64,000 nucleotides of DNA from Albidovulum sediminis (lineage in GTDB: Bacteria > Pseudomonadota > Alphaproteobacteria > Rhodobacterales > Rhodobacteraceae). Below the pieces are notes generated by a model, which did not search any database, was not told the origin of the DNA, and worked only from the letters and a program-made list of their open reading frames with translations. The position numbers and the translations under genes are program-made. The stretch spans positions 1,352,245 to 1,416,244 of the forward strand of contig NZ_JAOCQF010000001.1 in the NCBI RefSeq assembly GCF_025380365.1, given 5' to 3'. Below are positions 1 through 64,000 of this stretch, piece after piece; positions within the stretch are counted from its first letter, which is position 1; each line of letters begins with the position of its first letter.

Positions 1-1
1 T

Positions 2-748
2 GCCCTCATCCACCAGATGCGGAGCCGTATCGCGACCTCTCCCGCCTTTACCGGCGACCGGGTGATCGGCGCGATCCTGTTCGAGCGAACGATGGACGCC
101 ATGATCGGCGACAAGCCCGCCGCGCAGTTCCTGTGGGAAAACCGCGGCGTGGTCCCATTCCTGAAGATCGACAAGGGGCTTGAGGGCGATACCGACGGGG
201 TGAAGCTGATGAAGCCGATCGGCGGGCTTGATGCGCTGCTGGAACGGGCGGTCAAGGCAGGGATCTTCGGCACCAAGGAGCGGTCGGTCATCGACGCGGC
301 CAATCCGAAGGGGATCGCGGCCTGTGTGGCGCAGCAGTTCGACCTCGCGCGGCAGGTGATGGCGCACGGGCTGATGCCGATCATCGAGCCGGAGGTGACG
401 ATCTCCATCCCCGACAAGGCCGAGGCGGAGGATATCCTGCTGGCCGAGATCCTGAAGCAGCTTGACGCGCTGCCCGAGGGGGCCGAGGTGATGCTGAAGC
501 TGACGCTGCCGACGAAGCCCGGACTTTATGCGCCGCTGGTCGCGCATCCGAAGGTGATGCGGGTGGTGGCGCTGTCGGGCGGCTACAGCCGCGATGAGGC
601 GAACGCGCATCTGGCGAAGAACCCCGGCGTCATCGCCAGCTTCTCGCGCGCGCTGACCGAGGGGCTTTCGGCGCAGCAGAGCGACGCGGAGTTCAACGCG
701 ACGCTCGACCGTGCGATCCAGTCGATCTACGACGCCTCGATCACCTGA
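2..748 (+). CDS. Class I fructose-bisphosphate aldolase, 5' end outside window
   Basis: Catalyses reversible cleavage of fructose 1,6-bisphosphate to dihydroxyacetone phosphate and glyceraldehyde 3-phosphate in the cytoplasm. The frame is open from base 2, and the codons before the first ATG (position 17) already fit the family, so the gene begins upstream; about 249 of the usual 295 or so residues are present. Seen: SPAFTGDR and GAILFERTMD near the start, IIEPEV in the middle, and MLKLTLPTKPG, whose lysine fits the Schiff-base lysine of the bacterial class I family. It precedes ftsB and the pyruvate dehydrogenase genes on the same strand, a glycolysis-to-acetyl-CoA arrangement. Confidence 0.93.
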   Translation, partial: ALIHQMRSRIATSPAFTGDRVIGAILFERTMDAMIGDKPAAQFLWENRGVVPFLKIDKGLEGDTDGVKLMKPIGGLDALLERAVKAGIFGTKERSVIDAANPKGIAACVAQQFDLARQVMAHGLMPIIEPEVTISIPDKAEAEDILLAEILKQLDALPEGAEVMLKLTLPTKPGLYAPLVAHPKVMRVVALSGGYSRDEANAHLAKNPGVIASFSRALTEGLSAQQSDAEFNATLDRAIQSIYDASIT

Positions 749-843
749 GCCGGCGAAGTTTATGAAAACAGGGGATTCCCTTTGCGAATCACCTGTGCGA
801 TGATGGTCCGGAGCCGCCCGTCAGAGGCGGCGACGAGGCTGAG

Positions 844-1146
844 ATGAGCGCAATTCGCAAATCCCCGACCATCGGCGCGGTGCTGATCTACGGACTGGCG
901 CTGGCGATGTCGTTCTACTTCACCTTCGCCGCCGTTCAAGGGGATTACGGTGTCTTCCGCCGCGTGCAGATCGGCGCCGAGAAGGAAGCCCTGATCGAGG
1001 AGCGCGACCGGCTGAAGGCCGAGGTCGGGCGCATGGCGAACCTGACGCGGCGGCTGTCGGACGGCTATCTCGACCTCGACCTGCTCGACCAGCAGGCGCG
1101 CGACGTGCTGGGCCTGATCCGCGCCGACGAGCTGGTCATCCGCTGA
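844..1146 (+). CDS. ftsB: FtsB/DivIC-family septum formation protein
   Basis: Small bitopic division protein (100 aa) expected to act at the septum with FtsL and FtsQ. Seen: a short cytoplasmic N-terminus, one membrane segment at about residues 10-30, then a charged coiled coil (EERDRLKAEVGRM) and the C-terminal LDLLDQQARDVLG region typical of FtsB. Length matches the family. It lies between the aldolase gene and pdhA on the same strand, where an FtsB-like gene is commonly found in Rhodobacterales. The ATG at 844 directly follows a GAGGCTGAG stretch that could serve as a ribosome site. Confidence 0.88.
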   Translation: MSAIRKSPTIGAVLIYGLALAMSFYFTFAAVQGDYGVFRRVQIGAEKEALIEERDRLKAEVGRMANLTRRLSDGYLDLDLLDQQARDVLGLIRADELVIR

Positions 1147-1232
1147 CCCCCTGCCGAACCTGTTGCGGAGCGCTGCAAGGCGCGCCGGATCCCAATTTTT
1201 GCTCGCCCTGAGGCACAGAATGCGCTATTAGA

Positions 1233-1250
1233 TAGTTCAACATTGAACTA
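1233..1250. promoter_or_regulatory. Perfect 18-bp palindrome upstream of pdhA, candidate operator
   Basis: TAGTTCAA-CA-TTGAACTA is a perfect inverted repeat with 8-bp arms, ending 27 bases before the pdhA start codon. Its size and position fit a dimeric repressor controlling the pdhABC operon. The cognate regulator is not in the window. MarR-type regulators often bind TTCAA/TTGAA dyads, but that link is inference. Confidence 0.6.
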
Positions 1251-1277
1251 CTTTTCTGCCATTGGGAGGTCGCCGCT

Positions 1278-2267
1278 ATGGCTGCAAGAAAAGGCGCAGC
1301 GAAATCAAATACATCCAGGGAAGAATTGCTGTCCTATTACCGCGAGATGCTGTTGATCCGGCGATTCGAGGAAAAGGCCGGCCAGCTTTACGGGATGGGC
1401 CTGATCGGCGGCTTCTGCCACCTCTACATCGGGCAAGAGGCGGTCGTCGTCGGGCTTGAGGCCGCGGCGGAAGAGGGTGACAAGCGCATCACCTCCTACC
1501 GCGACCATGGCCACATGCTGGCCTGCGGGATGGACCCCAAGGGCGTGATGGCGGAACTGACCGGGCGTGAGGGCGGCCTTTCCAAGGGCAAGGGCGGCTC
1601 CATGCACATGTTCTCCAAGGAAAAGCATTTCTACGGCGGGCATGGCATCGTCGGCGCCCAGGTGCCGCTGGGCGCGGGGCTCGCCTTCGCCGACAAGTAC
1701 AAGGGCAACGGCCGCGTCACCTTCGCCTATTTCGGCGACGGGGCGGCGAACCAGGGCCAGGTCTACGAGACCTTCAACATGGCGGCGCTGTGGAAGCTGC
1801 CGGTGATCTTCGTGATCGAGAACAACCAGTACGCCATGGGCACCGCGCAGAAGCGGTCGACCTCGACGCCGGAGCTGCACACCCGCGGCCTCGCTTTCGG
1901 CATCGCCGGCGAGACGGTGGACGGCATGGACGTGCTGGCGGTGAAGGCTGCCGGCGAAAAGGCGGTCGCCGCCTGCCGCGCAGGCAACGGCCCCTACATC
2001 CTTGAGGTGATGACCTATCGCTACCGCGGGCATTCGATGTCGGACCCGGCGAAGTACCGCACCCGCGAGGAAGTGCAGAAGATGCGCGACGAGCGCGATG
2101 CCATCGAGCATGTGCGCGAACTGCTGATCCAGGGCAAGCACGCGACCGAGGACGACCTGAAGGCCATCGACAAGGACATCAAGGCGATCGTCAACGAGGC
2201 GGCCGAATTTTCCAAGGAAAGCCCGGAGCCCGCGCTCTCGGAGCTTTGGACCGACATCTACGCGTAA
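1278..2267 (+). CDS. pdhA: Pyruvate dehydrogenase E1 component, alpha subunit
   Basis: Thiamine-diphosphate enzyme subunit that decarboxylates pyruvate and, with PdhB, transfers the acetyl unit to lipoyl groups. The 329-aa protein has the E1-alpha hallmarks in order: LLIRRFEEK, FCHLYIGQEA, YRDHGH, GGSMHMF, the thiamine-binding stretch from GDGAANQGQ to ENNQYAMGT, and the YRYRGHSMSDP phosphorylation-loop-like segment. The ATG at 1278 is preceded by TTGGGAGGTCG. PdhB follows after 14 bases. Operon pdhA-pdhB-pdhC; the lipoamide dehydrogenase gene is not in the window. Confidence 0.97.
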   Translation: MAARKGAAKSNTSREELLSYYREMLLIRRFEEKAGQLYGMGLIGGFCHLYIGQEAVVVGLEAAAEEGDKRITSYRDHGHMLACGMDPKGVMAELTGREGGLSKGKGGSMHMFSKEKHFYGGHGIVGAQVPLGAGLAFADKYKGNGRVTFAYFGDGAANQGQVYETFNMAALWKLPVIFVIENNQYAMGTAQKRSTSTPELHTRGLAFGIAGETVDGMDVLAVKAAGEKAVAACRAGNGPYILEVMTYRYRGHSMSDPAKYRTREEVQKMRDERDAIEHVRELLIQGKHATEDDLKAIDKDIKAIVNEAAEFSKESPEPALSELWTDIYA

Positions 2268-2281
2268 GGGGGGACTGACGC

Positions 2282-3661
2282 ATGGCTACCGAAATTCTGA
2301 TGCCCGCCCTGTCGCCGACGATGGAGGAGGGCAAGCTGGCGAAATGGCTGGTGAAGGAGGGCGACAAGGTCACCTCCGGCCAGATCATCGCCGAGATCGA
2401 GACCGACAAGGCCACGATGGAATTCGAGGCGGTCGACGAGGGGACGGTGGGCCGTATCCTGGTGGCCGAGGGGGCCGAGGGCGTGAAGGTGAACACGCCG
2501 ATCGCGGTGCTGGTCGAGGAGGGGGAAAGCGTTTCTGCGGCCCCCGCCCCGGTTGCGACCCCGGTTGCGGCTGCGGCCCCTGCCCCGACCCCTGCTGCCG
2601 CGCCTGTGGCCGCTGCCCCTGTCGCAGCGCCCGCGGCCCCGGTCGCGGACGGTTCGCCCGACTGGCCCGCGGGCACGCCGATGAAGACCATGACCGTGCG
2701 CGAGGCGCTCCGCGAGGCGATGGCCGAGGAGATGACGCGCGACGAGGACGTCTATCTGATGGGCGAGGAAGTGGGCGAATACCAGGGCGCCTACAAGATC
2801 TCCCAAGGGTTGCTGGACCAGTTCGGGGACAAGCGCGTGATCGACACGCCGATCACCGAACACGGCTTCGCGGGCATCGCGGTCGGCTCGGCGATGGCGG
2901 GGCTTCGGCCGATCGTGGAATTCATGACCTTCAACTTCGCCATGCAGGCGATCGACCAGATCATCAACTCCGCCGCCAAGACGCTTTACATGTCGGGCGG
3001 GCAGATGGGTTGCCCGATCGTCTTCCGCGGCCCGAACGGCGCGGCGGCGCGGGTGGCGGCGCAGCACAGCCAGGACTATGCCGCCTGGTATGCGCAGATC
3101 CCGGGCCTCAAGGTCGTGATGCCCTATTCGGCCGCCGACGCGAAGGGCCTGCTCAAGACAGCGATCCGCGATGCGAACCCGGTGATCTTCCTTGAAAACG
3201 AGATCCTCTATGGCCGCTCGTTCGAGGTGCCGGACCTGCCCGACTTTACCATCCCCTTCGGCAAGGCGCGGGTCTGGCGCGAGGGGACGGACGTGACACT
3301 GGTGTCGTTCGGGATCGGGATGAGCCACACGCTCGACGCGGCCGACAAGCTGGCGGCCGAAGGGATCAGCGCCGAGGTCATCGATCTGCGCACGCTGCGC
3401 CCGATCGACTACGACACGGTGATCGCCTCGGTGATGAAGACCAACCGCTGCGTCACGGTGGAGGAAGGCTGGCCGGTCGCCTCGATCGGCAACCACCTGT
3501 CGGCCACGATCATGGAGCGCGCCTTCGACTGGCTCGACGCGCCGGTGATCAACTGCACCGGCAAGGACGTGCCGATGCCCTACGCGGCCAACCTCGAGAA
3601 GCTGGCGCTGGTGACCTCGGACGAGGTCGTGGCGGCGGCGAAGAAAGTCACCTACCGCTGA
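2282..3661 (+). CDS. pdhB: Pyruvate dehydrogenase E1 component, beta subunit with N-terminal lipoyl domain
   Basis: Partner of PdhA in pyruvate decarboxylation. At 459 aa it is longer than a plain E1-beta (about 330 aa) because residues 1-80 form a biotinyl/lipoyl domain with lipoyl-lysine K43 in ETDKATME. An Ala/Pro-rich linker runs to about residue 125, followed by the transketolase-like pyrimidine-binding domain ([25 protein letters not shown]) and the C-terminal transketolase domain. This fusion is characteristic of alphaproteobacterial PDH. The lipoyl domain is nearly identical in sequence to that of PdhC just downstream. Confidence 0.97.
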
Positions 3662-3673
3662 GGAGATGGAACC

Positions 3674-4981
3674 ATGGCAACCGAAATCCTGATGCCGGCG
3701 CTGTCCCCGACGATGGAGGAGGGGACGCTGGCGAAATGGCTGGTGAAGGAAGGCGATACGGTGTCGTCGGGCGACATCATCGCCGAGATCGAGACCGACA
3801 AGGCGACGATGGAGTTCGAGGCGGTCGATGAGGGCATCGTCGGCCGGATCCTGATCGCCGAGGGCACGGCGGGCGTGAAGGTGAACACGCCGATCGCGAT
3901 CATGGTGGAAGAGGGCGAAAGCGCCGGCGCGGCCCCGGCGGCCAAGCCGGCCGCTGCGGCCCCTGCCCCGGTTGCGGCGGCGGCAGCGCCTGCCGCGCCG
4001 GCGGTGGCAGCACCGGCGGCCGCTGCGGCGGCACCCTCCGCGGGGGGCGCGCGGGTTCTGGCCTCGCCGCTGGCACGGCGGCTGGCGAAGGAAAAGGGCG
4101 TCGACATCGCCGCGCTGACCGGCAGCGGACCGCATGGCCGGATCGTCAAGGCGGATGTGGAAGCGGCATCAAGCGCGCCGAAGGCGGCGGCACCCGTGGC
4201 CGCAGCACCTGCTGCTGCGGCGGCACCCGCCCCCGCAGCGGCCCCTGCCGGCATGTCCGCAAGCACGGTGGCGAAGCTTTACGAGGGCCGCGACTACACC
4301 GAGGTGACGCTGGACGGGATGCGCAAGACGATCGCCGCGCGGCTGACCGAAGCCAAGCAGACGATCCCGCATTTCTACCTGCGCCGCGAGGTGCAGCTTG
4401 ATGCGCTGATGGCGTTCCGGGGGCAGCTGAACAAGCAGCTGGAAGCGCGCGGCGTGAAGCTGTCGGTGAACGACTTCATCATCAAGGCCTGCGCGAACGC
4501 GCTTCAGGCGGTGCCAGACGCGAACGCGGTCTGGGCGGGCGACCGGATCCTGAAGCTGAAACCCTCGGATGTGGCCGTCGCCGTGGCGGTCGAAGGGGGG
4601 CTTTTCACCCCCGTGCTGAAGGACGCCGACAAGAAGACGCTTTCGGCGCTTTCGGCGGAGATGAAGGACCTCGCCACGCGCGCCAAGACGAAGAAGCTTG
4701 CGCCCCACGAGTATCAGGGCGGCAGCTTCGCGATCTCCAACCTCGGGATGTTCGGGATCGAGAACTTCGACGCCGTCATCAACCCGCCGCATGGCGCGAT
4801 CCTTGCGGTCGGCGCGGGGCTGAAGAAGCCGGTGGTGAAGGCCGACGGGGACATCGGGGTGGCGACGGTGATGTCGATGACGCTGTCGGTCGATCACCGC
4901 GTCATCGATGGCGCGCTGGGGGCGGCCCTGCTGCAGGCGATCGTCGACAACCTGGAGAACCCGCTCTCGATGCTGGCCTGA
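3674..4981 (+). CDS. pdhC: Pyruvate dehydrogenase E2, dihydrolipoamide acetyltransferase
   Basis: Core of the complex; transfers the acetyl group from lipoyl-lysine to CoA. The 435-aa protein has a lipoyl domain (K43), an Ala/Pro linker, a peripheral-subunit-binding domain ([12 protein letters not shown] to [10 protein letters not shown], about residues 123-160), a second Ala-rich linker, and the catalytic acyltransferase domain. Near the C-terminus [11 protein letters not shown] carries the catalytic histidine. The start ATG follows GAGGAGATGG, 12 bases after the pdhB stop. A strong hairpin follows the stop codon, so the operon probably ends here. Confidence 0.97.
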
Positions 4982-4986
4982 GAATG

Positions 4987-5011
4987 GGCGCGGGGGGACA
5001 CCCCCCGCGCC
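4987..5011. terminator. Hairpin terminator between convergent pdhC and phosphatidyltransferase genes
   Basis: A perfect 11-bp GC stem (GGCGCGGGGGG / CCCCCCGCGCC) with a 3-base loop, followed on the plus strand by TTGTCT. It sits between two convergent genes and could serve both directions, although the T-tract is weak. Confidence 0.7.
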
Positions 5012-5015
5012 TTGT

Positions 5016-5642
5016 CTAACGGCTGCGGAGTGCGGCCACCAGGCGTGCCGAGCGCCGCAGCAGGGTGGCGGCGGTTCCGGCCAGAATGATCCAGAGCGTC
5101 ACGGTCAGCACCGGGCCCGGCGCCGCCACGGCGGCAACCAGAGCGCCCGCCGTCAGGGCGGCCATGCGGTGCGGCTTGGCCATCGGACCCGAAAAATCGG
5201 GGGCGAACCCCTCGGCCCGCCCGAGTTCGCGCAGATAGGCCGTCGTCACCGCCAAGGCCGCGGCGGCAAGACCGAGTGCCGGCTGCCCCGCCGCGATGCC
5301 CGCACCGGCAAGGAACAGGATATCAGCCGCCCGGTCTGGCGCCTCGTTCCAGAAAGGCCCGGTCGGCGAGGTTTTGCCCCCCTCGATCGCGACCATCCCG
5401 TCGAGAAGATTGCACAAGAGCCTGAGTTGCATCGCGAGCGCGGCGAGGACAAGGCAGGCGGCGCGCGGCCAGCCCTCGGCCCCCGCGCTGGCCCAGAACG
5501 CCAGGAAGCCCGCCGCAGCGAAGCCGACCGAGGCTTGCGAAATCCGGTTGGGCGTCACGCGGCTGGCGGCCAGACGCGCCGCGAGCGCCTGCGCCCAGCG
5601 GCTGTTGCGGGAACCGATCGGGCGGCGGTTCCCGTCCGTCAT
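5016..5642 (-). CDS. CDP-alcohol phosphatidyltransferase family membrane protein
   Basis: Integral membrane enzyme (208 aa) of the family that condenses a CDP-linked lipid or alcohol with a second alcohol. The signature appears as LLDGMVAIEGG followed by GPFWNEAPDRAAD, with Ile where the common pattern has Arg and Glu in place of one of the usual aspartates; a related divergent signature is, to my knowledge, shared by a subfamily of these proteins. Several hydrophobic segments follow. It overlaps cdsA by 4 bases (ATGA type), so it is translationally coupled to the enzyme that makes CDP-diacylglycerol. The exact acceptor alcohol cannot be read from sequence. Confidence 0.85.
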   Translation of the reverse strand: MTDGNRRPIGSRNSRWAQALAARLAASRVTPNRISQASVGFAAAGFLAFWASAGAEGWPRAACLVLAALAMQLRLLCNLLDGMVAIEGGKTSPTGPFWNEAPDRAADILFLAGAGIAAGQPALGLAAAALAVTTAYLRELGRAEGFAPDFSGPMAKPHRMAALTAGALVAAVAAPGPVLTVTLWIILAGTAATLLRRSARLVAALRSR

Positions 5643-6580
5643 GTCAGCGACCAGAAGTAGCGCGTGATGTGGAAGAAGATGGGGGCGGCGAAGATGACGC
5701 TGTCCAGCCGGTCGATGAACCCGCCATGCCCCGCGATCAGGTGGCCCCAGTCCTTCACCCCCTTGTCACGCTTGATCGCCGACATGACGAGGCCGCCGAA
5801 GAACCCCATGATCGTCACCACCAGCGCGATCAGCGCCGCCTGCCCCTGGGTGAACGGGGTCAGCCACCAGAAGGCGCTGCCGGTCGCCACGGCGGTCAGG
5901 ATACCGCCGGCAAAACCCTCCCAGGTCTTCGACGGCGACAGCGTGGGCGCGATCCGCCGCCGCCCGAACAGTTTGCCCCAGACGTATTGCATGACATCGG
6001 AAAACTGGACGACGAAGATCAGCCAGGCGATCAGCAGGACGTTGCGCCCCTCGAACCCCGGTATCTGCAGCGACAGGAGCGCGGGGACATGGCTCACGCA
6101 GTAGACGGAGACCATCAGCGCCCACTGGGTTTCGGCAATCCGGTAGAGGAATCGCTCCGGATTGCCGTTGAGCGCCGAAAGGACCGGGAGGAACAGGAAG
6201 GCGTAGACGGGGATGAACACCGCGAACAGCCCGTACCAGTCGATCCCGACCAGCCAGTACTGGACCGGAAGCACGACGAAGAAGCTGGCCGCCAGGGCGC
6301 GGTGATCGGCCGCGGTCTTGGTGGTCAGGGTCAGGAACTCCCTCAGTGCGGCGAAGGAGAGGACCGCGAAGAGGATCACGACGCCGGGGCGTCCGGCAAT
6401 GAAGGCAAGCGCCATCAGGATCACCATCCCCCACCAGGCCGCGATCCGGGCGTTGAGGTTCTCGATGACCGCATTCGACCCGTCCGGGGCGATCCTTGCG
6501 CGCAGGATGCGGCCGATGACCGTGGCGACAAGGAGGATCGCCGCGACGCCTGAAAGCAGAAGGGCAAGGTCCGTCGTCAT
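5639..6580 (-). CDS. cdsA: Phosphatidate cytidylyltransferase (CDP-diglyceride synthase)
   Basis: Makes CDP-diacylglycerol from phosphatidate and CTP at the inner membrane. The 313-aa protein has many hydrophobic helices. The family signature is split over SPSKTWEGFAGG and the C-terminal IKRDKGVKDWG...GHGGFIDRLDS segment, which holds the metal- and nucleotide-binding residues. It overlaps both plsC upstream and the phosphatidyltransferase downstream by 4 bases, forming a three-gene phospholipid unit (acylation, activation, head-group transfer). Confidence 0.93.
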   Translation of the reverse strand: MTTDLALLLSGVAAILLVATVIGRILRARIAPDGSNAVIENLNARIAAWWGMVILMALAFIAGRPGVVILFAVLSFAALREFLTLTTKTAADHRALAASFFVVLPVQYWLVGIDWYGLFAVFIPVYAFLFLPVLSALNGNPERFLYRIAETQWALMVSVYCVSHVPALLSLQIPGFEGRNVLLIAWLIFVVQFSDVMQYVWGKLFGRRRIAPTLSPSKTWEGFAGGILTAVATGSAFWWLTPFTQGQAALIALVVTIMGFFGGLVMSAIKRDKGVKDWGHLIAGHGGFIDRLDSVIFAAPIFFHITRYFWSLT

Positions 6581-7245
6581 CGCGCGCCTCCCGAGAGTTC
6601 GAGAAGCGCCCCGGACATGCGCGCCAGAAAGGCGTCCTTCGCCTCCCCCTCGCGGATGCGCAGGCTCGCGCCGAAGGTGACGGTGCAGAGGAGCGGCACG
6701 GGGATCACCGCTCCCTTGGGCATGACGCGGTTGAGGTTGGCGATCCAGACGGGAACAAGGTCGACTTCGGGCCGCTGCCGCGCCAGATGGTACAGCCCGG
6801 ACTTGAACGGCAGGAGCGGCGCCTCGGAGGCGTTGCGCTGGCCTTCCGGGAACAGGATCAGCGCGTCGCCCTCGTCGATCGCGGCGACCATCTGGGAGAC
6901 CGGGTCCTCCACCCTGGCCTCGGGGCGCCGGTCGATCAGAACCGCCCGGAAGACATTCCGTCCGATGAAGGCGCGAAGTGGCGAGGACAGCCAGTAGTCG
7001 AGCGCCGCGACCGGGCGCGTCCGCGACCGGAGCACCGCCGGCAACACCGTCCAGACCAGCACGAAATCGCCGTTGGAGGTGTGGTTGGCGAAGTAGACGC
7101 GCGGGCCCGGACGGGGTTCCCCGCCGGTCCAGATGGCCCGCGGGGCGGTGATGATGCGCGCGAAAAGCGAGATCGCCTTGCCAAGCAGGGCCGCAAGGGC
7201 AGCGGACAGGGACGACAGGACGACCCCGCGAAGCCTCATCCCCAA
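6577..7245 (-). CDS. plsC: 1-acylglycerol-3-phosphate acyltransferase family protein
   Basis: Expected to acylate lysophosphatidate to phosphatidate. The 222-aa protein contains the acyltransferase motifs: NHTSNGD (H-x4-D catalytic pair) and FPEGQRN (acyl-acceptor binding). An N-terminal hydrophobic stretch may anchor it to the membrane. It feeds the substrate of the downstream cdsA product, with which it overlaps by 4 bases. Upstream cysE ends only 4 bases away, so cysE-plsC-cdsA-phosphatidyltransferase are probably cotranscribed. Confidence 0.87.
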   Translation of the reverse strand: MGMRLRGVVLSSLSAALAALLGKAISLFARIITAPRAIWTGGEPRPGPRVYFANHTSNGDFVLVWTVLPAVLRSRTRPVAALDYWLSSPLRAFIGRNVFRAVLIDRRPEARVEDPVSQMVAAIDEGDALILFPEGQRNASEAPLLPFKSGLYHLARQRPEVDLVPVWIANLNRVMPKGAVIPVPLLCTVTFGASLRIREGEAKDAFLARMSGALLELSGGAR

Positions 7246-7249
7246 GCCG

Positions 7250-8056
7250 TCACTCGGCCTCGATCCGTTGGTCCATCGTCAAGGCGGGCTGCGCGCAGCC
7301 GGCCTCGCCGATCACCTTTGCGGGAACGCCGGCAACGGTCGTGCAGTCGGGCACGTCATGCAGAACTACCGACCCGGCCGCGATGCGGGAGCAGTCGCCG
7401 ACGCGGATGTTGCCCAGAACCTTCGCCCCCGCGCCGATCATCACACCGTTGCCGATCTTCGGGTGCCGGTCGCCATCCTCCTTGCCGGTCCCGCCCAGCG
7501 TCACCGAATGCAGCATGGAGACGTTGTCGCCCACCACAGCCGTTTCACCGATCACGATGGAATGGGCATGGTCGATCATGATGCCCTTGCCGATCCGCGC
7601 GCCGGGGTGGATGTCGACGCCAAAGACCTCGCTCACCCGCATCTGGACGAAATAGGCCAGGTCGCGCCGCCCCGTGTTCCAGAGCCAGTGGCCGATGCGG
7701 AAGGCCTGCACCGCTTGATAGCCCTTGAAGAACAGGATCGGCTGCAGGAACCGGTGGCAGGCGGGGTCGCGGTCGTAAACGGCGACGCAGTCCGCCCGCG
7801 CCGCCTGCCCGATACTCGGGTCCGAGGCAAAGGCCTCATCCGCGATCTCGCGCAGGATCTGCTCGCTCATCTCGCCCGAGGCGAGCTTGAGGGAGAATCG
7901 GTAGGCAAGCGCGCGCTCCAGCGTCGGGTGGTGCAGGACGCCCGAATGGATGAAGCCGCCCAGAAGCGGCTCGTCCCGCACGGCAGCCCGTGCCTCCTCG
8001 CAGATGTGGGTCCACACCGGATCGACGGATGCGACTTTGGGTTTTCTTTCGGCCAT
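7250..8056 (-). CDS. cysE: Serine O-acetyltransferase
   Basis: Makes O-acetylserine from serine and acetyl-CoA, first step of cysteine synthesis. The 268-aa protein has the N-terminal helical SATase domain and a C-terminal left-handed beta-helix of hexapeptide repeats (GVDIHPGARIGKGIMIDHAHS onward). IDHAHS and DRHPKIG carry the conserved histidines. I chose the ATG at 8056 (MAERKPKV) over upstream in-frame starts because GGAGG lies just before it and upstream sequence is not conserved-looking. It lies directly downstream of the GTA genes, a placement I recall for cysE in other Rhodobacterales. The cysteine synthase gene is 26 kb away. Confidence 0.95.
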   Translation of the reverse strand: MAERKPKVASVDPVWTHICEEARAAVRDEPLLGGFIHSGVLHHPTLERALAYRFSLKLASGEMSEQILREIADEAFASDPSIGQAARADCVAVYDRDPACHRFLQPILFFKGYQAVQAFRIGHWLWNTGRRDLAYFVQMRVSEVFGVDIHPGARIGKGIMIDHAHSIVIGETAVVGDNVSMLHSVTLGGTGKEDGDRHPKIGNGVMIGAGAKVLGNIRVGDCSRIAAGSVVLHDVPDCTTVAGVPAKVIGEAGCAQPALTMDQRIEAE

Positions 8057-8085
8057 GGCGACACCTCCGCAACACGATCTTTCTA

Positions 8086-8421
8086 TCAGATAGGCGCGTG
8101 CGGTGAAACCGGAAGTGGAGCGGCGGGGCATTCTTTGCCGATGCGGCGGATCAGATGATCGAGGACGAGCGCAAGCGCTTCCAGATAGTCGCGGTCCGAA
8201 AGGTCCGGCTCCCGTCCGGAGGCGGAAGACAGGTGCATCACCGCGGACATCAGCGTGCCGTTGCCCCAAAGCGGATGCGAGCGCCCGGTCCGCTTGCGGT
8301 AGCGGTCTGCCCAGTCCGCCCGGGTCATCCAGGCGCGCAAACGCTCGGCCCGGGTCGCGGCAGGCAGCCGGTGCAGCGCACGGGCCGCCGCCACCACATC
8401 GCCGGGCGTCGCTGCGCGCAT
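8086..8421 (-). CDS. Uncharacterised 111-aa protein downstream of the GTA cluster
   Basis: I do not recognise this protein. It is Arg/Ala/Leu rich, predicted soluble and largely helical, with a recognisable central segment (TRADWADRYRKRTGRSHPLWGNG) suggesting a conserved small domain rather than a spurious frame. It begins 3 bases after the DUF2793 gene and ends 29 bases before cysE, in the same orientation, so it is probably the last gene of the GTA transcript or a link into the cysE unit. Confidence 0.65.
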   Translation of the reverse strand: MRAATPGDVVAAARALHRLPAATRAERLRAWMTRADWADRYRKRTGRSHPLWGNGTLMSAVMHLSSASGREPDLSDRDYLEALALVLDHLIRRIGKECPAAPLPVSPHAPI

Positions 8422-8424
8422 GGC

Positions 8425-9135
8425 TCACAGATCCGGCAGCGCGATCGTCAGGTAGTGAACCGCGATCCGGACGGTGCCGGCGGCAAAGTCCCCCCCCGTG
8501 GCGTCAAGCTGCATCGGCTCGGGGGTATAGAATGTCGTCGGCTGCCCCAGCACGCCCCGCGCGAAGGACCCCGACGCAAGGCCAAGTCCCGTGCCGTAAC
8601 GTCCCGGCGCGCCGGGATTGCCCAGCTGCCAACTCGTCAGCGTGCCGGTGATGTCGCTGACCACGCGCGCCGTCGCCCCGACAACCACCGCGTTCGAGGG
8701 GATGATGGCAACCGTGGTCGATACCGGCCCCGGCGTCAGCACATGGTCGATCTCCGACGTCTGGATCGCGAGGCCGGCGTTGTGCGGTGTCATGCTGACC
8801 TGACCTGCGCGCCATGTGTTTCCATCGTGGATCGCGGCCACGCCAAGATCGGCGATGAACGCCCGCCAGCCCCGCGCAGGCGCCGCGAAAACCCAGCCGC
8901 CGTTCGTGCCGATGGCCAGGCTCCCATCCCGGCCGGCCCAGGCGTTGACCGCGCCAAGGGGCACGCCGAAGCACAGGCCGTCCACCACCGCAACCGGCGG
9001 GGTCGCCAGGCTGACGGATTGCAGCACCATCGGCACCAGGCCATCCAGCCGCAACAGCGCCTCGTTGACGGTAACGTGCTTCTGCGCCTGCGCGGCCTGC
9101 ACCAGCGGCAGGCCCAGTTGCGTCGTCTCATCCAT
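8425..9135 (-). CDS. DUF2793-family protein at the 3' end of the GTA cluster
   Basis: A 236-aa protein starting MDETTQLGLPLVQAAQAQKH, the recognisable opening of DUF2793 proteins, with paired LVQAAQAQKHVTVNEAL and GLCFGVPLGAVNAWAGRDG segments. In Rhodobacter GTAs a DUF2793 protein is encoded after the host-specificity protein gene and is thought to be a particle or tail-fibre accessory. It overlaps the 3' end of that gene by 8 bases. The beta-rich C-terminal half resembles a fibre or receptor-binding domain, but this is inference. Confidence 0.8.
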   Translation of the reverse strand: MDETTQLGLPLVQAAQAQKHVTVNEALLRLDGLVPMVLQSVSLATPPVAVVDGLCFGVPLGAVNAWAGRDGSLAIGTNGGWVFAAPARGWRAFIADLGVAAIHDGNTWRAGQVSMTPHNAGLAIQTSEIDHVLTPGPVSTTVAIIPSNAVVVGATARVVSDITGTLTSWQLGNPGAPGRYGTGLGLASGSFARGVLGQPTTFYTPEPMQLDATGGDFAAGTVRIAVHYLTIALPDL

Positions 9136-12100
9136 CGATCGTGATCCTTGTGAATGCGCCCGCCCCGAAGGTGTCGGACAGTTGCGCCACGTGAAGCTCG
9201 AACGGGGCCGTCACCGCATCGGCCGCCGCCATCGCCGCGGAATAGGTCCAGAAGGGCTGCGCGAGCGTCGCTTCCCGGCGAATCGCGCCGTCCTTGACCA
9301 CGCGCAGCAGGTAGGTTTCCCGCGCCTCGCCAAGCGGCACCTCGATCCCGCTCCAGCTGTCGCCGCCGATCCGCGTCCTGCGCACCCAGGCAACCGACAG
9401 GTCGCCGCCCAGCCACTCTGCCCGCAGATGCGCGGGCGAATAGGGCCGCAGCCCGATCCCCGGAAACGCCTCGACAAGGTGAAGGTAGGACGGATCGTCA
9501 TAGCCCCGCGTTGCCGGCCCGATCCGGTAGTGCCGCGCCAGATCCCGCACCTCGAGCGATATCCCGATCTGCCTTGGCGCGCCGTCCAGAAGCACGACGC
9601 TGCTGCCCTCGGGCCAGGTTCCGGGCATCACTGCATCCGTCCCCGCCTGCCCGCGCAGCCTGAGGCGCAGGTCGTAGGTGTCGGGCGAGACCAGTTCGGC
9701 CTCGGCATACTGGAACACCTCCCAGTTGGTCGCGGAACCGTCGCCGATGGCCATAAGGTTCGCCCCGTTCAGGATCTGCTCCGCGCTTGCCGAACTCAGC
9801 GCGCCGCCCACGACCTCGACCCGCAGCGAGGGCCCGCGATCCCAGACACCGCCCTTCGCGGCGGCCAGCGGTGTCAGTGTCCGGCCGATGACGGCACGCG
9901 TCGCAAGAACCTGGTCGAGGACATAGCCCGCATCCGTGTCCGACGAATAGACCGCCACGCTGCCGGGCCAGGGATCGGCCGACGCCGCGATACGGGGCGC
10001 ATGCGCCACCTCGGTGCCCGACAGAAGCGGCAGGTCGAGGAAGAGCGCATGCACCGGCAAGGCCGGCACGAACGGGCGCGGGGCGACGGCCTGCTCGGTC
10101 TCGTCCGACGGGGCGTAGATCGCGGCCTCCACCCGTACCGCATCGACCGTCAGCGCGCCCGCCCGCTCCACCCTGTCGATACGATAGCGATGCGGGCCGA
10201 GGGCCACGACATCGCCCGCCCCGATAGCTCCCATCGACGGCGGCAGTGCGAACCGCGCCCCGTCGCGCGCGACGCGCGCCTCCGCCAGCCAGCGCTCCAC
10301 GATCCGCTGCCCCTCCGACCGCGTCAGCGCGAGGTTCAGTTCGGACTGCGCCACGCCACGCGTCTCCTCATCGGGAAAGACCGTCTCGACCGACCGGGCT
10401 TCGTAATCCCCTTCGGCCTCGACGAAATTCAGCCGGACCCTGCCTGCCACTTCCGCCTCTGGCGCGCGTTCCGTCTCGATCCAACCCTCCAGACCGTCCG
10501 TCACCGCAAGCTCCCCGGGCGACAGGTCGGACGTCACCCGCCTGTCCCGCATGGCGAACGCCAGCACTCCGTCGCGTTCCGCCGCCTCGAACCCGTAGCC
10601 CAGCATCAAAGGTTGCAACGCCGCGCGCCCGGTGCCGACATCGGCGACCGCATAGCCCCGGACAATCCCGTTCAGCCGCGCCACATCGATGGTGAAAAGG
10701 CCGGACCGGCCGCAGATTTCCGCCACCACGCGCGCCAGCGGCTGCGCGGACGCCCGCCCGTTCAGCCAGTGGCCCCGCGCATAGTTGTCGCCGTCCGACC
10801 ACAACTCCGTATTGCCGGGAAACTGCGGAAACGGCCGCGCATCCCACGCCCAGACATGCGCCCGGCTCATGTCGATCATCGGACCGTCGTAGATGTCCGA
10901 AACCGGATTGCGGGCGGGGTCACCCCAGTAGGCGTTCATCGCACGCAGGTACTGCATCTGGATCAGGTCGTCCCGGCGCCCGTCCGATCCGAACGGAAGC
11001 GCGCTTTCCGACGATTTGGGGTCGAGGAACTTGTTCGGCTCGTTTGTGCCCCGGTCGACCGCCGCGCATCCGTATTCGGTGAACCAGATCGGCTTCGAGC
11101 GCGGAACCCATGACGTCGGCTCGGTCTGCCGGGTGCCGCCCAGCCTTTCGTGGTGCGCATTCTCCCACCAGGACCTGAAGTCTTTCACCCGCCAGACCCA
11201 GGGCTCGCCATAGGCGCCGTCCTCGATCGGGGTGCGGATCTGTGCCTCACGATGGGCGGCGTTGGCATAGAACCAGTCGTAATGCTCCCCGCCCTCGACG
11301 TTGGCCTGAAGATAGTCGAGGTTGTAGATCGACCCCCAGGCGGCATCCGCCTGTGCTTCGCCCTCGCGCCAGTCCGACAGCGGCAGGTAGTTGTCCACAC
11401 CGACGAAGTCCACGTTCGGGTCCGACCAGAGCGCATCGAGCGGGTAGAGAAGGTCGCCCGACCCGTCCTGGAGGGCGTTGTATTCCGACCAGTCCGCCGC
11501 GTAGCTGATCTTCGTGCCCGGCCCCAGGATCGACCGGACATCCGCCACCAGCCGGCGCAAGGCCTCGACGGCCACGAAGGCGTCCCCTGCCCCCCTGATC
11601 CGCGTCAGCCCGCGCAGTTCCGACCCGATCAGGAACGCCTCGACCCCACCCGCCGCGGCGCACAGATGCGCATAGTGCAGGACGAAGCGGCGATAGGACC
11701 ATTCGTCAGGGCCCGAATAGGTGACATTGGTCCCGACGACCGCAAAGTCCGAAACCTGCGCCGCGCCGAAGAAGGCCGCGACCTCGGCATCCGCCGCCGC
11801 CGTCCGGTCGGGCGTGCCCGGCTCCCCCGGCGCCACCGACAGGGTGATGCGCCCGCGCCAGGGAAGGACCGGCTGATCCGCCGCCCCGCTCCATGGATCG
11901 GTCAGGTTGTTGCCCTCAAGCTGGTCCATCAGGATGAAGGGGCAAAACATCACCGCCTCGCCGCCCGCGCGAATGGCCGCGATCGCCTCGACCACCGCGG
12001 CATCGGCCGGGGTGCCCCCATAGACCGGGCGATCGTCCTTGCGGACGACCTCGGCGGCGGCGCTCCGCGCGATGCCCCCCGCGCGCCAGGGCATCTCCTG

Positions 12101-13027
12101 CCCGTCGCGCGCGCCATCCTCGACCTTCGGCTGCACCTCACAGCGGTCGCACCGCAGATCGCTGCCGAACCACGACACCACCAGCGAAACCGACCGGGCG
12201 TCGGGCAGTTCCTCGCGCAGCGCGCGCAGCGACACCGCAAGGTCCGTCCCCCCCGAGGGCGAATGGACATTGGCCGAAACGCTGCGGCCAAGGCCCGCGT
12301 TGTAACGAACCGGCGTCGTCGCCAGCGCATATTCCCCCGTCCCCGGGATCAGCACCACGCCCCGCACGCGCTGCCGAAGATCCTCGACGCCCTCGGTTCC
12401 GGGGCCCTGCGCCGGCCGGAACACCTCGAAGGAAAACTGCGGCACGCGGTTGCCGAAGCGGGTGATGTCCAGGTCCTCGAACACCACATAGGCTATGCCG
12501 CGATAGGCCGGGACGGTCCCCGCGCCCTCCACCGCCTCGATCTTCGGGTCCGGCAACTGGTCGCGCTCGCCGGAATAGACGCGCATCGTCACGTCTTCGG
12601 GCGAGATCTCGACACCGTCCGCCCAGATGCGCCCGACCCGCGCGATCGTTCCCTCGCACAATGCCACCGCCAGGCTGACGGTATAGGAAAACTCGGTGAC
12701 CTTCGGCTTGGGCTGCGCGCCCTTCCCCCCGCCCGAGGTGGTGACATGCTCAAGAAACCGCGTGGCCCAGATCACCTGACCCGAAACCCGCATCCGCCCC
12801 CAGACAAGGCCGACGGGGGCACCCTCGCTCGCCCCGGTCAGGCGGAAGCGGTCGATGCGACCGGTCTCCACCGCGCGCGACCCCGACCCCATCAGACGCT
12901 GGTCGATCGCGCGCCCGACCGTTGCCCCGATAGCGCGCCCGATCACCGCCCCCGACAGGCCGAGTACGGTCCCGCCGAAACCCGCGCCGACGAAGGCGCC
13001 GGCGGCCGACAGCAGTATTGTGGCCAT
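9128..13027 (-). CDS. GTA host-specificity/tail-tip protein (RcGTA g15-like)
   Basis: Largest protein of the window (1299 aa), matching the size of the GTA baseplate megatron that contacts the recipient cell. N-terminus: glycine/alanine-rich hydrophobic segment (GAFVGAGFGGTVLGLSG). The middle contains a TIM-barrel-like glycosidase-related region (VGVDNYLPLSDW, WFTEYGCAAVDRGTNEPNKF, HVWAWDARPFPQFP); the C-terminal part is phage-tail-like and beta-rich. I took the ATG at 13027 because sequence upstream belongs to the overlapping g14 region. It follows the g14 peptidase gene by 11 bases. Confidence 0.93.
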   Translation of the reverse strand: MATILLSAAGAFVGAGFGGTVLGLSGAVIGRAIGATVGRAIDQRLMGSGSRAVETGRIDRFRLTGASEGAPVGLVWGRMRVSGQVIWATRFLEHVTTSGGGKGAQPKPKVTEFSYTVSLAVALCEGTIARVGRIWADGVEISPEDVTMRVYSGERDQLPDPKIEAVEGAGTVPAYRGIAYVVFEDLDITRFGNRVPQFSFEVFRPAQGPGTEGVEDLRQRVRGVVLIPGTGEYALATTPVRYNAGLGRSVSANVHSPSGGTDLAVSLRALREELPDARSVSLVVSWFGSDLRCDRCEVQPKVEDGARDGQEMPWRAGGIARSAAAEVVRKDDRPVYGGTPADAAVVEAIAAIRAGGEAVMFCPFILMDQLEGNNLTDPWSGAADQPVLPWRGRITLSVAPGEPGTPDRTAAADAEVAAFFGAAQVSDFAVVGTNVTYSGPDEWSYRRFVLHYAHLCAAAGGVEAFLIGSELRGLTRIRGAGDAFVAVEALRRLVADVRSILGPGTKISYAADWSEYNALQDGSGDLLYPLDALWSDPNVDFVGVDNYLPLSDWREGEAQADAAWGSIYNLDYLQANVEGGEHYDWFYANAAHREAQIRTPIEDGAYGEPWVWRVKDFRSWWENAHHERLGGTRQTEPTSWVPRSKPIWFTEYGCAAVDRGTNEPNKFLDPKSSESALPFGSDGRRDDLIQMQYLRAMNAYWGDPARNPVSDIYDGPMIDMSRAHVWAWDARPFPQFPGNTELWSDGDNYARGHWLNGRASAQPLARVVAEICGRSGLFTIDVARLNGIVRGYAVADVGTGRAALQPLMLGYGFEAAERDGVLAFAMRDRRVTSDLSPGELAVTDGLEGWIETERAPEAEVAGRVRLNFVEAEGDYEARSVETVFPDEETRGVAQSELNLALTRSEGQRIVERWLAEARVARDGARFALPPSMGAIGAGDVVALGPHRYRIDRVERAGALTVDAVRVEAAIYAPSDETEQAVAPRPFVPALPVHALFLDLPLLSGTEVAHAPRIAASADPWPGSVAVYSSDTDAGYVLDQVLATRAVIGRTLTPLAAAKGGVWDRGPSLRVEVVGGALSSASAEQILNGANLMAIGDGSATNWEVFQYAEAELVSPDTYDLRLRLRGQAGTDAVMPGTWPEGSSVVLLDGAPRQIGISLEVRDLARHYRIGPATRGYDDPSYLHLVEAFPGIGLRPYSPAHLRAEWLGGDLSVAWVRRTRIGGDSWSGIEVPLGEARETYLLRVVKDGAIRREATLAQPFWTYSAAMAAADAVTAPFELHVAQLSDTFGAGAFTRITIDG

Positions 13028-13038
13028 TGCAGCCCTCC

Positions 13039-13461
13039 TCAGGGAAAATCGAACCGCGCCACCACACGGCGGCGCCAGGGAACGGTCAGCGCACTTTCCA
13101 CGACGCCATGCCCAGAATAGGCATGGATGAAACCTTCCGGGCCCGAAGCGATGCCGAGATGCTTGGCCACCGCGCCCTCGCGCATCCGGAACAGGAGGAC
13201 CTGCCCGGCGGTCACCGGCCCCCCCGCCGGGATCAGGTGGCGCGACGCCGCGCGCCACAGCCTCTCCTCGCCGCCCGGTTCGGACCAGTCCCGCGTGTAG
13301 GCGGGCACCACCTCCGGCTCGTGGCCATAAAGCGCGCGCCAGACCCCGCGCAGAAGGCCGAGGCAATCGCATCCCCCGCCCCGGCAGGACGCCTGGTGAC
13401 GGTAGGGCGTACCGATCCAGTCCCGCGCGACAGCGACCGCGCGCTCCCCCACATCGCTCAT
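13039..13461 (-). CDS. GTA NlpC/P60-family peptidoglycan peptidase (RcGTA g14-like)
   Basis: 140-aa cysteine peptidase expected to sit in the tail tip and cut cell-wall peptides during DNA delivery. It carries the NlpC/P60 catalytic cysteine in GGGCDCLGLLRGVW and a histidine in AKHLGIAS, plus the opening WIGTPYRHQAS typical of GTA/phage cell-wall peptidases. The start at 13461 overlaps the g13 stop by 4 bases (ATGA), supporting the short form over a longer frame that begins at 13659 inside g13. Confidence 0.92.
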   Translation of the reverse strand: MSDVGERAVAVARDWIGTPYRHQASCRGGGCDCLGLLRGVWRALYGHEPEVVPAYTRDWSEPGGEERLWRAASRHLIPAGGPVTAGQVLLFRMREGAVAKHLGIASGPEGFIHAYSGHGVVESALTVPWRRRVVARFDFP

Positions 13462-14348
13462 CGCCGCAGGCTCCCGCCGTCGTGGACCGCGCCGGATGCG
13501 GGATAGTTGATCAGCCAGTCCTCCCCCGGAATATCCGGAAAACCCTGAAAGTTCAGCAGGTTCGCGAACTTGAGCCGGCAGGTCTCCACGCGCTTGTCGC
13601 ATCCTGCCTCGACCCGGATCAGGTCGCCTGGTCCCGGCTCCACGCCAAGCGCCTGCCAAAGCTCGATCTCGCGCTCTGCGCCCCGGATGCGGTCGTTCTT
13701 GACGACCCCGGTCAACCCCGCGGCAGGTCCGTCCAGCACCGACAGCCGCCCCTTCTCGAACCAGCGGTCGTCAAATCCCGCCAGCGCGGAAAAGCGGAAG
13801 ACCCGCCCCTCCTCCACCGTCTCGACCGGCAGTTCGGCCCGGAACCCCGGCTGCGCGGTGTCGAAGCCGCAGGCCGCATCGCCCAGAATCGCCGAACAGC
13901 GGGCATGGTAGATACGCCCCTGCGGCTGGCCCAGAAGCTCCGCCAACCCCCTCAACTCCGCGCTGAACGCCCCGCCCTTGCGCGTGACCTCTCCCAGAAC
14001 GCCCCGGAAGATCAGCGCGCGCTGGGATACGTCGCCCCAGTTGACCAGCCAGGTCCGAACCTCGGCACCGTCGTAGCGCCCGGCCAGGATGTCCTCATCG
14101 CTGATCGCCTCCGAACTCAGCGCGCCGAAGGCTTCCGAGTTGTCGACGGCAAGCCCCGTGCCGCTTTCGAGCGCCCGAGCCGTCAGCCCGGTATCGGGGC
14201 GGAAGAGAAGCCCGTCGAACGCCAGCGCCCGGTCATGGTCGGTGAAGCCAAGCGTCACCCCATCCCTGCGCGTGATCGCGAAGGCACGGGAAACCGTCGT
14301 CGCCCCGCTTGCCAGATGCGCCAGCAGGTCCGTCGAAAAACCGCTCAC
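13458..14348 (-). CDS. GTA baseplate hub protein, DUF2163 (RcGTA g13-like)
   Basis: 296-aa tail-hub protein. N-terminal beta domain (AFAITRRDGVTLGFTDHD) is the DUF2163 opening; the C-terminal part has the four cysteines of the phage hub family: RCSAILGDAACGFD and, further on, CDKRVETC. In phage lambda the related protein gpL binds a [4Fe-4S] cluster with this kind of arrangement, so a cluster is likely here too (inference from family). It overlaps g12 and g14 by 4 bases each, consistent with stoichiometric coupled translation. Confidence 0.92.
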   Translation of the reverse strand: MSGFSTDLLAHLASGATTVSRAFAITRRDGVTLGFTDHDRALAFDGLLFRPDTGLTARALESGTGLAVDNSEAFGALSSEAISDEDILAGRYDGAEVRTWLVNWGDVSQRALIFRGVLGEVTRKGGAFSAELRGLAELLGQPQGRIYHARCSAILGDAACGFDTAQPGFRAELPVETVEEGRVFRFSALAGFDDRWFEKGRLSVLDGPAAGLTGVVKNDRIRGAEREIELWQALGVEPGPGDLIRVEAGCDKRVETCRLKFANLLNFQGFPDIPGEDWLINYPASGAVHDGGSLRR

Positions 14349-14977
14349 AGCCGCACCTCCACGACCGGAACGTTCGGCACCTCGCCTGCCTGGAAGGACG
14401 CGACCGAAACCTGGATCGCCTCGGTGTCGAAGCGCACCGGAACGTCGAACTCGAACCCCGCGGTCACCGTTTCCCCGACCGCCGGCGGCGAGGCGAAGGT
14501 GATCAGCCCGCTTGCCCCGTCGACCGCGTAGTGCACCGCCTCCGCCAGTTCGTCGCCCTGAAGACCCACGCGCACCGTCCCCGCGACCGGCTTCACGATG
14601 CGCCGTACCTGCACGTATCCGCCCGAGGCATAGGCCTTGGTCAGCTGGAACCCGGTGCGGACCCCGTCACCCGTGCCGATCACCTGATCCGTATAGACCG
14701 GCGTGGCGGAGGGGGCGCAGGACTTGTAGTCGGTCCAGTCCTTCCAGCGGAAGGCGTGCAACTGCCCCTGCCGCGCCTCGAAGAACGCGATCAGTTCGCC
14801 GATGTCGTCCAGGCTGCGCAGGCTGACGCCTGCGTCATAGCGACGGCGCGCCTCGGCCCAGGGGGTGTTGCGCTCCTCGAACCCGTTGGCCAGCGCGACG
14901 ACCTCCGTCCGCCGCTCCGGTCCGCCGACCGAGCCGAAACTCAGCTTGACCGGAAATCGTACCTCGTGAAAGGCCAT
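14345..14977 (-). CDS. GTA distal tail protein, DUF2460 (RcGTA g12-like)
   Basis: 210-aa protein beginning MAFHEVRFPVKLSFGSVGGP, the standard opening of DUF2460 phage/GTA proteins, which form the distal tail ring joining tube to baseplate. Conserved FRWKDWTDYKSC and GVRTGFQLTKAY segments are present. It lies 9 bases after g11 and overlaps g13 by 4 bases. Confidence 0.92.
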   Translation of the reverse strand: MAFHEVRFPVKLSFGSVGGPERRTEVVALANGFEERNTPWAEARRRYDAGVSLRSLDDIGELIAFFEARQGQLHAFRWKDWTDYKSCAPSATPVYTDQVIGTGDGVRTGFQLTKAYASGGYVQVRRIVKPVAGTVRVGLQGDELAEAVHYAVDGASGLITFASPPAVGETVTAGFEFDVPVRFDTEAIQVSVASFQAGEVPNVPVVEVRL

Positions 14978-14986
14978 GGCTTCTCC

Positions 14987-15649
14987 TCACCTGTTGCGTT
15001 CGCCGCGCGCCAGCGCGCGGGCCATCTGCGCGGCGATCTGGCTCTGGCTGCGGGCAAAGCCCTGCACGTCCGGCGTGGTCACGTTGACGACGACGTTGAC
15101 CGCCCGCCCCCCGCCCGCGCCCTGCACGCCAAGCCGCCCGTCCGCCCCCCGCATCAGCGGCATGATCGCCTCCGGACCCGCCTCGCCCATCAGCCCCGTC
15201 GCCCCGCGCATCGGAAAGACGGTGGGAGAACTGACGATGCCGCCGCGGGCAAAGGGCATGACCCGCCCCTGCGCGAAGCCCGCCCCCTTCTCGAAGGCAA
15301 AGACCCCGCTCAGCGCGCTGTTCAGCCCGTTTGCCAGTGCACCGCCCAGCGCGTTCTGCACCGGGGCCAGCGCGATGTTGGTGACCGTGTCCACGATCGA
15401 CTGCGCCACGCCCTTCAGCGCATCCGACAGCCGCACCCCGTCCAGAACCAACCCGTCGAAGGCGCGCCTCAGCCCGCTGCCGATGCCGCGCGACAGCGTG
15501 TTCACCTCGCGCCCGGTGAACACCATGCTGTCCCGCATCCGCAAAAGCTCGGCATCGAAGGCCGCCGCCATCGTCCGCGCACCCCCCAGCGACTGCTCCA
15601 GCGCCGCCGCCTGCGCCTCAAGCCCGTCCAACCCGTCCGTCACCGCCAT
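14987..15649 (-). CDS. GTA tail tape-measure protein (RcGTA g11-like)
   Basis: 220-aa Ala/Gly/Arg-rich helical protein. In phages the tape measure sets tail length; GTA tape measures are very short, matching the short GTA tail. The C-terminal half has VFPMRGATGLMGEAGPEAIMPL, the motif found at the end of many tape-measure proteins. The ATG at 15649 has a GGAAG ribosome site and lies inside the end of the preceding small gene (32-base overlap). Confidence 0.88.
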   Translation of the reverse strand: MAVTDGLDGLEAQAAALEQSLGGARTMAAAFDAELLRMRDSMVFTGREVNTLSRGIGSGLRRAFDGLVLDGVRLSDALKGVAQSIVDTVTNIALAPVQNALGGALANGLNSALSGVFAFEKGAGFAQGRVMPFARGGIVSSPTVFPMRGATGLMGEAGPEAIMPLMRGADGRLGVQGAGGGRAVNVVVNVTTPDVQGFARSQSQIAAQMARALARGERNR

Positions 15650-15845
15650 TTCCGCTTCCTTCCGTCATGTCGGGCCAGGCCGCGATCAGCTCGTCCAGCC
15701 GCGCCCGGTTCAGCGGCCGCACAGCCTGCGGCTCGCCCAGCATCAAAACCAGCTCCGCCGGCGTCAGCCGCCAGAACTCCTCCGGCCTGAGGCGCAGGCG
15801 GCAAAGCCCCGCCTTCAGCAGGGCCGGCCAGTCGAACCGCCGCAT
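15618..15845 (-). CDS. GTA small tail-assembly protein (RcGTA g10.1-like)
   Basis: 75-aa protein (RRFDWPALLKAGLCRLRL, EEFWRLTPAELVLML) matching the short phage-conserved family encoded between the tail chaperone and tape measure in GTAs, probably the second chaperone component. The ATG at 15845 shares its A with the TGA of the preceding gene (TGATG), so I preferred it over the GTG one codon upstream. Too small to judge function beyond position and family. Confidence 0.8.
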   Translation of the reverse strand: MRRFDWPALLKAGLCRLRLRPEEFWRLTPAELVLMLGEPQAVRPLNRARLDELIAAWPDMTEGSGNGGDGRVGRA

Positions 15846-16162
15846 CACCCCTCCGGTGCCGCAAACGCCCGCGCCAGAAGCTCCGCCGCGGCGCGCGCCG
15901 CACCGACCGGGCCGCCAGCGATCTCGGCCGTCATCAGGTCATCGGCCGTCCCGCGCCATCCGCCGCCACGCAGCCCCGCGACGACCAGCAGAAGGACATC
16001 GCGGCTCGCATAGCGCCCGCTCTCGAACCGTTCCGCCAGTTCGACCAAGGACCCCGCGCCCAGCGCGGCCTCAAGCTCGGCCAGCGCGCCAAGCGTCAGC
16101 TTCGCCACGTGGCGCTCGCCATTCACGGCAATCTCCACCTCGCCCGCCCAGGGGTTGGCCAT
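15845..16162 (-). CDS. GTA tail-assembly chaperone family protein (RcGTA g10-like)
   Basis: 105-aa protein (MANPWAGEVEIAVNGERH, AELEAALGAGSL) of the gene-transfer-agent family between the major tail protein and tape measure. By position it corresponds to phage tail chaperones that coat the tape measure during assembly. Start and stop form TGATG overlaps with both neighbours, so g9-g10-g10.1 are tightly coupled in translation. Confidence 0.85.
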   Translation of the reverse strand: MANPWAGEVEIAVNGERHVAKLTLGALAELEAALGAGSLVELAERFESGRYASRDVLLLVVAGLRGGGWRGTADDLMTAEIAGGPVGAARAAAELLARAFAAPEG

Positions 16163-16584
16163 CAGACCGACACCAGCGGCGTGAAGCCCAGCGCCCCCGC
16201 CGAGGCCAGCGACAGCTCATAGGTCGCCTCGCCGTTGTAGCTGCCGCCATATTCGATCGCCGTGATCTGGAACGGGCCCTCGATCACCCCGAAGTCGGGA
16301 ATGACCACCTGAAACCCCGCAACGACCCCGTCGAAGAAGATCTGGCGCGCGCGTTCGTCGGTGGCGCCGTCCACGAAGACGCCGGACCCGGACACCGCCG
16401 CGGACCGCACGCCGGCGCCGCCCAGCAGTTCGCGCCAGCCGCCCTGGCTGTCGAGGCTTGTCACATCCACCGTCTCGGCGTTGAAGCTGATCCGCGTGGC
16501 CCTGAGCCCCGCGATCGTCGAAAACTGCCCGTCCCCCGTCAGGTCGAGCTTGATGAGTAGGTCCTTGCCGTTCTGGGCCGCCAT
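16162..16584 (-). CDS. GTA major tail (tube) protein (RcGTA g9-like)
   Basis: 140-aa tail-tube subunit of the TP901-1-type major tail protein family: MAAQNGKDLLIKLD opening, TRISFNAETVDVTSLDSQGGWRELLGGAG in the middle, and YNGEATYELSLASAGALGF near the end. Polymerises as hexameric rings around the tape measure. Preceded by a ribosome site and a 57-base gap from g8, which probably allows higher expression of this abundant protein. Confidence 0.93.
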   Translation of the reverse strand: MAAQNGKDLLIKLDLTGDGQFSTIAGLRATRISFNAETVDVTSLDSQGGWRELLGGAGVRSAAVSGSGVFVDGATDERARQIFFDGVVAGFQVVIPDFGVIEGPFQITAIEYGGSYNGEATYELSLASAGALGFTPLVSV

Positions 16585-16641
16585 GTCCGGTCTCCGATTG
16601 ATGTTGATGGGGCATCGCCCCGAAATCCTGGGTCCGCGTAC

Positions 16642-17049
16642 TCAGTCCTCGACGCGCGCGCGGAATGTCAGGTCGATCCGGCGCACGTCCGCCTCCTCGA
16701 CCCGGCGCGCGCGGGCGCGCAGGAACCACAGGCCCACGAGCCTTCCGCGCGTCAGGACAAGCGGTGCCCCGACCAGCGCGTCCGACACCGCCGCCGCGAC
16801 CGCCTTGGCGGTCTGGAACCCCGCCGCATCGGTCACGACCGAGACGACGAATTCATGAAACGCCCCGCGCCCCACCTGGTCGGAGGCATCGCGCGCGTCT
16901 TCCGGGCCAAGCGACACATAGGTTCCGCCCGCCGCCCCCGGAGGGGCCGCATCGTAGATCGCGCCAGAGACCAGAGCACCCAACGCGCCATCCGCGGAAA
17001 GCCTCTGGTAGACCGCGGCCTGAAGGGCTGCCGCCACGCCGTAGCTCAT
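16642..17049 (-). CDS. GTA tail terminator protein, DUF3168 (RcGTA g8-like)
   Basis: 135-aa DUF3168 protein (MSYGVAAALQAAVYQRL, SLGPEDARDASD, HEFVVSVVTDA), the family capping the head-proximal end of the tail tube. I took the ATG at 17049, which overlaps the g7 stop by 4 bases (ATGA), rather than the longer open frame running to 17280 inside g7. Confidence 0.9.
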   Translation of the reverse strand: MSYGVAAALQAAVYQRLSADGALGALVSGAIYDAAPPGAAGGTYVSLGPEDARDASDQVGRGAFHEFVVSVVTDAAGFQTAKAVAAAVSDALVGAPLVLTRGRLVGLWFLRARARRVEEADVRRIDLTFRARVED

Positions 17050-17384
17050 GCCAGAACCTCCTCCTGCGCAAAGCAGGTCAGATAACGCCCGTCGGGGTCG
17101 TTCTCGGCGACCGCCGCGATGCGAAACACCCGCGCCCCCTCGCGCAACCGCTGATCGGGCTTGGGGCGGCGCGGCGCGCCGAAGGGGGCCGCCCGCACAA
17201 CGATGCGATAGGTCACCGCCGACACCGTCACGAACTCGCCCGCGCGTTCCCGCCCCGCGCCCGCGGCGATGGCGGCCCAAAGCACGCCCTTTGCCTGCCA
17301 GAGCGTGGAAAACCCGCCCGCCCCGTCCGGCACGCGCTCCGCCTCCTCAAGCACCAGGCGCCGGTTCAGCCGTATCCCGCTCAT
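17046..17384 (-). CDS. GTA head-closure (stopper) protein (RcGTA g7-like)
   Basis: 112-aa head-tail joining protein with the phage head-closure pattern LNRRLVLEEAERVPDGAGG at the start and FRIAAVAENDPDGRYLTC near the end. Seals the portal channel after packaging. Overlaps g6 and g8 by 4 bases each. Confidence 0.9.
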   Translation of the reverse strand: MSGIRLNRRLVLEEAERVPDGAGGFSTLWQAKGVLWAAIAAGAGRERAGEFVTVSAVTYRIVVRAAPFGAPRRPKPDQRLREGARVFRIAAVAENDPDGRYLTCFAQEEVLA

Positions 17385-17977
17385 GCGCCACCTCCGCCCA
17401 GGACGCGGACATTGCGCCAGCGTTCGATCAAGGCCGCGATCCCATAGGGCATCGCCCGCCCGCCGCCCGCCTCGTGGCGATGCTCGTGGTACTCGGCCGC
17501 CAGCAGGAACACCGCCTGTGCCAGATCGGGCGGCACGTCGGCCCAGGCGGGCCCGAACCCCGCCGTGAAGACCACCTCGACCGTGCCGCCCGCCGGAACT
17601 CCGGGCAAGTAACCGCCCGCCCCCTTCAGCCGGGGACGATGCAGGTCGCGCTCCAGCGCATAGCGCGCGGGCGCGACCGTTTCCGTCCCCCCCGCCGCAT
17701 CCCTCAGCGTCACCGACGCCACCGCCGACACCGGCGCGACCGGAAGCGCCTGCGCCCAGTCGTCGCGCCAGTCCGTCAGCTCCAGCCGGAAATCGCGTGC
17801 TAGGATCGCCTTGCCGGTCCGCGCCTCGATCGCGGCCAGGGCCGCGCGCAGGTAGGCTTCGGCCAGCGCATCCTCCGTCCCGTCATCGGCAAACCCGGTG
17901 CCAAGCCGAAGGTGGTCCTTGAAGGCCGCAACCGGCAACGCGGCCAGTGCGACCGGGTTCAACTCGCTCAGCATCAT
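17381..17977 (-). CDS. GTA head-tail adaptor protein (RcGTA g6-like)
   Basis: 198-aa adaptor that docks on the portal. Seen: the gp6-like opening (ALPVAAFKDHLRLGTG), DDGTEDALAEAYLRAALAAIEARTGKA, and a C-terminal YHEHRHEAGGG region. The first of two adjacent ATG codons (17977) lies 7 bases after GGAG. A 153-base gap separates it from the capsid gene. Confidence 0.9.
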   Translation of the reverse strand: MMLSELNPVALAALPVAAFKDHLRLGTGFADDGTEDALAEAYLRAALAAIEARTGKAILARDFRLELTDWRDDWAQALPVAPVSAVASVTLRDAAGGTETVAPARYALERDLHRPRLKGAGGYLPGVPAGGTVEVVFTAGFGPAWADVPPDLAQAVFLLAAEYHEHRHEAGGGRAMPYGIAALIERWRNVRVLGGGGA

Positions 17978-18130
17978 GGAAAATCTCCGAAAGTCCCGCC
18001 CTCCCGCCGAGAGTCGGGCGCGGGGCAAGCCGGTGCCGCTCGGACGGAGGGAGCAGCTAGACGACACCGGCCGGGCATCCCCGCGCCCGTCCGGGCCGGG
18101 GCATGCCGCCCCGACCCATCCGCCGCCGCC

Positions 18131-19339
18131 TTAGGCGACCGCGAATTTCATCAGCTTGATCGCGGCAAAGTCGCTCACGTCGCCGCCGACACGCTTGGAG
18201 GCGTAGAAGAGGACGTGCGGCTTGGCCGAGAAGGGATCGCGCAGCACCCGCAGATCAGGGCGCTCGGCGATGGTATAGCCGATGTGGAAGTCGCCGAAGG
18301 CCATCGCATAGGCGTCCGGCGCGATGTCGGGCATGTCCTCCGCGATCAAGACCGGATAGCCCATCAGCCGCGCCGGCTCGCCCGACTGCAGCCCGTCCGA
18401 CCACAGGAAGCGGCCGTCCGCATCCTTCATCTTGCGCACGGCCCCCGCGGTCTTCGAATTCATCACGAAGGTCGCGTTCGCCCGGTACTCGGCGTTCAGC
18501 GCATAGACCAGGTCGACGATCGCATCCGAGGCGTTGGTGGCCGAAAAGTCGCCCGCCGCGCCGGTCGGCACATAGCCAAGCGACCCCCAGGCCCAGACCC
18601 CGTCATCCACCGCCGAATGGCTCAGGAACCCCTTCGGCTTGTCGATGCCGTCGCCGGCGACAAAGGCCTGCGCCTCGGCCCGGGCGAACCTGTCGGCGAT
18701 CCGGCCCGCCAGCCAGCCCTCGATGTCGAAGGCGCCGTCGTCCAGAAGCCGCTGGCTCGCCTTCGGCATCGCCGACAGCTCGTGCAGCGGGATCGAGATG
18801 CGGTCGATCTGCGGCGTGCCGGTTTCCGACAGCGTTCCGGTTTCCGTCGCCCAGCCCGACCCAAGGTCGGTGTGATCGACAAGCACGTCAAAGCTCGACG
18901 CCTCCACGTTGACCACGTTCGCGATCGATCGGATCGAGGCCATCGACTTCAGCACGCCCCTGATCCGGTCCGAGGTCTCGGGGTCGATCAGGAACCCGCC
19001 CTCGGCGTTCACCTGCGTGTTCAGCGCCTTGCCCTCCAGCGCAAGGCCGCGCAGCGCGTCGTCATCGCCCGACCGCAGATAGGCCGCAAAGGCCTTCTTG
19101 TGCGGCGCCTCGTGATCGACGGCGGTCGAAAGCGCCGGGCGCGCAATGGGGTATCCGGCGGCGTGAGATTTGCGATCCAGCATGGTCAGTCGCTCTTCCT
19201 GTTGTTGCAGCTTCGATGTCATCTCGTCCTGAAAGCCCTTGAATTCGCCGAGGAATCCCTGCAGCGCGGCCTTCACCTCCTCGGCCGGCGCGGCGGTCAA
19301 GCCTTCCCCGGCCCGAGCCTTCGTCTCGGTCTTTCTCAT
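18131..19339 (-). CDS. GTA major capsid protein, HK97 fold (RcGTA g5-like)
   Basis: 402-aa precursor. The N-terminal about 100 residues are charged and helical (scaffold-like, AALQGFLGEFKGFQDEM, KLQQQEERL) and are expected to be removed by the g4 protease. The HK97-fold body begins around NAEGGFLIDPETSDRI and includes HELSAMPKASQRLLDD, FVAGDG-IDKPKGFL and the C-terminal AYAMAFGDF region. It follows the protease gene by 33 bases, the usual protease-capsid order. Most abundant GTA protein. Confidence 0.96.
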   Translation of the reverse strand: MRKTETKARAGEGLTAAPAEEVKAALQGFLGEFKGFQDEMTSKLQQQEERLTMLDRKSHAAGYPIARPALSTAVDHEAPHKKAFAAYLRSGDDDALRGLALEGKALNTQVNAEGGFLIDPETSDRIRGVLKSMASIRSIANVVNVEASSFDVLVDHTDLGSGWATETGTLSETGTPQIDRISIPLHELSAMPKASQRLLDDGAFDIEGWLAGRIADRFARAEAQAFVAGDGIDKPKGFLSHSAVDDGVWAWGSLGYVPTGAAGDFSATNASDAIVDLVYALNAEYRANATFVMNSKTAGAVRKMKDADGRFLWSDGLQSGEPARLMGYPVLIAEDMPDIAPDAYAMAFGDFHIGYTIAERPDLRVLRDPFSAKPHVLFYASKRVGGDVSDFAAIKLMKFAVA

Positions 19340-19372
19340 CCCATCACCTCAAGTCAGGGTTGGTTTCGCGGG

Positions 19373-19930
19373 TCAGCCGCCCGCCAGCATCCGGCGCGCG
19401 TCCCGAAACGCCGCCGCCAGTTCACGCAAGGCAGCCTCGGCTGGGTCCCCGCCCTTCGCCGCCACCCGCGCCTCGGGAAGCATCGGGAAGGTGACAAGCG
19501 ACACCTCCCAAAGCTCCACCTCGCGAAGCAGCCTCTGCCCCTTCGAATCTCGCTCCGCCGTGACCGTGCGGTAGCCGATCGACAACCCGTCGATCGCCCC
19601 CGCCGCCAGCAGCGCCGCCGCCTCGCGCCCCTTCTCGACCTCGGTCAGGATGCGCCCCCTGACCCGCAGGCCGCGCGCATCCTCGGCGATCTCCTCCCAG
19701 ACCCCGATCGGCTGGGCCGGGTCGTGCTGCCACAGCATCCTGACCGCGCGCCCCGCCTCCCTCAGCCCCGAGAGCGACCGCCGGTAGGCGCCCGCCAGAA
19801 CGACATCGCCGCCCTGATCGGCCACCCCAAAGACCGAGGCATAGCCCTCGATCCGGCACCCGTCGGTCAGCACGATATCCTCGCCCAGCCGGCAGAACTT
19901 GGTCTCCAGCCCGCACTCCTTCACTTCCAT
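19373..19930 (-). CDS. GTA prohead maturation protease, HK97 family (RcGTA g4-like)
   Basis: 185-aa serine protease. It has the family pattern IEGYASVFGVADQGGDVV, a histidine in MLWQHDPAQPIG and the catalytic serine in DGLSIGYRT. It processes the capsid precursor encoded next. The start at 19930 lies 9 bases after the preceding small gene. Confidence 0.94.
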   Translation of the reverse strand: MEVKECGLETKFCRLGEDIVLTDGCRIEGYASVFGVADQGGDVVLAGAYRRSLSGLREAGRAVRMLWQHDPAQPIGVWEEIAEDARGLRVRGRILTEVEKGREAAALLAAGAIDGLSIGYRTVTAERDSKGQRLLREVELWEVSLVTFPMLPEARVAAKGGDPAEAALRELAAAFRDARRMLAGG

Positions 19931-19939
19931 CTGGCTCTC

Positions 19940-20173
19940 CTATCTCGCCCCGAACTCCAGGACCGACTGCGCCGCCTGGCTCAGGATGACGCCCACGACC
20001 CCGAAGACGGTCATCCACAGCCGCTTCTCGACACCAAGGATCATCGCCTCGATCCGCTCCAGCCGCCGGTCGACGGTCTCGAACTGCAAGGCCATGATTT
20101 TCTCGGTCGCCTCGAAGCGGTGCTCATGGGCGCATTCGAACGGCTCCTTCAGATAGCGCGACCCTGCCGCCAC
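19940..20173 (-). CDS. GTA small head-formation protein (RcGTA g3.5-like), GTG start
   Basis: About 77 aa if started at the GTG one base after the portal stop, with GAGGGG placed about 7 bases upstream; a shorter reading from an internal ATG (MALQFETVD) would give about 51 aa. Seen: ECAHEHRFEATEKIM, a short coiled-coil-like segment (DRRLERIEAMILGVEKRLW) and a C-terminal hydrophobic helix (FGVVGVILSQAAQSV). The position between portal and protease matches the small g3.5 gene of RcGTA, needed for head formation. The start is my main doubt. Confidence 0.75.
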   Translation of the reverse strand: MAAGSRYLKEPFECAHEHRFEATEKIMALQFETVDRRLERIEAMILGVEKRLWMTVFGVVGVILSQAAQSVLEFGAR

Positions 20174-20174
20174 C

Positions 20175-21353
20175 TCAGGCCCCCTCGACAAGCGGCGGCA
20201 GCCCCAGGATCGCGCGCTTTTCGGCCTGCGACAGGAACTCCGCCTCGCCCACGCGCTTCCACTGCTGGTCGCGCTCGGCCGCAAGCGCGGGCACCTGGTC
20301 CAGATCGGGCCGCAACTCCACCTGCTCGCCCAGATGCGTCGACAGCCAGTGGCCGACCGCCGCCGCCACCCGCGTCGCCAGCGGCAGCACCGTCAGCCGG
20401 TAGAAGGCCCGGTTCGCCTCCTGGTAGTTCGCATAGGTCGCGTCCCCCGGAATCCCCAGCAGCATCGGCGGCACTCCGAATGCGACGGCGATCTCCCGCG
20501 CCGCGGCCTCCTTCGTCTTCTGGAACTCCATGTCCGAGGGGCTGAACCCCATCGGCTTCCAGTCAAGCCCGCCCTCCAGCAGCATCGGCCGCCCGGCATT
20601 GCGCGCGCCCTGATGATGCGCCTCCATCTCGCTCACCAGCCGGTCGTACTGGTCGGCCGTCAGGCTCCCCTGCCCGTCGGTGCCCTTGTAGACGATCGCC
20701 CCCGAAGGCCGCGCGGCATTGTCCAGAAGCGCCTTCGACCAGGCCGAGGCAGAGTTGTGCACATCGATCGCCACCGCCGCCGCCTGCAGCGGCGACAAGC
20801 CGTAATGATCGTCCTGCGGATGGAAGCTGCGGATGTGGCAGATCGGGTCCATCGGCCCGGTCATGTCGAACCGGTGCCGGCGCCCGCCCACCGCATAATC
20901 ATAGGCCACCGGCCAGCCGTCCGCCCCCGGCACCACCGCCATCCGGTCGGAGCGGAGCACATGCAGCTCCTGCGGCAACCCGCCCGGCCCCACCGCCTCG
21001 ACATAGCCGTTCCCGCTCAAAAGCAGCTGGCCGTACAGCGCCTCGAACAGTTCCGCCCGCCCCTGCCCCGGGTTCGGGCGCCGCATCAGGTCGACGACCG
21101 GATGCACCTCGTACCGGCGTTCGCGGTCCTGGCAGACGATCGGCAACGCCGCCGCCGCCTCGGCGATCAGCTTCACCGCCCGGAAACCCACCGGATTCCC
21201 GGCAAACCCCGTCTTCGTCAGGCTCACCGTGTCGCGCGGGCTCCAGGCCACGCGCCCCGCCGTGCCCCAGGCAACGACACGCCCCGTCGCCGAGGCCTTG
21301 CGCTCCGGCACAGCCTCGGCCGCGCGCCGGAAGAAATTCCACGCCATCCGCAT
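20175..21353 (-). CDS. GTA portal protein, HK97 family (RcGTA g3-like)
   Basis: 392-aa portal subunit; twelve copies form the DNA entry channel. Seen: FAGNPVGFRAVKLIAEAAA, LLSGNGYVEAVG, HIRSFHPQDDHYGLSPL, and the C-terminal FGVPPMLLGIPGDATYANYQEANRAFY block, all classic HK97-type portal features. It follows the large terminase after a 110-base gap that contains a hairpin repeat. Confidence 0.96.
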   Translation of the reverse strand: MRMAWNFFRRAAEAVPERKASATGRVVAWGTAGRVAWSPRDTVSLTKTGFAGNPVGFRAVKLIAEAAAALPIVCQDRERRYEVHPVVDLMRRPNPGQGRAELFEALYGQLLLSGNGYVEAVGPGGLPQELHVLRSDRMAVVPGADGWPVAYDYAVGGRRHRFDMTGPMDPICHIRSFHPQDDHYGLSPLQAAAVAIDVHNSASAWSKALLDNAARPSGAIVYKGTDGQGSLTADQYDRLVSEMEAHHQGARNAGRPMLLEGGLDWKPMGFSPSDMEFQKTKEAAAREIAVAFGVPPMLLGIPGDATYANYQEANRAFYRLTVLPLATRVAAAVGHWLSTHLGEQVELRPDLDQVPALAAERDQQWKRVGEAEFLSQAEKRAILGLPPLVEGA

Positions 21354-21400
21354 CTCCCGTCTGATGAAACGGCCAAGGGTCCCGGCCCGATCGGCCCCCC

Positions 21401-21451
21401 TTCATTCTGGCCCAAATACTCCACGGGGGTCCGGGGGTGTGAAACCCCCGG
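21401..21451. repeat. Intergenic hairpin plus AGTATTTGGGCCAGAATGAA motif between GTA g2 and g3
   Basis: Read on the minus strand, a CCGGGGG / CCCCCGG stem-loop (plus-strand arms 21431-21437 and 21445-21451) is followed by a short AT-richer tail, [21 protein letters not shown] recall this hairpin-plus-tail arrangement recurring between genes in Rhodobacterales genomes, often after transcript ends; that is memory, not a search. It fills half of the gap between terminase and portal genes. Confidence 0.55.
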
Positions 21452-21463
21452 CTTCCCCGCCGT

Positions 21464-22804
21464 TCACAAGCCGCGCACCTGCGGTCGCCGCCAGTGCCGC
21501 GCCGGCTCCAGGATCAACTCGCTCAGCGCCCAAACCAGCGCATCGACCCGGTCCGGGCTGCCCCGTCCCTGGTATCCCGCGACCGTCATCCGGCACATCT
21601 GGTCCTCAAGTCGTTCCAGCCCGCGCAGGTGATGCACCCGCCCCTGCTCGTAAAGCGCCGCCACCGGTTCCGCCCGTGCCGCCTTGCCGGCCTGCGCCGA
21701 GACGCCGCGGTAGGGGATCAGCGGATCGACCTGGCGCACCAGGCTCTCGACCAGCTTTCCGCCCTGGTTCACTTCCGCCACCAGCCGGTCGGCGCCATGC
21801 CGGCGGAACGCCGCCACCGCGGCCTCCGCCCACTGCAGCGGCGATCCCGACAGGCTCGCATCCTCCAGCACCCAGGCCCGCCAGGTTTCCGGCGGCCCCT
21901 CCGTCAGCGCCCCCGCGACCACGATCCCGCATTCGTCCGCCCCGGTCCTGCCCGACACCGCCGGATCGACCGCCACGACGATGCGCGACAGCCGCTCGGG
22001 CCGCTCCGCGCGCCCCACCTCGATCGTCGCCGTGGTCCAGAGCGCGCCTTCGACATCCTCGAGAAGCTCGCCGTCCAGTTCCTGCCGGCCCAGCCGTGTC
22101 CCGGCATAGCGGGCTTGCACCTCGGCCAGGAACGAGGCCGCCAGATGCGCCTTGTTCGCCCCGGTCGGCGCGTGCGTGATCACCGTCGAGGGGTTCTTCA
22201 GGATCGCCTTCAGCACGCCCACGTTCTTCGGCGTCGTCGTCACCACCTGCCGCGGATGCTCGCCCAGCCGCAGCGCGAACTGAAGCATGTCCCAGGCGTC
22301 CTCCGCCCGCTTCCACTTGGCCAGTTCGTCCACCCAGGCGGCATCGAACTGCGGCCCCCGCAGCGCCTCCGGCTCATGCGCCGAAAAGACCTGCGCGACC
22401 GCCCCGTTCGGCCAGACCAGCCGCTTGCGCGTTGCCTCCCACTCGGGCTTCCGGTCTGGGGGCGAGCACGCCAGGATGCCACTCTCGCCAAAGACCATCA
22501 CCTCCCGCGCCTGCTCGACCGTCTCGCCGACCAGCGCCACGCGCCTTGCCCGGCCGGGGTCGAGCGGTCGCGCCCCCTCGACCTCGGCGCGGACCCATTC
22601 CGCCCCCGCGCGGGTCTTGCCCGCGCCGCGCCCGCCCATGATCACCCAGGTCTTCCAGGCGCCCTCGGGCGGCAACTGATGCGGCAGCGCCCAGAACTCG
22701 AACAGCCAGGGCAGCGACATCAGCGCGCCCTCGCTCAATCCGCCCAGGAAATCCTCAACCGTCTCCGGCGTCGCGCAGGCGAGCCAGGCGGCGGCCGATC
22801 TCAA
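21464..22804 (-). CDS. GTA large terminase subunit (RcGTA g2-like), probable TTG start
   Basis: ATP-driven DNA packaging motor and nuclease. Walker A is MGGRGAGKTRAGAEW; the nuclease domain begins with VVAVDPAVSGRTGADECG carrying a metal-binding Asp. The segment LPWLFEFWALPHQLPPEG is typical of GTA terminases. I set the start at TTG 22804 (446 aa) because the family carries about 25-30 residues before LPWLFEF; the nearest ATG (22720) would give 418 aa. With the TTG start it overlaps g1 by 50 bases. Confidence 0.93.
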   Translation of the reverse strand: MRSAAAWLACATPETVEDFLGGLSEGALMSLPWLFEFWALPHQLPPEGAWKTWVIMGGRGAGKTRAGAEWVRAEVEGARPLDPGRARRVALVGETVEQAREVMVFGESGILACSPPDRKPEWEATRKRLVWPNGAVAQVFSAHEPEALRGPQFDAAWVDELAKWKRAEDAWDMLQFALRLGEHPRQVVTTTPKNVGVLKAILKNPSTVITHAPTGANKAHLAASFLAEVQARYAGTRLGRQELDGELLEDVEGALWTTATIEVGRAERPERLSRIVVAVDPAVSGRTGADECGIVVAGALTEGPPETWRAWVLEDASLSGSPLQWAEAAVAAFRRHGADRLVAEVNQGGKLVESLVRQVDPLIPYRGVSAQAGKAARAEPVAALYEQGRVHHLRGLERLEDQMCRMTVAGYQGRGSPDRVDALVWALSELILEPARHWRRPQVRGL

Positions 22805-23072
22805 TGCGTGCGGCGTCGAAGTCGAGCGCGTAGTCGTGAACGACGCCCGCCTGCTCCTTGCTGAGTTTTGCAATCCGGTTCCTCTCCTCCAGAAACAGCG
22901 CAAGCGCCTTGCGCAGCTCCGACGCCACGCTTGCCCCCTTGCCGTCCCACTCGCCGCCTTGAATCCGCTGGATCAGCGCCTCGATCTCCGAAGCCGTCGC
23001 CGCAAGCAGCGTTTGCGTCTGCGCGATCATCGACTGCGCAGCCGGTTCTTCCGCCGTGAACCTCAATGTCAT
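22755..23072 (-). CDS. GTA small terminase subunit (RcGTA g1-like)
   Basis: 105-aa helical protein (IAQTQTLLAATASEIEALIQRIQ, RNRIAKLSKEQAGVVHDYALDFD) at the head of the cluster, overlapping the large terminase. In GTAs this subunit has lost sequence-specific cos/pac recognition, consistent with random packaging of host DNA (established for RcGTA). First gene of the transcript from the promoter at 23.2 kb. Confidence 0.9.
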   Translation of the reverse strand: MTLRFTAEEPAAQSMIAQTQTLLAATASEIEALIQRIQGGEWDGKGASVASELRKALALFLEERNRIAKLSKEQAGVVHDYALDFDAARIEIGRRLARLRDAGDG

Positions 23073-23115
23073 CAGGTCTTGGTCCGCCTCTCATGCCGGT
23101 CCGCACGAGCGAAAT

Positions 23116-23151
23116 GAAAAAGCGGCCCTCGGGGGGGTGCCCCTCAGCCGC
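23116..23151 (-). promoter_or_regulatory. Terminator-like hairpin in the GTA 5' leader, candidate attenuator
   Basis: On the minus strand, GCGGC...GCCGC (outer 5-bp stem with inner G/C-tract pairing) is followed by TTTTTC. It lies between the candidate GTA promoter and the first GTA gene, 45 bases before the g1 start codon, where a rho-independent terminator would stop GTA transcription prematurely. Inner pairing is imperfect. Confidence 0.45.
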
Positions 23152-23178
23152 TCGCCCACTTCTTCTAGCATGTCAGAA

Positions 23179-23207
23179 CGTATACCCTCGACCGTTCGCG
23201 AAGTCAA
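23179..23207 (-). promoter_or_regulatory. GTA operon promoter, sigma-70-like
   Basis: On the minus strand TTGACT (23207-23202) and TATACG (23184-23179) are separated by exactly 17 bases, about 105 bases before the g1 start. This is the best promoter match in the window and the only promoter-like element in front of the GTA genes. Confidence 0.75.
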
Positions 23208-23225
23208 GGAAAAACCGTTTTGAAC

Positions 23226-23262
23226 CAGACGGTTACCGGACTTTCCGTTTACCGTCTGTTAA
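23226..23262. promoter_or_regulatory. Dyad and CtrA-like box upstream of the GTA promoter
   Basis: An inverted repeat CAGACGGT (23226-23233) / ACCGTCTG (23251-23258) lies just upstream of the -35 element. Overlapping its right arm is TTTA-N7-TTAA (23248-23262), one mismatch from the CtrA consensus TTAA-N7-TTAA. RcGTA transcription is known to need CtrA and the direct activator GafA, so this is a natural candidate activator site. No binding is shown by sequence alone. Confidence 0.5.
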
Positions 23263-23286
23263 CCCGGCCGCAGCCGCCACCGACCC

Positions 23287-24450
23287 TCAGTTGCCGTCCG
23301 TCGCCTTCTGCTGCGCCTCGATCTCGCGCCACTTGGCGACATTGGCGTTGTGTTCCTCCAGCGTCTCGGCAAAGACATGGCCCCCGGTCCCGTCGGCGAC
23401 GAAGAACAGATACTTCGTCTCAGCCGGGTTCAGCGCCGCGCGGATGCTCTCCTCGCCGGGGTTGGCGATGGGCGTCGGCGGCAACCCGTCGATCACATAG
23501 GTGTTGTAGGGCGTTTCCTTCTTCAGCTCGCTCTGCCGGATGCCGCGCCCCAGCACGCCCCTGCCCTCGGTCAGCCCGTAGATCACCGTCGGGTCGGTCT
23601 GAAGCCGCATCCCCTGCCGCAGCCGGTTGACGAAGACGCTCGCCACCACCGGCCGCTCCTCGGGTACGCCGGTCTCCTTCTCGACGATGGAGGCCATGAC
23701 CAGCGCCTCCTCCGGCGTGTCATAGGGCAGGTCGGGCGACCGCTCGGCCCAAAGCGCGTCGATCGCCGCCCGCTGCCGCTGCCCCATCTCGGCCAGAAGC
23801 GCGCCGCGCTCCGACCCGCGCCGGACCTCGTAGCTGTCGGGCTTCAGGTATCCCTCCGCCGGCACGTCGCCCGCCTCGCCGGTCAGGAAATCTGCCCGCT
23901 TCAGCGCCTCGACCACCTGCCAGCTCGTCACCCCCTCGGCCAGCGTGATGCGGATGCGCGCATCGGAATCCTCGGCCAGGTCGACATAATCCTGCGGCAC
24001 TGCATCCACGGCGGGATCGAATTTCACCCGCTCGACATAGCGGTTGGTGGCCGCGTCCAGCTCGCGCACGATGATGTCGACCGCCGCAACCCCGATCCGG
24101 TAGTTGATCTCGGTCCCGCAGGTCGACCGCCCGCTGCCCGCGACGATGCCCACGATCTCCTGCATCGAGGCGCCGGGCCCGATCAGGTAGGACCCGGCCT
24201 TCAGCCCGCCTGCCTTGCCCTCGTAATCCGCGCCGACCTTGAAGATGTAGGCCGAGGCGACGGCGCCCTTCTCCTCCAGCCCCTCCGCCACCTGCCACAG
24301 CTTCGCGCCCGAAGGCACCTTGTAGCAGATCGCATCGGCCAGCGGCCCCGGCCCGACATATTGCCGCTGCGCCCAGGCCACGACCCCTGCGACGACCACC
24401 AGCACGACGACCGCGATCGACAGGAAGTTGGAGGCGACGTGACGCCACAT
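23287..24450 (-). CDS. mltG: Endolytic murein transglycosylase MltG
   Basis: Inner-membrane enzyme that cleaves nascent glycan strands and terminates their growth. 387 aa: one N-terminal membrane anchor (about residues 8-28), a LysM-like region, then the YceG catalytic domain with ALVMASIVEKETG carrying the catalytic Glu, and FVNRLRQGMRLQTDPTVIYG. Its ATG shares a base with the fabF stop (TGATG), so it is coupled to fatty-acid synthesis genes, the usual fabF-mltG arrangement. Confidence 0.94.
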   Translation of the reverse strand: MWRHVASNFLSIAVVVLVVVAGVVAWAQRQYVGPGPLADAICYKVPSGAKLWQVAEGLEEKGAVASAYIFKVGADYEGKAGGLKAGSYLIGPGASMQEIVGIVAGSGRSTCGTEINYRIGVAAVDIIVRELDAATNRYVERVKFDPAVDAVPQDYVDLAEDSDARIRITLAEGVTSWQVVEALKRADFLTGEAGDVPAEGYLKPDSYEVRRGSERGALLAEMGQRQRAAIDALWAERSPDLPYDTPEEALVMASIVEKETGVPEERPVVASVFVNRLRQGMRLQTDPTVIYGLTEGRGVLGRGIRQSELKKETPYNTYVIDGLPPTPIANPGEESIRAALNPAETKYLFFVADGTGGHVFAETLEEHNANVAKWREIEAQQKATDGN

Positions 24451-25712
24451 CAGTCCTTGACCCGCCCGAGGACAAGCGAGGCATTGGTGCCGCCGAAACC
24501 GAAGCTGTTGGACAGCGCCACGTCGATCCTGCGGCTGACCGCCTTGTTGGCGGCAAGGTCCAGCTTCGGCTCGACCGCCGGATTGTCGAGGTTGATCGTC
24601 GGCGGCGCCACCTGATCGCGCAGCGCGAGCACGCAGAAGATTGCCTCGACCGCGCCTGCCGCGCCCAGAAGATGCCCGGTCGCCGACTTGGTGGACGACA
24701 TCGTGGCATTGGCCGCATGGTTGCCCAGAAGCCGCTCCACCGCGCCCAGTTCGATCGTGTCCGCCATGGTCGAGGTGCCATGCGCGTTGATGTAGTCGAT
24801 GTCCGAGGGCTGCAGCCCCGCCCGCTTCAGCGCCGCCTGCATGCAGCGGAACGCGCCGTCCCCGTCCTCGGAGGGCGCGGTGATGTGATAGGCGTCGCCC
24901 GACATGCCGTAGCCCAGCACCTCGCAGTAGATCTTCGCGCCGCGCGCCTTCGCGTGCTCGTATTCCTCCAGCACCAGGACGCCCGCCCCCTCGCCCATGA
25001 CAAAGCCGTCGCGGTCCGCGTCATAGGGCCGGCTCGCCTTCGTCGGATCGTCTGCCCGCTTGGTCGACAGCGCCTTGCAGGCATTGAACCCGGCAATCCC
25101 GATCTCGCTGATCGGGCTTTCGGTGCCGCCCGCGATCATCACGTCGGCATCACCCCACTGGATAAGCCGCGCCGCGTCGCCGATGGCGTGTGCGCCGGTG
25201 GAACAGGCCGTCACCACCGCATGGTTCGGCCCCTTGAAGCCGAACCGGATCGACACCTGCCCCGAGACAAGGTTGATCAGCGCGCCGGGGATGAAGAACG
25301 GCGAGACCCGCTTCGGCCCCTTCTCCTTGATCAGCACCGCCGTTTCCGCGATCGAGGTCAGCCCGCCGATCCCCGACCCGATCATCACGCCGGTGCGCAG
25401 CCGGCTTTCCTCGTCCTCGGGCTTCCAGCCCGAATCCTCGACCGCCATCTGCGCCGCGGCCATCCCGTAAAGGATGAAGTCGTCGACCTTGCGCCGGTCC
25501 TTCGGCTCCATCCACTGATCCGGGTTGAAGGTGCCGTCACCGCCATCGCCAAAGGGGACCTCGCAGGCGTAGGTCGTCACCACGTTCGACGTGTCGAACC
25601 GCGTGATGGGGCCTGCCCCCGACTGCCCGGCCAGAAGCCGCTTCCAGGTCTCCTCGACCCCGCACGCCAGCGGCGTGACCATCCCCAGACCCGTGACAAC
25701 TACCCGCCGCAT
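24450..25712 (-). CDS. fabF: Beta-ketoacyl-ACP synthase II
   Basis: Condensing enzyme of fatty-acid elongation. 420 aa starting MRRVVVTGLGMVTPL after a GAGGA ribosome site; upstream in-frame sequence is not FabF-like. The Cys-His-His triad is visible: VTACSTGAHA, NAHGTSTMADT and SATGHLLGAAG. The C-terminal FGFGGTNASL motif is intact. Cotranscribed with mltG. Confidence 0.97.
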   Translation of the reverse strand: MRRVVVTGLGMVTPLACGVEETWKRLLAGQSGAGPITRFDTSNVVTTYACEVPFGDGGDGTFNPDQWMEPKDRRKVDDFILYGMAAAQMAVEDSGWKPEDEESRLRTGVMIGSGIGGLTSIAETAVLIKEKGPKRVSPFFIPGALINLVSGQVSIRFGFKGPNHAVVTACSTGAHAIGDAARLIQWGDADVMIAGGTESPISEIGIAGFNACKALSTKRADDPTKASRPYDADRDGFVMGEGAGVLVLEEYEHAKARGAKIYCEVLGYGMSGDAYHITAPSEDGDGAFRCMQAALKRAGLQPSDIDYINAHGTSTMADTIELGAVERLLGNHAANATMSSTKSATGHLLGAAGAVEAIFCVLALRDQVAPPTINLDNPAVEPKLDLAANKAVSRRIDVALSNSFGFGGTNASLVLGRVKD

Positions 25713-25824
25713 CGCCTGTCCTCGTTCCTGCCTTGCTTCAGCGGTTAGATACACGGCAATGGAAGCCACGGGCAAGGCCCGTCGCCTCCGCAAGCGATCC
25801 CGGCGGGCGATCCGGCGCCGGAGG

Positions 25825-26568
25825 TCACAGGAAGTCGGCGACCTTCTGCCGCGCCGGCCGCGCCTCGCGCAACGCCTCTGCCAGGTCGATCGTGCGGTTG
25901 AACAAGGCCCGTCCGACGATCGCGCCCGACACGTCCCCCAGCAGCCTCAGGCGCGATATGTCGTCGATCGTCCGGACGATGCCGCTCGCGATGACCGGCA
26001 CCTTGGTCGACCTCGCTATCGCCTCGACCATCCCCAGCGACGCGTCCGCCCCCTCGATGTCGGCGGCGATGTCGGTGACGATGATGGCGGCAAAGGGCGT
26101 GCCCTTGAAGGCGTTGATGAACCCCTCGGCGGTATAGGCGCTTTGCGCCTTCCAGCCCTCGATCATCACATGGCCCTGCCACACATCGACCGCCAGCACG
26201 ATCTGGTCGACATGCCGTTCCGCAAGTTCCTTCACCAGATGCGGGTTCTGCGCCGCCAGCGTGCCCACCACGATGCGCCCCGCCCCGAGGTCGATCCATT
26301 CCTCGATCCTGTCGCGAGAGCGGAAGCCGCCGCCCAGTTGCACCGGAATCCCCGCCTCGCGGATGATCCGCACCACCAGGTCTCGGTTGTCGAACTTGCC
26401 CGTGACCGCGTCGAAATCGGTGACATGCATCCATTCCGCCCCGGCATGGGCGAATTCCTTCGCCTTCTCGACCGGATCGACATGCCAGATCGCCGCCTCG
26501 GACATGTTGCCCCGCGGCAAGCTCACGCATCGTCCGTTCTGAATCTCGATCGTCGGGTAGATGATCAT
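25825..26568 (-). CDS. HisA-like TIM-barrel isomerase paralogue with Asp8 replaced by Glu
   Basis: 247-aa protein of the HisA/HisF family (phosphoribosyl-formimino-AICAR-phosphate isomerase fold). The barrel pattern is intact: MIIYPTIEIQNGRCVSL, GAEWMHVTDFDA, QLGGGFRS, VVGTLAAQNP, and the phosphate-binding end GAIVGRALF. The N-terminal catalytic aspartate of HisA (Asp8, usually in AIDL) is Glu8 here, and the SGGI phosphate loop reads SGIV. Asp128 of the second catalytic position is present. It stands apart from other his genes, between acpP and fabF. It may be a HisA paralogue with altered substrate; whether a standard hisA exists elsewhere cannot be seen. Confidence 0.8.
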   Translation of the reverse strand: MIIYPTIEIQNGRCVSLPRGNMSEAAIWHVDPVEKAKEFAHAGAEWMHVTDFDAVTGKFDNRDLVVRIIREAGIPVQLGGGFRSRDRIEEWIDLGAGRIVVGTLAAQNPHLVKELAERHVDQIVLAVDVWQGHVMIEGWKAQSAYTAEGFINAFKGTPFAAIIVTDIAADIEGADASLGMVEAIARSTKVPVIASGIVRTIDDISRLRLLGDVSGAIVGRALFNRTIDLAEALREARPARQKVADFL

Positions 26569-26688
26569 GCGGTCCTCCCTGCGCATAGTGCCGGACGCCC
26601 GGCCCCGCGCGCGGCCAAGGGGCACCCCGCATGCCTACCCTAGCAGGAATTTCGCCCGTTTCCCAATGCCATTCCCGGCACCGGACCG

Positions 26689-27066
26689 TCAGGCCCTGCG
26701 CGAGGTGGCCACCGCCACCAGCACCTGCACAGCGAGAATCGCCATCGCCGCCGTGCCGATCCAGCCGAAGAACCACATCCGCCCCGCCGCCGCGTCCTCG
26801 GCATAGGAGGCGGCAAAGCGCGCGCCGCCCACACGCGCCACTCCGTAGGCCACCGCCAAAAGGCCGCAGGCCACCGCAACGCGCGGGGCCGTCGTCAGGC
26901 GCAGCGCCGCAAGGGCGGAGACAGCGACCACGCCAGGCGCGATGGCGTAATAGGCCACCCGCTCCGCCCACCAGGGATGGGCACCCAGCCACTCGGTCAG
27001 ACCCAGATGCGCGGCGACCAGCACGGCGGCAACCGCAACGGCAAGACTCAGGATCAGGTTTCGCAT
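26689..27066 (-). CDS. Small integral membrane protein of unknown function
   Basis: 125 aa, Ala/Val/Leu rich, with about four predicted membrane segments (LILSLAVAVAAVLVAAHLG; VAYYAIAPGVVAVSALAAL; VAVACGLLAVAYGVARVGG; MWFFGWIGTAAMAILAVQVLV). No family recognised; a DUF4345-like or similar small membrane protein is possible. I took the ATG at 27066 (MRNLILSL) because upstream sequence is Arg/Pro rich and unlike a protein start. Same orientation as acpP and hisA-like genes. Confidence 0.7.
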   Translation of the reverse strand: MRNLILSLAVAVAAVLVAAHLGLTEWLGAHPWWAERVAYYAIAPGVVAVSALAALRLTTAPRVAVACGLLAVAYGVARVGGARFAASYAEDAAAGRMWFFGWIGTAAMAILAVQVLVAVATSRRA

Positions 27067-27186
27067 CGGCGCGGGGTCTCCTCGGCAAAGGCGCGCGGGC
27101 TGGCGTTGCGGGCGCACACTATGCGCGGACGCGGTCACCACCAAGTCACACCCCCGCGAGCGGAAAGCGGTCCCCGAAACGCAAGA

Positions 27187-27207
27187 CGGCGCCCCACCGG
27201 GGCGCCG
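27187..27207 (-). terminator. Hairpin terminator after acpP
   Basis: Perfect 9-bp stem (CGGCGCCCC / GGGGCGCCG) with a 3-base loop, followed on the minus strand by TCTTGCGTTT. Lies 24 bases beyond the acpP stop. Confidence 0.65.
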
Positions 27208-27231
27208 CCAATTCGGTCGCTGAGAAAGATC

Positions 27232-27471
27232 TCAGGCCGCTTCGGAGATGAACTTCACCGCATCGCCGAAGGTCTGGATGGTTTCGGCCGCATCATCGGG
27301 GATCTCGATGCCGAACTCTTCCTCGAACGCCATCACCAGCTCCACGGTGTCAAGGCTGTCGGCGCCCAGATCGTCGATGAACGACGCATTTTCGGTCACC
27401 TTGTCCTCGTCCACACCCAGGTGCTCGACGACGATCTTCTTCACGCGATCAGCAATGTCGCTCATGTCCAA
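27232..27471 (-). CDS. acpP: Acyl carrier protein
   Basis: 79-aa acidic carrier for growing acyl chains. The phosphopantetheine serine is in [19 protein letters not shown]. Length and helical pattern are canonical. Flanked by its own candidate promoter upstream and a hairpin downstream, so it can be expressed at a higher level than its fab neighbours. Confidence 0.98.
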
Positions 27472-27590
27472 TCCTCATATTCGCGGGACCGCCCCGCCTT
27501 TGGTTCTTTGCTCGTTTTCAGAGCGGTTCTGGCCCTGCGTAAGGCAAGACCGCCGGCTGAAGCTCAGTCCCCCCCGGCAAATCAGCGCCG

Positions 27591-27618
27591 CCTATAGCAC
27601 AGTCTTGGCATGAGGCAA
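27591..27618 (-). promoter_or_regulatory. Candidate acpP promoter
   Basis: On the minus strand TTGCCT (27618-27613) and TATAGG (27596-27591) are spaced by 16 bases, about 120 bases before the acpP start codon. It lies in the fabG-acpP gap, supporting separate acpP transcription. Confidence 0.55.
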
Positions 27619-27649
27619 ACGCTTTCGCAACCGGCAGCGGGCCGACCGC

Positions 27650-28387
27650 TCAGATCATCGCCATGCCGCCGTTGACGTGCAGCGTCGTGCCGGTGACATA
27701 GCCTGCCTCGGGGCTGGCGAGATAGAGGACCGCCGCGCCGATCTCGTCGGCCTCGCCCATCCGTCCCGCCGGCACCTGCGTCAGGATGCGCGCCTTCTGC
27801 TCGTCGTTCAGCTTGTCGGTCATCGCCGTGGTGATGAAGCCCGGCGCCACGCAGTTCACCGTGATGCCGCGGCTCGCCACCTCATAGGCCAGGCTCTTCG
27901 ACATGCCGACCATCCCCGCCTTGGCGGCGGCATAGTTGCCCTGCCCCGGATTGCCCGTCGCCCCCACGATCGAGGAAATGTTGACGATCCGCCCCCAGCG
28001 CGCCTTCATCATGCCCCGCAGGACACCCCGGCACAGCCGGAAGGTGGAGGTCAGGTTGACCTCGATCACCTCGCGCCATTCCTCGTCCGACATGCGCATG
28101 AACAGGTTGTCGCGGGTGATACCGGCGTTGTTCACAAGGACATCCACCGCGCCCATCGCCTCGACCGCCTGCTTCGGCAGCGCCTCGACCGCGGCGGCAT
28201 CGGAAAGGTTGCACTGCAGCACATGCGCCCGCGCGCCCAGTTCCCCGGCCAGCGCCTCGAGCGGCTCCATCCGCGTGCCCGACAGCGCCACCGTCGCCCC
28301 CGCGCCATGAAGCGCCCGCGCGATCGCCCCGCCGATCCCCCCCGATGCGCCGGTGACCAGCGCAGATTTCCCCGTCAGATCGAACAT
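27650..28387 (-). CDS. fabG: 3-oxoacyl-ACP reductase
   Basis: NADPH-dependent reductase of the elongation cycle, 245 aa. Nucleotide-binding GASGGIGGAIA near the N-terminus, NNAGITRDNLFMRM, catalytic Ser in NISSIVG and YAAAK tetrad residues in GNYAAAKAG. Start at 28387 (MFDLTGK) matches the family; an ATG two codons upstream is also possible. Downstream of fabD in the same direction, with an oppositely oriented gene between them. Confidence 0.96.
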   Translation of the reverse strand: MFDLTGKSALVTGASGGIGGAIARALHGAGATVALSGTRMEPLEALAGELGARAHVLQCNLSDAAAVEALPKQAVEAMGAVDVLVNNAGITRDNLFMRMSDEEWREVIEVNLTSTFRLCRGVLRGMMKARWGRIVNISSIVGATGNPGQGNYAAAKAGMVGMSKSLAYEVASRGITVNCVAPGFITTAMTDKLNDEQKARILTQVPAGRMGEADEIGAAVLYLASPEAGYVTGTTLHVNGGMAMI

Positions 28388-28517
28388 CGCCATCCCCGCG
28401 TCAGACTGCCTGTCGCCCCCATAGCAGCCCGCCGCCCGCCGCGCCACCCGGCTTGCGGGAATCGCGGACAGGGCGCCGCTTTTGCGCTACCCTGCCCCAT
28501 ATCGCAGGGAGGCGCCG

Positions 28518-28991
28518 ATGAAGGTCACTGTCACCTATCCCAAGCCCAAGGCGAAGTCCTTCAACGTCAAGGGCAAATCCATTCCCGAAGTCTTCAAGTC
28601 GCTGAACAAGAACGGCTACTGGGGTCGCTACAGGTCGGACGCGGACATCGACTGGGGCAAGGACGACCCGGTCAAGAAGGCAGACATCACCGCCGCGCCC
28701 TACATCATCCTTCCGACCTGGACCGACTACAGCAAGGCGACCAAGGACGAAAAGAAATCCTGGGACGACATGATGAAGGCGCTCGAAAAGCACGAGAACA
28801 ACCACCACAAGATCTTCGAGGACGCGGTCGAGGAGTTCAAGAAGTCGATCGAGAAGCGCGACGACCTCTCTGCCAAGGACGCGAAATCGCTCTGGAAGGA
28901 TTTCCTGAAGGACACCCAGGACGCCCAGGACAAGTACGACACCCGAACCAAGCACGGCGAGAAGGAAGGCGTCGAACTGGTCGAACCCTAG
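28518..28991 (+). CDS. Putative cytoplasmic zinc-metallopeptidase-like protein (HExxH, DUF922-like)
   Basis: 157-aa Lys/Asp-rich protein with the zinc-peptidase motif HENNH at residues 92-96 in a helix (MMKALEKHENNHHKIFEDA), preceded by a beta-rich N-terminal half ending APYIILPTWTDY. The layout LPxW, then W-D, then HExxH resembles DUF922 predicted proteases, but those are usually exported and this has no signal peptide. Start at ATG 28518 after GGGAGG. It lies in the opposite direction between fabD and fabG. Catalytic activity is untested inference. Confidence 0.72.
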   Translation: MKVTVTYPKPKAKSFNVKGKSIPEVFKSLNKNGYWGRYRSDADIDWGKDDPVKKADITAAPYIILPTWTDYSKATKDEKKSWDDMMKALEKHENNHHKIFEDAVEEFKKSIEKRDDLSAKDAKSLWKDFLKDTQDAQDKYDTRTKHGEKEGVELVEP

Positions 28992-28994
28992 GCG

Positions 28995-29924
28995 CTATCC
29001 CTTCGCCGCGGCGATGTCCTCGGGCGCCGCGATGGCGCGGGTCTCCGCCTCCTTCGCGATGCGGCGGATCATGCCCGACAGCGCCTTGCCCGCGCCGATC
29101 TCCCAGAACGCGGCCACGCCCTGGCCCGCCATCCATTCGACCGATTCCCGCCAGCGCACCGCGCCCGTGACCTGTTCGACCAGCAGGCTGCGGATCACCT
29201 CCGGCTCGCTCACCGCCCGGGCGCGCACGTTAGCGACCACCGGGACCGCCGGCGTGCGGATCGCCACGTCGTCCAGCGCCTCGGCCATCACGCGGGCCGC
29301 AGGCGCCATCAGCGCGCAGTGGAAGGGGGCGCTCACCGGCAGCAGGACCGCGCGCTTGGCGCCACGCGCCTTCGCGATCTCGACCGCCCGTTCGACTGCC
29401 GCCTTGTGCCCCGACACAACCACCTGCGCCGGATCGTTGTCGTTCGCCGCCTGGCACACCTCGCCCATCGCGGCCTCCGCCGCCACCGCCGAGGCCGCCT
29501 CGAAATCAAGCCCGAGAAGGGCCGCCATCGCGCCCACGCCAACCGGCACCGCCTCCTGCATCGCCCGGCCGCGCTGGCGCAGAAGCCGCGCGGTGTCGGC
29601 CAGGCTCAGCGCCCCCGCGGCGCACAGCGCCGAGTATTCGCCCAGCGAATGGCCGGCCACAAAGGCCGCCGAGGTCACGCCGATCCCCTCCGCCTCCAGC
29701 GCCCGCATGACGGCGATCGAGGTCGCCATCAGCGCCGGCTGCGCATTTTCGGTCAGCGTCAGTTGCTCCTGCGCCCCCTCCCAGATCAGGGACGAGAGCT
29801 TTTCGCCCAGCGCGGCATCCACCTCGTCGAAAACCGCCCGCGCCGCCGGATAGGCATCGGCCAGGGCCTTGCCCATGCCGACGACCTGCGCCCCCTGTCC
29901 CGGAAAAACGAATGCCCGCGCCAT
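28995..29924 (-). CDS. fabD: Malonyl-CoA:ACP transacylase
   Basis: 309-aa acyltransferase loading malonyl groups onto ACP. Starts MARAFVFPGQGAQ; catalytic serine in AGHSLGEYSALC; catalytic histidine in SAPFHCALM; C-terminal FWEIGAGKALSGMIRR. Start at 29924 chosen because the conserved FVFPGQGAQ begins there. Its 3' end abuts the convergent HExxH gene, 3 bases away. Confidence 0.97.
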   Translation of the reverse strand: MARAFVFPGQGAQVVGMGKALADAYPAARAVFDEVDAALGEKLSSLIWEGAQEQLTLTENAQPALMATSIAVMRALEAEGIGVTSAAFVAGHSLGEYSALCAAGALSLADTARLLRQRGRAMQEAVPVGVGAMAALLGLDFEAASAVAAEAAMGEVCQAANDNDPAQVVVSGHKAAVERAVEIAKARGAKRAVLLPVSAPFHCALMAPAARVMAEALDDVAIRTPAVPVVANVRARAVSEPEVIRSLLVEQVTGAVRWRESVEWMAGQGVAAFWEIGAGKALSGMIRRIAKEAETRAIAAPEDIAAAKG

Positions 29925-30044
29925 CTCTTGCCCCCCGATCAAGCTTTCCTCCGGCATAGCGCGCACACGCGCCGCGCGCAATGCGTGCGGGTCTAGGCAA
30001 ACCTCGCCTCTCGCGCCATCATGCCCCGGATCAGGGGGAACGGC

Positions 30045-30881
30045 ATGGCGCGCCATCACGGACAGCACGGTTACGGCCCCGCGATGCGGTTTCTGCACTG
30101 GCTCGTGGCCGCGCTGATCGTTGCGGTGGCCTTGCGCGGGCTGACCATGGTCCGGTTGCCGGCCTCGACCGAAGCCGAGGCCGCGGGCGTATTCGCCGCC
30201 TACTCCGTTCACAAGACCGCGGGTCTGGCCGCCCTCGCGCTGATCCTCCTGCGCCTTGTAGCCCGGCTCCTGACCTCAGGCCCCGGCCCCCTGCATCCCG
30301 AACGCAAGGTGGAGCTTTTCCTGGCCCGGCTGACACACCTGACGCTCTGGGGCGCGATGATCCTTCTGCCGCTGTCGGGCTGGCTGCGCCACGCCTCCGC
30401 ACCCGGAATCGCGCCGATCCTGTGGCCCTTCGGCCAGCACCTTCCCGGCATTCCCGCCGACGAATCGTTCTCGCGCCTCATGCAGACGTTCCACCGCCTT
30501 GCCGGCTGGGTCCTCGCGGCGGCGCTCGCCCTGCACCTCCTCGGCACCCTGAAGCACCTTATCGTCGACCGCGACACGACGATGGCGCGCATGACCACCG
30601 GGCGCGGCCCCTATGCGCCCCCCGCCGGCGGCGCCTGGATACCGGCGCTGGCCGCGCTCGGCCTCTGGATGCTCGTCGCCCTCGTTGCGCTCCGCACCGC
30701 CCCCACCCCGGAGCCCGACCCGTTCGAGGCGATCCCCGAAGGATTCGCCCCGCTGTCCGATCCCGCGCCGGAGACCGCCCCGCCCGCCGCGTCGATCCCT
30801 CCCCCCGACGCCGTGCCCGCGCCGGACGACGCGGCGGAGCCGTCCGAGCCGATCGACATGCCGCCGCCCCCCGCCGACTGA
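30045..30881 (+). CDS. Cytochrome b561-family membrane protein with Pro-rich C-terminal tail
   Basis: 278-aa inner-membrane b-type cytochrome. Four membrane helices with likely haem histidines in MRFLHWLV, YSVHKTAG, FHRLAGW and ALHLLGTLKH. After the last helix (about residue 230) a Pro/Ala/Asp/Glu-rich tail of about 60 residues is unusual for the family. ATG 30045 follows AGGGGGAACGGC. Probably transfers electrons between quinol and a periplasmic partner that is not encoded nearby. Confidence 0.85.
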   Translation: MARHHGQHGYGPAMRFLHWLVAALIVAVALRGLTMVRLPASTEAEAAGVFAAYSVHKTAGLAALALILLRLVARLLTSGPGPLHPERKVELFLARLTHLTLWGAMILLPLSGWLRHASAPGIAPILWPFGQHLPGIPADESFSRLMQTFHRLAGWVLAAALALHLLGTLKHLIVDRDTTMARMTTGRGPYAPPAGGAWIPALAALGLWMLVALVALRTAPTPEPDPFEAIPEGFAPLSDPAPETAPPAASIPPPDAVPAPDDAAEPSEPIDMPPPPAD

Positions 30882-30912
30882 CCGGGGCACCGACAGCACC
30901 GCGACCGGGCGC

Positions 30913-30940
30913 TTGCATCCCGCCCGCTTTCCTCTATAAG
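30913..30940 (+). promoter_or_regulatory. Candidate promoter for rpsF-rpsR-rplI
   Basis: TTGCAT (30913-30918) and TATAAG (30935-30940) spaced by 16 bases, about 100 bases before the rpsF start, leaving a leader long enough for autoregulation. Confidence 0.6.
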
Positions 30941-30958
30941 GCCGCATCCTTCCGCATT

Positions 30959-30983
30959 CACGAAACCGGCGTAGCCTCTCGTG
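30959..30983 (+). promoter_or_regulatory. Stem-loop in rpsF leader, candidate S6:S18-binding RNA element
   Basis: CACGA / TCGTG outer stem, an internal loop with CC on the 5' side, and a GGC-GTA-GCC apical hairpin. Ribosomal S6:S18 dimers are known to bind CCG-containing bulged stem-loops in rpsF leaders of many bacteria; this element has the right position and general shape. Exact match to the consensus was not computed. Confidence 0.4.
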
Positions 30984-31041
30984 GCGGGTCGCGGAAGGTT
31001 CGCCCGCCTATGAAGCCGCCCGAGACGTAAAAGGAGCATAC

Positions 31042-31458
31042 ATGCCGCTTTACGAGCATGTCCTGATCGCGCGCCAGGATCTTTCCAACGCGCAGGCCGA
31101 AGGGCTCATCGAACACTTCTCCACGGTCATTGCGGACAACGGCGGCAACGTCGTCGGGTCCGAATACTGGGGCGTCAAGACGATGGCCTACAAGATCAAC
31201 AAGAACCGCAAGGGCCACTACGCCTTCCTGCGTACCGACGCGCCCTCGGCCGCCGTGCAGGAGATGGAGCGTCTCGCCCGCCTGCACGACGACGTCATGC
31301 GCGTCATGTCGGTCCGCGTCGATGCGCACGAGGATGGCCCCTCGGTGCAAATGCAGAAGCGCGATGATCGCGGGGATCGCGGGGATCGCGGCGACCGTGG
31401 CGACCGCGGTGATCGTGGCGACCGCGGTGATCGCGGCGAACGCCGTGAACGTCGTTGA
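31042..31458 (+). CDS. rpsF: 30S ribosomal protein S6 with DRG-repeat tail
   Basis: 138 aa. Residues 1-100 are the S6 fold ([40 protein letters not shown]). Beyond that, eight consecutive Asp-Arg-Gly triplets and ERRERR form a low-complexity charged tail. S6 binds S18 on the 30S platform; charged tails are common in alphaproteobacterial S6 but this one is very regular. Preceded by AAAGGAG. First gene of rpsF-rpsR-rplI. Confidence 0.97.
31366..31437 (+). repeat. Eight 9-bp tandem repeats encoding DRG in rpsF
   Basis: Units of GAY-CGY-GGN in frame. The copies differ at third positions, so the repeat is old enough to have drifted while the amino acids stayed constant. Confidence 0.85.
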
Positions 31459-31486
31459 TCCGGACCTGAGGAAAGGAATATAACCC

Positions 31487-31714
31487 ATGGCGAACAAACC
31501 GTTTTTCCGCCGCCGCAAGGTCTGCCCCTTCTCGGGTGAGAACGCGCCGAAGATCGACTACAAGGACGTCCGTCTGCTTCAGCGCTACATCTCCGAGCGC
31601 GGCAAGATCGTGCCGGCCCGCATCACCGCCGTCTCGGCCAAGAAGCAGCGTGAACTGGCGCAGGCGATCAAGCGCGCCCGCTTCCTCGCGCTTCTGCCCT
31701 ATGCCGTGAAGTAA
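31487..31714 (+). CDS. rpsR: 30S ribosomal protein S18
   Basis: 75-aa basic protein with [28 protein letters not shown] and the C-terminal [13 protein letters not shown]. Forms a heterodimer with S6. Preceded by GAGGAAAGGA; 28 bases after rpsF. Confidence 0.98.
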
Positions 31715-31726
31715 GGAGACACGACC

Positions 31727-32296
31727 ATGCAAGTGATCCTTCTCGAACGCGTGGCCAAGCTTGGCCAGATGGGCGATGTCGTCAAGGTCAAGGACGGCTA
31801 CGCGCGCAACTTCCTGCTGCCGCAGGGCAAGGCGCTGCGGGCCTCGGACGCGAACATCAAGAACTTCGAAACCCAGAAGGCCCAGCTCGAGGCGCGCAAC
31901 CTCGAGACCCGGAAAGAGGCCGCGGCGCTCGCCGAGAAGCTCGACGGCCAGACCTATGTCGTGATTCGCTCCGCCTCGGACGCGGGCGCGCTCTACGGCT
32001 CGGTCACGCCGCGCGACATCGCCGATGCCGCCACCGCGGCCGGCTTCTCCATCGACCGTCGGCAGATCTCGCTCACGGCGCCGATCAAGGACCTCGGCCT
32101 GCACACCGTCTCGGTCGTGCTGCACCCCGAGGTGTCCGTCTCGGTGACCGTGAACGTCGCTCGTTCGGCCGAGGAAGCGGCGCTCCAGGCGTCCGGCAAG
32201 TCGATCCAGGAACTCGCGGCCGAAGCGGAAGCTGCGGCGGAATTCGAGATCGCCGAGCTGTTCGACGAAGTCGGCGCCGCGGCCGCCGAAGAATAA
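31727..32296 (+). CDS. rplI: 50S ribosomal protein L9
   Basis: 189 aa, longer than the E. coli protein (149 aa) because of an Ala/Glu-rich C-terminal extension after about residue 150. N-terminal [30 protein letters not shown] is canonical; a long connecting helix ([19 protein letters not shown]) leads to the C-terminal domain. Follows rpsR by 12 bases and is followed by a terminator. Confidence 0.98.
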
Positions 32297-32319
32297 TCGC
32301 GCCTTCAGGCCGATTTCCG

Positions 32320-32351
32320 ACCGCGCCGGCCCGTCCGGCGCGGTTCTTCGT
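32320..32351 (+). terminator. Terminator after rplI
   Basis: 10-bp stem ACCGCGCCGG / CCGGCGCGGT with a 5-base loop, followed by TCTTCGTTT. It lies 24 bases after the rplI stop. Confidence 0.75.
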
Positions 32352-32450
32352 TTCCCGGCAACGTCCCGTTTCCGTCATCTCCTGTCGCACGCGGCAAAGA
32401 CCGCGGCGCCTGCCCCGCGCCACCCTTGCCCAAACAGGACAGGAACCCGA

Positions 32451-33398
32451 ATGGCCCTTGCCGCCCCTTCCCTGCAACCGGGCCACGCGTCAGGCGCGGG
32501 CGTCGGCTACCTCGTGGCCGGCATCACCGTCTTTTCCGTCCAGGACCTGATCCTGAAGCTCCTCAGCGGCTCCTACCCGCTTTATGAGGTGATGGTGCTC
32601 CGCAGCATCACGGCCATGCCGCTCCTCCTCGTGCTGGTCGCCCTGAACGGCGGGTTGCGTACGCTGGCAGCACCTGGCTGGACGGCGATGGTCGGGCGCG
32701 GGTTCGTCATGTGCTGCGCCTATTTCGGCTATTACCTCGCGCTCGCGGCACTTCCGCTGGCGACGACTGCGGCGCTCTACTTCACCGCGCCGCTCTTCAT
32801 CACGCTGATGTCGGTGTTCCTGTTGCGCGAACACGTGGGCCCGCGGCGCTGGGCCGCCGTCGCCATCGGCTTTCTCGGCGCGCTGATCATGTTGCGGCCG
32901 GGGTCGGAGCTTTTCGACTGGGCGGCGGTGCTCGCCATCGGCTCCGGCCTGACATACGCGATGTCGATGGTCCACGCCCGACACCTCGGCACCCGCCACA
33001 GCGCCGCCGCGCTCGCCTTCTGGGGCAACCTCGTGTTCCTCTGCTGCGCGCTCCTCCTCGCGCTCGCCTTCGGCGGCGGCGCCCACGACAGCCAGTCCCA
33101 CGCCAGCCTCGGGTTCCTCACTCGCGGCTGGGTGACGCCGACGCTCCGCGACCTAGCGCTGATGATGGCGACCGGCATCATCGCGGCGGCGGGTCTCACG
33201 CTTCTGACGCAGGCCTACCGGATCGCGGAATCGAACGTCGTCGCCCCGTTCGAATACACCTCGATGGTGTGGAGCGTCCTGTTCGGCTGGCTCTTCTTCC
33301 GCGACCTGCCCGACGCGCAGGGCTGGCTCGGCATCGCCATGATCGTGGGCGCGGGCCTCTACGTTCTTTACCGCGAAGGTGTCCGCGCCCGGCGCTGA
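32451..33398 (+). CDS. EamA/DMT-family drug or metabolite exporter
   Basis: 315 aa with about ten membrane helices arranged as two EamA repeats. Recognisable segments: VFSVQDLILKLLSG, FYLALAALPLATTAALYFTAPLFITLMSVFLLRE at the end of repeat one, and the equivalent FEYTSMVWSVLFGWLFF in repeat two. Substrate unknown. Convergent with the cysteine synthase gene, with a 2-base gap. Confidence 0.87.
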   Translation: MALAAPSLQPGHASGAGVGYLVAGITVFSVQDLILKLLSGSYPLYEVMVLRSITAMPLLLVLVALNGGLRTLAAPGWTAMVGRGFVMCCAYFGYYLALAALPLATTAALYFTAPLFITLMSVFLLREHVGPRRWAAVAIGFLGALIMLRPGSELFDWAAVLAIGSGLTYAMSMVHARHLGTRHSAAALAFWGNLVFLCCALLLALAFGGGAHDSQSHASLGFLTRGWVTPTLRDLALMMATGIIAAAGLTLLTQAYRIAESNVVAPFEYTSMVWSVLFGWLFFRDLPDAQGWLGIAMIVGAGLYVLYREGVRARR

Positions 33399-33400
33399 GG

Positions 33401-34477
33401 TCAGCCCAGCTGGCAGCCGGGGGTGGAGCGCATGATCGCGCGCTCCTCCTCGCTCATCTCTTCGGCGATGCCCTCGAACAGCGGCGTCGACAGATAGCGC
33501 TCTCCGGTGTCGGGCAGCATGACCAGGATCACCGACCCCGGTGCCGCACTTTCCGCCACCCGCATCGCCGCGGCGAAGGTGGCCCCTGCCGATATGCCGA
33601 CAAAGATCCCCTCTTCCGCCGCCAGCCGCCGCGACCAACCGATGCCCTCGGGTCCGGTGACCGGGATCAGGTCGTCGTGGAACCCCTTGTCCAGCGTCTC
33701 CTGCAGCACCAGCGGGATGAAGTCCGGCGTCCAGCCCTGGATCGGGTGCGGTTGCCAGGCGGGATGTCCCTGGGCCGGGGCGCCGTCCGCCTCCCGCGGC
33801 TGGGGCGTGCCGCTTTGCACCAGCGCGGCGTTCGTGGGCTCGGTCAGGATGATCTTGGTCTCCGGCCGCGCCTTGCGGATCACGCGCCCGATGCCGGTCA
33901 CCGTGCCGCCGGTGCCATAGCCGGTGACGATGTAGTCCAGCCGCTCGCCCGCGAAATCCGCCAGGATCTCTCGCGCGGTCGTGGCCTCGTGGATGTCGGC
34001 GTTGTCCTTGGTCTCGAACTGGCGGGCCAGGAACCAGCCGTGCTCCTGCGCCAGTTCCACCGCCTTGCGATACATGCCGACGGCCTTTTCGGCCTTGGGC
34101 GTCAGGACCACCTTCGCGCCCAGTAGCCGCATCAGCCGCCGCCGCTCGACCGAGAAGGTTTCCACCATCGTCACGACCAGCGGATAGCCCTTGGCCGCGC
34201 AGACGACCGCAAGGCCGATGCCGGTGTTGCCCGAGGTGGCCTCGACCACCGTCTGACCGGGCTTCAGCCGCCCCTCGCGCTCGGCCGCCTCGATGATGTT
34301 GACGGCCAGCCGGTCCTTGACCGAGGCGCCGGGGTTGAAGGCCTCGACCTTCACGTAGACGCTCACGTGTTCCGGCGCGATCCGGTTGATGCGGATCACC
34401 GGCGTGTCGCCGATGGTGTCAAGCACGCTGTCGTAACGCCGGCCGCGTCCGGCCGTGGTCCTGATGGTTCCGGGCAT
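33401..34477 (-). CDS. cysK: Cysteine synthase (O-acetylserine sulfhydrylase)
   Basis: 358-aa PLP enzyme converting O-acetylserine and sulfide to cysteine. PLP-lysine K54 in NPGASVKDR; substrate loop TSGNTGIGLA; phosphate loop TGYGTGGTVTGIG. Longer than E. coli CysK because of a segment (NAALVQSGTPQPREADG... PHPIQGW) and a C-terminal extension. Preceded by AGGGGGAAC. Together with cysE at 7.3 kb it would complete cysteine synthesis. Confidence 0.92.
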   Translation of the reverse strand: MPGTIRTTAGRGRRYDSVLDTIGDTPVIRINRIAPEHVSVYVKVEAFNPGASVKDRLAVNIIEAAEREGRLKPGQTVVEATSGNTGIGLAVVCAAKGYPLVVTMVETFSVERRRLMRLLGAKVVLTPKAEKAVGMYRKAVELAQEHGWFLARQFETKDNADIHEATTAREILADFAGERLDYIVTGYGTGGTVTGIGRVIRKARPETKIILTEPTNAALVQSGTPQPREADGAPAQGHPAWQPHPIQGWTPDFIPLVLQETLDKGFHDDLIPVTGPEGIGWSRRLAAEEGIFVGISAGATFAAAMRVAESAAPGSVILVMLPDTGERYLSTPLFEGIAEEMSEEERAIMRSTPGCQLG

Positions 34478-34549
34478 GGTGTTCCCCCTGTTCGCTTCGC
34501 CTGCGGAGGATAAGCCATCGGCGCACCCGAAGGAACCGCCCTGCGCGGA

Positions 34550-35086
34550 CTATTCCGCCGCCCTGCCCAGAAGGGCGCGCGTGCCGGCCAGCACCCGCCG
34601 GAACTCCGCCCGCGCGGGTTCCGCCCCGGCCGGAAGCGCGCCGACGACCTCCTCCGCCCAGTCCAGATAGGCAATCTGCCGCGCCCGTGGCCAGCCGACG
34701 GGGGGCGTTTCCCCCACCGCGCGCACGTTCGACATCTTGTCGCAGATCTTCACCAGCGTCGCCCCGGTCGACTTGTGCGGCGCCTTCAGCACCTGCTGCC
34801 GCTTGCGCTCGGCCTTGGGCAGGTTCTTGTCGTCGGTCAGTTCCAGCACCAGCGCGGTGATCTCCTCCCCGAACAGGGTCCGCAGATCGCCGGCGGTGAC
34901 GCTGCAATCCTCGATCGTGTCGTGCAGCCAGGCAGCGGCGATCACGGCCTCGGAGCCGCCGAAGCGGACGGCCAATGCCGCCACCTCCTCCAGATGCACG
35001 GTATAGGGCTCCCGCGCGGCGCCCTTGCGGACCTGCCCGTCATGGGCACGCATGGCGAATTCCTTCGCCCTTTCAATGATATCCAT
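34550..35086 (-). CDS. HD-domain small alarmone hydrolase-like protein (MESH1/SpoT-hydrolase type)
   Basis: 178-aa single-domain protein with the (p)ppGpp-hydrolase layout: AKEFAMRAHDGQVRKG, a histidine in YTVHLEEVA, the HD pair in AAWLHDTIEDC, LELTDDKNLPKAERK, and a metal-binding Asp in KICDKMSNVRAV. There is no synthetase, TGS or ACT domain, so it would only degrade alarmones or related nucleotides. Start ATG 35086 follows GGAG. Downstream of nothing obvious; 72 bases before cysK. Confidence 0.82.
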   Translation of the reverse strand: MDIIERAKEFAMRAHDGQVRKGAAREPYTVHLEEVAALAVRFGGSEAVIAAAWLHDTIEDCSVTAGDLRTLFGEEITALVLELTDDKNLPKAERKRQQVLKAPHKSTGATLVKICDKMSNVRAVGETPPVGWPRARQIAYLDWAEEVVGALPAGAEPARAEFRRVLAGTRALLGRAAE

Positions 35087-35221
35087 CAACACTCCATCCG
35101 GCCAGCCGCCGCACGCAGGTGATACCCTCCGCTGCGCGGAAAGCATGGCCGATTCCAGATTTGGGAAAAAGAAGGCATTGCCTTCCCTTCCAACATGGCA
35201 CTTCCCGGCGAAGATGCAAGG

Positions 35222-35254
35222 GCAAAAGAAAAGGCCGCACCCAGAGGTGCGGCC
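35222..35254 (-). terminator. Rho-independent terminator of trigger factor gene
   Basis: On the minus strand GGCCGCACC / GGTGCGGCC stem (9 bp, 4-base loop) followed by TTTTCTTTTG, a textbook intrinsic terminator 25 bases after the tig stop. Confidence 0.9.
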
Positions 35255-35279
35255 CGGTTCCGGTCCGATGACCGAAGGC

Positions 35280-36614
35280 TCAGATCTCGTCGAGCGCGTC
35301 GACCGCCTTCTGCAGCGCGTCCTTCGACACTTCCTTTTCCTTCACCTTCGCACCGGCAAAGATCAGGTCCACGACCTTGTCCTCGAAGATCGGGGCGCGC
35401 AGTTGCTGCTGCATCTGCGGGTTCTTCTGCACGAACTCGAAGAAGGCGCGTTCCTGGCCCGGATACTGGCGCGCCTGCGCCAGGACCGCCTGCGTCATCT
35501 CCGCGTCCGTCACCTCGACCTTCTCCTTGCGGCCGACCTCGGCCAGGAGAAGCCCAAGCCGCACACGCCGCTCGGCGAGCTTGCGGTGCTCGTCCGTGGG
35601 CGTGATCGCGCCGTGGTCGTGGCCATGGTGGTCAGGGTTTTCCTCGTGCCAGAGCTGGTGCGCGATCTGGTTCGCCTCGGCATCGACCAGGCTCGGCGGC
35701 AGGTCGAAGCTCACCTGCTTGTCGAGTTCGTCCAGCAGCGCACGCTTCATCACCGCGCGGGCGGCGGAGACATATTCCGCCTCAAGCCGCTCCGTCACCT
35801 GGCCCGTCAGCGCCTCAAGGCTTTCCGCCCCGAACCGCTTGGCCAGTTCGTCATCGATCTCGGCGGGCTTCGGCGCCTTCACCGCCTTCACGGTGCAGTC
35901 GAACACCGCGGCCTTGCCGGCCAGATGCTTGGCCCCGTAGCTGTCCGGGAACGACACCTCGACCGCGACCGCGTCGCCGGCCTTGGCCCCGACAAGCTGC
36001 GCCTCGAAGCCGGGAATGAAGCTGCCCGACCCCAGCACCAGCGGATAGTCCTCGCCCGCGCCGCCGTCGAACGGCTCGCCGTCGATCTTGCCGACGAAGT
36101 CGATCACGACCTGGTCGCCGTCCTTGGCCTTCGACCCCTTCTTGCGGTCCTCGAAGCTCTGGGCGTTGCTCGCCAGGTTGTCGAGCGCCTCCTTCACCGC
36201 GGCCTCATCCGCCTTGACGACCAGCTTATCGAGCTTGATCTTCGAGACGTCGAGATCGGGGATCTCGGGCAGCGCCTCATAGCTCATCTCGACGATGACG
36301 TCGTCGCCCTGCTGCCAGGCTTCGCCGCCCTTCATCTCGACCTTCGGCTGCACCGCCGGACGGTCGCCGGTCGCATCGAAATGCGACTTCATCGCGCCGT
36401 CGATCGCATCCTGCATCGCATCGCCCAGCAGCCGCTGGCCGAACTGCTTGCGCAGCATGGCAAGCGGCACCTTGCCCTTGCGGAAACCCTTCATCTCGAT
36501 CTCGGGCTGCGCCTCGACGAGCTTTTCGGTAACTTTCCGATCCAGATCCGCAGCCGGCACGGTGATCGTGTAGCTGCGCTTCAGACCGTCCTTCAGGGTC
36601 TCGATGACCTGCAT
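35280..36614 (-). CDS. tig: Trigger factor, ribosome-associated chaperone
   Basis: 444 aa. Ribosome-binding domain with the signature region [17 protein letters not shown]; PPIase domain with [20 protein letters not shown] and [14 protein letters not shown]; helical C-terminal substrate-binding domain with a His-rich loop (HHGHDHG). Start [10 protein letters not shown] at 36614 fits the family. The gene starts 20 bases downstream of the tRNA-Leu 3' end and is transcribed in the same direction. Confidence 0.97.
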
Positions 36615-36634
36615 TCCCTTGTCCTTTTCCCTCA

Positions 36635-36719
36635 TGGTGCGGGTGAAGGGACTTGAACCCCCACGCCGTTAGGCGCCAGAACCTAAATCTGGTGCGTCTG
36701 CCAGTTCCGCCACACCCGC
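36635..36719 (-). tRNA. tRNA-Leu (anticodon UAG)
   Basis: The minus strand folds as a class II tRNA: acceptor GCGGGTG / CACCCGC, D-arm GGCGGAACTGGCAGACGC, anticodon stem CCAGA / TCTGG around TTTAGGT giving anticodon TAG, a variable arm, T-arm GGGTTCAAGTCCC, discriminator A and encoded CCA. 85 bases including CCA. It decodes CUN codons, mainly CUA. Confidence 0.95.
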
Positions 36720-36931
36720 AATGCCCACGAAGGACAGCCCCTGAGGACCGCCCCCCGAAATCCGCGCCCTTCTAGCAAGTCCCGAACGGGGATGCGAGAG
36801 GAAAAAGGCGCGTTCCGGCGCGCGCAGGGCCGCGCCATCGCGCCGATTTTCCCCGAATTGTCCCGCCCTCATCGCATTCTTGCCAGAATTCACCGGCAGA
36901 CTTGACTTACGGTTGGTTAACAGGTGCTGCC

Positions 36932-37444
36932 ATGTCCATGATCTTTGCCGACAATCTTGCTCGCAAGTCCGATTGCCTTGACGAAGGAACATTCCACGGA
37001 ATCGCCGATGGCACGCGCATCTTCACCTCGAAGGGCCTGCAACCGGTGGAAACGCTGTCCGCCGGCGACCGCATCGTGACGCTTGAGGGCATGCGCGTCC
37101 TGCGCCGCGTCTGGGTCGAGGATCACGCCGGCCCGATCGTGCGGGTCAGGGCCAGCACGCTCGGCAGCCAGCAGCCCAGCCGCGACATGACCTTCTCTGC
37201 CGGAATGCCGGTGGTGATGCGCCAGTGGCGCGGACGCGGGCCCCGGGCCACAGCCGTGGTGCCGCTTCTGCGGCTTGTCGACGGGGTCGAGATCTGCCGC
37301 GGCGACGAGGCGGTCCTGCGCACCTACACGCTCCAGTTCGACACCGACCAGGTGGTCTATGCCGCCGGGCTCGAGGTCTTCTGCGCCGGGATCGGGATCG
37401 AGACCGAAGCCTGGTACAAGCGCGGCAACATCTTCCTCTCCTGA
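36932..37444 (+). CDS. Degenerate Hint-domain protein
   Basis: 170 aa with a Hint (Hedgehog/intein) fold pattern: GIADGTRIFTSKGLQPVETLSAGDRIVTLEG then VLRRV. In active Hint proteins the segment opens with Cys (usually CFTPGT or similar); here that position reads GIADGT, and the later SP.HR motif reads SAGMPV, so the autocatalytic residues appear lost. Rhodobacterales encode many such proteins, some at the ends of secreted proteins; this one stands alone without signal peptide. Start ATG 36932; a TTG 30 bases upstream is possible. Convergent with the NAD(P)HX repair gene. Confidence 0.75.
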   Translation: MSMIFADNLARKSDCLDEGTFHGIADGTRIFTSKGLQPVETLSAGDRIVTLEGMRVLRRVWVEDHAGPIVRVRASTLGSQQPSRDMTFSAGMPVVMRQWRGRGPRATAVVPLLRLVDGVEICRGDEAVLRTYTLQFDTDQVVYAAGLEVFCAGIGIETEAWYKRGNIFLS

Positions 37445-37447
37445 TCG

Positions 37448-39169
37448 CTAAAGCCCGAGGGTCCGGAAGACCGCAGGCAACTGCTCCGGCAGGTCCTCCG
37501 CGATCAGGCCGGGGCCGAATGTCCGCGCGCATTCGACATGCAGCCAGGCGGCGGTTTCTGCCGCCTGCATCGGTGCGAAGCCCCGCGCCAGAAGCCCCGC
37601 GATGAACCCCGCCAGCACATCACCCGACCCCGCCGTGGCAAGCCAGGGCGCCGCGCGGTCGTAATGGGCGGAGTTGATGCTGCACCGTCCCGAGGGGTCG
37701 GCGATCACGGTATCGGGGCCCTTGAAAAGCACCACGCAACCCGCCCGCGCCGCCGCCTCTCGCGTGGCGTCGACCTTGGAGTAGGCCGGGCCCTTCATGG
37801 CGGGGGCGGCCAGTTTCTCGGCAATGTCGGGGAAAAGCCGCGCGAACTCGCCGCCATGGGGGGTGAGGACACAGCGGTCATGAAGCGCCGCGAAAAGATC
37901 GGGCCGCCCCGCAAGGATCGTCAGCGCGTCGGCGTCAAGGACAATGGAGGGACGATGGCCGTTCTTCTTGAGGAAAGCCGCCACCTGCGCCTCGGTCGCA
38001 TCGATCAGCGGCAGTCCCTCGGCCAAGTGCCAGGCCAAGGCCGTCGCCACCAACTCCACCTCCCGCTCGCCCGTGCCAAGACCTGGCCCTAGGCAGAGCG
38101 CGTTGATCCGCTTGTCCTCCAGCACCTGCGCCAGCTCATCGGCATCGGCGACAGGTTTCAGCATCACCGCATCCAGCCGCGCCGCATTTTCCGCCAGCGC
38201 CTCTGGCGGGCACCCCACCGTCACCACCCCCGCCCCGATCCGGATAGCGCCCCGTGCAGCGAGACGGGCGGCCCCGCCCCTGCCCGCGCCACCGGAGAGG
38301 ATCAGGGCGTGCCCGTGGGAGTATTTGTGGGCATTTGGTCTTGTGGCTGCGATCCGAGCCGCTTTGACGGATGTAACGAAGACCGTCTCTTGCCGGGGTG
38401 CCAACCCCGGCTCGCGCCCGACCCGCCCCCCCGGGGCGGGCGCGAACGCCCCCCCCGCGGGCCGGGCGCGAGCCTCGTCTCTATTGCCAGCATCGTCGGA
38501 AAGGCCGATGTCCTTGACTACCAGACCCCCGCATGCTTCCGGGCCAAGCGCGAGCATCATCCCGATCTTTGTTCGGTGAAACGTCACCGTCAGATCGGCA
38601 GGAAACGCAGCCTTTCCCAGCAGACGACCGCTATCGGCGCAAATTCCGGACGGAACATCGACGGACACGCGGCGGATATTCCCCACCAGCCCGGGATCAT
38701 CGAGTGTGCCGAAGAAGTCCAACATGTTCGGCCATGCCAGCGGGCGGCTGAGGCCGATCCCGAAAAGTGCGTCCACAACAAGATGGTGTCCGCACGGATG
38801 AATCGGTGGGGGCAGGAACTCGGTGTTGAGATCAGTCCCGACGACCTCCCCCATCCCCAACCACCGCTCATAATTCACCCGCGCATCCGGCGGCATCTTC
38901 TCCGGGTCGCCGTAGAGGAACACCTCCACCTCCCAGCCCCACTCCTTCAGCAGACGCGCCACGACGAAGCCGTCGCCGCCATTGTTGCCCGGCCCGCACA
39001 ACACCACCGCCCGATGTGAGGTCTTCGCAAGCTCCGGCCATTCCTCGAAGATCGCCTCGACCACGCCCCGGCCCGCGCGCTCCATCAGCTCAAGGCCCGT
39101 GACCTCGCCGGAGGCAATCGCCGCCTGTTCGATGGCCCGCATCTGCGCGGCGGTCAGAAGCTCGGTCAT
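37448..39169 (-). CDS. nnrD: Bifunctional NAD(P)H-hydrate epimerase / ADP-dependent dehydratase
   Basis: Repairs hydrated NADH and NADPH. 573 aa: N-terminal YjeF_N epimerase domain (MTELLTAAQMRAIEQAA, VVLCGPGNNGGDGFVVARLL, VDALFGIGLSRPL) to about residue 220, then an atypical linker rich in Arg/Pro/Gly/Ala, then the carbohydrate-kinase-like dehydratase domain (HGHALILSGGAGRGGAARLAA, VLTPHGGEFARLFP, ATAGSGDVLAGFIAGLLARG). The linker (about residues 230-260) is longer than usual and encoded by GC-rich hairpins. Start at 39169. Confidence 0.93.
   Translation of the reverse strand: MTELLTAAQMRAIEQAAIASGEVTGLELMERAGRGVVEAIFEEWPELAKTSHRAVVLCGPGNNGGDGFVVARLLKEWGWEVEVFLYGDPEKMPPDARVNYERWLGMGEVVGTDLNTEFLPPPIHPCGHHLVVDALFGIGLSRPLAWPNMLDFFGTLDDPGLVGNIRRVSVDVPSGICADSGRLLGKAAFPADLTVTFHRTKIGMMLALGPEACGGLVVKDIGLSDDAGNRDEARARPAGGAFAPAPGGRVGREPGLAPRQETVFVTSVKAARIAATRPNAHKYSHGHALILSGGAGRGGAARLAARGAIRIGAGVVTVGCPPEALAENAARLDAVMLKPVADADELAQVLEDKRINALCLGPGLGTGEREVELVATALAWHLAEGLPLIDATEAQVAAFLKKNGHRPSIVLDADALTILAGRPDLFAALHDRCVLTPHGGEFARLFPDIAEKLAAPAMKGPAYSKVDATREAAARAGCVVLFKGPDTVIADPSGRCSINSAHYDRAAPWLATAGSGDVLAGFIAGLLARGFAPMQAAETAAWLHVECARTFGPGLIAEDLPEQLPAVFRTLGL
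38392..38475. repeat. Cluster of GC-rich inverted repeats inside nnrD linker
   Basis: GCCGGGG-N6-CCCCGGC (38392-38411), then an imperfect inverted repeat of about 12 bp (CGCGCCCG... / ...GGGCGCG, 38413-38444), then further CCCCCGCGGG-type sequence. It codes for the Arg/Pro/Ala-rich linker between the two enzyme domains and looks like a hairpin element accommodated in frame. Confidence 0.5.
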
Positions 39170-39326
39170 GCGGAAAAGCCCCCAAAGTTCACAAACAGCC
39201 CCAAATGCGGGCGATATGCACAAAAATGAGGCACATGACCCGGAATCGCGGCCGGCGGCGCCCCTCTCGCAGCCTAGCCAATTGTGCGCCCGCAGCGAAA
39301 GTGGTGACAGGGGCCGACCGCGATGA

Positions 39327-39686
<360 letters not shown>

Positions 39687-39756
39687 AACACCCCGGCGGC
39701 CCCCGGCCCGAACCACCAGGCCCCCGGCCCAAACCTCCACAAGAAAGGATCACAGG

Positions 39757-41166
39757 ATGAGCAAGATCCAGGATGCTCTGAAACTGATGAAGGACGAGGA
39801 GGTCGAATATGTCGACATCCGCTTCACCGACCCCAAAGGCAAGCTTCAGCACGTGACGCTGGTTGCCGATCTCGTCGACGAGGACTTCTTCGAGGAAGGC
39901 TTCATGTTCGACGGCTCCTCCATCGCCGGCTGGAAGTCGATCGACCAGTCCGACATGAAGCTGATCCCCGATGCGGGCTCGGTCTACATCGACCCGTTCT
40001 ATGCCGAAAAGACGATGTGCGTGCACTGCAACGTCGTCGAACCGGACACGGGCGAGCCCTACAGCCGCGACCCCCGCGGCACCGCGGCCAAGGCCGAGGC
40101 CTACCTGAAAGCTTCGGGCATCGGCGACACCGCCTATTTCGGCCCGGAAGCGGAATTTTTCGTCTTCGACGACGTGCGCTATTCGGTGACGCCGCAGAAG
40201 GTCTCCTACCAGATCGACGCCCATGACGCGGCCTGGAACACCGACGCGGAATACGAGATGGGCAACCTCGCCCACCGCTCGCTCCACAAGGGCGGCTACT
40301 TCCCGGTCAACCCGATGGACGCGGCCCAGGATCTGCGCGGCGAGATGCTCTCGACCATGAAGCGCATGGGGATGAAGGTCGACAAGCACCACCACGAGGT
40401 GGCGACCGCCCAGCACGAACTTGGCCTGATCTTCGGCGGCCTCGTCGAGCAGGCCGACAACATGCAGAAATACAAGTACGTGATCCACAACGTGGCCCAC
40501 GCCTACGGCAAGTCGGTGACCTTCATGCCGAAGCCGATGAAGGGCGACAACGGCTCGGGCATGCATGTCAACATGTCGATCTGGAAAGGCGGCAAGCCGC
40601 TTTTCGCCGGCGACAAGTATGCCGACCTGAGCCAGGAGGCGCTGTGGTTCATCGGCGGCATCCTCAAGCACGCCAAGGCGCTCAACGCCTTCACGAACCC
40701 CTCGACCAACTCCTACAAGCGCCTGATCCCGGGCTTCGAGGCGCCGGTGCTGCGCGCCTATTCCGCCCGCAACCGGTCGGGCTGCGTGCGGATCCCGTGG
40801 ACCGAATCGCCCAAGGCCAAGCGCGTCGAGGCCCGCTTCCCCGACCCGGCGGCGAACCCGTATCTGGCCTTCGCTGCGCTTCTCATGGCCGGCCTCGACG
40901 GCATCAAGAACCGGATCGACCCGGGCCCGGCCTCGGACAAGGATCTCTACGACCTGCCGCCGGAGGAACTGGCCGAAATCCCGACCGTCTGCGGCTCGCT
41001 CCGCGAGGCGCTTGAGGAGCTGGAAAAGGACAAGGACTTCCTGCTGGCGGGCGACGTCTTCACCCGCGACCAGATCGATGGCTATGTCGCGCTCAAGTGG
41101 GAAGAGGTCTACGCCTACGAACACACGCCGCACCCGATCGAGTACCAGATGTACTACAGCTGCTGA
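39757..41166 (+). CDS. glnA: Glutamine synthetase type I
   Basis: 469-aa dodecameric enzyme assimilating ammonium into glutamine. Seen: [35 protein letters not shown], and the adenylylation tyrosine in [10 protein letters not shown]. Start [12 protein letters not shown] at 39757 behind AGGATC/ACAGG; upstream in-frame codons are Pro/Arg-rich intergenic sequence. Activity expected to be adjusted by adenylylation, in turn controlled by GlnB encoded upstream. Confidence 0.98.
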
Positions 41167-41185
41167 GATCGGCGGCGCGATGACG

Positions 41186-41212
41186 AAAGGGCCCCGCAAG
41201 GGGCCCTTTTGC
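41186..41212 (+). terminator. Rho-independent terminator after glnA
   Basis: AAAGGGCCCC-GCAA-GGGGCCCTTTT: 10-bp perfect stem, tetraloop, T-run. Nineteen bases after the glnA stop. Because the stem starts with A's, it may also terminate the convergent deiodinase-like gene. Confidence 0.92.
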
Positions 41213-41233
41213 TTTGGCGGCGGCGCGCAGGCT

Positions 41234-42052
41234 TCAGACGAGGATCGCGGCGATGCCGGCGGTCATCGCCCCCATCACCACCGCCATCGCGGGAAGGCCG
41301 CGATGCCGGCGCGGAAGCCAGAAGAAAAGGCCAGAGGCCAGCATCATCAACCCCAGCGGCGGGGCGACCTTCCAGGTGTCCCAGGTGGCGCCCTTGCCGG
41401 CAAGGCGCAGAACCGGCCCCATGTGGCCGATCATCCGGGCCATCGCCGACATCGTGCGGCTGACCGCGGGCCGCGACACCGGACGACGCGCCGCGATCTC
41501 GGCCAGTGCCCTGCCAATCGCGGCGGTCTCGTTTGCCCACTGGGCGCGGAACAGGATGCGGCAGTCGAAGTCGATCACATAGGCGCTGTTCGGGCGCCCG
41601 CCGAGGGCGCGGTGCAGCGTGCCGTCGATATCGTCCGCGGCCACCTCGAACGGAATGCGGTGGCGCGCCTTGAGGTCGCGCGCGTTGGCAAGCTTGGCGG
41701 CGGCGGCGCGGGGCTGGGGAACGCGTGCGCCGGGGTGCGCCTCGCGCACGTTGACAAGCACGAAGCGGATCGCGTGGCCATAGGTGGCATGCAGCCGCAC
41801 CAGCCCTTCGGCGGCACTTTCGGTGACCGGGCAGGTCAGCGACCCGAAGACGATGAGGATCGGGCGGCGGTCGGAGGCTTCGGGCCAGCGCAGGGTGGAG
41901 CCGTCGACAAGCTGCAGATCGGGCAGCGAGACATGGTCGCCCGGCCCGAGGTCGGACTTGCGCACGAACATGTCGTTCAGGATGTCTGGATAGATGCGGG
42001 GGTGATCGTAGCGGTAGAAATCTGCCGCTTGCGGTTCGGTGGACCGGGACAT
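41234..42052 (-). CDS. Deiodinase-like redoxin with C-terminal membrane anchor
   Basis: 272 aa. The thioredoxin-fold region contains LIVFGSLTCPVTESA: the GSxTCP pattern of bacterial relatives of iodothyronine deiodinases, with Cys74 where animal enzymes have selenocysteine. It continues with FVLVNVREAHPG (another deiodinase-like segment) and YVIDFDCRILFRAQWAN. Two hydrophobic segments at about residues 225-272 suggest membrane attachment. The enzymatic role of bacterial members is largely unknown; thiol peroxidase or reductive dehalogenation are possibilities. Last gene of the minus-strand unit headed by operator O1 at 42.9 kb. Confidence 0.75.
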   Translation of the reverse strand: MSRSTEPQAADFYRYDHPRIYPDILNDMFVRKSDLGPGDHVSLPDLQLVDGSTLRWPEASDRRPILIVFGSLTCPVTESAAEGLVRLHATYGHAIRFVLVNVREAHPGARVPQPRAAAAKLANARDLKARHRIPFEVAADDIDGTLHRALGGRPNSAYVIDFDCRILFRAQWANETAAIGRALAEIAARRPVSRPAVSRTMSAMARMIGHMGPVLRLAGKGATWDTWKVAPPLGLMMLASGLFFWLPRRHRGLPAMAVVMGAMTAGIAAILV

Positions 42053-42104
42053 GACGGGGCTCCGTGAAAGGGGGGGCGCGCGACGGGCGCGCCCCCGCAG
42101 GGGA

Positions 42105-42332
42105 TCAGGCCTTGGCGCCGGCCTTGGCGAGCGCGCGCAGGTCGTCGGCGGTGACGGGCGTGCCGCCCACGCCCCAGGCGCCCGGCTGGACATCCTGGAT
42201 GGTGACCCAGGTGACCTGGCGCAGGCCTTCGCCTTCCACCGACACCACGGCGTCGGTGACCTTGCGGATGATTTCCTGCTTCTGTTCGAGGCTCAGGTAT
42301 TCACCGACCCCGGTGATCTGGACGAGAGGCAT
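42105..42332 (-). CDS. 4-oxalocrotonate tautomerase family protein
   Basis: 75 aa. After Met removal Pro becomes residue 1 (MPLVQITGVGEYLSLEQKQEIIRKVTDAVV), the catalytic N-terminal proline of the tautomerase superfamily. The rest (VTWVTIQDVQPGAWGVGG) fits the beta-alpha-beta fold. Preceded by GGAGAACGAC. It lies 28 bases downstream of an AhpD-like gene and 52 bases upstream of the deiodinase-like gene. Confidence 0.87.
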   Translation of the reverse strand: MPLVQITGVGEYLSLEQKQEIIRKVTDAVVSVEGEGLRQVTWVTIQDVQPGAWGVGGTPVTADDLRALAKAGAKA

Positions 42333-42360
42333 TGTCGTTCTCCTTTTCTGGTTTGGGATT

Positions 42361-42912
42361 TCAGGCGGCGGCAGACCATTCGACGGCCTTGAAGGCGGCG
42401 TCGAGCGGGGTTCCGGCGATGTGGGTGGTGTAGTTCGAGATGGTCTTGAGGCCGACGCCCAGGACCACTTCAAGGGCCTGCTGCGGGCCGTAGCCCGCGG
42501 CCTCGAAGGCGGCCAGATCCTCGGCCTCGGGCCAGCCGCGGGTGCGCGTCACGGCGGCGGCGAAAAGCCGGAGCGCCTGCAGCTTGCTGTCCGCGATGGC
42601 GGTGTCGTTGCGCAGCGCGTCGGTGACCGAAGTGGCGACCTTCTGCATCCCGGCCAGCGCGGTGTGCACCGACATGCAGTAGGCGCAGCCGTTTTCGCGG
42701 CTGGCGGCCAGAAGGACGATCTGCCGCTCGGTCGCGCTCAGCGACGATCCGTCGAAGATGCGCGCAAGCGTCATGTAGCCTTCCAGAAGTGCCGGCGCGG
42801 TGGACATGACGGCCAGCAGGTTCGGCACGAAGCCAAAGCCCTTCTGTGCGCCGGACAGGATCGGCCGGGCCGATTCCGGTGCGGATTCAATGGTATTGAC
42901 GGGGAAGTTCAC
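42361..42912 (-). CDS. AhpD-like carboxymuconolactone-decarboxylase family protein
   Basis: 183 aa. The CxxC-x3-H peroxidase motif is Cys76-Ala-Tyr-Cys79...His83 in NGCAYCMSVHTAL, in the all-helical AhpD fold; ATERQIVLLAASRENG precedes it. Such proteins reduce peroxides or act as disulfide reductants. The start codon is 21 bases from a 16-bp palindrome (O1) shared with the local TetR gene. Heads a unit with the tautomerase and deiodinase-like genes. Confidence 0.87.
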   Translation of the reverse strand: MNFPVNTIESAPESARPILSGAQKGFGFVPNLLAVMSTAPALLEGYMTLARIFDGSSLSATERQIVLLAASRENGCAYCMSVHTALAGMQKVATSVTDALRNDTAIADSKLQALRLFAAAVTRTRGWPEAEDLAAFEAAGYGPQQALEVVLGVGLKTISNYTTHIAGTPLDAAFKAVEWSAAA

Positions 42913-42933
42913 GTTGGTCTCCTTATGATGATC

Positions 42934-42949
42934 TGGAACAATCGTTCCA
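42934..42949. promoter_or_regulatory. Operator O1: TGGAACAATCGTTCCA
   Basis: Perfect 16-bp palindrome (6-bp arms, 4-bp spacer) 21 bases upstream of the AhpD-like gene. Closely matches O2 and O3 near the TetR gene, so it is probably bound by that regulator. Confidence 0.72.
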
Positions 42950-43007
42950 ATTTGGACAGAATCGGGTAGAGGGTCTTCGCCCGGGCAGGAAACCCGGGAT
43001 TCGGCGG

Positions 43008-43029
43008 CCCCGGGCGACGTCGCCCGGGG
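43008..43029. terminator. 22-bp perfect GC palindrome after the glutaredoxin gene
   Basis: CCCCGGGCGAC / GTCGCCCGGGG just beyond the glutaredoxin stop, with a second hairpin (CCCGGG-N7-CCCGGG) about 30 bases further. Without a T-run, so a terminator or RNA-stability element is only likely. Confidence 0.4.
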
Positions 43030-43034
43030 AGGTT

Positions 43035-43265
43035 TCAGTGCGCGTTCAGTCGGTGGCTCAGGTCATCGAAGCCGCCGATATGCTCGTCCCCGGCAAAGAT
43101 CTGCGGGATGGTGCGGGCATTCGGCACCCGGCGGCGCATTTCGGCCAGGACCTCGGGCTTGCTGACGTCACGTTCGACGAAGGACAGGTTGCGCGCGACC
43201 AGCAGTTGCTTGGCGGCGACGCAGTAGCTGCACCCCGGGCCGGTGAATATCTCGATCCGTTCCAT
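43035..43265 (-). CDS. grxC: Glutaredoxin (class I, dithiol)
   Basis: 76 aa, GSH-dependent disulfide reductase. Active site CSYC at residues 12-15 (TGPGCSYCVAAKQLL), TIPQIF cis-proline motif and GGFDDLSH glutathione-binding end are present. Ten bases downstream of the second AhpD-like gene and cotranscribed with it. Confidence 0.94.
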   Translation of the reverse strand: MERIEIFTGPGCSYCVAAKQLLVARNLSFVERDVSKPEVLAEMRRRVPNARTIPQIFAGDEHIGGFDDLSHRLNAH

Positions 43266-43275
43266 CCCCGCCCCT

Positions 43276-43845
43276 TCAGTGCGAGACGCTGAGCACGGGC
43301 GTCACGCCGTCGAACATGGATTCAAGCCCGACACCCAGCGCATCGCCGAACTTCGACACCGCGATATAGGTGGTGATGACAAAGGCGGCGTCGACGATCT
43401 GCGCATCGGACCAGTTCGCCTTCAACCGTTCCCACAGGTGCTTCGGCACGCGGTTCGCATCGACGCCGATCTGCACGGTGAAGTCCAGAAGCGCGCGTTC
43501 GGCTTCGGAGAAATGCGGGCTGGTGCGGTAGCGGTCGCCGTCCAGATCGGCGATCTTTTCCTCGCTGATGCCCAGCATGCTCGACACCCGCTCGTGCTGG
43601 ACGACGCAGTACTGGCAGCTGTTGGCCTGCGTCGCCTTCAGGATCAGCAGTTCCTTCGTCGCCCAGTCAAGCACGCCATCCTTGAGGATCGCCATGATCG
43701 TGTCGGTAAAGACCGTGCCGTATTCGGGCTGGTGGCCGAACACCTTGAAGATGTTCAGAAGCGCCTGGAACCGCGCCTCGGACCGGTCGTAGAAGGCCAA
43801 TGTCACGGCATCGGCCTGATCGCGTTCGACATAGCTGACAGTCAT
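43276..43845 (-). CDS. Carboxymuconolactone-decarboxylase family protein
   Basis: 189 aa. The CxxC-x3-H motif is Cys77-Gln-Tyr-Cys80...His84 (NSCQYCVVQHERV) in an AhpD-like helical fold, with a longer C-terminal region (SEAERALLDFTVQIG, DAQIVDAAFVITTYIAVSKF) than the other copy. Start at MTVSYVERD (43845) because operator O2 lies directly upstream at 43867. Followed by glutaredoxin, a natural reductant for its disulfide. Confidence 0.85.
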   Translation of the reverse strand: MTVSYVERDQADAVTLAFYDRSEARFQALLNIFKVFGHQPEYGTVFTDTIMAILKDGVLDWATKELLILKATQANSCQYCVVQHERVSSMLGISEEKIADLDGDRYRTSPHFSEAERALLDFTVQIGVDANRVPKHLWERLKANWSDAQIVDAAFVITTYIAVSKFGDALGVGLESMFDGVTPVLSVSH

Positions 43846-43866
43846 CGTCTTCTCCCATAAAAGTTC

Positions 43867-43882
43867 TGGAATGTTCGTTCCA
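43867..43882. promoter_or_regulatory. Operator O2 within a larger palindrome
   Basis: TGGAATGTTCGTTCCA matches the O1/O3 pattern. It sits inside a perfect 9-bp-arm inverted repeat GTTCTGGAA-N6-TTCCAGAAC (43863-43886), 21 bases upstream of the carboxymuconolactone-decarboxylase family gene. Confidence 0.72.
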
Positions 43883-43898
43883 GAACGGCCAAAAAAAA

Positions 43899-44480
43899 TC
43901 ACCCCAGCAGACGCATCGCCTGAACGACGATCTGCTCTTTCTGCGCTGCCGGGGCGTTCGCCCTGCTCATCACCCGAAGGCCGAGGAACAGCGCGTAGAG
44001 TGTCGTCGTCGTCGCCTCGGCGTCGAGGTCCGGCGCAATGTCGCCGGCCGCTTGCGCCTCCGCGATCCGCTGGCGGAAGAACGCACGCAGTTCGCCCAGG
44101 CTCGCGGTCACGGCGGCGGCGATCTCGGGATCATGGGGCGCAAGTTCCACCGCCGAATTCACGATCAGGCATCCGGCCGGGCTTTCCGGCGTCGTCACCT
44201 GTTCGGCGGCGGCGCGGAATGCGGCAAGGATCGCCTCCCTCGGGCCGCCCGCCGCGATCAGTCCGGCCAGGAAGCGCGCCCGATAGCGTTCGTCATAGCG
44301 GTCCAGCGCGGCAAGAAAGATGTCACGCTTGCCTTCGAAGCTTGCGTAGATGCTGCCGCGGTTCACGCCCGTGGCCTGCACCAGGTCGTTGATCGACGTG
44401 CCCTCATAGCCGCGCGACCAGAACACGCGCATGGCGCGGTCGATGAAGGCGTCGGTGTCGTGTTGCTTGGGGGCGGGCAT
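43899..44480 (-). CDS. TetR/AcrR-family transcriptional regulator
   Basis: 193 aa. N-terminal HTH: VFWSRGYEGTSINDLVQATGVNRGSIYASFEGKRDIFLAAL is the canonical TetR DNA-binding domain. The C-terminal ligand domain includes TPESPAGCLIVNSAVELAPHDPEIA, a form common in regulators of electrophile or quinone responses. Its own promoter region carries operator O3, and O2 lies just past its stop in front of the next gene, so autorepression is likely. Confidence 0.93.
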   Translation of the reverse strand: MPAPKQHDTDAFIDRAMRVFWSRGYEGTSINDLVQATGVNRGSIYASFEGKRDIFLAALDRYDERYRARFLAGLIAAGGPREAILAAFRAAAEQVTTPESPAGCLIVNSAVELAPHDPEIAAAVTASLGELRAFFRQRIAEAQAAGDIAPDLDAEATTTTLYALFLGLRVMSRANAPAAQKEQIVVQAMRLLG

Positions 44481-44514
44481 GGCGTTCTCCTGATGCAGGA
44501 ACGTTTATAGCATC

Positions 44515-44530
44515 TGGAACGGTCGTTCAA
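44515..44530. promoter_or_regulatory. Operator O3: TGGAACGGTCGTTCAA
   Basis: Near-palindrome 34 bases upstream of the TetR start codon, one mismatch from the O1 arms. Fits autoregulation. Confidence 0.65.
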
Positions 44531-44595
44531 GAAGATTCCGAAATGTCCGGTTTCGTCCCCGGCGCGGCGGCACGATCGCCGCGCCGGGGAACACC

Positions 44596-45435
44596 TCAGA
44601 GCGCCGCGATCTGCGCCACGGCCTCTTCGGTGGTCCACAAGGCGTTGGCGATGTAGCGGAAGTTGATGATGGCGGCGAGGTAGCCGTCACCCTCGGGCAG
44701 CTTGGCCGCGGCGGTCGCGTCGCTGACGACCGCAACCTCGAAGCCCATCTCCAGCAGTTCGCGCAAGTGCGCCTCGACGCAGAGGTTCGCGGACATGCCG
44801 GCCAGGATCACCTGATCGACGCCGTTCTTGCGCAGTTGCAGCGCCAGGTCGTTCTGCTCGGGGCCGTAGACCTTGTGGGGCGAGGCGACGATGGTCTTGC
44901 CGTCGTTGATGAACTCCCGGTATTCGGGCATGAAGTCGGCGCCCGAATTCTCGAACCCGTCAAGGTTGGTCGGCCCCTTGCGGTCGAACATCCCGATGGC
45001 GTGCATCAGTTTTTCCAGCGGGCCTTCGAATTTCCAGCCATGGTCGGTCGGGTAGTAGTAGTGGGGCGAAACCGCCACGACCAGGTCTTTTTCCTTCGCG
45101 GCGCGGAACAGCTTGCCGATGTTCTCGACCACGCCGTGTTCGGTCACGCTTTCGCCGACGACCTTCCAGGTCACGCCGTCCGGGCTGAGGAAGTCGATCT
45201 GCGGGTCCGTCACCACCACGGCGACTCGGCCCTTCTGCAGGACCATGTCCGACGGCGGCAGCGCCGGTTCGGCCGGCGGGGCGTAGGGATCGGCTTCCTG
45301 CGCGGCGGCAGGGGCAGCGATGGCGGCGGCGCCGGCCAGGGTTGTCGCGCCGACGCCCATCAGCGCCTGACGCCGGCTTACGCCGCAGGCATGCCCGTGG
45401 GCATGGTCGTGATCGTGATCATGAGAGTCGCACAT
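44596..45435 (-). CDS. Tat-exported isochorismatase-family cysteine hydrolase with His-rich N-terminus
   Basis: 279 aa. N-terminus starts MCDSHDHDHDHAHGHACG, a metal-binding-like His/Asp/Cys stretch, followed by a twin-arginine signal (VSRRQALMGVG) and a hydrophobic region ending AAAQEA. The mature part is an isochorismatase-like hydrolase: Asp in VVVTDPQIDF, Lys in SPHKVYGPEQ and nucleophile Cys in GMSANLCVEAH. It acts in the periplasm. Located just upstream of the TetR gene in the same direction; divergent from an AraC gene. Substrate unknown. Confidence 0.85.
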   Translation of the reverse strand: MCDSHDHDHDHAHGHACGVSRRQALMGVGATTLAGAAAIAAPAAAQEADPYAPPAEPALPPSDMVLQKGRVAVVVTDPQIDFLSPDGVTWKVVGESVTEHGVVENIGKLFRAAKEKDLVVAVSPHYYYPTDHGWKFEGPLEKLMHAIGMFDRKGPTNLDGFENSGADFMPEYREFINDGKTIVASPHKVYGPEQNDLALQLRKNGVDQVILAGMSANLCVEAHLRELLEMGFEVAVVSDATAAAKLPEGDGYLAAIINFRYIANALWTTEEAVAQIAAL

Positions 45436-45468
45436 TTGAGTTGTCCTCCGTGGATTGATGATGCCTAG

Positions 45469-45503
45469 ATAATCGGGGCGATGTTCGGAATCGTCTCGAT
45501 TAT
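45469..45503. promoter_or_regulatory. Dyad in the hydrolase-araC divergent region
   Basis: ATAATCG (45469-45475) / CGATTAT (45497-45503) with a nested CGAT-N7-ATCG between them, 16 bases before the AraC-type start. A plausible binding site for the AraC-family regulator controlling the divergent genes. Confidence 0.5.
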
Positions 45504-45518
45504 GTCCGGAGGCGGAAA

Positions 45519-46448
45519 ATGTTGCTGGATGAGGTCCTGTCGCGGATGACGGTCGAGGTCGAGCCCTTCTCGATCTGCGAGATGGCGCCGCGCGGATGGC
45601 TCGACATGCCGAAATCCCCCGCCGCCAGCCTGCATTACGTTCTCAGCGGTACCGGGGCGCTGCATCTGGGCCCCTCGCGGTCGCATCCCCTGAAGACCGG
45701 TGACCTGGTCCTGGTGCCGGCGGGGTCGAGCCATTCCATCGGGGCGGAAGATGGCCGATTCGTCTCGTTCGCCAGTTGCCAGCCGGCGCGGCTCGGCCTG
45801 TCGCACCACCGCGACGGCACGGCGGACGAAGGGCTGGGGCTGATGGTGCTCTGCGCCAGCATTTCGCTCGGGCTCAGCGGGGCGGGCACCGTCATCGACC
45901 TCCTGCGCGAACCGGTGATCGAGGCGGCGGGGGCCGAACACCTGATCCGCCTGATCCTCGATGAACTCGCGGCGCCCGGCCCGGGGTCGCGCGCGCAGAT
46001 CAAGGCGCTGCTGCTCTACCTCATCATCGCGTCCCTGCGCCGCAGCGTCCTCAGGCAGGATCCGGGCACGGGCTGGCTGGTCGCGCTGTCCGACCGCAAC
46101 CTGTGGCCGGCCCTGGCCGAGGTGATAGCGCGGCCGGGCGCCGACCACAGCGTTGAATCGCTGGCCGAGCGGGTGGGGATGAGCCGGGCGCGCTTCGCGG
46201 CCCGCTTCAAGGATACATTCGCCACCAGCCCGATGCATCTTGTGCGCGACCTGCGGCTTCAGCACGCGGCGCGCCTGCTGCTCGAGGGGCATCACGGCGT
46301 GGCGCGCGTGGCCGAGCTTGTCGGCTTTTCCAGCCGCAGCCATTTCACGCAGGCGTTCGAGGCGCGCTATGGCATCAGTCCCGGCCGCTACGGGCGCACG
46401 GGCGGGACCGAGGAGTCCCCGTCCGGCGACACCGCGGACGGGGAATAG
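45519..46448 (+). CDS. AraC-family transcriptional regulator with N-terminal cupin
   Basis: 309 aa. The N-terminal half is a cupin-type sensor (LHYVLSGTGALHLGPSRSHPLKTGDLVLVPAG), typical of AraC regulators with an AraC_binding_2/cupin_6 domain. C-terminal two HTHs: VESLAERVGMSRARFAARFKD and VARVAELVGFSSRSHFTQAFE, ending YGISPGRYGR. Divergent from the exported cysteine hydrolase, which it probably regulates. Confidence 0.92.
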   Translation: MLLDEVLSRMTVEVEPFSICEMAPRGWLDMPKSPAASLHYVLSGTGALHLGPSRSHPLKTGDLVLVPAGSSHSIGAEDGRFVSFASCQPARLGLSHHRDGTADEGLGLMVLCASISLGLSGAGTVIDLLREPVIEAAGAEHLIRLILDELAAPGPGSRAQIKALLLYLIIASLRRSVLRQDPGTGWLVALSDRNLWPALAEVIARPGADHSVESLAERVGMSRARFAARFKDTFATSPMHLVRDLRLQHAARLLLEGHHGVARVAELVGFSSRSHFTQAFEARYGISPGRYGRTGGTEESPSGDTADGE

Positions 46449-46466
46449 GCAGGGCGCGAAGCCCCA

Positions 46467-46497
46467 CCCTGCCCTACCTTGCCCTACCTTGCCCTGG
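46467..46497. repeat. Short tandem repeat of GCCCTACCTT
   Basis: Two and a half copies of a 10-base unit between the convergent AraC-type gene and icd. Too short for any functional claim. Confidence 0.6.
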
Positions 46498-46498
46498 C

Positions 46499-48715
<2,217 letters not shown>

Positions 48716-49047
48716 GTCAAGCCTGCCTATGCTGGATCGCTGCGGCCGTATACTACAGTATACAAATGCCGCCAAGCCTTCGTTTCGAAAGAATCGCGGC
48801 GCCTTGCGGGCGGGGCACCACAGGCGCGCCTGCCCGCATAGTAGGAAATTCGGCGCCGGAGGTAAGCCGGATTCGCGGGCACCCCGCGCGGGTGTCGCAG
48901 GATCGGCCTGCCGTCCGGGCAGGGGCCCTCATCCGCGGCTCAGGCCCACCGGCGACGAGAGCGGCTTGACTTCCACGGGGTTGGCCTGGATTGGTCGGCG
49001 CATCGACCGGGCCGAAGAGGTTACGGATTTTGCAGTCGGAGGACAGA
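48716..49047. other. 332-base gap between icd and the FAH-family gene
   Basis: Divergent intergenic region. It holds the icd promoter and operator at its left end (described separately). The remaining 270 bases are GC-rich with scattered short inverted repeats; I see no gene, RNA or terminator in it. The right end has CGGAGGACAGA before the FAH-family start. Confidence 0.6.
48747..48775 (-). promoter_or_regulatory. Candidate icd promoter overlapped by a 16-bp palindrome
   Basis: On the minus strand TTGGCG (48775-48770) and TATACG (48752-48747) are 17 bases apart. The perfect palindrome GTATACT-AC-AGTATAC (48748-48763) covers the -10 element and half the spacer, so a bound dimer would block the polymerase. 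Confidence 0.65.
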
Positions 49048-49734
49048 ATGGCCAGCCTGGTGATCGAACCACCCGCCGCGGTGACGCTTCCCGTTGCGGG
49101 AACGGAGGCGCGGTTTCCGGTGCGCCGCGTCTACTGCATCGGCCGCAACTATGCGGCCCATACCGTCGAGATGGGCGGCGACCCGAATCGCGAACCGCCG
49201 TTCTTCTTCCAGAAGAACCCCGACAATCTCGACCCGTCGGGCCGGTTCCCCTATCCGCCCGCGTCCTCCGACGTGCACCACGAGGCCGAGATCGCCGTGT
49301 TCCTGAAGTCGGGCGGCAGCGACATCCCGGTGGACAAGGCGCTTGAACATGTCTTCGGCTACGCGCTCTGCCTCGACATGACGCGCCGCGACCTGCAGGC
49401 AGAGGCCAAGAGGCTTCAGCGCCCGTGGGAGGTCAGCAAGGCCTTCGAACATTCGGCGCCGGTCGGCCCGATCCATCCGGTGGCCGAGGTGGGCCACCCG
49501 ACTTCGGGACGCATCGCGCTGACGGTGAACGGCACCCCCAGGCAGGAGGGCGACCTCAACCAGATGATCTGGAAGGTGCCCGAGATGATTGCCTGCCTGT
49601 CGCGGTATTTCGAACTCGCGCCCGGCGATGTGATCCTGTCGGGCACGCCCGCGGGCGTCGGCGCGGTCGAACGGGGCGACGTGATGGACATCAGCGTCGA
49701 GGGGCTGGGGAGCATGACGGTCAAGGTGGTCTGA
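49048..49734 (+). CDS. Fumarylacetoacetate-hydrolase family protein
   Basis: 228 aa. FAH fold with RRVYCIGRNYAAHTVEMGG, metal ligands in SSDVHHEAEIAVFLK, and the C-terminal GDVILSGTPAGVGAVERGD. Family members hydrolyse or decarboxylate acylpyruvates and related 2-keto acids; this short form resembles fumarylpyruvate hydrolase or oxaloacetate decarboxylase-type members. Start 49048 behind CGGAGGACAGA. No aromatic degradation genes adjoin it, so the substrate is open. Confidence 0.9.
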   Translation: MASLVIEPPAAVTLPVAGTEARFPVRRVYCIGRNYAAHTVEMGGDPNREPPFFFQKNPDNLDPSGRFPYPPASSDVHHEAEIAVFLKSGGSDIPVDKALEHVFGYALCLDMTRRDLQAEAKRLQRPWEVSKAFEHSAPVGPIHPVAEVGHPTSGRIALTVNGTPRQEGDLNQMIWKVPEMIACLSRYFELAPGDVILSGTPAGVGAVERGDVMDISVEGLGSMTVKVV

Positions 49735-49750
49735 CCCGGCGCGGACGTCC

Positions 49751-49775
49751 CGGGCGGGCCTTGCCTGCCCGCCCG
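49751..49775. terminator. Hairpin between convergent FAH-family and P-type ATPase genes
   Basis: CGGGCGGGC / GCCCGCCCG 9-bp perfect stem with a 7-base loop in the 53-base gap between convergent stops. No T-run, so termination is likely but not certain. Confidence 0.45.
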
Positions 49776-49787
49776 CCCAAGCCGGCG

Positions 49788-52427
49788 TCAGGGCTGGTCC
49801 ACGGGCGGAGTGCTGCGGCCAAGGCGTCCGTTCAGGCCCAGCCGCATCTGCTTCTCGATCTCGACCAGCGCGAAGAACGCCGCCCCGATGGCGACGATCA
49901 GGAACCCGTCACGCAAGGGCACCGCCTCGGTCCCGAGGATCGTCTGCAGCGGCGGCAGGTAGGTGACGGCGAGTTGCGCGGCGGTGATCGCGACGACCAC
50001 CGCCCAGACCACCGGCGTGCCCCGCACCGCGGTCCAGGTCAGCGAGGTTCCGTGGATGTTGCGGATGAAGAAAAGGTGGAAGACCTCGAGCACCACCAGC
50101 ATGTTCATCGCCATCGTCCGCGCCAGCGCCAGCGAATGGCCCCGGTCGATCGCGTAGGCGAAGATGCCGAAGACTGCGGCCAGAAACAGCGATGCCACCA
50201 GCACCACATGCCAGACGAGCGCGCCCGACAGGATCGGCGCATCGCGGCGGCGGGGCGCGCGCGCCATCGTGCCCGGCTCGGTCGGCTCGAAGGCGAGTGC
50301 GAGGCCAAGGGTGATACCGGTGATGAGGTTGACCCATAGGATCTGCACCGCCGTGATCGGCAGGGCAAGGCCCGCGAGAAGCGCCAGAACCACCGTAAGC
50401 GCCTCACCCGCATTCGTCGGCAGTTCAAAGCTGATCACCTTCCTGAGGTTATCGTAGACCGTCCGCCCCTCGCGCACCGCTGCGGCGATGGTGGCAAAGT
50501 TGTCGTCAGCCAGCACCAGATCCGCCGCCTCCTTCGCCGCCTCGGACCCTTTGCGGCCCATGGCGATGCCGGCGTCGGCGCGCTTGAGCGCGGGCGCGTC
50601 GTTCACCCCGTCGCCGGTCATGGCGACGGAAAGCCCGCGCGCCTGAAGAGCGGCGACAAGGCGCAGCTTGTCCTCGGGACTGGTGCGGGCGAAGACGTCG
50701 ACCGAGGTGACGAGATTTGCAAGCTCCGCGTCGTCCAGCTTGTCAAGCTCCGCCCCCGTCAGCACGCGGTCGGGATGCTCCAGCCCGATCTGCCGGGCAA
50801 TCGCGGCGGCGGTTCCGGCGTGGTCGCCGGTGATCATCTTGACGCGGATCCCCGCCGCGCGGCATTCCGAGACCGCCGCCACCGCCTCGGGCCGGGGCGG
50901 GTCGATGAGGCCGACAAGGCCCAGGAAGGTCAGGCTGCCCTCCAGCGTCGCCTCCTCGATCCGCGCGCCGGGCTCGCTCCGTTCGGCCAGCGCCAGCACC
51001 CGCAGCCCCTGCCGCGCCAGCGCCTCGGCCCGGTGGTGCCAATCATGGGCGTCGATCCCCGAACACATGCGCAGAACCCGCTCCGGCGCGCCCTTCACAT
51101 GGGTGAGCCGGCCGTCCGGCCCCTCGCTCAGGACGGCCATGAATCGGTGCCGGCTGTCGAAGGGGACCACGTCCAGCCGCGCCCCCTCTACCCGGCCCGC
51201 GACCTTGCCCGCGAAGGCCAGAAGCGCGCCTTCCATCGGGTCGCCCTCGACCGTCCAGTGCCCGCCCTTGCGGCCGATGGCGGCGTCGTTGCAAAGTGCC
51301 GCCGCGCGCGCCAGCCGCGTCAGGTCGCCTTCGGGTGCAACCCTGCCCTCGGGCGCATAGCCTTCGCCCGCGACCTCGAACGACCCTTCGGGCGTCTCGA
51401 CCGCGACGACCATCATCTCGTTGCGCGTCAGCGTGCCGGTCTTGTCGGTGCAGATGACCGAGACCGAGCCGATCGCCTCGATCGCCGGCAGGTGGCGCAC
51501 GATCGCGTTGCGCCGCGCCATTGCCTGCACGCCGATCGCCAGCGTGATCGTCATCACCGCCGGCAGGCCCTCGGGGATCGCGGCCACGGCGACGCCCACG
51601 ACCGCCATGAACATCTCGGAAAAGTCGTGGTGGCCGACGAAGTAGCCGAAGGCCAGCAATAGCGCCGAGGCGAGCAGGATCAGGAAGGACAGCCAGCGCG
51701 CGAAATGGTCCATCTGCGCGACAAGCGGGGTGGACAGCGTCTCCACCCCGGCGAGCAGGCCGCCGATGCGCCCGACCTCGGTCGCGTGTCCGGTCGCCAC
51801 CACCACGCCGTGCGCGGTTCCCTGCGTGACCAGCGTGCCCGACCAGAGCATGCAGGACCGGTCGCCCAGAAGGGCGTCGGCGGCCACGGCGCGCGCCGAC
51901 TTCTCCACCGGCACGGATTCGCCGGTCAGGATCGCCTCCTGCGCGAAAAGTCCCCTCGCCACGGTCACGCGCAGGTCCGCGGGAACCCGGTCCCCCGGCT
52001 CAAGCAGGACGATATCGCCGGGAACCAGATGCGCGCCCGCGACCGTGACCCGCCGCCCGTCGCGCAGGACCGCGGCGCGCGGCGCCAGCAGGCCCCGGAT
52101 CGCCGCCATCGCGGCCTCGGCCTTGCCTTCCTGAACGAAGCCGATGACGGCGTTCGCCAGCACCACCGCAAGGATCACGCCGGTGTCGATCCAGTGCCCC
52201 ATCGCGCCGGTGACGACGCTCGCACCGAGAAGGACGTAGACAAGGACGTTGTCGAACTGCACGAGAAAGCGCGCCGCCATGCCCCTGCCCCGAACCTCCG
52301 CCAGCCGGTTCGGCCCGTGCTCCCCCAACCGGCGCGCGGCCTCGGCAGCGGACAGGCCGTCCGGCCCGCTCCCGAGCGCGGCAAGGCAGCCGGCCACCGA
52401 TTGCGCATGTGCATCGGGCAGGGCCAT
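49788..52427 (-). CDS. P-type cation-transporting ATPase (P2-like)
   Basis: 879-aa membrane pump. Seen in order: cation-ATPase N-terminal domain, ILTGESVPVEK actuator motif, first helices, IPEGLPAVMTITLAIG in M4 (a PEGL motif as in Ca2+/Na+-type pumps), phosphorylated Asp328 in DKTGTLT, MITGDH and TGDGVNDAPALKRADAG hinge motifs, and the C-terminal helix bundle. The missing CPC motif argues against a heavy-metal pump. Ion not assignable; Ca2+, Mg2+ or monovalent cations are options. Standalone gene. Confidence 0.92.
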   Translation of the reverse strand: MALPDAHAQSVAGCLAALGSGPDGLSAAEAARRLGEHGPNRLAEVRGRGMAARFLVQFDNVLVYVLLGASVVTGAMGHWIDTGVILAVVLANAVIGFVQEGKAEAAMAAIRGLLAPRAAVLRDGRRVTVAGAHLVPGDIVLLEPGDRVPADLRVTVARGLFAQEAILTGESVPVEKSARAVAADALLGDRSCMLWSGTLVTQGTAHGVVVATGHATEVGRIGGLLAGVETLSTPLVAQMDHFARWLSFLILLASALLLAFGYFVGHHDFSEMFMAVVGVAVAAIPEGLPAVMTITLAIGVQAMARRNAIVRHLPAIEAIGSVSVICTDKTGTLTRNEMMVVAVETPEGSFEVAGEGYAPEGRVAPEGDLTRLARAAALCNDAAIGRKGGHWTVEGDPMEGALLAFAGKVAGRVEGARLDVVPFDSRHRFMAVLSEGPDGRLTHVKGAPERVLRMCSGIDAHDWHHRAEALARQGLRVLALAERSEPGARIEEATLEGSLTFLGLVGLIDPPRPEAVAAVSECRAAGIRVKMITGDHAGTAAAIARQIGLEHPDRVLTGAELDKLDDAELANLVTSVDVFARTSPEDKLRLVAALQARGLSVAMTGDGVNDAPALKRADAGIAMGRKGSEAAKEAADLVLADDNFATIAAAVREGRTVYDNLRKVISFELPTNAGEALTVVLALLAGLALPITAVQILWVNLITGITLGLALAFEPTEPGTMARAPRRRDAPILSGALVWHVVLVASLFLAAVFGIFAYAIDRGHSLALARTMAMNMLVVLEVFHLFFIRNIHGTSLTWTAVRGTPVVWAVVVAITAAQLAVTYLPPLQTILGTEAVPLRDGFLIVAIGAAFFALVEIEKQMRLGLNGRLGRSTPPVDQP

Positions 52428-52608
52428 GTCAGCCCCGCGCCGCTGCGGCGGCCGCCGCCGACGGAGTGCGCCGGCCTTTCTCCGGGGTCACGGGATGCTG
52501 CATGACACTCCTTTCGCGACGCGGGGACCCTGCGGCACCCGCCCGACCGCACCATAGCGCCATCGTGCAACGCCCAAATGACCTGCATCAACCCCGTGTG
52601 GCGCCGCT

Positions 52609-53349
52609 TCAGGCGCGCTCGTCGGTCTGCATCCGGCGTTCAAGCCAGCGCACCCCCGCCGAAACGACAAGGATCAGCGCCAGGTATTCGAGCACCAGGA
52701 TCGTATAGATCTCCAGCGGGCGGTATTCGGTAACCACAAGCTCATTGGCCTTGCGCGTCAGCTCCTGCATCCCGATGACCGAGACGAGCGAGGACATCTT
52801 CAGCATGTAGACCAGTTGGTTGCCAAGCGCGGGCAGGATGCGCCGGATCGCCTGCGGCAGGATCACGTAGCGCATGGTGTCGCCATAGCCGAGCGAGACG
52901 GAATAGGCGGCCTCGTACTGCCCCTTCGCGATCGACTGGATGCCGGCGCGGAAGATCTCCGCCTCGAACGCGCTGTCCGAAAGTGCCAGCGCGATGACGC
53001 CCGCCCAGAAGACGCCGATGGTCAGCCCGGTCAGCTGCGGCAGGCCGTAGTAGACCCACAGGATCATCACCAGGATCGGCACCGCCCGCACCAGTTCGAC
53101 ATAGCCCCGGCTCGCCCCCCTCAGCCAGCGGTTCGACGACAGGCCCGGCAGCGCCACCAGAAGGCCCAGCGTGACAGAGATCACGATAGCGGTCAGCGAC
53201 AGGGCGACCGTGTATTTCAGGCCGCTGAGAAGGAAACTCAGGTTCGTCCAGCCCGCCTTGGTCGAGGGGTTGACGACATACCAGCCCCAGTTTGACGAAC
53301 AGCCCGAGAGGAGAAGGGCCAGCACCGGAACAAGGAAGAAGCGTTTCAT
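52609..53349 (-). CDS. Amino-acid-type ABC transporter permease with N-terminal lipobox-like segment
   Basis: 246-aa inner-membrane permease of the polar-amino-acid (HisM/GlnP) family: EAA-loop region YEAAYSVSLGYGDTMRYVILPQAIRRILPALGNQLVYMLK. The first 17 residues (MKRFFLVPVLALLLSGC) look like a lipoprotein signal with a lipobox ending in Cys17, unusual for a permease. Only one permease gene is present, so it may homodimerise. Follows the ATPase gene by 9 bases. Confidence 0.92.
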   Translation of the reverse strand: MKRFFLVPVLALLLSGCSSNWGWYVVNPSTKAGWTNLSFLLSGLKYTVALSLTAIVISVTLGLLVALPGLSSNRWLRGASRGYVELVRAVPILVMILWVYYGLPQLTGLTIGVFWAGVIALALSDSAFEAEIFRAGIQSIAKGQYEAAYSVSLGYGDTMRYVILPQAIRRILPALGNQLVYMLKMSSLVSVIGMQELTRKANELVVTEYRPLEIYTILVLEYLALILVVSAGVRWLERRMQTDERA

Positions 53350-53358
53350 GGCGGCCCC

Positions 53359-54111
53359 TCAGTGGTTCAGGATCTTCTGCAGGAAATCCTGGCAGCGGCG
53401 GCTTTTGGGCGCGGTGAAGAACTCGGCCGGGGGCGCCACCTCGACGATCTCGCCGTGGTCCATGAACACCATGCGGTCGGCGACCTTGCGGGCAAAACCC
53501 ATCTCGTGGGTGACGACGATCATGGTCATGCCGGTGCCCGCAAGTTCCACCATCACGTCGAGAACCTCGTTGATCATCTCGGGGTCCAGCGCCGATGTCG
53601 GCTCGTCAAACAGCATGATGCGCGGCTCCATGCAGAGCGAGCGGGCAATGGCCACGCGCTGCTGCTGGCCGCCGGAAAGCTGGCGAGGATATTTCTCCGC
53701 CTGCTCGGGGATGCGCACCCGGTTCAGGTAGCGCATCGCCAGGTCGCGCGCGGCCGGGCGGCTCATCCCGCGCGCGCGGACCGGGCCCAGCATCAGGTTC
53801 TCGATCACCGTCAGGTGCGGAAACAGGTTGAACTGCTGGAAGACCATGCCGACCTCGGAGCGGACCTTGCGCGTGCTGGCGGCGTCCGCGCCCAGGCGGA
53901 TGCCGTCCACCGTGATCGTGCCCGACTGATGCGCCTCAAGCCCGTTGATGCAGCGGATCAGCGTCGACTTCCCCGACCCGGAGGGCCCGCAGATCACGAT
54001 CCGCTCCCCCGCGCGGGCGGAAAAATCAATGTTCTTCAGCACCTGGAAGTCGCCGTAGAACTTCGACACCCCCGAAAACGTGATGATCGGAGCCTCGTGC
54101 GCCGTGTCCAT
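53359..54111 (-). CDS. Amino-acid-type ABC transporter ATP-binding protein
   Basis: 250 aa. Walker [11 protein letters not shown]-loop [11 protein letters not shown], signature [15 protein letters not shown], Walker [15 protein letters not shown]-loop THEM. GlnQ/HisP family. I took the ATG at 54111 ([10 protein letters not shown]) since conserved sequence begins shortly after. Drives the permease encoded next; the binding protein gene is divergent. Confidence 0.93.
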
Positions 54112-54168
54112 CTCTGCTAGTCTCTCCCCGCAGGCTTTCGGGGACATCTGGCGCCCCGACATTAGTGA

Positions 54169-54182
54169 GTGTTGCACAACAC
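54169..54182. promoter_or_regulatory. Palindrome GTGTTGCACAACAC between divergent transporter genes
   Basis: Perfect 14-bp palindrome located between the ABC ATPase (minus) and binding-protein (plus) genes, placed to control both. No regulator gene adjoins it. Its sequence would suit a GntR- or LacI-type dimer, but that is guesswork. Confidence 0.55.
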
Positions 54183-54241
54183 CTAATTGTTTGTCACTCT
54201 GATATGACTGCACAAATCAGCCAACCGGGGGAGAGACGGAA

Positions 54242-55018
54242 ATGAAGGCGATCAAGGCCGCGCTGGCGGCTCTGGCACTGATGGTGGCGGCGCCCGCGGC
54301 GCAGGCGCAATCCGCCCTGAACGATATCCTGAACAGCGGCGTGATGAAGGTCGGCACGACCGGCGACTGGAACCCGATGACGATGAAGGACCCGGCGACG
54401 AACAGCTACACCGGCTACGACATCGACGTGATGACGGCGATGGCGCAGGACCTGGGGGTCGAGGTCGAATTCGTGCCGACCGACTGGAAGACACTGGTCA
54501 ACGGCGTCGTGGCGGGCACCTACCACCTGACCGGATCAGCCTCGATTTCCCCCGCGCGGGCGAAGGCCGCGGGCTACTCGGACAGCTACTTCACGCTGGC
54601 GACGGTGCCGCTCATCAACAAGAAGGACGCCGACAAGTACAAGGACTGGGCCGACCTCGACAACGCCGAGGTGATCGTGGCCGCGACCCTGGGCACGACG
54701 CAGGAAAAGCAGGTGAAGGAATTCTTCCCCAACGCCCAGCACAAGATCGTCGAGGCGCCCGCGCGCGACTTCCAGGAGGTGCTGGCAGGCCGGGCGACGG
54801 CGCACATCACCTCGAACGTGGAGGCGAACAAGCTGGTGCAGGAATATCCCGAACTGATGATCGTTCCGGTGTCGGCGCCGCGCGCGCGCACGCCGGTGGC
54901 GATGCTCCTGCCGCAGGGCGACCAGGTCTGGATCAACTATGTCAACACCTGGATCGAGTTGAAGAAGCAGGCAGGATTCTTCGACGATCTTGGCGCGAAG
55001 TGGAACCTCGGCAACTGA
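54242..55018 (+). CDS. ABC transporter substrate-binding protein, amino-acid type
   Basis: 258 aa with a signal peptide cleaved near AAQA-QS (residues 1-23). SBP_bac_3 features: LNSGVMKVGTTGDWNPMTMKD, YTGYDIDVMTAMAQDLG, FVPTDWKTLVNGVVAGTYHL, and ATLGTTQEK. Some relatives are cyclohexadienyl dehydratases, but the ABC genes next door argue for a transport role. Preceded by GGGGGAGAGACGG. Confidence 0.9.
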   Translation: MKAIKAALAALALMVAAPAAQAQSALNDILNSGVMKVGTTGDWNPMTMKDPATNSYTGYDIDVMTAMAQDLGVEVEFVPTDWKTLVNGVVAGTYHLTGSASISPARAKAAGYSDSYFTLATVPLINKKDADKYKDWADLDNAEVIVAATLGTTQEKQVKEFFPNAQHKIVEAPARDFQEVLAGRATAHITSNVEANKLVQEYPELMIVPVSAPRARTPVAMLLPQGDQVWINYVNTWIELKKQAGFFDDLGAKWNLGN

Positions 55019-55064
55019 TCCGCGTCGGGGGCGCCACGGCGCCCCTTTCCGCAGGTGGATGCGC

Positions 55065-55829
55065 ATGCCCCGGCTGGACCTGATGACCTGGAACGAGGTG
55101 CAGGCGCATCTTGCCGCCGGTGGCGGCGCGATCCTGCCTGTCGGCTCGACCGAGCAGCACGGGCCGATGGGCCTGATCGGTACCGACGCGCTCTGCGCCG
55201 AGGTCATCGCGGAGGCGGCGGCCGAAATCTGCGGTGCGGTTGTTACGCCGACGGTCTGGTTCACGCCCGCGCCCTTCAACATGGGCTTTCCCGGCACGCT
55301 GTCGGCCAGCACGCCACTATTTTCCGCGCTGGTGGCGGAAATCCTGGACGGCCTGTCACATCACGGCTTCCGACCCGTCTACATCCTGAACGGCCACGGC
55401 GCCAACCTGGAACCCCTGCGCGCGGTCGCGGCGGCGCGCCCGGACCTGCCTGTCCACATTCGAAGCTGGTGGGACTTCGCGACCGTGAACACCCTGCGCC
55501 GGACGCTTTACGGCGACTGGGAGGGGATGCACGCGACGCCGTCCGAGATTGCGATCACGATGGCCACGCACCGGCAGGTTCCGGTGCCGGAGGCGGCGAA
55601 GCAGCCGCCGCGGGCGCTGTCGGCGGACTTCATCCGCGACCATGCCGGCGACCGCCACGGCCCGCCCGACGAACACCGGCGCGACTTCCCGGACGGGCGC
55701 GTGGGCTCCCACTCCGCGCTGGCGCGGCCCGGACACGGGCGGGCGCTTCTCGAGGCCGCCGCCGCTGCCGTCGCGCAGGACTACCTGGATCTGATCGCGG
55801 CAAGGCCGTCGTCGCCGGCCCGCAGCTAG
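55065..55829 (+). CDS. Creatininase-family amidohydrolase
   Basis: 254 aa. Metal-binding pattern of the family: PVGSTEQHGPMGLIGTDALCAE (Glu, His, Asp ligands) and YILNGHGANLEPL. Family members hydrolyse creatinine or cyclic amides such as formylated pterin precursors. It follows the binding-protein gene by about 45 bases on the same strand, so its substrate is probably what the transporter brings in, likely a small cyclic or amidated amine. ATG 55065 preferred because GGTGG precedes it; ATG 55059 is possible. Its 3' end overlaps a convergent regulator gene by 4 bases. Confidence 0.88.
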   Translation: MPRLDLMTWNEVQAHLAAGGGAILPVGSTEQHGPMGLIGTDALCAEVIAEAAAEICGAVVTPTVWFTPAPFNMGFPGTLSASTPLFSALVAEILDGLSHHGFRPVYILNGHGANLEPLRAVAAARPDLPVHIRSWWDFATVNTLRRTLYGDWEGMHATPSEIAITMATHRQVPVPEAAKQPPRALSADFIRDHAGDRHGPPDEHRRDFPDGRVGSHSALARPGHGRALLEAAAAAVAQDYLDLIAARPSSPARS

Positions 55830-56428
55830 ATCACCGCCCCCTGTTCGGCGAGGAACATGAGATGCCGCCGGTTCCGGGCGCCAAGCTTGGCGCGGATACT
55901 GCGTGCGCAAAGCTTCACGGTGCCTTCCCGCAGGCCAAAGTCGGTCGCGATCTCCTTGTTGCTGCGTCCGGCGCAAAGATGCGCGAGCAGCGCCTGTTCG
56001 CGCCGCGTCAGCGTCGACGCCGACAGTGGACTCCGCTCCGTGTCGTCGGCGGGATAGGCCGGCACCCTGCCCGACTGGACAAGGGTGAGAGCGTCCAGAA
56101 GGAAGGCCCCGCCAAGGCTTTTTGGCAGCACCGCAGAGGCCCCGGCCGACAGCAGCGCCTCTGCCGCCGCGGACCTCAGGCTTGCCGTCAGCAGAAGGAC
56201 CTTCGTCGCCGCGTTCGCGTCCCTCAACCGTTGAAGGACTTCGAAGCGGGGCAGCGCAAAGGCGTCGCTGTCGACGACGACGCAATCCACGCAAGCGCCG
56301 CCCTTGAGGCGCGCGACCAGCTCGCCGATGTCAACGCAGGTTTCGACACGGGAGGGGCTGTTGGCCTCGATGTAGCTCGCCAGCGCCTCGTTCACCAGTC
56401 TCAGGCCGGTCGCCAGAATTATTCGCAT
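55826..56428 (-). CDS. LuxR-type regulator with degenerate receiver domain
   Basis: 200 aa. The N-terminal receiver keeps the phospho-site Asp53 (VVVDSDAF), Thr81 and Lys103 but has Thr7-Gly8 where the acidic Mg2+-binding pair should be (ILATGLRL), so phosphorylation may be lost or altered. The C-terminal LuxR HTH is intact: LTRREQALLAHLCAGRSNKEIATDFGLREGTVKLCARSI. Start 56428 after GGAAAGAAC. Near a second LuxR regulator and a hybrid kinase. Confidence 0.88.
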   Translation of the reverse strand: MRIILATGLRLVNEALASYIEANSPSRVETCVDIGELVARLKGGACVDCVVVDSDAFALPRFEVLQRLRDANAATKVLLLTASLRSAAAEALLSAGASAVLPKSLGGAFLLDALTLVQSGRVPAYPADDTERSPLSASTLTRREQALLAHLCAGRSNKEIATDFGLREGTVKLCARSIRAKLGARNRRHLMFLAEQGAVI

Positions 56429-56581
56429 GGTCTGTTCTTTCCATTCGCCCCACCCCGCCAAAATCCTGCCGAAATGCGCTTCAATTGGGGCGAAGGGCGC
56501 TGCCAGCGCAATGCATTGGAATAGACGCGGGCATACTAAAGTTGATCCCCCGGCAATCGGAGCCAGCCCGCGCCCGAAAGG

Positions 56582-56612
56582 AAAAAGCCCCGCCGGGTCC
56601 ATCCGGCGGGGC
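56582..56612 (-). terminator. Rho-independent terminator of the peptidoglycan-binding-like gene
   Basis: Minus strand: GCCCCGCCGG / CCGGCGGGGC 10-bp stem, 6-base loop, then TTTTTCC. Located 54 bases past the stop at 56666. Confidence 0.88.
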
Positions 56613-56665
56613 GCACCCGATCAGGGGAACGACAGGGCCGGGCGGCCCCGCCGGTGCGGGAGCGC

Positions 56666-57055
56666 TCAGTAGCTCATCGCGATGTGGTCAAGGATGCCGC
56701 CGCTGCCGGCGGGCGTGGCGAGGCCCTGCCAGACATTCGCGGCGCGCGCATAGCGGTCGATCGCGGCCCAGGTCCGGCCCCCCCAGACACCATCGGCGGC
56801 GCCGTCCAGATAGCCGTATCCTGCGAGCACGGACTGAATCTTCTTCCGCTCCACCACCGGGCGGTCATTGAAGGCCAGGCGCATCGGCGCGGGATCGAAC
56901 GCGTCGGGAACGGCAACCGGCTCATAGGGGATGATCCCGGACTTGGCGCCGATGATGAACATCAGGTCATGCCAATAGGCGCTTTCGGCGGCGGATGCCG
57001 TGTTGGCGGAAAGGGAAAGGGATAAAATCGTTACGGAAAGCAGCTTGCGAATCAT
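56666..57055 (-). CDS. Small secreted protein with peptidoglycan-binding-like domain
   Basis: 129 aa. Signal peptide residues 1-22 (MIRKLLSVTILSLSLSANTASA). The C-terminal half KKIQSVLAGYGYLDGAADGVWGGRTWAAIDRYAR has the PG_binding_1 repeat pattern (Q..L...GY.....DG..G..T..A). It may bind cell wall in the periplasm. Start 57055 preceded by AGAAGGTG. Flanked by two LuxR-type regulator genes; possibly one of their targets, but there is no direct proof. Confidence 0.72.
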   Translation of the reverse strand: MIRKLLSVTILSLSLSANTASAAESAYWHDLMFIIGAKSGIIPYEPVAVPDAFDPAPMRLAFNDRPVVERKKIQSVLAGYGYLDGAADGVWGGRTWAAIDRYARAANVWQGLATPAGSGGILDHIAMSY

Positions 57056-57191
57056 AGCGCACCTTCTCTGCCCCCAAGGATTTGAAATCACCTTTGCGAT
57101 CGGATTTGGATCGGGAATAGGGATATCCGGGCGGGATTGCGCATAGCCGCCCTACCCTTTCGGATAGATTCCGCGCAGGAGGGGTGCGCGC

Positions 57192-57800
57192 TTATGACGC
57201 GATGATGCCGCGGTCGCGCGCGATCATCGCGGCATGGGTCCGGTTGCGGGCGTCAAGCTTGCGGCAGATGCTTTTCACATGCGCCTTGATGGTGACTTCC
57301 TGCACGCCGAGTTCGTAGGCGATGATCTTGTTCGGCTTGCCTTCGCAGATGCCGCGCAGCACGCTCAGTTCCCGCGCGGAAAACTGCCCGCCTGCCTCAT
57401 CGCCGCCCTGGCGCATGAACTGGAAGGGGGCATAGATCTCGCCCGCCGCCATGAACCGGATCGCCTGCACAAGCGACTTCGCGCCCAGAGTCTTGGGAAC
57501 AAAGCCCGACGCCCCGGCGGCGATCGCCCGTTCCACCGTCTCGCGCGTCGCATTGCCCGACATCAGCGCCACCGCGCCGCCGGTGTTCGCCCTGAGCACG
57601 CGCGACAGCCCGTCAAGGCCGTTCATCCCCGGCATGTGGTAATCGAGAAGGATGCAGTCGAACGGCCCTTCACGCACGATCCCGTTCAGCGTCGCATCGA
57701 CATCGGCCGCCGACGACACGTCCATGTCATCGTGGCTGGCGATATAGGCGACAATCGTTTCAAGAACCAACGCATGATCGTCGGCGACGAGAATCTTCAT
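57192..57800 (-). CDS. LuxR-type response regulator (NarL/FixJ family)
   Basis: 202 aa. Canonical receiver: acidic pair in VADDHALVLE, phospho-acceptor Asp53 in ILLDYHMPGMNG, Lys in GFVPKTLG. C-terminal HTH FSARELSVLRGICEGKPNKIIAYELGVQEVTIKAHVKSICRKL. Probably controlled by the hybrid kinase encoded divergently at 58.6 kb. Confidence 0.94.
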   Translation of the reverse strand: MKILVADDHALVLETIVAYIASHDDMDVSSAADVDATLNGIVREGPFDCILLDYHMPGMNGLDGLSRVLRANTGGAVALMSGNATRETVERAIAAGASGFVPKTLGAKSLVQAIRFMAAGEIYAPFQFMRQGGDEAGGQFSARELSVLRGICEGKPNKIIAYELGVQEVTIKAHVKSICRKLDARNRTHAAMIARDRGIIAS

Positions 57801-57972
57801 TAGCTCAGTTGGTGTCCATGCTGCGCGTCTGTTCGGTTTCCGCTCGAAAGATGTGGCCCATGGCCACGCTGTGCAAGCGTTAACGTCCGCGGTTCGATTA
57901 TTCTAAAGCAACGCGCCCCATACTTAAGAAGACTTGCCTTTCGGTGCACGTCATGTTCCGTGCATCTCAGGT

Positions 57973-58533
57973 GTGTATGGGGAACCCCAAGTTTTGTGTG
58001 GTCTGGGCGCGTTTCGGAATAGGCTTGCGGCCGTCCGGCTTGCCATCATGGTCTGCTTCCTCGCACCCGCGGCATTTGCCAGCCCCCTGCCCGATCTCGC
58101 GAAGCCCTCGGGGGACGTTGTCCTGACGGTGTGCGGGCACATCCTGGTCCGGAACTGGGGCAGTTGCGCCGCACTCGACCTCGCGTCGCTCAGGGCGCTG
58201 GGGAGGGTGCAGATCACGACCAGCACCATCTGGACCGAGGGCGTCCAGCAGTTCGAGGGCGTCCCGCTCAAGGTCCTGCTCGACCGGCTGGGCGCCTTGG
58301 GCAGCGTCGTCTGGGCGCGTGCGGCCAATGACTATGGCGCCGAGATTCCGGTGGCGGAGACCTCGGAAGATGGCCCGATCATCGCCTACAGCATGAACGG
58401 CAAGGAAATGTCGCTGCGCGACAAGGGTCCGCTCTGGATCGTCTACCCCTACGATGCCGACAGCCGGTATCGCAACGACGTTGCCTATTCCCGCAGCGTC
58501 TGGCAACTTGTTGGCCTCGATGTGCGGGACTGA
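57973..58533 (+). CDS. Secreted protein with molybdopterin-oxidoreductase-like fold
   Basis: About 186 aa from the GTG at 57973; other in-frame starts (TTG 57934, ATG 58048) are possible. Hydrophobic signal ending APAAFASPLP. Mature part has the SUOX/YedY-like fold pattern (TSTIWTEGVQQFEGVPLKVLLDRLGA, GYGAEIPV-like DYGAEIPVAE, GPLWIVYPYD) but I see no cysteine at the expected molybdenum-ligand position, so it may bind a ligand rather than act as an enzyme. It precedes the hybrid histidine kinase by 39 bases on the same strand, a pairing that suggests a periplasmic sensing partner (inference). Confidence 0.7.
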   Translation: MYGEPQVLCGLGAFRNRLAAVRLAIMVCFLAPAAFASPLPDLAKPSGDVVLTVCGHILVRNWGSCAALDLASLRALGRVQITTSTIWTEGVQQFEGVPLKVLLDRLGALGSVVWARAANDYGAEIPVAETSEDGPIIAYSMNGKEMSLRDKGPLWIVYPYDADSRYRNDVAYSRSVWQLVGLDVRD

Positions 58534-58572
58534 TCCCGCCCCCGTGGCATCCCCCTGACCAAGGAGCAACCG

Positions 58573-61247
58573 ATGGGCACCACCGGGCGGGAGAGCGGCC
58601 CTGACCCCCGCAGCCCTTCGTCCGGGCGGTTCGTCAGGATCGGGCAGTCCATCGGCCGCTGCCTGACCAATTCCTCGTGCTGGGCGGTCTCGGTCCTGGT
58701 GCTGTGCCTGCTGAGCGCGGCATTCCTGGTGCAGAACATCGTCCTCGACCTCGAGCGTCACCGCTCCGCTGTCGAGGACCGGGTGCTGTGGAACATCGCG
58801 CAGGCGGAACTTGAGCTGAGCGCGCTCGAACTGGCCATCACCCACAGCCTGCTCGACGAAAACCCCGGCAGCCTTGCCCAGGTCCGGCGCGCCTACGACA
58901 TCTTCTACAGCCGTGTCCGCACCTTCGAGGAGGGCGACACCTACGGCGACCTGCGCCGGGACCCGAGCTTTGTCGAGGGAATGGCGCTGGTACGCGACTA
59001 TCTCGACCGCACGACCGCCGTGATCGATGCCCCCGACGCCACGCTGATCGCGGCGCTGGGCGAACTGCATGTCGAGACGGACGCCATTCGTGACCCGGTC
59101 CGGCAGATGGCGCTCGATACCGTGCGCAACCGCACCGTCTACGCCGACGCCATCCGCGATACGCTGGTCGCGACACTGCTGCGGCTTGGCGGCATCGCGA
59201 CCCTTCTGATCCTGGCGCTTCTGTTCAGCACTATCATCGTTCTGCGCCTGTCCAGAAGCGCCGAAGAACGCGCGCGCCGCATCGGCGAGACGAAGACCCG
59301 GATCGAGGCGATCCTGACGCGCACCAACCGGGGGGTGATCACCGTCGACGGCAACGGCACGGTGACGGACTTCAACCGCGCCGCCGAGCAGATGTTCGGG
59401 ATCGGGGCGGCGGACGTGCTGGAGCGGCACCTGGAGGACGTGCCCATCGACGAGGCGATGAAGGATGCGATCTACCGGCTGATGATCCCCGTGGGCGAGC
59501 CGGGCAGCGGCATGGTTGAACGCCTGGTCGGCCGCCTGACCCACGCCCGGCGCAGCAATGGCGACCTGTTCCCGGTCGAGGTGTCGATGTCGGCCATCGA
59601 CGGCCCGACCGGACGCGGCGTGCTGGTCTGGATCGCCGATATCGGCGCCCGCCTGCAGCGCGAGCGCGAGTTGAACGAAGCACTGGAAAGCGCCGTGGCC
59701 GGAGAGACTGCGAAGGCGCGGATGCTCAACCTGATGAGCCACGAGATCCGCACGCCGCTGAACGGCCTTGTCGGCGCGCTGCAGGTCCTCGGCGACACCA
59801 CTCTGACCCCTCGGCAGGAAAAAATCGTCGGCGCCATGCAGACTTCCTGCGACATCCTCATGAGCCACGTTAACTCGGTCCTCGACATTTCCCAGATCGA
59901 TGCGGGCCGGCTCGAATGTGCGCAGGACCCCTTCGACCTCGAGGAGGTCGCGCGGCAGGTCCATGACAACCAGATCCATGCCGCACGCAAGGCGCGCAAT
60001 CACCTGATCGTTGAAAACGCCATCGCGGGCAGCGCGACCTACCTCGGCGATGCCCAGAAGATCCGGCAGGTGCTGATCAACCTTGTCAGCAACGCCACGA
60101 AATTCACCCAGGACGGCGAGATTCGCCTGCGGCTGTCCGAGGCGCCCTCGGGTGAGGTGACGATCGAAGTCAGCGACAGCGGGATCGGCATCGCGCCGGA
60201 ACACCACGAACGCATCTTCCAGGATTTCGTCACCATCGACGCAAGCTATGAGCGCAACGCAGGAGGAACCGGCCTTGGCCTGCCGCTCTGCCGCCGACTG
60301 GCCCGGATGATGGGCGGCAGCCTGACGGTGCAAAGCGCGATCGGCGCGGGCAGCACCTTTTGCCTGACGCTTCCGCTTGCCCCGGCCCCTTCCGCCGAAG
60401 TCGCTGCCGCCGACACGGCCGCCCCGCCCGTCACCGCCGGCGCCGGTGACGGGCAGGCCCCGTCCGGCAAGCCGCTGCGCATCCTTGTCGCCGAGGACAA
60501 CCTCATCAATCTAGAGATCCTGACCGACATGCTGACCGGCGACGGCCACAGCGTGACCAGTGCGCGCGACGGCGAGGCGGCGGCGCGGCTGGCGGAGGCC
60601 GAAGCCTTCGACATCATCCTGATGGACATCAGCATGCCGCTGCTGACGGCGCGGATGCGACGCGCGCAATCCGTCAGGGCGATGGGCCATGCCGGGATGT
60701 GCCGATCGTCGCCGTGACCGCCTATGCCCAGCGATCCGAGATCAACAAGTTCCTTGGCGCGGGCATGACCGCGGCTATTGTCAAGCCGGTCTCCCGCACC
60801 CGCCTGCGCGAGCTTCTGGGAACGCTGGCGGGCACTGCCCCTGCGCAGGGGGACGACGGCGGGGCGGGCGTCGACATGGACACGCTCCACGACCTCGTCG
60901 CCGCGCTTGGCCACGGCCGGGTCGCGGCGATCCTCGGACAGGTGGACGCGGAGGTGCAGGCGCTTGCCGGCGCGCTGGACCGGATCGACGCGGGCGGGAC
61001 AGTGCGCGACGCGGCCGCGCAGCAGGCCCACCGGCTTGCGGGCGCGGTCGCGCTGATCGGCGCGCGCGGCCTGCGCGATCGCCTGGCATCGCTCGAATCC
61101 GCCGTGATCGGAGGCGCGGGAGCCGAGCAGGTTGCGGCGCAATCCTGGGCGATCGCGGCGGACTGGGCGCGCATCCGGGCCAAGGCCGAGCGCGCCCTGG
61201 CCGGCGAAGGGGCCGCGGCACGCACCCCGGCCACGCCCGGAAGCTGA
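58573..61247 (+). pseudogene. Hybrid sensor histidine kinase (HK-REC-HPt) split by a one-base frameshift
   Basis: The first frame (58573-60717, 714 aa) has two membrane helices flanking a periplasmic helical domain, a PAS domain (RTNRGVITVDGNGTVTDFN), HisKA with His390 in NLMSHEIRTPLNG, a HATPase domain (NLVSNATKF, DSGIGI, GTGLGLPL), and the start of a receiver with Asp685 (ILMDISMP). After CTGCTG at 60645 the receiver ends abruptly in unrelated residues and a stop. In another frame the receiver resumes (DGADATRAIRQ... VPIVAVTAYAQRSE... VKPVS) and continues into an HPt domain with AHRLAGA, ending at 61247. One G appears missing. Either a real mutation, leaving a kinase without a complete relay, or a sequencing error. 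Confidence 0.82.
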
Positions 61248-61357
61248 CCGAAAGAGACCGCGACGGCGCAAAAGGGCAACCTCGAAGCAGCGGAGATATC
61301 CGGTATCGCCCGACCGACCGAAAGCAAGGCTTAAGAGCGGGCCTGCCCGGTGGTCAT

Positions 61358-61978
61358 ATGGCAGGAACGATCCCTGCATGGCGCGCCGAGATGACTTTGC
61401 CGTTCCCCCTTCCCCGCCCCGATGCCGGTCTTGCCTTTCGCGGCGCGACGGCCCGCGCCTTCCGCTGGCTTCTCCGCAGGGGCGCGGGGGATGTGCCGGC
61501 CGCGCCCGCCGAACCGCCGTTTCGCAGCGATCTTCTGCGGGGGGAGCAGGTGATCGCCGTCAATGCGCCCGCAGACCTCGGCAGTGAGCTGACGCTCTGG
61601 TCCGCGCAACTCGGGGCGGGAGGGGTCCGTCACGCGGATGCGCCCGGCGCCGCAAGCGCCCTTGCCACCCCGCTGAAAGACGCCGCGCTGGCCGTCGTCT
61701 GGCTGGATCGCGACGAGGATGCCGATGGCCCTTCCCGCGACGGCCTGGCCCGGGCGCTGCGCGAGGCCGCCCCCGACATGCCGCTGATCCTGGTCTCCGC
61801 GGGACCGGGCCAGGCGGCCTTCGGCAATCGCGATGGCGAAGGGTTCGACTGTGTGCTGCCCGCACCGCTGGGTCCGGCCGCCTTCAAGCTGGCGGCAGGC
61901 GCCGCGATCGCGAACCGCAAGAAACACCGCAATCGCATCGTCCCCGGCGCCCGCACGGGCGGCCCCCGCCCCACCTGA
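61358..61978 (+). CDS. Hypothetical protein with receiver-like remnant domain
   Basis: 206 aa. From about residue 70 the pattern VIAVNAPADLGSEL...ALAVVWLDRDEDAD...MPLILVSAGPGQ resembles a response-regulator receiver without a complete acidic pocket, like the degenerate receiver of the 55.8-kb regulator. No output domain. Start 61358 (after GGTGGTC) or 61391. Immediately follows the hybrid kinase gene in the same direction; possibly a decoy or connector of that pathway, but I cannot assign a function. Confidence 0.55.
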   Translation: MAGTIPAWRAEMTLPFPLPRPDAGLAFRGATARAFRWLLRRGAGDVPAAPAEPPFRSDLLRGEQVIAVNAPADLGSELTLWSAQLGAGGVRHADAPGAASALATPLKDAALAVVWLDRDEDADGPSRDGLARALREAAPDMPLILVSAGPGQAAFGNRDGEGFDCVLPAPLGPAAFKLAAGAAIANRKKHRNRIVPGARTGGPRPT

Positions 61979-62068
61979 GGAAACCCGCGAATGCCGCGAT
62001 TGCCCGGCCCGCGAATGTGGGCGAAAAGGAAGCCCACGGGCAGGCGGATGACGGGGGCCGGGGCGGGC

Positions 62069-63070
62069 ATGGTGGAACTCTTCGGGAAGATGCCGGACGG
62101 AATGCCGGTCGAGCGGGTTACGATCAGGGGCGGTGGTCTGACCGCCTCGGTCCTGACCTGGGGCGCGGTCCTGCAGGACCTGCGGCTGGACGGCCATGCC
62201 CCGCCCCTTGTCCTCGGCTTCGACGGGTTCGAGGATTACCCGGCCCATTCGCGCTATTTCGGCGCGACGGCGGGGCGCTGCGCGAACCGCATCGCCGGGG
62301 CGGCCTTCACGCTGGAGGGCGTGGAACACCGGCTGGAGGCGAACTTCCTCGGCAGGCACCAGTTGCACGGCGGCAGCGCGGGTTTCGGCAAGCGGCTGTG
62401 GACGGTCGAGGAGGCGGGAGCGGATCACGCGACGCTTCGGATTGACAGCGCGGACGGCGACATGGGCTTTCCCGGCGCGCTGAGCGCGCGGGTGCGCTTC
62501 GCGCTTGAGGCGGGCGGCGTGCTCGACATCCGCATGACCGCCTCGGCGGACCGGCCGACGCTTTGCAACCTTGCCCACCACAGCTATTTCAACCTCTCGG
62601 GCGAGCCGGACATCCTGAACCACCGGCTGCGCGTGGCGGCCGATCACTACCTGCCCGTCGACGCGGACCTGATCCCGACCGGACAGGTGGCGCCGGTCGA
62701 AGGCACCCCCTTCGACCTGCGCGCCGGCGCCCGCCTGGGCGATGTCACTGCCCGCACGCGGCTTGACCACAACTTCTGCCTCGGCCCCGCACGCGTCCCG
62801 ATCCGCGAGGTGGCGGAGCTTCGGGGTGGCGATGTCGCGATGCGCGTGCTGACCACCGAACCGGGGGTGCAGGTCTTCGACGGCGCGCCGCTCCAGGTGC
62901 CGGTGCCGGGCCTTGACGGGCGGCGCATGGGCGCGCATGCGGGTATCGCGCTTGAACCGCAGGTCTGGCCCGACGCGATCCACCACCCGGACTGGCCGCA
63001 GCCGATCCTCCGGCCCGGCGAGACCTATCGCCAGCACACGCAGTTCGTCTTCAGCAGGCGCGCGCTCTGA
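62069..63070 (+). CDS. galM: Aldose 1-epimerase
   Basis: 333-aa mutarotase interconverting alpha and beta sugar anomers. Substrate-binding NRIAGAAF and LHGG; catalytic His in CNLAHHSYFNLSG; catalytic Glu in AGIALEPQVWPDA. ATG at 62069 (MVELFGKMPDG) fits the family; an ATG at 62048 is possible. No sugar operon adjoins it. Convergent with the racemase gene. Confidence 0.92.
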   Translation: MVELFGKMPDGMPVERVTIRGGGLTASVLTWGAVLQDLRLDGHAPPLVLGFDGFEDYPAHSRYFGATAGRCANRIAGAAFTLEGVEHRLEANFLGRHQLHGGSAGFGKRLWTVEEAGADHATLRIDSADGDMGFPGALSARVRFALEAGGVLDIRMTASADRPTLCNLAHHSYFNLSGEPDILNHRLRVAADHYLPVDADLIPTGQVAPVEGTPFDLRAGARLGDVTARTRLDHNFCLGPARVPIREVAELRGGDVAMRVLTTEPGVQVFDGAPLQVPVPGLDGRRMGAHAGIALEPQVWPDAIHHPDWPQPILRPGETYRQHTQFVFSRRAL

Positions 63071-63082
63071 CGCGCCCGCGGA

Positions 63083-63808
63083 TCATCCCGACAGGCGCCC
63101 TGCGTCATGGACAGGGCGCACCCGGATCGGGGGGGCATAGCCGCCCAGCCGCGTCGTCCTGAGGCCCAGCCGCACCGCCGATTCCGCCAGCGCGACCGCG
63201 CAGACGACCCCGTCGATCACCGGAAGCCCGTGTTCGCGCGACAGCGCCGCGGCGAAATCGGCCATGCCGGCGCAGCCCAGCACGATCGCCTCGGCCCGAT
63301 CCTCGGCGATGGCGCGCGCGACCTCGGCGCTGACGCGGCCACGCCCTTCGGACCCGGGCCGCTCCAGCTCCAGCACCGGCACGTCGGAGGCGCGGACACG
63401 GGCGCATCGCGCGGCCAGACCGTAGCGCACCAGGTTGTGTTCGAGCGCCGGCACCGAGCGGGCCAGCGTGGTCACGACCGAGAACTTGTTCGACAGCATC
63501 GAGGCGAAGTGATAGCCGGCCTCGCCGATCCCGATCACCGGCCGGTCGGTCGCGCAGCGCGCGGCGTCAAGCCCGGTATCGTCGAAGCAGGCGATCACCA
63601 CCGCGTCGAAATCGGGCGTGGTGTGGATCAGGTCCAGAACGCCCGGCACGCACATCGCCTCGTCATGGTAGCCCTCGATCGCGGCCGGCCCGGCCGCGGG
63701 ATTGACGGCGATGATCTCCGTCCCCGGGGCGGCGGCGCGGCGGGCGGCCGCGCCGATCTTCTCGGTCATGGAGGCCGTCGTATTGGGGTTGATCACCAGA
63801 AGTCGCAT
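63083..63808 (-). CDS. Asp/Glu/hydantoin racemase family protein
   Basis: 241 aa. MRLLVINPNTTASMTEKIG opening of hydantoin racemases; the two catalytic cysteines are in VIACFDDTGLDAAR and VLGCAGMADFAAA. It begins 8 bases after the LivF-type gene, so it is the last gene of a branched-chain-amino-acid-type transporter operon that may import hydantoins or related compounds (inference). Confidence 0.9.
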   Translation of the reverse strand: MRLLVINPNTTASMTEKIGAAARRAAAPGTEIIAVNPAAGPAAIEGYHDEAMCVPGVLDLIHTTPDFDAVVIACFDDTGLDAARCATDRPVIGIGEAGYHFASMLSNKFSVVTTLARSVPALEHNLVRYGLAARCARVRASDVPVLELERPGSEGRGRVSAEVARAIAEDRAEAIVLGCAGMADFAAALSREHGLPVIDGVVCAVALAESAVRLGLRTTRLGGYAPPIRVRPVHDAGRLSG

Positions 63809-63816
63809 CGCGTCAC

Positions 63817-64000
63817 CTAAAGCTCCCCGCCGAGATAGGCGGCCTTGATCCGTTCGTCCCCCATCAGCGCGCGGCTTTCGCCCGACAGCACCACCGCGCC
63901 GGTGGAAAGCGCATAGGCCCGGTCGGAGATCGACAGCGCCATGCGGCTGTTCTGCTCGACCAGGAGAACGCTCACCCCCTCGTCCCGGCTGATCGCGACG
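63817..64000 (-). CDS. ABC transporter ATP-binding protein, LivF-type (3' part only)
   Basis: Last 60 or so residues, running off the window edge: GVSVLLVEQNSRMALSISDRAYAL...SGESRALMGDERIKAAYLGGEL. The H-loop region is replaced by LVEQN, as in LivF, and the AYLGG end is diagnostic. Presumably preceded outside the window by the other Liv components. Confidence 0.92.
   Translation of the reverse strand, partial: VAISRDEGVSVLLVEQNSRMALSISDRAYALSTGAVVLSGESRALMGDERIKAAYLGGEL

Follow-up and report, generated by a model that had tools for sequence, protein, structure and literature searches.

Does the run of minus-strand genes studied here in Albidovulum sediminis form a TetR regulon of its own, marked by three matching palindromes, and if so, which genes belong to it and what does it respond to? 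The window, meaning the whole stretch of DNA analysed, comprises 64,000 nt (NZ_JAOCQF010000001.1, 1,352,245-1,416,244) of a 4.29-Mb genome, and all coordinates below are window positions. The sequence-only reading had described a set of thiol- and electrophile-related genes pointing one way, and the gene set, its order and the common minus strand were all found as described. In a Pfam scan every named gene scores above its cut-off, the deiodinase-like gene barely so (27.2 vs 27).

41234-42052, minus: deiodinase-like thioredoxin-fold protein (Pfam T4_deiodinase, just above cut-off)
42105-42332, minus: small tautomerase-superfamily protein, 75 aa (Pfam Tautomerase)
42361-42912, minus: AhpD-like protein, 183 aa, CAYC (Pfam CMD; NCBIfam TIGR00778 above cut-off, TIGR01926 below)
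42934-42949: putative operator O1, 5' of ahpD-tautomerase-deiodinase-like (matrix score 26.0)
42980-43029, minus: a pair of GC-rich hairpins in the grx-ahpD gap, without a T run (fold z -2.58), possibly the end of the cmd-grx unit
43035-43265, minus: grx, dithiol glutaredoxin (CSYC), 76 aa (Pfam Glutaredoxin)
43276-43845, minus: cmd, AhpD-type CMD-family protein, 189 aa (Pfam CMD)
43867-43882: putative operator O2, 5' of cmd-grx (matrix score 22.7)
43899-44480, minus: tetR, CifR/NemR-like repressor, 193 aa (Pfam TetR_N and TetR_C_13)
44515-44530: putative operator O3, 5' of tetR (matrix score 24.4)
44556-44590, minus: strong GC-rich hairpin between tetR and the hydrolase gene, 3' of the latter, without a T run (fold z -4.05)
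44596-45435, minus: exported isochorismatase-like cysteine hydrolase (Pfam Isochorismatase), a neighbour judged to lie outside the TetR regulon
45519-46448, plus: AraC-family regulator (Cupin_6 and HTH_18), sharing its 5' region with the hydrolase gene

Candidate operators in the window and the genome

The three palindromes are present letter for letter at the positions first reported for them. O1, O2 and O3 begin 37, 37 and 50 bp upstream of the start codons of ahpD, cmd and tetR, which places predicted palindromic operators at the repressor's own promoter and at those of its putative targets. A sigma-70 consensus scan of the region returns zero promoters, and the overlap of operators with promoters was judged by eye. 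With up to one mismatch, TGGAACNNNNGTTCCA matches the window at three places, exactly O1-O3; with up to two, there are six matches against 1.35 expected, a count reached in one of 100 shuffles. The loose palindrome alone is nothing special genome-wide: TGGAACNNNCGTTCCA with up to two mismatches occurs 148 times, as against 261 for the reversed pattern. The 12 other one-mismatch places in the genome have matrix scores of at most 17.2, against 22.7-26.0 for O1-O3. The case for operators rests on this close match, on the promoter positions and on the conservation of the sites, not on the loose palindrome.

The matrix was built from 20 sites in relatives with the window sites left out, one of them from a locus with tetR and an AhpD-like gene and without cmd (L036). 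We regard it as the fairer test, because the reference motif for the relatives' upstream sites was picked by eye after inspection of their loci, and the fitted genome pattern was designed in knowledge of the window sites. Across the 64 kb, the top three scores belong to O1, O3 and O2, the next being 16.3; the best among 20 shuffles, which preserve base composition only, is 16.2. The fitted pattern matches the genome five times, three times at O1-O3, and its backward control has one match; the fourth match lies, by our own reading, within coding sequence, and the fifth (L120) scores 14.5. Judged by the fitted pattern and by the scores of the one-mismatch places, the operator is confined to the cluster in this genome. 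Its consensus is a 6-4-6 palindrome, TTGAACGATCGTTCAA / TGGAACGATCGTTCCA, and the operator strings are absent from the open-licence PMC literature searched.

Ten loci, the window's own included, carry a window-type TetR adjoining a window-type CMD, and they range from the same genus to another class. Sites matching the operator precede tetR in 10/10 of these core loci and cmd in 10/10, with start positions in relatives taken from alignment ends and a crude gene finder, which mis-called some strands, serving as a guide. This conservation bears on whether O2 could instead be the tetR terminator. Read as a terminator, it would have a 9-bp stem and then TTTTAT, and minus-strand positions 43886-43863 appear in the output of a terminator scan. 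The matrix that recognises O1 and O3 nevertheless recognises O2 as well, and the nine other core loci have a site before cmd without, by eye, the extended stem and T run; we consider this alternative highly improbable and reject a plain terminator. On comparative evidence, the reading of the three palindromes as operators is well supported, as are the predicted target promoters and the conserved core. Since the other genome places score lower and the sites are conserved in core loci, the regulon is probably local, comprising tetR, cmd-grx and ahpD-tautomerase-deiodinase-like, much as the sequence-only reading had proposed. The O1 unit is the weakest-supported of the three: a counterpart before ahpD is found in L102 alone, and it is weaker (11/16, p 0.05).

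Extent and distribution of the predicted regulon

The exported hydrolase does lead the cluster by position, as initially described, but its membership in the regulon does not stand. No operator-like site precedes it (best 8/16, shuffle p 0.95), and it forms a divergent pair with araC, with which it shares its 5' region; the pair is also present in relatives where no tetR core is seen, and in L102 it is inverted relative to tetR. The survey covered 15 of 17 other hydrolase-bearing genomes (14 fetched, plus L102; in L170 a contig end is too close to judge the position of araC), and the tetR core occurs in one of these 15 loci. Given the absent operator and the pairing without tetR, we reject membership of the hydrolase in the TetR regulon and assign it to a separate unit, probably under AraC control.

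These observations also weigh on the idea that the entire block, hydrolase and AraC included, works as a single system with two regulators, directed at reactive chlorine or halogen species. L102 combines hydrolase, araC, tetR, cmd, grx, ahpD and tautomerase-like genes; in L176, L179 and a Phaeobacter plasmid (L113), relatives of the hydrolase and the AhpD-like protein share a strand and are separated by 0.6-1.3 kb. The best NCBIfam model for the AraC protein is RclR, and in Pseudomonas aeruginosa an AhpD-like protein is under RclR control (PMC7950407). The match scores 80.4 bits where the cut-off is 400, however, which falls short of the curated RclR assignment, and together with the rarity of the core beside the hydrolase and the missing operator it leaves a single system doubtful.

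Conservation of the block across Rhodobacterales, a check proposed with the sequence-only reading, fails: the CMD is present in 4/295 genomes of the family, own included, and L102 is the one near-whole block among the loci seen. The deiodinase-like gene occurs in 2/198 family genomes, again own included, and its rarity therefore says little about the core. Close plasmid-borne relatives of the CMD were not found at E 1e-30, and those at E 1e-5 are all below 60% identity; the tetR-cmd-grx core is likewise absent from the annotation, known to be incomplete, of five plasmid neighbourhoods (L113-L117) picked from TetR or AhpD-like matches. The scattered distribution suggests that the core moves between bacteria.

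Repressor, enzymes and the probable signal

Among solved proteins, CifR is closest to the TetR in sequence as well as in fold; the fold comparison (model pLDDT 88.6) puts NemR next among the named ones. The repressor also carries a conserved cysteine, Cys104, found in 53/53 rows of a first alignment from which 28 of 80 TetR loci were left out, and in 95 of the 96 loci besides the window covered by a later check. The sole exception, L092 from the same genus, has Asn at this position and retains an operator-like site. In the alignment with CifR, Cys104 falls on chain residue 109; allowing for a two-residue tag, we take this to be Cys107. TetR relatives beside quite different genes carry the cysteine too, and it therefore does not fix the inducer.

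Among the enzymes, the CMD is 69-81% identical across the nine other core loci with an invariant CQYC; E65, C77 and C80 are kept in 10/10 core loci and H84 in 9/10. Judged by spacing relative to the AhpD numbering, it has the AhpD-type active-site set of Glu, Cys-x-x-Cys and His. A dithiol CxxC is present in 8/8 of the glutaredoxins, whose gene adjoins cmd in 8/10 core loci. The remaining two lack a Grx match, so that glutaredoxin is not indispensable, and both have a glutathione S-transferase gene within 1 kb of the core, an association uncontrolled for chance. By its sequence spacing relative to the AhpD numbering, the second AhpD-like protein has Gln at the catalytic Glu position of AhpD. 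The tautomerase-superfamily protein has Pro directly after Met, and the deiodinase-like protein has a hydrophobic C-terminus and a Cys at the position of the deiodinase active site.

A response to thiol-reactive compounds, as the sequence-only reading envisaged, is plausible and has been strengthened by the CifR/NemR-like repressor, the near-universal cysteine, the dithiol glutaredoxin and the AhpD-type residues. The same proteins could serve catabolism rather than defence, with an ordinary ligand pocket of the TetR binding some small molecule that is not reactive (a metabolite or an aromatic compound) and the cysteine being structural. Catabolic enzymes occur in both the CMD and the tautomerase families, genes read by eye as short-chain dehydrogenases and transporters lie beside several TetR relatives that have similar upstream sites, and L092 keeps its site without the cysteine. 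Yet dioxygenase, CoA ligase and transporter families are absent among the eight proteins scanned, the AhpD-type residues and dithiol glutaredoxin indicate redox chemistry, and Cys104 sits at the position of a CifR cysteine that was deliberately mutated; we regard the catabolic alternative as unlikely.

The cluster is, with good probability, a local autoregulated TetR stress regulon in which Cys104 would sense a thiol-reactive agent and defence would be of the AhpD type, coupled to glutaredoxin. TetR would bind O1-O3 at the three promoters and shut off tetR, cmd-grx and ahpD-tautomerase-deiodinase-like. A thiol-reactive oxidant or electrophile would modify Cys104 and release the repressor from DNA; the induced CMD would then reduce the agent or leftover oxidised thiols through Cys77 and Cys80, and the glutaredoxin from the adjoining gene may pass electrons from glutathione back to it. 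The AhpD-like, tautomerase and deiodinase-like proteins may broaden the range. We think it improbable that tetR-cmd-grx amounts to a hitherto undescribed, mobile form of AhpD system, linked to glutathione and equipped with a repressor and an operator type of its own, in which glutaredoxin and not dihydrolipoamide drives a CMD that is possibly a reductive dehalogenase or a specific-electrophile reductase.

Comparison with described systems

The cluster is best read as working like the NemR, AltR/allicin and RclR/RclX responses while being placed in none of them. The electrophile and bleach regulon of E. coli is controlled by NemR, which represses its own gene and depends on a key cysteine (PMC13178969); the window TetR is read in the same way. 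The TetR is a close fold match to NemR (4yze) at 21-22% identity over the aligned fold, and CMD, Grx, AhpD-like and tautomerase genes stand in place of nemA. The AltR system resembles the window cluster in that its TetR protein has a key cysteine and its genes are accompanied by several inverted repeats; Cys100 of AltR is required for the thiosulfinate response, and AltR does not respond to NEM, diamide or H2O2 (PMC13178969), so such sensors can be narrow. The alt/PfAR-1 clusters also group ahpD, 4-ot, tetR and thiol oxidoreductase genes; resistance clones hold tetR, ahpD and 4-ot, and overexpressed ahpD or dsbA confers allicin resistance (PMC7119367). Membership in the alt clusters is rejected on the operator and partner genes: the AltR box, CAATCTAC-N6-GTAGATTG, has no match in the window with up to three mismatches, and partner families (OYE, DsbA, Kef, OsmC) are missing from all 13 proteins scanned in this part of the window.

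In P. aeruginosa, the AhpD-like protein RclX is encoded close to a regulator of the AraC type and confers protection from HOCl and HOSCN, likewise thiol-reactive oxidants (PMC7950407). RclX is controlled by the AraC protein, whereas both AhpD-type genes of the window have TetR sites and its AraC is paired with the hydrolase. In a NaOCl study one CMD gene rose 35-fold and no glutaredoxin gene was induced (PMC2830190). CifR of P. aeruginosa is the closest solved relative of the repressor, but its target genes include an epoxide hydrolase, a family not found among the 13 proteins scanned. Mycobacterium tuberculosis AhpD and the debrominase Bmp8 are CMD-fold relatives of the window CMD, which differs from all solved members by its low similarity and from these two by its glutaredoxin neighbour; Bmp8 (E 0.0004) ranks behind eight other solved chains. 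Among the open-licence PMC articles listed by joint term searches, none describes the whole gene set in its title or abstract.

The locus offers a compact test case, with one repressor, a defined operator and few target genes. The CMD/AhpD superfamily is large and mostly uncharacterised, and reduction of the CMD by glutaredoxin, if true, would name a physiological electron donor for one of its branches.

Predicted operators and genes of the TetR locus

The gene content is as the sequence-only reading described it, and the three palindromes, at 42934, 43867 and 44515, match its positions and letters exactly. In the 5'→3' order of the minus strand, with the divergent araC first, the features are:

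45519–46448, plus strand: araC
44596–45435, minus strand: isochorismatase-like cysteine hydrolase
44515–44530: predicted operator O3, before tetR
43899–44480, minus strand: tetR
43867–43882: predicted operator O2, before cmd-grx
43276–43845, minus strand: cmd, AhpD-type CMD-family protein
43035–43265, minus strand: grx, glutaredoxin
42934–42949: predicted operator O1, before ahpD
42361–42912, minus strand: AhpD-like protein
42105–42332, minus strand: tautomerase
41234–42052, minus strand: deiodinase-like protein

The 64-kb window holds six palindrome matches with at most two mismatches (1.35 expected), and O1–O3 are the only ones with at most one. Five nucleotides after each operator lies a possible −10 hexamer—TATAAA for tetR, TTTATG for cmd and TCATAA for ahpD; a consensus promoter scan of the region reported nothing. 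GC-rich hairpins, both lacking T runs, follow grx (z −2.58) and the hydrolase gene (z −4.05), in keeping with separate units. In L102, the only other near-full block, the tautomerase-like protein (7945–8160) matches no Pfam family at E 0.001; its catalytic N-terminal proline may have been lost, because the alignment from residue 1 shows Met-Cys, not Met-Pro.

Operator conservation among relatives

Relatives were sought in a named collection and, with the own genome included in every count, in the genus, family, class and phylum. TetR (E 1e-20) occurs in 6 of 22 genomes of the genus, three of which also carry CMD within ~1.5 kb; CMD (E 1e-40) is found in 4/295 genomes of the family, 3/385 of the class and 2/398 of the phylum. 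Ten core loci have tetR adjoining cmd: the window, L102–L106, L110–L112 and L010. All ten display a site with 12–16 of 16 matches to TTGAACGATCGTTCAA within 160 bp upstream of tetR, and a second such site (again 12–16 of 16) upstream of cmd, each with a shuffle p ≤0.013. A scoring matrix built from 20 sites of the relatives, window sites left out, places O1, O3 and O2, in that order, on top of all window positions, well above both the fourth-best position (16.3) and the best of 20 shuffles (16.2). That score of 16.3 belongs to a weaker, fourth operator-like site at 240–255, TGGAACGGGCGGTCAA, and is close to the best shuffle value. At least 13 matches are present upstream of tetR in 15 of 97 TetR loci (own and core loci included), against none of 97 for a control stretch.

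The loose form of the palindrome (at most two mismatches) is not enriched across the genome, with 148 matches versus 261 for the backward-read pattern; the site-fitted pattern finds five places, three of them O1–O3, and its backward control one. At most one mismatch yields 15 places, O1–O3 among them; the other twelve score 5.3–17.2 with the relatives' matrix versus 22.7–26.0 for O1–O3. The highest of the twelve, L119, lies within coding sequence by reading of the locus. L120, the remaining place of the fitted pattern, scores 14.5, and its site resembles that of another regulator.

Several loci show features of their own. By eye, a cobalamin-riboswitch-like stretch precedes a CbiM-like gene at 2330–2600 of L119. 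L112 has two operator-like palindromes before cmd (5817), ~126 bp and a few tens of bases upstream. In L103, L104 and L106, from three genera, the tetR-cmd-grx core follows a RatA-like gene in what seems one shared chromosomal neighbourhood (names by eye).

CMD is the most conserved part, with 69–81% identity across the nine other core loci, compared with 38–56% for TetR and 47–67% for the seven other Grx proteins. E65, C77 and C80 are kept in all ten core loci and H84 in nine, a spacing that matches the AhpD active site. Grx is adjacent in 8/10 core loci, always with CxxC; in L010 and L111, the two cores with no Grx match, glutathione S-transferase genes lie within 1 kb. Because CMD identity is higher in a gammaproteobacterial metagenome-assembled genome (80%) than in two same-genus genomes (76–78%), sequence comparison suggests horizontal transfer of CMD.

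The cysteine hydrolase and its neighbours

The exported cysteine hydrolase, previously counted as leading the regulon, lies beside it without belonging to it: no operator precedes the gene (best upstream match 8/16, p 0.95), and its upstream region is common to the opposite-strand araC. At E 1e-40 it occurs in 18/248 genomes of the family, own included. We examined its neighbourhoods in 15 of the 17 other genomes (14 fetched, plus L102); a divergent araC homologue is adjacent in six, and the TetR core is present in one, L102, where hydrolase and araC together have the opposite orientation with respect to tetR. The two modules may be functionally linked, because AhpD-like relatives lie near same-strand hydrolase relatives in L176, L179 and L113. 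The last, Phaeobacter inhibens plasmid pP30_b (typed conjugative), carries consecutive araC, NTF2-like, cysteine hydrolase, YHS-domain and AhpD-like CMD genes.

The regulator and a proposed mechanism

The predicted TetR model (pLDDT 88.6) has CifR as its top structural match and NemR as the next named protein; in sequence searches CifR ranks first and NemR tenth. Cys104, E112, L113, P115, H116 and D117 are invariant across 53 aligned TetR rows, and 95 of 96 other TetR loci keep Cys104. The one exception is a same-genus locus, L092, with Asn at that position; an operator-like site nonetheless lies 136 bp upstream of its TetR gene (2028). In the alignment, the CifR counterpart of Cys104 is chain residue 109, interpreted as Cys107; PDB titles show that this residue was mutated deliberately. 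The near-invariance of Cys104 and this alignment with a deliberately mutated residue make cysteine sensing by the putative sensor TetR likely.

Identity with an alt cluster is rejected: the AltR box is absent from the window, and the proteins scanned around the locus include no typical alt partner genes. We found no paper describing this gene set or operator in the open-licence PMC literature. AltR Cys100 is linked to thiosulfinates, and AltR is reported not to respond to NEM, diamide or H2O2 (PMC13178969); alt-like clusters occur in diverse bacteria (PMC12306174).

By sequence comparison and inference, the regulon works in like manner to those of NemR and AltR. Besides AltR and the alt-like clusters, parallels come from the PfAR-1 allicin genes (PMC7119367), RclR/RclX (PMC7950407) and NaOCl, where one CMD gene and no glutaredoxin gene is reported as induced (PMC2830190). 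Most likely, TetR would repress three promoters, as comparative evidence predicts; by analogy with these parallels, reaction of Cys104 would release repression, and CMD and Grx, drawing on glutathione as the donor, would clear the agent or the thiol products to which it gives rise.
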